Under the pieces are notes generated by a model that saw only the letters and a program-made list of their open reading frames with translations, was not told the origin of the DNA and did not search any database. A program made the translations under genes and the position numbers. A stretch of DNA of 14,915 bases from Spirochaetaceae bacterium (lineage in GTDB: Bacteria; Spirochaetota; Spirochaetia; DSM-27196; PWMO01): positions 1-14,915 of the forward strand of contig PWMO01000017.1 of the NCBI GenBank assembly GCA_003558175.1. The letters are read 5' to 3'. Shown piece after piece: positions 1-14,915 of the stretch (positions are counted from its first letter, which is position 1; every line of letters begins with the position of its first letter).

Positions 1-1077
1 CGGTTCCTGCATCGCCTGCGAATAGCTGTTGACGTTGATGTAGATGCGCACTCCGGGCTTGCCCGGTTCGGTCTCCGGCACCGGATAGAGGCTGGTGATC
101 GGGCGTGACTGCACCAGGTGGATGGTTCCCGCCTCACGCGCCCACTCGATATCTTGAGGTTGGCCAAAGTGCCGTTCGGCGATGCGGGCGAGCGAATGAA
201 GCTCCGCGATCTCCGCGTCGCTCAGAGAAGCTGTCTCCTGCCGATCGACGGGGACCTCGGCGTGCGAGATGCCGTCGCTCGTGCGGATGGTCATCCGTTC
301 TTTGCGTGCGATCTGCGCCTCAACGATGCGGCCGTTCTGCTTATCGATGATCCACTGGTCGGGATTGACTTCACCGCTGACGATTGCCTCTCCCAGACCC
401 CAGGAGGCGTTCAGCAGCAGCTGATCCCGACGCCCGTTCAGAGGATTGGCGGTAAAGAGGATACCGGATACGTCCGCGGCCACCAGCTTCTGAACCACAA
501 CCCCGTGAGCGAGATCATCGTTGCGGATCCCCTGCTTGATCCGGTAGGACAGCGCTCTGGGATTCCAGAGTGATTCCCAGCAGCGCACGATGCGGTCAAG
601 CAGCTCAGAGACTCCGACAACGTTGAGAAAGGTGTCGTACTGCCCCGCGAACGAAAGCCCCGGGAGGTCTTCCGCGGTGGCAGAGGATCTGACCGCGACG
701 CTGACGCCGTCGCCGAGCGCGCGATACGCTTCGGTGATGGCTGCCGTGAGTTCCGCGGGAATCTGCACCGACTGAAAGAGCGCCTGGATCTGTTTCGCCG
801 CATGCTCCAACTGGCCTGCATCGTCGGCGGCGGTCCGGGAGAGAATTTCCCGGATGGATGCGTCGAGGTTCTGCTCGGCGATGACGGCCCGGTAGGCGTC
901 GGTTGAGACAACGAAGCCGGGCGGGACCGGCAGACCCGCGCGCTGCATCTCGCCGAGATTGACGGCCTTGCCTCCGGCGAAAGCGATCATGCCGCTGCCG
1001 AGCGAATCGAGCATCAGGATCCGCGTCGCGGCCGCGCCGGCATTGATGGTAGTCGTTCTATTCACGGTTCTGTTCAT
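1..1077 (-). CDS. PEP/pyruvate-binding dikinase, rifampin phosphotransferase-like, N-terminal part
   Basis: Partial gene: 359 codons are visible and the rest runs off the left edge. The product shows the N-terminal ATP-binding domain of the PEP synthase/PPDK family (PPDK_N). Seen are GGKAVNLGEM near residue 35, the nucleotide-binding stretch AVRSSATAEDLPG with SFAGQYDTFLNV just after it (about 128-152), NPDQWIIDK, and the domain end IEWAREAGTIHLVQSRPIT. After this comes SLYPVPE and, a few residues on, YINVNSYSQAMQEP. That resembles the linker entering the drug-binding domain of rifampin phosphotransferases rather than classical PpsA. The family transfers phosphate from ATP through a swivelling His domain, which is outside the window, so substrate is undecided between an antibiotic and pyruvate. 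The ATG at 1077 has AAGGA at 1085-1089, 7 nt away. This site overlaps the stop of the upstream TetR gene, so the two are co-transcribed and probably coupled. Confidence 0.85.
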   Translation of the reverse strand, partial: MNRTVNRTTTINAGAAATRILMLDSLGSGMIAFAGGKAVNLGEMQRAGLPVPPGFVVSTDAYRAVIAEQNLDASIREILSRTAADDAGQLEHAAKQIQALFQSVQIPAELTAAITEAYRALGDGVSVAVRSSATAEDLPGLSFAGQYDTFLNVVGVSELLDRIVRCWESLWNPRALSYRIKQGIRNDDLAHGVVVQKLVAADVSGILFTANPLNGRRDQLLLNASWGLGEAIVSGEVNPDQWIIDKQNGRIVEAQIARKERMTIRTSDGISHAEVPVDRQETASLSDAEIAELHSLARIAERHFGQPQDIEWAREAGTIHLVQSRPITSLYPVPETEPGKPGVRIYINVNSYSQAMQEP

Positions 1078-1087
1078 GGGTGGTTCC

Positions 1088-1765
1088 TTATTCTCTGGTT
1101 GACGGCGGTGTGCCGTTGTCCGGATACAACAGGTTCAGGTGGGGCTCCAGCAGGTTGATGGTGCCCTCGGGAAGCTCCAGCAGCGAGCATATAGCCCGTT
1201 CATAGAAGCCGATCCTTGTGGCTGCGGTCTCGCGATCAGCGCCGAGCCGGACGAGCTCGCGCAGCGCCGTCTTGAAGCGGCTCAGGACCACAAACAGCAG
1301 TTCAGCCATCTCCCGCGTGTCTGCGATCCGCAGTTCGCCGAGGGCACGAGCCTCATCCAGAACCGCGGTCAACAGGGGAACGATGCGCGCCCGCAGCCGA
1401 CCGGTGATCAGCTTTTCCAGCTTGAGGTTCTGGTTCCCGTCCAGCGCGCGGTGAACAACAGCCCGCGTCTCCGCGTGCCGGCTCTTGAACTGCTGCAGCA
1501 CAACGAACAGGTGGTTCAGCTTGCGGATGCCGCGGATGGCAGAATCGCGCAGGATGCTGTCGGTGAGCTCGAGCCCATCGCTGACGTAGGCCATGGCAAT
1601 GGCCTCGAGGATGTCATCTTTCGAGGTGAAGTGATGATAGAAGGCGCCTTTTGAAACCCCGACGGTATCGATGATCTCCTGAACGCTGGTGTTCTCGTAC
1701 CCCTGCACGGAAAACAGTCGCGCGGCGGTGGTGATGATGATCTCTTTGGTTGCTTTCGATCCCAC
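1088..1765 (-). CDS. TetR/AcrR-family transcriptional regulator
   Basis: Protein of 225 residues with a typical TetR N-terminal DNA-binding domain. RLFSVQGYENTSVQEI is followed by the recognition helix region VGVSKGAFYHHFTSKDDIL (about residues 35-53), then a variable helical ligand-binding domain. I chose the GTG at 1763-1765 because GAGG lies 6 nt upstream. The longer frame beginning at 1834 would start inside the -10 region and place the operator inside the gene. The gene is the first of a two-gene unit with the dikinase at 1-1077. The palindrome at 1797-1817 sits at the predicted transcription start, so autorepression with release by a small ligand is the likely mode. The ligand cannot be told from sequence. 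The family assignment is firm and the link to the dikinase is inferred from adjacency. Confidence 0.93.
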   Translation of the reverse strand: MGSKATKEIIITTAARLFSVQGYENTSVQEIIDTVGVSKGAFYHHFTSKDDILEAIAMAYVSDGLELTDSILRDSAIRGIRKLNHLFVVLQQFKSRHAETRAVVHRALDGNQNLKLEKLITGRLRARIVPLLTAVLDEARALGELRIADTREMAELLFVVLSRFKTALRELVRLGADRETAATRIGFYERAICSLLELPEGTINLLEPHLNLLYPDNGTPPSTRE

Positions 1766-1796
1766 GGTAATCCTCACATTGAGACGGCCGGACTCA

Positions 1797-1817
1797 AAAC
1801 CGACCGACCGTCGGTTT
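1797..1817. promoter_or_regulatory. TetR operator palindrome
   Basis: Inverted repeat AAACCGAC-n5-GTCGGTTT (8-bp perfect arms). A second overlapping perfect 13-bp palindrome, ACCGACCGTCGGT, lies at 1803-1815. The CCGAC/GTCGG style is typical of TetR-family operators. It lies just downstream of the predicted -10 box of the TetR gene and upstream of its GTG, where bound repressor would block transcription. Confidence 0.75.
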
Positions 1818-1825
1818 GTTTTATC

Positions 1826-1854
1826 ACAATACACTCGATCGGCGGTGGTGTCAA
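1826..1854 (-). promoter_or_regulatory. sigma70-type promoter of the tetR-dikinase unit
   Basis: On the minus strand TTGACA (1854-1849, perfect -35) is followed by a 17-bp spacer and TATTGT (1831-1826, 4 of 6 to the -10 consensus). The predicted start near 1819 touches the operator at 1797-1817, which supports both calls and the GTG at 1765 as the true start. Confidence 0.7.
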
Positions 1855-1902
1855 GCGTCTTTTTTGGATGCCGGCTGATCTATTGCTTCGGCCCTTGGTC
1901 GA

Positions 1903-3444
1903 TCATGCTCGCGAAGCGGCTCGTGCGGTCCGAACGGGAGCCAATGCGGAGAACACAAGTGCCGCGGCCGTCACAAGCAGCGCGGCGGCGAAGCGGGGCG
2001 TCTCACGTGGGAAAACGGAGGTGATAAACAGATATTCCTGCCGTGACGCCCACACCACGGCCCCGGTCATGGCCAGCGCAGTCACGAGTTCGACGCCGCG
2101 AGGCCAGACCGAGGCAAAGCGGCCGAGTGCGACACGCCGCTCACCAGCTGCCAAACCGAAGAGAACGGTCACCGTTCGCCACACCGCAAATAGAAACAGC
2201 AGGCTTACCAGGATCCTCATGGAAGTCACCGCGCCGCTGATCCGCGACATTCCCACCGGACCGAGTCCGACCCAGCGCGACCAGTCCCCGAGGATGTGTG
2301 CCATGAAGGGCCAGCTGCGCTGGCTGTTTGTCAGAATGACAATGGCGTCCCCGGTACCCGGTATCGCGTGGAAGTGGGTCATCCAGCCAAGCCCCTGCCC
2401 CCCGTGCCAGACCGCCGCAGATCCCCCCGGCAACTGCTCCAGGAAATGGCCGAGCCCGTAGCTGTCGGAAACCGTACCGAAGATCCCCGGGATGGCAACC
2501 TGCGGGGCGTACAGCTCGGCTCGGGCTGCAGCGGAGAGCACTGGAGACCCCGCCACATCGCCCGGCGCTTTCGCCGTAGCCGCCGCAAAGCGCCCCAGAT
2601 CGTGGATCGTGGCGAAGAGCCCCCCGCTCGCCCGGTTGGGGTAGAGAAACGGTTCGACGGGGGTACCGTCGATGCGGTAGCCCAGCGGCACCTCCCAATG
2701 CGGGTCCCAGTCGAAGCGCGCGGCGTGCATACCCAGCGGCTGCAAGACCTCGGTTTCCATGTACTCGGCAAATGCACGCCCGGTGACGCGTTCGACCAGG
2801 AGTTCCAACAGGGCATAACTTGAGTTCGAATAGGCGAAACCGGAACCTGGCTCGCGGAACAGCCGAACGGAATCCCCCACCAGCCCCGCTTCCAGCGAAG
2901 GGATCGGCTGTCCGGGGGCGTAGTGCACGCCGATGGGACCCAGCGGAACCCCCGCGTTCAAGCTCAACAGGCGCCGCACGGTTACCGCGCGTGCGTCATA
3001 GCGGGAGTCGGGAAACTGCCATTCACCCAGGTAGTCTACTACCGGATCGTCCAGACCAATCAGCCCCTGATCCACCAGCCGCATCACGCCCCACGCCGTG
3101 ACCGACTTGGAGATCGAGTGCGCCATCATCATGTGCCCGGTGGATAGCGCAACGCCCACCTCACGATCGGCGTAGCCGAAGGCGTTTGACCAGATCGGCT
3201 CGCCGTCGTGCACCAGCAGCACGCTCACGCCCGGGATTTCGCCGGCGCTCATGCTCCGGCTGATCGCGGCTTCAAGGTGGCTGACAAACTCTTGTGCATT
3301 GAGCGTCGCGAGATCGGGATTGCGCGCGCCACCGGCAAGATGCAAGGCGATCAATACGACAGCGGCGACCAGTGTACCCACGTGGATCGTCGTGTGTAGT
3401 CGCCGCTTTAGCGAAGACAACGCTCTCTCATCTGAAACGGTCAC
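1903..3444 (-). CDS. Membrane-anchored serine hydrolase, beta-lactamase/PBP-like, with C-terminal TM helices
   Basis: Protein of 513 residues of the class C beta-lactamase/esterase fold (Pfam Beta-lactamase). All three active-site motifs are visible: SISK (nucleophile S110, K113), YSN at 205-207, and HGG at 347-349 in place of KTG. An N-terminal hydrophobic segment (about 22-38) should anchor it with the catalytic domain outside the cytoplasm. Three or four further hydrophobic segments follow the domain (about 409-430, 452-467, 484-503). Likely activities are D-amino-acid peptidase, esterase or related hydrolysis in the cell envelope. True antibiotic hydrolysis cannot be claimed. The GTG start at 3444 has AGGAG 9 nt upstream. 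It follows a second serine hydrolase gene on the same strand after a 161-bp gap holding an 18-bp tandem repeat, so the two may be one unit. The gap downstream to the TetR promoter is short and shows no clear terminator. Confidence 0.88.
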   Translation of the reverse strand: MTVSDERALSSLKRRLHTTIHVGTLVAAVVLIALHLAGGARNPDLATLNAQEFVSHLEAAISRSMSAGEIPGVSVLLVHDGEPIWSNAFGYADREVGVALSTGHMMMAHSISKSVTAWGVMRLVDQGLIGLDDPVVDYLGEWQFPDSRYDARAVTVRRLLSLNAGVPLGPIGVHYAPGQPIPSLEAGLVGDSVRLFREPGSGFAYSNSSYALLELLVERVTGRAFAEYMETEVLQPLGMHAARFDWDPHWEVPLGYRIDGTPVEPFLYPNRASGGLFATIHDLGRFAAATAKAPGDVAGSPVLSAAARAELYAPQVAIPGIFGTVSDSYGLGHFLEQLPGGSAAVWHGGQGLGWMTHFHAIPGTGDAIVILTNSQRSWPFMAHILGDWSRWVGLGPVGMSRISGAVTSMRILVSLLFLFAVWRTVTVLFGLAAGERRVALGRFASVWPRGVELVTALAMTGAVVWASRQEYLFITSVFPRETPRFAAALLVTAAALVFSALAPVRTARAASRA

Positions 3445-3558
3445 CGCGAGTTTCTCCTACAGACAAGCTGCCGATAGATGTGCGAAATCGACGGCGGCGA
3501 AACCGGTCGCTGGTTCGCGCACCGTCATAGGTCTTGCGGGAAAACCCCGTCCTATCCA

Positions 3559-3598
3559 GTACCGGTATCGTGCCACGTACCGGTATCGTGCCACGTAC
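3559..3598. repeat. 18-bp tandem repeat, 2.2 copies
   Basis: The unit GTACCGGTATCGTGCCAC occurs at 3559-3576 and again identically at 3577-3594, followed by the first four bases of a third copy. Each unit contains the 8-bp palindrome TACCGGTA. It lies in the 161-bp gap between the two serine hydrolase genes. It could be a pair of regulator sites, a local slippage duplication, or part of the folded mRNA between the two genes. I see no T-run that would make it a terminator. Confidence 0.85.
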
Positions 3599-3605
3599 GG
3601 GCATT

Positions 3606-4763
3606 TCACCGCTTGAGTCCCTCGATCTCGTGCAGAACTCTGGGAACGAACCGGAACGGAAGCGGAGCGGCAGTGGCCTGATCGACGCAGCCGGCAAGGT
3701 AGAGATCGAGTTCGCCACAGTAGAACAGCCAGGTTCCGGTGGAACCGGTGTGGCCGATCACCGGGGGTATCCGCCGCAACGGCGTCAAGGCGCGGGGCAG
3801 AGCGAGTCGCATCATTCCCGCCCCGTACTCTATCGGTGATCGCGGGAGCCGGAAGGCCGAGCGATCCCAGAATTGGGAGAACCGACGAAAGCTGCCGTAC
3901 AGAACGGCGCCGGTCTGCGGATTATCAAACAAAGTCCCGGACATGAGAGCACGAAGAAACAGTATCAGATCAGCGGTCGTGCTGTAGATGTCGCGGATGG
4001 ACTCCAGGGCAAGCGGCAGCACCAGCGGTTGATCCCCTGCCCACGGCGTCGAGGGCGTAATCGGCATATCCCGCGGCGGTCGTTCGGGCAGCCAGGTAGT
4101 ACGCAGACCGAGCGGCTCGACGATTTCCTGCTGGTATATGTCCGGCAGCGTCCGGCCCGTCACCGATTCGATGATCGCCATCAGCAACTGGAATCCGGTG
4201 TCCGAATAACGTACCAGCGGCCTGGCGGCGTTGAGGTCCTGTGGCGGGAAATGGGGCGTCAGCTCGTCGCGGACAACTGCGGCGACTGCTTCAATATCAA
4301 ACCTGCGATCATTCCCGGCAAAGAGCCGGTCGATCAGCGGCAGCTTGCCCTTCGCTCGGTCCTCGAGCCAGTCGGGAAGCCCCGACATGTGGCACAGCAA
4401 GTGCGACACGGTGATCTGCCCGGAATAATCGGTACCGTTCAGCCGGTGCAGTCCATCGGTCACCGTCCGCGGCAGATAGTCCGCCATCGGGGCATCCAGG
4501 CGGACCGCCCCCCGTTCCACCAGTTTCAACAGCGCAGCTGCTATGAACAGCTTGGTGATGCTCGCGGTGAAAAACGGCGTCTGCGGCCGCATCGGCGTGC
4601 CGTCGGGATGCGCGGAACCCGACACGAAGACCCGCTGGTAGGACCGGTCGCCATTTTCGATGGCAAAGATGGCGTGGTGTATTGTCTTCTTCCTGGTCAG
4701 GGCATCGACCATCCGCTGAATGCGGCCGTCGAGACTGCTTGCGTTACCGGCGTTCACGTGCAT
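3606..4763 (-). CDS. Serine hydrolase, beta-lactamase family, probably cytoplasmic
   Basis: Protein of 385 residues with the class C beta-lactamase/EstB fold. SITK gives nucleophile S68 and K71, YSD at 186-188 replaces the usual YxN, and HTG at 338-340 is the third motif. There is no signal peptide or membrane segment, so an intracellular esterase or peptidase is more likely than a cell-wall enzyme. It is the first gene of a probable pair with the membrane hydrolase at 1903-3444, but sequence identity between them appears low, so they are not a recent duplication. The ATG at 4763 has no Shine-Dalgarno. A -10-like TATATT ends 6 nt upstream, suggesting a leaderless transcript. A later in-frame ATG (residue 18) also lacks a good ribosome-binding site. 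Family assignment is firm and substrate is unknown. Confidence 0.87.
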   Translation of the reverse strand: MHVNAGNASSLDGRIQRMVDALTRKKTIHHAIFAIENGDRSYQRVFVSGSAHPDGTPMRPQTPFFTASITKLFIAAALLKLVERGAVRLDAPMADYLPRTVTDGLHRLNGTDYSGQITVSHLLCHMSGLPDWLEDRAKGKLPLIDRLFAGNDRRFDIEAVAAVVRDELTPHFPPQDLNAARPLVRYSDTGFQLLMAIIESVTGRTLPDIYQQEIVEPLGLRTTWLPERPPRDMPITPSTPWAGDQPLVLPLALESIRDIYSTTADLILFLRALMSGTLFDNPQTGAVLYGSFRRFSQFWDRSAFRLPRSPIEYGAGMMRLALPRALTPLRRIPPVIGHTGSTGTWLFYCGELDLYLAGCVDQATAAPLPFRFVPRVLHEIEGLKR

Positions 4764-4769
4764 ACCGGC

Positions 4770-4798
4770 AATATAGCGTTGCTCGCGTCAGGACGCAA
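4770..4798 (-). promoter_or_regulatory. Promoter for the serine hydrolase gene, leaderless arrangement
   Basis: On the minus strand TTGCGT (4798-4793) is followed by a 17-bp spacer and TATATT (4775-4770, 5 of 6). Only six bases separate the -10 box from the ATG at 4763, so the predicted +1 is at or next to the start codon. The -35 match is weak (3 of 6). Confidence 0.45.
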
Positions 4799-4953
4799 GC
4801 GAAAAACACGGAGTGCAAACCGGGTTCACCCGCAGCGCGTCGAACGCACGCTCCCTCCCTCGGTGAGAGCACCAGATCACCAATCTCAAACGGCAGTTCT
4901 TCAGCGGACGACAGAGTCAGCCGCGCGCTGCGCCTCGGCGAGCAGAGGATTTT

Positions 4954-5067
4954 ATGGACTTTAACTGTATTATTGCTTTATTAGTTATCACGCAGTATAT
5001 TGAGATACAGCTGCTGAAGGATGGGGAACCTCCTGCTCATGACACAGACTACGAGATAGACGCATAA
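4954..5067 (+). CDS. Possible small membrane-type protein of 37 residues
   Basis: A short open frame starts at ATG 4954, has AGAGGA ending 4 nt upstream as a good Shine-Dalgarno site, and ends at TAA 5065-5067. The product begins MDFNCIIALLVITQYIE, a hydrophobic stretch of about 15 residues, and ends in an acidic tail, DTDYEIDA. I do not recognise it. It lies 73 bp upstream of the response regulator on the same strand and could be a leader or a small membrane partner. Against it, a promoter-like sequence lies inside the frame and its base composition differs from neighbouring genes. It may be chance or a remnant. Confidence 0.3.
   Translation: MDFNCIIALLVITQYIEIQLLKDGEPPAHDTDYEIDA
4973..5001 (+). 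promoter_or_regulatory. Candidate promoter of the response regulator-fapA unit
   Basis: TTGCTT (4973-4978), a 17-bp spacer and TATATT (4996-5001, 5 of 6) lie in the AT-rich island upstream of the response regulator. The predicted start near 5008 gives a 5' leader of about 130 nt. The -35 box is weak. The call competes with the small open frame at 4954-5067. Confidence 0.45.
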
Positions 5068-5140
5068 TTTCACGCCCTTCTTTTCAAATGCAGTTCGCAG
5101 CCGTACAGCACACCACCGAGGGTGCAAAGGAGTACGTGAC

Positions 5141-5488
5141 ATGAAACGAATCCTTTTCATAGACGATGAGAAGCAGATTCTCGACTCGGTGCAGTTGATC
5201 CTGGAAACGATGGGCTACCAGGTCGTGACGCACGAGACTGCTACCGAGGGTCTTCAGACCGCGTTAAACGATTCGTTCGATCTGATCCTGGTGGACATCC
5301 GTATGCCCGAAATGAACGGCGCCGAGGTAACAGAAGAGATTTTGCGCAACAAACCGCAGGCCTCGGTACTTGTACTCACCGTGTACCCCTCCGACCCTCT
5401 CGCCCGGCGCGCACTGGAGTCAGGAGCGTGCGGCCTGGTCCGCAAACCATTCGAGGTGGCGAAAATTCTCGAGCATCTCGAGGAGTAA
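5141..5488 (+). CDS. Single-domain response regulator (receiver only)
   Basis: Protein of 115 residues that is one CheY-like receiver and nothing else. The acidic pocket is D8-D9, the phospho-acceptor is D52 in LVDIRMPEMNG, and the switch residues are T80 and K102 in the VRKPF motif. It has no DNA-binding or enzymatic output domain, so it must act by binding a partner or passing phosphate on. AGGAG 8 nt before the ATG gives a strong start. The next gene, a FapA/DUF342 protein, begins 6 bp after the stop and its ribosome-binding site overlaps the end of this gene, so translation is likely coupled. A histidine kinase fragment lies at the far end of that gene (6826-7041). The original arrangement was probably receiver, FapA and kinase, and the kinase that phosphorylated this protein may be gone from the locus. 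Confidence 0.93.
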   Translation: MKRILFIDDEKQILDSVQLILETMGYQVVTHETATEGLQTALNDSFDLILVDIRMPEMNGAEVTEEILRNKPQASVLVLTVYPSDPLARRALESGACGLVRKPFEVAKILEHLEE

Positions 5489-5494
5489 CTCGAA

Positions 5495-6979
5495 ATGCGA
5501 AAACAACAGAAACAGCTGGGAGCTGATCGGATATCCGAGGTGCTGCATGAGTCCGAGCAGCTCATCAATGAACTCAAGGCCTTCACGACGGAACCCGTAG
5601 AACAGAACCAAGTCCAACTTGAAGAGAATCTGCGGCGTGAGGCACAGAGACGATTTCGCAGCGTACCCAACTACGGTGAATACGTTCATATCGATGGATA
5701 CGTCGAAATCTCCCTCAGCGATGACGGCATGGCGGCTTATGCGGATTTCTATCCGCCGTCGGAAGGAATGCAACCGCTGGCCCTTGATGAAGTTTATCGT
5801 CAGATTGACGAGTGTGGCGTAACGCACGGCGTCGATCATCGGTTGATCAAGGATTGCCTGATGCGCTGCAATCTCGAACATACAGAGGTCTCGAACGTGC
5901 TGATAGCGCGTGGGACGCCTCCTTCCGACGAGGTTCCGGAACACCTGGTGCCGGACATACAGGCGGAGAAGCTGCCCACGGCGCCGCGCGTAACTGCCGA
6001 CGAACGGGTGGATTTCCGCGCCCTCTCTCCGTACGTTCTGGTAAGCTCCGGTGAGCGCGTGGCCCACGCCGTTCCGTTACAGCGCGGAGTTGAAGGGAGG
6101 TCGGTACGCGGCGAGACGGTGCCCTACGGGCGTCGCCCGGTGCGGTCCGTGAAGGCGGGAGCCAACACCACGCAAACCGGCGAAGGCCTGTTCGCGGCGA
6201 GCGACGGAATTCTCAAGCTTGACGGCGACACGGTCAACGTGGAGCAGGTGCTGGTGATTGACGGAGATGTGGATTACCACACCGGGCACATTGAGTTCCC
6301 GGGCGATATCGTCATCCGGGGACAGATCAAGGATGGGTTTCAGGTGCACGCGGGCGGGTCGATCTACTGCGAGAATACCATGGACGCCTCCGATGTAGTT
6401 GCCGGCGGAGATCTGGTCATCAGCCGCGGACTGATCGGGCGCCGCAGCGGTACCGCTCGGGTCGGTGGGAGCCTGCAAGCCAGGTTCATTGAGAACTGCT
6501 TTGTAGAAGCGCAGAGTGGCGTCAGGATTGAAGCCGGCATTCTGAACTCCCAGGTATACACAAAAGGAACCATTGAAGTCGGACCGCGCGGGATAGTAGT
6601 GGGAGGACGACTCTACGCCCAGCAGGGCTGTGTACTGACCCATATCGGCACCGAGGCCGGTCCCAAGACCGAAGTCTCTTGCGGGACAGACTACGCGGTG
6701 GAACAGAAGCTTGACTGGATTCGAGAACAGAGCGCGCGAATTGCGGCCAAGTTGAAAGAGATACGAGTCCTGCGGCACGGCGCCCAGCACGTGACGACTG
6801 TAGCCCCGTCTGCAGCCCAGACTGAACCGCCGCGCGCGCCCACGAACCGTTCTTCAGCACGCGGTTCCTCGGTCGAGGCCTCGGGCTCTCGGCGGTCTAC
6901 GGAATCGTCCGGGCGCACGACGGCGCGCTCCACATTGAGAGCGAGCCCGGAAACGGGACTCGCGTGGACGTCTATCTGA
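5495..6979 (+). CDS. FapA-like DUF342 protein with an aberrant C-terminus
   Basis: Protein of 494 residues. After a charged N-terminal helix (1-60) comes a FapA N-terminal-like domain (about 62-150). A right-handed beta-helix typical of DUF342/FapA polymer-like proteins follows (about 240-395), with repeats such as [21 protein letters not shown] and [14 protein letters not shown] short coiled coil (about 405-430) ends the recognisable part. FapA proteins in other bacteria affect polar flagellar assembly and signalling, and the role here is unknown. From about residue 444 the sequence turns into a Ser/Arg/Thr-rich tail ([14 protein letters not shown] and on). It is simply the wrong-frame reading of histidine kinase DNA, so roughly the last 50 residues are not native. 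The body may still fold. The gene is coupled to the receiver gene 6 bp upstream. Whether this truncated allele functions cannot be told. Confidence 0.85.
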
Positions 6980-7041
6980 AGCACGACAATGGCCGCAAGT
7001 ACGGGCAGAGCGGCATGGCACTCAGCGAGGTCAGCCGCTGA
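6826..7041 (+). pseudogene. 3' remnant of a histidine kinase (ATPase G2 box to C-terminus)
   Basis: Read in the frame containing 6844-6846, the DNA encodes [12 protein letters not shown], then [16 protein letters not shown], and then [14 protein letters not shown]. These are the F, G2 and final strand motifs of a HATPase_c domain. It continues to a TGA at 7039-7041, with a TGA at 6823-6825 directly upstream in the same frame. There is no H box, N box or G1 box, so it cannot be a working kinase. It is offset by two bases from the FapA frame, which reads through it until 6979. The nearest relative visible here is the end of the B12 kinase at 8675-10840 ([28 protein letters not shown]), but the DNA differs at many bases, so it is not a recent copy. 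I read it as the scar of a deletion that joined fapA to the tail of a downstream kinase gene. Confidence 0.85.
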
Positions 7042-7056
7042 CCCGAACAGCGCCTA

Positions 7057-8166
7057 TCAGGAGACAACCAGAATGTCGGGACGCGTGAAGACGTGACCGT
7101 CGACCTCCATCGTCAACGTTGGGAAGAACGCCGGTTTCGTGAGCATCTGGGGGCCGTCGCTGGTAGCCAGCATCACATCTTCGCTCTTGCTTCCCGTGAT
7201 GGATGGATTCCAGGAGAACGCCTGGTTCTCTTCTACGATCTCCTGCGATTGGTAGTTGGCTCGATAGTCCCGGCCGACGTATCCGATCGCACCGCCCTGG
7301 TGGTGAAGCTCAAACTCGTCGGCAAACCCGAGTTCGCGGTAGCGCTCCACGCCGCGCCGAAATGCCTCGACAACCGGCGTTCCGGGGATGGAGTTCGCCA
7401 TGAACGTGCAATCGATCTCCACGTTTGCGTTGTAGATTCTGCGCAGCTGCTCCGACACCGGTTCAAACTGCACAAACCGGGTCAGCGAGACAATAAGCCC
7501 CCACTTGCGCGCATTTACGCACAACATCGCGCGCTTGCCGATTGCCGTCTCGGTGGGAATCGGGTGCCGGTAGCGGGCGATCCGGTCATCGGCAGCACAG
7601 AACGTAGTGATGTAATCGAGTCGATCCGCCCACAGTCGAGCGGCAAGCCGTCCAACTACTTCGCATTCCTTGTCTCCAGGGCGCACCGTTGCCGCGGTCT
7701 GCTCAAGCGCTAACGACGCGAGCCTTCCCAGCTCCTTGTAGCGTTCTACCTCCGGCGGCAGCAGCGAGAAACGCAGCCGTGCGACCAGTGGCGCCACGTT
7801 CCGGGCGTCCGGGAAGCCGAAGTCGGCGCCGATTCCGCCGGCCCCGCCGGCAAGCTCGGTCACCGTCTCTCGCTCGCGATCGGAGTGCCACGGGTATGAG
7901 TGAATCTCGTAGCCCTGGTCCTCGAGCTGCTCCTCACCTGCGATCCGGGGGGCTTCGATGTTGTTGCAGACAACGTACTCCCGGTCCGGCGTGATCAGGA
8001 TACCTGCAGCGCCCAGCTCCATGGCAATCCCGACCAGGTTGAGGCCCCCACCGGTCAGCCACGAAAAGTTGCTCTGCGTCTTGAGGTAGAGCGCTCGCAA
8101 GCCTTCGCTTTCCATCATCTGCCGCACACGGCGCTTTTTTTCCGTTACCTCTTCAATTCGCTTCAT
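7057..8166 (-). CDS. M24 (creatinase/Xaa-Pro aminopeptidase fold) protein with degenerate metal site
   Basis: Protein of 369 residues with an N-terminal creatinase-type domain (about 1-135) and a pita-bread M24 domain (about 140-369). Around the active site the fold is recognisable, but ligands are replaced. The usual D...D pair reads N218 and S227 in VNARKWGLIVSLTR. The His is present in ELHHQGG (288-289). The first Glu of the EPG motif is N320 in FSWNPSI. The last Glu survives as E329 in KSEDVML. Loss of three of the five metal ligands argues against an ordinary dinuclear metallopeptidase. Creatinase is a precedent for a metal-free member, so a different hydrolase or a binding protein is possible. 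The ATG at 8166 has GAGAGG 5 nt upstream. It is a single-gene unit with its own promoter (8219-8247). Confidence 0.85.
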   Translation of the reverse strand: MKRIEEVTEKKRRVRQMMESEGLRALYLKTQSNFSWLTGGGLNLVGIAMELGAAGILITPDREYVVCNNIEAPRIAGEEQLEDQGYEIHSYPWHSDRERETVTELAGGAGGIGADFGFPDARNVAPLVARLRFSLLPPEVERYKELGRLASLALEQTAATVRPGDKECEVVGRLAARLWADRLDYITTFCAADDRIARYRHPIPTETAIGKRAMLCVNARKWGLIVSLTRFVQFEPVSEQLRRIYNANVEIDCTFMANSIPGTPVVEAFRRGVERYRELGFADEFELHHQGGAIGYVGRDYRANYQSQEIVEENQAFSWNPSITGSKSEDVMLATSDGPQMLTKPAFFPTLTMEVDGHVFTRPDILVVS

Positions 8167-8218
8167 AGAAACCTCTCCCTGCGTCGATCACGTGCATACT
8201 CAATCTGCCAGATGCGTC

Positions 8219-8247
8219 AGGCTAACACGTCAGACGTCTGCTGTCAA
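8219..8247 (-). promoter_or_regulatory. Promoter of the M24 gene with a palindrome in the spacer
   Basis: On the minus strand a perfect -35 TTGACA (8247-8242), a 17-bp spacer and TAGCCT (8224-8219, 3 of 6) precede the gene, giving a leader of about 45 nt. The spacer contains the perfect 10-bp palindrome CAGACGTCTG (8231-8240), a good position for a repressor. A strong -35 with a poor -10 would also suit an activator. Confidence 0.5.
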
Positions 8248-8331
8248 ATAGTAATTGATTCGCCCGATGGTGTCCGGAGCGCGGTCCGCCCTGCCGGCCG
8301 GACGGCAACAACAATCTCGGCACCACTTTGA

Positions 8332-8718
8332 TCAGGACGCCGGCGGGTTGAGCGCCTTGCCGATTGTCTGTTTCAATTCGTCGAAGCTGAACGGCTTCGC
8401 AATGGTGGCCGACGCCCCGAGCATGCGGGCAGCATCAAGAAACTGCCTGCCGACCGGGTTCCCCGACATCACGATTACCGGAAGCTGCGGCTCGCGCTTG
8501 CGCAAGGCGCGGACAAACTCTATCCCGTCCATCTCCGGCATCACGATGTCGCAGATCACCAGGTCCGGCGGGTCTTCCAGGCCCATCGAGAGTGCCTTTC
8601 GAGCATCGGTTGCCGCCGTTACCCGGTACCCCGCAGGCTCCAGCAGCATTGTCAGTGAGTCAGCAATCGCCGGCTCATCGTCTATGATCAGTATGTGGGG
8701 CCGTTTCCCCTCTCCCAT
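8332..8718 (-). CDS. Single-domain response regulator, partner of the B12-domain kinase
   Basis: Protein of 128 residues consisting of one receiver domain. Acidic pocket D13-D14, phospho-acceptor D57 in VICDIVMPEMDG, switch S85 in VIVMSGNP, and K108 in AKPFSFDEL. It has no output domain. I chose the ATG at 8718 because GAGG lies 6 nt upstream and the receiver fold starts immediately after. A longer in-frame extension to 8874 would read antisense-like sequence of the kinase tail. The gene overlaps the 3' end of the kinase gene by 44 bp, so the two are translated together and this receiver is almost certainly the target of that kinase. With no DNA-binding domain, the signal must pass to another protein, either by binding or by a phosphorelay outside the window. 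Confidence 0.92.
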   Translation of the reverse strand: MGEGKRPHILIIDDEPAIADSLTMLLEPAGYRVTAATDARKALSMGLEDPPDLVICDIVMPEMDGIEFVRALRKREPQLPVIVMSGNPVGRQFLDAARMLGASATIAKPFSFDELKQTIGKALNPPAS

Positions 8719-10840
8719 CGGTTTCCTCTTGTGGTTCTGTCTTTTCTGCGCGGCGGTCGACAGCATCACCTGCCTGCGCCGTGCGGGCAGCGCCGCTGTC
8801 CATAGCGGCGCCATCGCCGCTCCACGGGCCGGTCGCAGTACGGCCAAGGCAAACGTCAACCTGCGTCCCGGCACCGGGCTCGCTGCTGATCACCAGTTGG
8901 CCGCCGTGCGCGCGGGCAATCCCGTAGGCCGCCGAGAGACCGAGTCCGCGCCCAAGCACTTTGGTGGAGAAAAACGGCTCGAGTGCGCGCGCCGCCGTCC
9001 GTGCGTCCATCCCTTTACCGGTATCTTCAATTCTGATTACCACTTGCCCGCCACCCTCGTAACCCGCGCCCAGGCCGGTGTCCTCAGCCTCGCTCGAGAA
9101 CGTGGACACCCTGATTCGCCCCTGCGAATCGATCGCCTCTTCGGCATTCCGCAGCAGGTACTCAATCAGCTCACCAAGCTGCCGCCGGTCGGAGGCTATT
9201 TCCAGGTCACCCAGTCCCGGTTCAAGCGTGATCTCGATTTCGGGAGCCAGGTGTCGCGCAAATCGCGACACCGCGTCGTTCACGGCAGAGTCAACCTTGA
9301 CTGCTCCGTACTTCCCAATTCCGCCGGTTGCGAACTCCAGCATCCGTTTTGCCAGTTCGGCGGCACGCATGGTGCCTTCCCGTATACCGGTCAGCGCACG
9401 CTGCATCGACGCTCGCGGCAGCTCCGCCAGTTGAAGCGTCTCAGTATATCCCAGAATGCCGGCCAGCAGGTTGTTGAGTTCATGTGCCGCACCAGAGGCG
9501 AGTGTCTCCGCGCTCTGCAGCCGGCTGGCCCGCAGCAGCAACTCCTCGGACTGCTTTTCGCGTGTCACGTCGCGCAGCACGAGCACCGCACGCGCCACCG
9601 TGCCCTCAGCGGCAGACACGGGAAACAGACGCAACTCAAAATGACGCGCTGCGCACTCAACGCTCTGCACCTGCGCCACGGCCGTCCTGATGGTTGTTTG
9701 CGCCAGTTCGACCATCTTTTGCGACAGATGATCGTCCGAGAGCTCGGGATCGCCTGTCGCTTGGCCCAGAAAAACATTGGCCAGCCTGCTGCCGCGGAGA
9801 GCATTCTTGTCGACACCGGCCTGGTCTGCCATGGCGGCGTTGGCCGTCTCAACGCGCAGCTCGGCGTCTACAAGGGCCATCGCGTCCTGCGATCCGTCGA
9901 GCAGCGCCGTGGCAGTCTCTTCACTTAACCGCAACCGGAGCTCGATCTTGCGTTGCTCGTCCAACGTACGCTGCAGCGCGACCCGGTCTTTCTGCAGCGC
10001 CCGTGACAACCGCTCGAGCTCGTCGTTAAGACGTGCCACCGTTGCGAATGCGGCTGCGTCTGAAGTCGTTCCAGGACGTTCCAATCGTTCCCGCTCAGAC
10101 CACTGATACGGGGACTGATACGGAAACTGCCTGCCCCGCACCGGTTGTTCATCGGTCCGCAGCCATTCCGCCGACTGCTGCAGCGCGCCTTCCAGCGTCA
10201 GCGCAACTGCGTCGTAGGGCTGCAGTTGCTGTCCAATTTCGGGCTGCCCCTCAATCAGCCGACCGCCCACCAGGAGGTGCGGCCGAGATTCGTCCGGCAT
10301 ACGTTGTACCGACTGAACAAGCTGCAGCAGACTTCCAAGATTGCGTTCCATTGAGATGGAGATCGCCAGAATGAATGGCGCACGCTGCGCAACGTAGGCA
10401 AACATATCCGCCAACGGCGCAGAGGCCCCCACGTAGTCCACGTCCCAGCCGTGTACTTCCATCGCGTCGGCCGCAAGTCGTGCGCCGAGAGAATGTTCTT
10501 CACCGGGTGCGCAGCAGAACACGACCAGCGGTTTAGACGGCTCCTTTTGCACGTGAAGAGAATAGAGTACCGAGACTACACGGGTGATGATAGAAGTCAC
10601 CAGGTGCTCTTGCGCTGCACTGATGTCCCCGGCTTCCCAGAGTCTGCCCGTCTCGTACATCAGCGGAGTCACCGTCGAGCGATAGAACTCGACCAGTTGC
10701 TCCGGCCCTACTACCGCGGTGCGCGCAAGCCGCAGTGCGGCCCGCTCGTCGCCCCCGAGTGAACAGGACAACAGTTCCTCGGCAAGTGGGCCAAGCACGC
10801 GATTGCTGCCGCCGTTGTCGTGATTGTCATGCCCGCTCAT
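8675..10840 (-). CDS. Cobalamin-binding (CarH-like) PAS histidine kinase
   Basis: Protein of 721 residues. Residues about 17-95 form the helical cap of B12-binding sensors, with W68, E78 and H79 matching the W-x9-EH arrangement that contacts adenosylcobalamin in the CarH photoreceptor. Residues about 103-225 form the Rossmann-like B12 domain, with PGEEHSLG giving H116 as likely cobalt ligand. A coiled coil (about 265-305) leads to a PAS domain (about 310-425). The kinase core follows: H453 in GAAHELNN, N-box N565 in LLRNAEEAI, G1 at EDTGKGM (605-611), G2 at GRGLGLS (630-636). A 55-residue polar tail ends it. No membrane segment, so it is cytoplasmic. It likely senses B12 level or light and phosphorylates the overlapping receiver at 8332-8718. 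GAGG lies 7 nt before the ATG. Domain calls are strong and the stimulus is inferred. Confidence 0.92.
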   Translation of the reverse strand: MSGHDNHDNGGSNRVLGPLAEELLSCSLGGDERAALRLARTAVVGPEQLVEFYRSTVTPLMYETGRLWEAGDISAAQEHLVTSIITRVVSVLYSLHVQKEPSKPLVVFCCAPGEEHSLGARLAADAMEVHGWDVDYVGASAPLADMFAYVAQRAPFILAISISMERNLGSLLQLVQSVQRMPDESRPHLLVGGRLIEGQPEIGQQLQPYDAVALTLEGALQQSAEWLRTDEQPVRGRQFPYQSPYQWSERERLERPGTTSDAAAFATVARLNDELERLSRALQKDRVALQRTLDEQRKIELRLRLSEETATALLDGSQDAMALVDAELRVETANAAMADQAGVDKNALRGSRLANVFLGQATGDPELSDDHLSQKMVELAQTTIRTAVAQVQSVECAARHFELRLFPVSAAEGTVARAVLVLRDVTREKQSEELLLRASRLQSAETLASGAAHELNNLLAGILGYTETLQLAELPRASMQRALTGIREGTMRAAELAKRMLEFATGGIGKYGAVKVDSAVNDAVSRFARHLAPEIEITLEPGLGDLEIASDRRQLGELIEYLLRNAEEAIDSQGRIRVSTFSSEAEDTGLGAGYEGGGQVVIRIEDTGKGMDARTAARALEPFFSTKVLGRGLGLSAAYGIARAHGGQLVISSEPGAGTQVDVCLGRTATGPWSGDGAAMDSGAARTAQAGDAVDRRAEKTEPQEETDGRGETAPHTDHRR

Positions 10841-10869
10841 GCTTCATCCTCGCTTGTCCGGTGACGTTT

Positions 10870-10899
10870 AGTGTATCGCAGAATCCTGAACCGGGTAAA
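10870..10899 (-). promoter_or_regulatory. Weak candidate promoter of the B12 kinase gene
   Basis: On the minus strand TTTACC (10899-10894), an 18-bp spacer and TACACT (10875-10870) precede the kinase ATG and would give a leader of about 20 nt carrying the GAGG site. Both boxes are 4 of 6 and the spacing is not ideal. Confidence 0.3.
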
Positions 10900-10944
10900 T
10901 GCGGCAAACGCGACCGTCTACCTGTAACCTGCGCGCAGCAACAG

Positions 10945-10964
10945 GCGGAACCACGCGGAACCAC
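10945..10964. repeat. 10-bp tandem repeat GCGGAACCAC x2
   Basis: Two identical, directly abutting copies lie at 10945-10954 and 10955-10964, in the 201-bp gap between the dehydrogenase stop and the B12 kinase start. They sit about 50 bp upstream of the candidate kinase promoter, so they could be an activator site. They could equally be a chance duplication. Confidence 0.6.
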
Positions 10965-11041
10965 ACCATAAAGGTGCTGCGCGACGGAGCGCCGCTGAAT
11001 ACCGACGCTCGCCGCGTTACCGAACCGCACGCTGCCGTTGA

Positions 11042-12106
11042 TCACCGTGTAATGGCGGAAGCAACGCCGTTTCCGAGCTGCCTGGTGGTGGCACGACCGC
11101 CCAGGTCCGGAGTGTGCAGTGAACGATCGCGAAGCACCGTCTCAACCGCCCGCATCACTGAGTCGGCGGCGTCCGACTCTCCCAGATGATCGAGCATCAT
11201 TGCGCCCGACCAGATCTGACCGATCGGGTTGGCGATGCCCTTGCCGCTGATGTCGGGCGCCGAGCCATGTACCGGCTCGAACATCGACGGGAACTCCCGC
11301 TCCGGGTTGATGTTCCCCGATGCGGCAATTCCAATCGACCCCGTCACCGCAGGACCGAGATCGGAGAGAATATCACCAAAGAGATTGGAACCGACCACCA
11401 CGTCAAACCAGTCGGGATGCAGCACGAAGTGTGCAGCGAGGATATCGATATGGAACTGATCCACCGTGACATTCGGATAGTTGGCTGCCATGGCGGTGAA
11501 ACGCTCGTCCCAGTACGGCATGGTATGCTTGATGCCGTTTGATTTTGTTGCCGAAGTCACGTGCTTGCGCGGACGCGTTTGCGCCAGTTCAAAGGCGTAG
11601 CGCAGAATGCGGTCGGTGCCGCGGCGCGTGAATACCGTCTGCTGCACCACCACCTCGTCATCGGTTCCCGCGTACAGTTTTCCGCCGATTTCGGAATACT
11701 CGCCTTCGTTGTTCTCGCGTACCACCACCAGGTCTATCTCCGAGGGGCGACGTCCGGCAAGGGGGCCCTGGATCCCTTCCAGCAGCTTCACCGGACGCAC
11801 GTTGGCATACTGCTGAAACTCGCGACGGATCGGCAGCAGAAGCCCCCAGAGCGAGATGTGGTCCGGAATCCCCGGTCCTCCCACCGCGCCCAGAAAGACC
11901 GCGTCATGATGCCGGATTGTCTCAAGACCGTCAGCCGGCATCATCCTGCCCTTGTGACGGAAGTAATCGCATCCCCACGGGAACTCGTCCCATTCGAACG
12001 CAAAGCCAAACAGCTGTCCGGCACGTTCGAGAACCGCGATGCCCTGCTCCATCACCTCGGGGCCGATCCCGTCGCCTCCGATTACTGCAATCTTGTATGT
12101 GCGCAC
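11042..12106 (-). CDS. Tartrate dehydrogenase / D-malate dehydrogenase (decarboxylating), IPMDH family
   Basis: Protein of 354 residues, full length for the isocitrate/isopropylmalate dehydrogenase family. IAVIGGDGIGPEV opens the fold. The substrate segment DHISLWGLLLPIRREFQQYANVRP is the form seen in tartrate/D-malate dehydrogenases (ttuC, dmlA) rather than LeuB. VVRENNEGEYSEIGG, the catalytic KHVTSATKSNG (Lys), the metal-binding SNLFGDILSDLG aspartates and the NAD-site EPVHGSAPDI follow in order. It oxidises tartrate or D-malate with NAD and Mn2+ or Mg2+, with decarboxylation for D-malate giving pyruvate. Which substrate dominates cannot be read from sequence. The GTG start at 12106 has AGGA 8 nt upstream. 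It stands alone on the minus strand, divergent from the kinase at 12411, with direct repeats by its candidate promoter. Confidence 0.93.
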   Translation of the reverse strand: MRTYKIAVIGGDGIGPEVMEQGIAVLERAGQLFGFAFEWDEFPWGCDYFRHKGRMMPADGLETIRHHDAVFLGAVGGPGIPDHISLWGLLLPIRREFQQYANVRPVKLLEGIQGPLAGRRPSEIDLVVVRENNEGEYSEIGGKLYAGTDDEVVVQQTVFTRRGTDRILRYAFELAQTRPRKHVTSATKSNGIKHTMPYWDERFTAMAANYPNVTVDQFHIDILAAHFVLHPDWFDVVVGSNLFGDILSDLGPAVTGSIGIAASGNINPEREFPSMFEPVHGSAPDISGKGIANPIGQIWSGAMMLDHLGESDAADSVMRAVETVLRDRSLHTPDLGGRATTRQLGNGVASAITR

Positions 12107-12189
12107 GGTGCTCTTCCTTCTGTTCCTGATTCAGTCCGGTACGGATGCGGCCACGGCGCGCCCCGGCGCCGGGTAATTGCGCCGTCCTC

Positions 12190-12220
12190 TCCGCACCCGG
12201 ATGTCCGCACCCGGATTATG
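12190..12220 (-). promoter_or_regulatory. Candidate -10 box and 13-bp direct repeats upstream of the dehydrogenase gene
   Basis: On the minus strand CATAAT (12220-12215, 5 of 6 to the -10 consensus) is followed at once by ATCCGGGTGCGGA twice (12216-12204 and 12202-12190, period 14). I see no good -35 box, so an activator may be needed. Repeats over the start site would suit a repressor. The pairing is suggestive only. Confidence 0.35.
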
Positions 12221-12319
12221 GCGCAAGCGACTGCGAAAATCTACCCGGCACTGTTTTTCGATTGCCACGAAGCTTGGTGAAAACCAGGGGCGTTGCGGCA
12301 CAGCGCGGCCTGGCGCGAC

Positions 12320-12352
12320 GCTGCGAGGCGAGGCGCAGCCCAGGGGTCCTGG
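12320..12352. other. Two adjacent short hairpins in the divergent intergenic region
   Basis: GCTGCG (12320-12325) pairs with CGCAGC (12334-12339) over an 8-nt loop, and CCAGG (12340-12344) pairs with CCTGG (12348-12352) over a 3-nt loop, end to end. They lie in the 304-bp gap 12107-12410 between diverging genes, so a terminator is unlikely and no T-run follows. The rest of this gap, apart from the two promoter regions described, shows nothing I can identify. Confidence 0.4.
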
Positions 12353-12365
12353 CGCAACGTGACGC

Positions 12366-12392
12366 TTGTATACGCTCCAAATGTGATATACT
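12366..12392 (+). promoter_or_regulatory. Extended -10 promoter of the HisKA_2 kinase at 12411
   Basis: TTGTAT (12366-12371), a 15-bp spacer and TATACT (12387-12392, 5 of 6) preceded by TG one base away (12384-12385), which is the extended -10 form. The predicted start near 12399 leaves a leader of about 12 nt that still carries GGAGG (12402-12406). Confidence 0.65.
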
Positions 12393-12410
12393 GCACCCAA
12401 CGGAGGACCT

Positions 12411-13328
12411 ATGGACGCGCCCTTACTGCCTCTGGTCATGGCAATGTCGATACTGCTGCAGCTGGCGTCGGCTGTGGTTGCGTTACTCCTCATCGCAAAA
12501 TCCGGCTTTCATCGACCATGGTTCTTCCTGGCCGGGGCGGTCTCCCTGATGGCCATTCGGCGCATCGTCAGCTTTGTCCCCATGCTGGAGGAAGGACACT
12601 TCCCGCAATCCGCAATGGCGCCGGAACTGATCGCGCTGGTAATCTCGGCACTCATGCTGTTGGGTTTGCTTCTGTTCTTTCCCGAGTTCCGCCTCTTGAT
12701 CAAGAAGAAGAACCTGGAACTCTCTGCCCGCGACACACTGATCCGCGAGTCTCATCACCATGTGAAGAACGATCTGCAGCGCCTGCAGAGCTTGATACGC
12801 CTGCAACGCAACTCGCCGGCAAACCGGCACGACCTGCCGCTTCTGCGCGACCTGGAAACCCGCATTCGGGCGTTTTCGCTGCTGCACGAACACCTCTACC
12901 GCGGCGGCTCCGAGACCGGGATATCCTTCAGCAGTTATCTCGGACAGCTCGCACGGGCGGTGGCGGAGAACTATCACGACCTGCCGGTCGGTCTCACCCT
13001 GGAGCTCACCGATATCCCTATCAATAGGTCGGATCTGATTCACTGTGGCCTGATTGTCAACGAAGCGCTCACCAACTCGTTCAAGCACGCGTTTGCCGGA
13101 ACGCAGAATCCGCAGATAACGGTTACCAACCGCCGCATCGCCAACCGTATGGTGCTCACCGTATCGGACAACGGCGTCGGGCTGGCACCGGAAGCTGTCG
13201 ACGGAGAGTGCGATTCATTCGGTCTCTCACTGGTGCGCGGAATCTGTTCCAGTCCGGGATGGCAATTGTCTATTCGAAGCTCCGGCGGCACCGAGATTGA
13301 ACTGTCGTTTCCTCAGTCGGCCGACTGA
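12411..13328 (+). CDS. Membrane HisKA_2-type sensor histidine kinase
   Basis: Protein of 305 residues. Three hydrophobic segments (about 7-29, 36-55, 70-91) form a small membrane domain with almost no extracellular loop. A short linker leads to a HisKA_2 dimerisation domain with ESHHHVKNDLQ (phospho-His H115 or H116). This is the PdtaS-like pattern, but with H and D where most members have R and N (HHRIKNN). The ATPase follows: N box IVNEALTNSFKHAF (N217), G1 SDNGVGL (D253), G2 reduced to SFGLSLV. It probably senses something in the membrane and phosphorylates a receiver encoded elsewhere, as none is adjacent. GGAGG sits 4 nt before the ATG, somewhat close. The gene converges on another HisKA_2 kinase and their ends overlap by 16 bp. 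The kinase class is sure and the signal is unknown. Confidence 0.92.
   Translation: MDAPLLPLVMAMSILLQLASAVVALLLIAKSGFHRPWFFLAGAVSLMAIRRIVSFVPMLEEGHFPQSAMAPELIALVISALMLLGLLLFFPEFRLLIKKKNLELSARDTLIRESHHHVKNDLQRLQSLIRLQRNSPANRHDLPLLRDLETRIRAFSLLHEHLYRGGSETGISFSSYLGQLARAVAENYHDLPVGLTLELTDIPINRSDLIHCGLIVNEALTNSFKHAFAGTQNPQITVTNRRIANRMVLTVSDNGVGLAPEAVDGECDSFGLSLVRGICSSPGWQLSIRSSGGTEIELSFPQSAD
13313..13328. repeat. Perfect 16-bp palindrome containing both convergent stop codons
   Basis: TCAGTCGGCCGACTGA reads the same on both strands. It supplies the last four codons and stop (Gln-Ser-Ala-Asp-stop) of the rightward kinase and exactly the same of the leftward kinase. It could form a GC-rich stem in either transcript, but there is no T-run on either side, so intrinsic termination is doubtful. 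Confidence 0.95.
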
Positions 13329-14587
13329 ACCGGTTCACCCGGCGCGTTACACTGAAAGCGTATTGAGACGCGCGTTCCCTGCTCGCGCTCTATCAGCAGT
13401 TCTCCCTTCAGCTGATCCGTCATGGCCGTCACAACGGTCCAGCCAAAGCCGCCGCTCGTCTGCGGGTCGAACGAGTCACTGATTCCCGTTCCGTTGTCCG
13501 ATACCTGCAACAGATGGCAGGTCTCGTCCGCGAGCACACCGGTTTGTTTGGTAGGGTGCGGCGAGCGAAAGGTTACTTCGATCCGTCCCGGCCGCCCGTC
13601 TATGAAGGCGTGTTTGAATGCGTTCGCGACCAGTTCGTTCACAATAATTCCGATGGCCGACAGCGTTCGCGCGTCGAGCCGGGCGTCGTCGATATCGGTG
13701 TGCAGCTCCGCCTGCCCTGCCCGGTCGGCGTTACGCACGATGTCGCCCGCCAGCGAAGAAAGGTAGTCGCGCACCGAACCGCCCCCGGTGATCTCGGAAC
13801 GATACAGTTCGTCGTACAGCACCATCATGCTGTGAACCCTGGCTTTTGCCGCCGACAGTGCGTTTGCCGCAGCGCTGTCTTCGATGTTCCCGGCTTGCAG
13901 CTGCAGCAGCCCGCTCACCGTCTGCATGTTGTTCTTGATGCGGTGGTGAACCTCGCGCAGCAACAGCTCCTTTTCTTCCAGCAGCTCACGAATGGTGCGC
14001 TCGTCCGTTGCGTGGCGCCGCGCGGCGCGCCACAGGTAGACCGAGAATGCGCCCACCAGCACGGCGACGGCCAGCAGACCGAGAATGATCATCCGGTTGC
14101 GTTGCTCGAGAGCTCGCTCCGCCCGAATGCGTTCAGTCTGGTCGAGCACGATGGAGAACAGCAGCTCCGCATCGTCAATTGTCACCGGGTAGGAATACAC
14201 CTGCACATCACGAACCGAACCGTCCGCCAGCAGGTGGCGAAAACTGAAATAATTCTGCTCGTCACGACGGGCAAGTTCCATCTCAGCGGCAACTTCTTCC
14301 GGGCTCAGCTGGTTGATTCGGTCGATGTTCTTCCCCACCAGGTCCGGATAGCCGTAGAAATCTCGAGCGGCACGGTTCGCGTTGCGGATCCGTCCGGTGT
14401 CGGGCTCGATCAGCAGCATCGCGGTACCGTGGTACTCAAACACGTCATCAATCTCGATTACCTGTGCATTGTGCTCCTCGCTTTGTGGCACCACGCCGTC
14501 GGCGTACTGCGGCCTTGGGTCAGCATACAGGCCCGGAACGCCGTACAGAACAAGCAGGAGGAGACAAGAGGTCTTGAAGCGATGCAT
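13313..14587 (-). CDS. HisKA_2-type sensor kinase with signal peptide and extracytoplasmic PAS domain
   Basis: Protein of 424 residues. A signal-like N-terminus (SCLLLLVLYGVPGLYA, likely cut after about residue 22) is followed by a PAS domain (about 45-155, with GRIRNANRAARDFYGY). One membrane helix (about 167-185) and a HisKA_2 kinase core come next: H box REVHHRIKNNMQ (H214 or H215), N box IVNELVANAFKHAF (N317), G1 SDNGTGI (D364), G2 GGFGW. The order places the PAS domain outside the cytoplasm, where it could bind a small ligand. Most PAS domains of this sequence type are cytoplasmic. The core resembles the convergent kinase at 12411 but has the canonical HHRIKNN. No receiver is adjacent. 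The ATG has no Shine-Dalgarno and the -10 box lies 8 nt upstream, so the mRNA may be leaderless. No later start would keep the signal sequence. Confidence 0.92.
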   Translation of the reverse strand: MHRFKTSCLLLLVLYGVPGLYADPRPQYADGVVPQSEEHNAQVIEIDDVFEYHGTAMLLIEPDTGRIRNANRAARDFYGYPDLVGKNIDRINQLSPEEVAAEMELARRDEQNYFSFRHLLADGSVRDVQVYSYPVTIDDAELLFSIVLDQTERIRAERALEQRNRMIILGLLAVAVLVGAFSVYLWRAARRHATDERTIRELLEEKELLLREVHHRIKNNMQTVSGLLQLQAGNIEDSAAANALSAAKARVHSMMVLYDELYRSEITGGGSVRDYLSSLAGDIVRNADRAGQAELHTDIDDARLDARTLSAIGIIVNELVANAFKHAFIDGRPGRIEVTFRSPHPTKQTGVLADETCHLLQVSDNGTGISDSFDPQTSGGFGWTVVTAMTDQLKGELLIEREQGTRVSIRFQCNAPGEPVQSAD

Positions 14588-14595
14588 ACGGCGTA

Positions 14596-14624
14596 ATTGT
14601 AGCAGTTTTGCGGGTCGTGGTCAC
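14596..14624 (-). promoter_or_regulatory. Promoter of the PAS-HisKA_2 kinase with dyad over the -35
   Basis: On the minus strand GTGACC (14624-14619, 4 of 6), a 17-bp spacer and TACAAT (14601-14596, 5 of 6) lie directly before the ATG at 14587. An inverted repeat GTCGTG-GT-CACGAC (14614-14627) covers the -35 box and would suit a repressor. The predicted +1 falls within about 2 nt of the start codon. Confidence 0.6.
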
Positions 14625-14656
14625 GACGACGTCACGTTGTCGCTCTTCACGTTGTC
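14621..14656. repeat. Direct repeats TCACGTTGTC upstream of the kinase promoter
   Basis: TCACGTTGTC occurs identically at 14632-14641 and 14647-14656, and a related TCACGACGAC lies at 14621-14630. Spacings are 11 and 15 bp. They extend upstream from the -35 box of the kinase promoter and could be binding sites for an activator. They equally lie just past the end of the hcp gene. Confidence 0.55.
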
Positions 14657-14726
14657 CCCTGGAGGCGGGATCTGTGGCCCCGCGGCGACGACCGCAAGGC
14701 CAAGTCCCGGCGGGTCCGGCTGCGGT

Positions 14727-14915
14727 TCAGCCGGCCAGCATCGCCGCAACGTCCTCTTCTGGATCACCGATCGGCATCAGATTGAATTGCGCAACGAGAA
14801 CCTTTGCAACGTTGGGCGAAAGGAACGCCGGCAGCGTCGGGCCGAGCCGAATGTTGCGTACACCGAGCGACAGGAGCGCCAGCAGTACGCAGACGGCCTT
14901 CTGCTCATACCAGGC
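14727..14915 (-). CDS. hcp: Hybrid cluster protein (hydroxylamine reductase), C-terminal 62 residues
   Basis: Partial gene whose 5' part runs off the right edge. The visible end reads [20 protein letters not shown], then [19 protein letters not shown], and ends LAG-stop. This is the highly conserved C-terminus of Hcp. YEQK carries the Glu that ligates the hybrid Fe-S-O cluster and the nearby conserved Lys. The enzyme is cytoplasmic and reduces nitric oxide or hydroxylamine in anaerobes and facultative anaerobes, and is also linked to protein S-nitrosylation. It ends 140 bp before the kinase start on the same strand. The kinase has its own promoter, so they are probably separate units. The cluster cysteines and any hcr or regulator gene are outside the window. 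Confidence 0.95.

Follow-up and report, generated by a model that had tools for sequence, protein, structure and literature searches.

In the accessible literature, the tested outputs of B12 photoreceptors are DNA binding (CarH) or an associated enzyme domain, for example the diguanylate cyclase of photocobilins. A gene from a Spirochaetaceae bacterium raises the question whether such a module may also act on a histidine kinase. The original prediction had described a candidate B12- or light-sensing two-component system, in which a CarH-like cobalamin module (CBD) is joined to a PAS domain and a kinase. We analysed this gene within its window, the whole stretch of 14,915 nucleotides, where the following features were found:

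8675..10840, minus strand: sensor histidine kinase of 721 aa, in the order CBD, helical linker, PAS, HisKA, HATPase (reading frame, Pfam and AlphaFold2 model)
10565..10783, minus strand: four-helix cobalamin cap, B12-binding_2, residues 20-92, carrying G65xxW68 and E78H79 (Pfam, 45.5 bits)
10235..10525, minus strand: Rossmann B12-binding domain, residues 106-202, with the ligand H116, G138xxxP142 and G192-G193 (Pfam, 47 bits; invariant or nearly invariant columns)
9896..10063, minus strand: long helix between CBD and PAS, residues 260-315, taken as the signalling linker (AlphaFold2 model, pLDDT about 59-76; aligns with the L079 kinase linker)
9554..9901, minus strand: PAS domain, residues 314-429 (PAS_4, 54.7 bits; model confidence low in part)
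9326..9505, minus strand: HisKA phosphoacceptor domain, residues 446-505, with H453 (Pfam, 31.9 bits)
8846..9190, minus strand: HATPase_c catalytic domain, residues 551-665 (Pfam, 55 bits)
8332..8718, minus strand: stand-alone receiver of 128 aa with D57 and K108, starting 44 bp inside the kinase gene (Response_reg, 98.3 bits)

Organisation of the kinase gene and its receiver

All five Pfam domains of the kinase protein score above their own cut-offs. As predicted, the CBD is joined to a PAS domain and a complete histidine kinase, with H453 in HELNN, N565, DTGKGM at 606, EPFFST at 621 and GRGLGL at 630. These comprise what we take to be the H, N, G1, F and G2 boxes of a HisKA-class kinase, all of which are present. 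The longest unassigned stretch spans about 80 residues (233-313), and the model is of low confidence for residues 673-721. The predicted 44-bp overlap of the two genes was also found, the receiver ATG lying at 8718 and the kinase stop codon ending at 8675. The receiver carries D57 in CDIVMPEMDG and K108 in AKPF, and the gene overlap makes it a putative two-component partner of the kinase.

The cobalamin module carries the published light-response signature

Both Pfam and fold comparison describe the CBD as a four-helix cap followed by a B12 Rossmann fold. The Wx9EH signature noted originally is exact (W68, E78 and H79, within G65RLW68...E78H79), as is the cobalt-ligand histidine, H116 in EEHSLG (residues 114-119). 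The signature residues had been expected in the cap; the cap helices are formed by residues 18-28, 32-42, 46-69 and 75-96, with W68 in the third and E78 and H79 in the fourth. In shuffles of residues 1-237, Wx9EH arose by chance in 132 of 20000 cases and GxxWx9EH in 15 of 20000. In the window protein the classic motif reads ExHx2G-x41-SxS-x28-GG, whereas the printed form is ExHx2Gx41SxV/Tx22-27GG. The other two B12-binding_2 matches of the same genome (L001, and L002, whose frame is cut by a contig end) lie in frames without Wx9EH.

According to the accessible text of PMC11796333, the motifs of the light response are GxxW, EH, GxxH and GxxxP, based on four tested proteins and a negative control. 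This signature is complete in the window protein (G65/W68, E78/H79, G113/H116 and G138/P142). The residue following the tryptophan varies among light-responsive CBDs in the same text: it is H132 in TtCarH, where it leads to a bis-His light state, Arg in CtMerR, Gln in SasPcob and Tyr in AbDPcob. In the window protein it is E69. Among 81 CBD relatives (from 80 loci, the best 80 of 486 relatives), GxxWx9EH was found in 80, of which 41 continue with Gln, 36 with Glu and one each with His, Ala or Ser, so that a histidine at this position is the exception in this sample. The window CBD is divergent, with an end branch of 2.06 in the CBD tree and a best identity of 35%. It keeps the columns that are invariant or nearly so among its relatives, including cofactor-contact residues. 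By analogy with these proteins, we infer that it would bind AdoCbl and lose the adenosyl group upon illumination.

Relation to CarH and photocobilins

The description of the module as CarH-like holds for sequence, fold and signature, but its nearest solved relatives, by both sequence and fold, are photocobilins and not CarH itself. In addition, the NCBIfam CarH model NF052513 gives 55.6 bits against a cut-off of 400, which places the protein outside the CarH repressor family proper. Compared with the AdoCbl photoreceptor repressors of the CarH/LitR type (TtCarH, 5c8a-f; CtMerR, 8jbs/8jbt), the output is a kinase. No DNA-binding domain was found: the Pfam scan gave no HTH, and the helices of the CBD start at residue 18. 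Furthermore, since E69 replaces H132, the bis-His step of TtCarH would be unavailable.

Photocobilins (SasPcob, 8j2w/8j2x; an Acidimicrobiaceae protein, 8j2y) carry a bilin-binding globin, whereas Pfam gave no Phycobilisome or globin match in the window protein at E 0.01. An identity as photocobilin was therefore rejected, although the best sequence and fold matches are photocobilins. The room left in the protein is the stronger argument against a globin, since Pfam sometimes misses the domain. It was nevertheless detected in the relative L106, whose N-terminal part matches Phycobilisome (30.7 bits) and, weakly, allophycocyanin chains, as in a photocobilin. The N-terminal parts of nine other relatives, including that of the CBD-kinase fusion L099, gave no Phycobilisome-type match in Pfam.

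Kinase genes next to related cobalamin modules

It had been proposed that the module controls phosphorylation. A recurrent order of CBD gene then kinase gene, together with other CBD-kinase fusions, supports an action of such modules on kinases. A first scan of named genomes gave no match. The scan with alignment A1 used the best 80 of 486 relatives, a sample biased towards CBDs close to that of the window. Here, a kinase frame directly follows the CBD frame in 47 of 81 cases, plus one fusion, compared to 37 of 668 other frames of the same loci under equal gap limits (35 of 288 in earlier control pairs with unequal limits); as the CBD rows are mutually related, the Fisher p for this excess overstates their independence. 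Assigned from record titles and lineages, many of them of MAGs, the 48 kinase-linked loci cover at least 13 phyla, including Spirochaetota, Bacteroidota, Chloroflexota, Bacillota, Pseudomonadota and Planctomycetota. Their CBDs contain Wx9EH in 47 cases, the His motif in 47 (E or D being allowed at its first position), GxxxP in 45 and the G of GxxH in 35. At least 120 residues precede the CBD in 46 of the 81 relatives.

When the genomes of the same order were searched, 25 of 46, own included, matched the CBD; among the five other genomes of the genus only G002 did. Of 31 CBD frames, 30 belonging to the order and one to the class, 9 have a kinase frame directly behind them (L054, L055, L057, L058, L061, L067, L070, L073 and L079); in L056 the kinase comes about 0.4 kb after the CBD. 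The same order recurs in 4 of 11 further stretches (L195, L196, L198 and L200); all but one of the 11 are from the wider class. This class is taken to be Spirochaetia, since L204, a stretch from it, shows 100% identity over 10868 bases with L090 from a Spirochaetaceae MAG.

Three of these loci, chosen by eye from 12 listed ones, have light-linked neighbours, and none was recognised by eye in the other pairs. In L056 (G037:C79, 1427-6386, minus strand), from a genome of the same order, CBD, kinase, receiver, KaiB and KaiC genes follow each other on one strand, possibly a B12-light input beside clock-type genes. L054 (G037:C106, 721-6524, minus strand) has a CBD, a kinase, an unknown gene, a Lycopene_cyc gene and an Amino_oxidase gene on one strand; by eye the latter looks CrtI-like, so that the CBD-kinase pair seems to adjoin carotenoid genes. 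In L079 (G039:C14, 4258-7727, minus strand) a heme oxygenase frame precedes the CBD, which is followed by a PAS histidine kinase akin to the window kinase.

Other partners were observed as well. In L063 (G043:C33, 5389-6399, plus strand) a Wx9EH CBD is joined to a Cro/CI-type HTH_3 and not to a MerR domain, and in the CBD tree it clusters with 12 further kinase-less CBD frames, 11 of the order and one of the class. A contig assigned by its label to a methanogenic archaeon (Methanobacteriaceae MAG UBA587) carries a CarH-type CBD frame of 253 aa (L136, 7896-8654, plus strand), with a weak kinase match nearby.

Fusions of the CBD to a kinase are also found elsewhere. The CBD of L099, from a Polyangia MAG, gave 321 database matches. 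Among the 120 listed, 119 carry GxxWx9EH and 12 carry HisKA, 11 of these together with HATPase; no PAS or Phycobilisome domain is listed for the 12. Like the window protein, these fusions (L099, P0127, P0144 and others) have a CarH-type CBD N-terminal to HisKA-HATPase. They differ in having about 135-155 residues without Pfam identity before the CBD, an extension that the window protein lacks, in an H-box of HDLRNP or HELRNP compared to HELNN, and in listing no PAS domain, which the window kinase has.

Origin of the fusion

As in the CBD-kinase gene pairs of many phyla, the sensor module of the window protein directly precedes the kinase, but there it is encoded by a separate gene and mostly linked to another kinase clade. 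We built a tree of 97 out of 229 collected kinase domains (the window kinase, 57 CBD partners, the fusion, the 23 best matches of the window kinase and 15 random domains). A single branch of this tree (65 rows, 100/96) takes in 53 of the 57 partner kinases and the L099 fusion. The window kinase lies outside it, in a set of 23 rows (100/97) of which 21 are its own best database matches; these matches include hybrids named CckA. Their closeness to the window kinase is partly due to selection, which does not apply to its distance from the partner clade. L079, the only partner kinase that groups with the window kinase, stands beside it (94/93), a grouping that is unsure because both branches are long. 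The two are 30% identical over linker, PAS and kinase (489 columns).

A simple fusion of the common CBD-kinase pair was thus rejected as an account, given the position of the window kinase outside that clade; only the L079 pair fits, with long branches. The tree suggests that here the sensor was joined separately to a different class of kinase, and that G039 may hold a two-gene counterpart. In the CBD tree, made without L081, L082 and matches under 150 residues, the smallest starred set with the window CBD (100/92) contains L053, L084, L085, L086, L090, L091, L115 and L119. These eight rows have some 160-210 residues before the CBD, without a Pfam match at E 0.01. The fusion may have arisen by loss of an N-terminal domain.

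Searches for a second protein with CBD, coil, PAS and kinase found none. Among 106 listed proteins (7995 candidates by shared words) only the window protein has a B12 domain, and in a further search for the same architecture it was its own sole match. In the class, 189 of 297 genomes, own included, match the CBD profile; among the matches listed, the long frames examined, those of G130, G049 and G187, showed no kinase domain. In 392 genomes of the phylum (E 1e-36, 2 candidates scored per genome), 15 others match, only from residue 267 onward. The architecture, which lacks the extension and has a kinase that does not belong to the common partner clade, is a new variation and was seen once in these limited searches. 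The coupling of this sensor to kinases and CBD-kinase fusions, as judged from the many relatives, are already known in kind.

Signal-transduction links were reportedly already noted by Cheng and by Schneider, as the titles of their papers suggest. According to the accessible text of PMC10979010, which cites Cheng 2016 and Schneider 2022, many CarH-like CBDs occur in fusion with an enzyme or chromophore domain. The term 'histidine kinase' is absent from its main text and 'kinase' from that of PMC11796333. In the accessible literature on CBD, CarH or photoglobin with histidine kinase (including PMC7689651 and PMC10572898, with most subscription papers outside its scope), we recognised no tested B12-light kinase.

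Genomic context

The genome encodes a PF01923 adenosyltransferase and an SQS_PSY gene; no heme oxygenase matched in this assembly, which is 76.58% complete. The kinase gene is flanked by a member of the tartrate dehydrogenase family (over the NCBIfam cut-off) and a member of the M24 peptidase family, which give no pointer to light. Relatives of the tartrate dehydrogenase within the family are at most 40% identical. A promoter scan found none, with 1.1 expected.

Elsewhere in the window, a second stand-alone receiver precedes a frame of the FapA family, which matches PF03961 over only 176 of 272 positions and has a serine/arginine-rich tail at its end (5141-6979, plus strand). Two HisKA_2 kinases lie tail to tail on opposite strands with a 16-bp overlap (12411-14587). 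Two large adjoining frames (1903-4763, minus strand) resemble, by eye, serine hydrolases of the beta-lactamase family.

Light sensor, cobalamin sensor or artefact

Given the observed sequence, predicted fold, motifs and gene order, the window protein is probably an AdoCbl-dependent photoreceptor kinase; cofactor, photolysis, dimer contact and phosphotransfer are what we infer from the respective families. We see a smaller chance, roughly that of an outsider, that kinase activity tracks the presence or form of cobalamin (AdoCbl versus none or OHCbl), with light being incidental. The accessible literature calls Wx9EH critical to the binding of AdoCbl as such, so that the signature alone is no proof of a role for light. 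Moreover, no Rfam family, and hence no cobalamin riboswitch, was found in the window at gathering score, which is compatible with a response to B12 through a protein. However, signature-bearing exemplars responded to light and a control without the signature bound only OHCbl (accessible text of PMC11796333), and the three sister pairs picked by eye have light-linked neighbours. It is less plausible still that the PAS domain is the real sensor, with a CBD that serves as scaffold or for dimerisation, or that has lost its cobalamin function by drift. The long CBD branch would fit this, as would the best database matches of the whole protein, which are PAS kinases without a CBD, but the cofactor-contact residues and other conserved columns are kept despite the divergence.

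The architecture was seen once, in a fragmented assembly of 550 contigs, which raises the question whether the fusion is degenerate or artefactual. Relatives of the M24 peptidase in the same-genus genomes G001, G003 and G005 have neither the kinase nor any match to the ten other window proteins compared beside them, within the stretches covered, of which that of G005 stops with its contig at the peptidase gene. We nevertheless consider an artefact very improbable, as the frame is uninterrupted and GC by codon position is similar throughout, except for a rise at the second position in the C-terminal tail. In addition, the region of linker, PAS and kinase can be aligned with the L079 kinase, whose gene lies behind that of a CBD in another genome of the order, and other CBD-kinase fusions exist.

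A putative light-gated two-component system

For the AdoCbl-dependent photoreceptor kinase that we favour, the following mechanism may be proposed. In the dark, cap and Rossmann domain would hold base-off AdoCbl between them; H116 would lie beneath it, and W68, E78 and H79 would surround its adenosyl group. Illumination at wavelengths up to about 530 nm would break the Co-C bond, releasing the adenosyl group. Cap and CBD dimer contact would then rearrange without bis-His ligation, and the change would pass via the 260-315 helix and the PAS domain to the HisKA helices. At H453, the balance of kinase and phosphatase activity would shift as a result, and D57 of the co-encoded receiver would take over the phosphate.

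More tentatively, and with slightly less than even confidence, we suggest a B12-based, green-light-gated two-component system with the light module in the kinase itself and without a bilin partner or bis-His ligation. Cobalamin-photoreceptor kinases would then form a broad, uncharacterised set, of which this is one example; in some related genomes, their genes adjoin those for carotenoids, heme oxygenase or the KaiBC clock. The compact CBD-kinase and its adjacent receiver gene make the gating of phosphotransfer by AdoCbl photolysis directly testable. Such a system would show how a light signal passes without H132, and its CBD-kinase could serve as a kinase module for green light that is independent of bilin.
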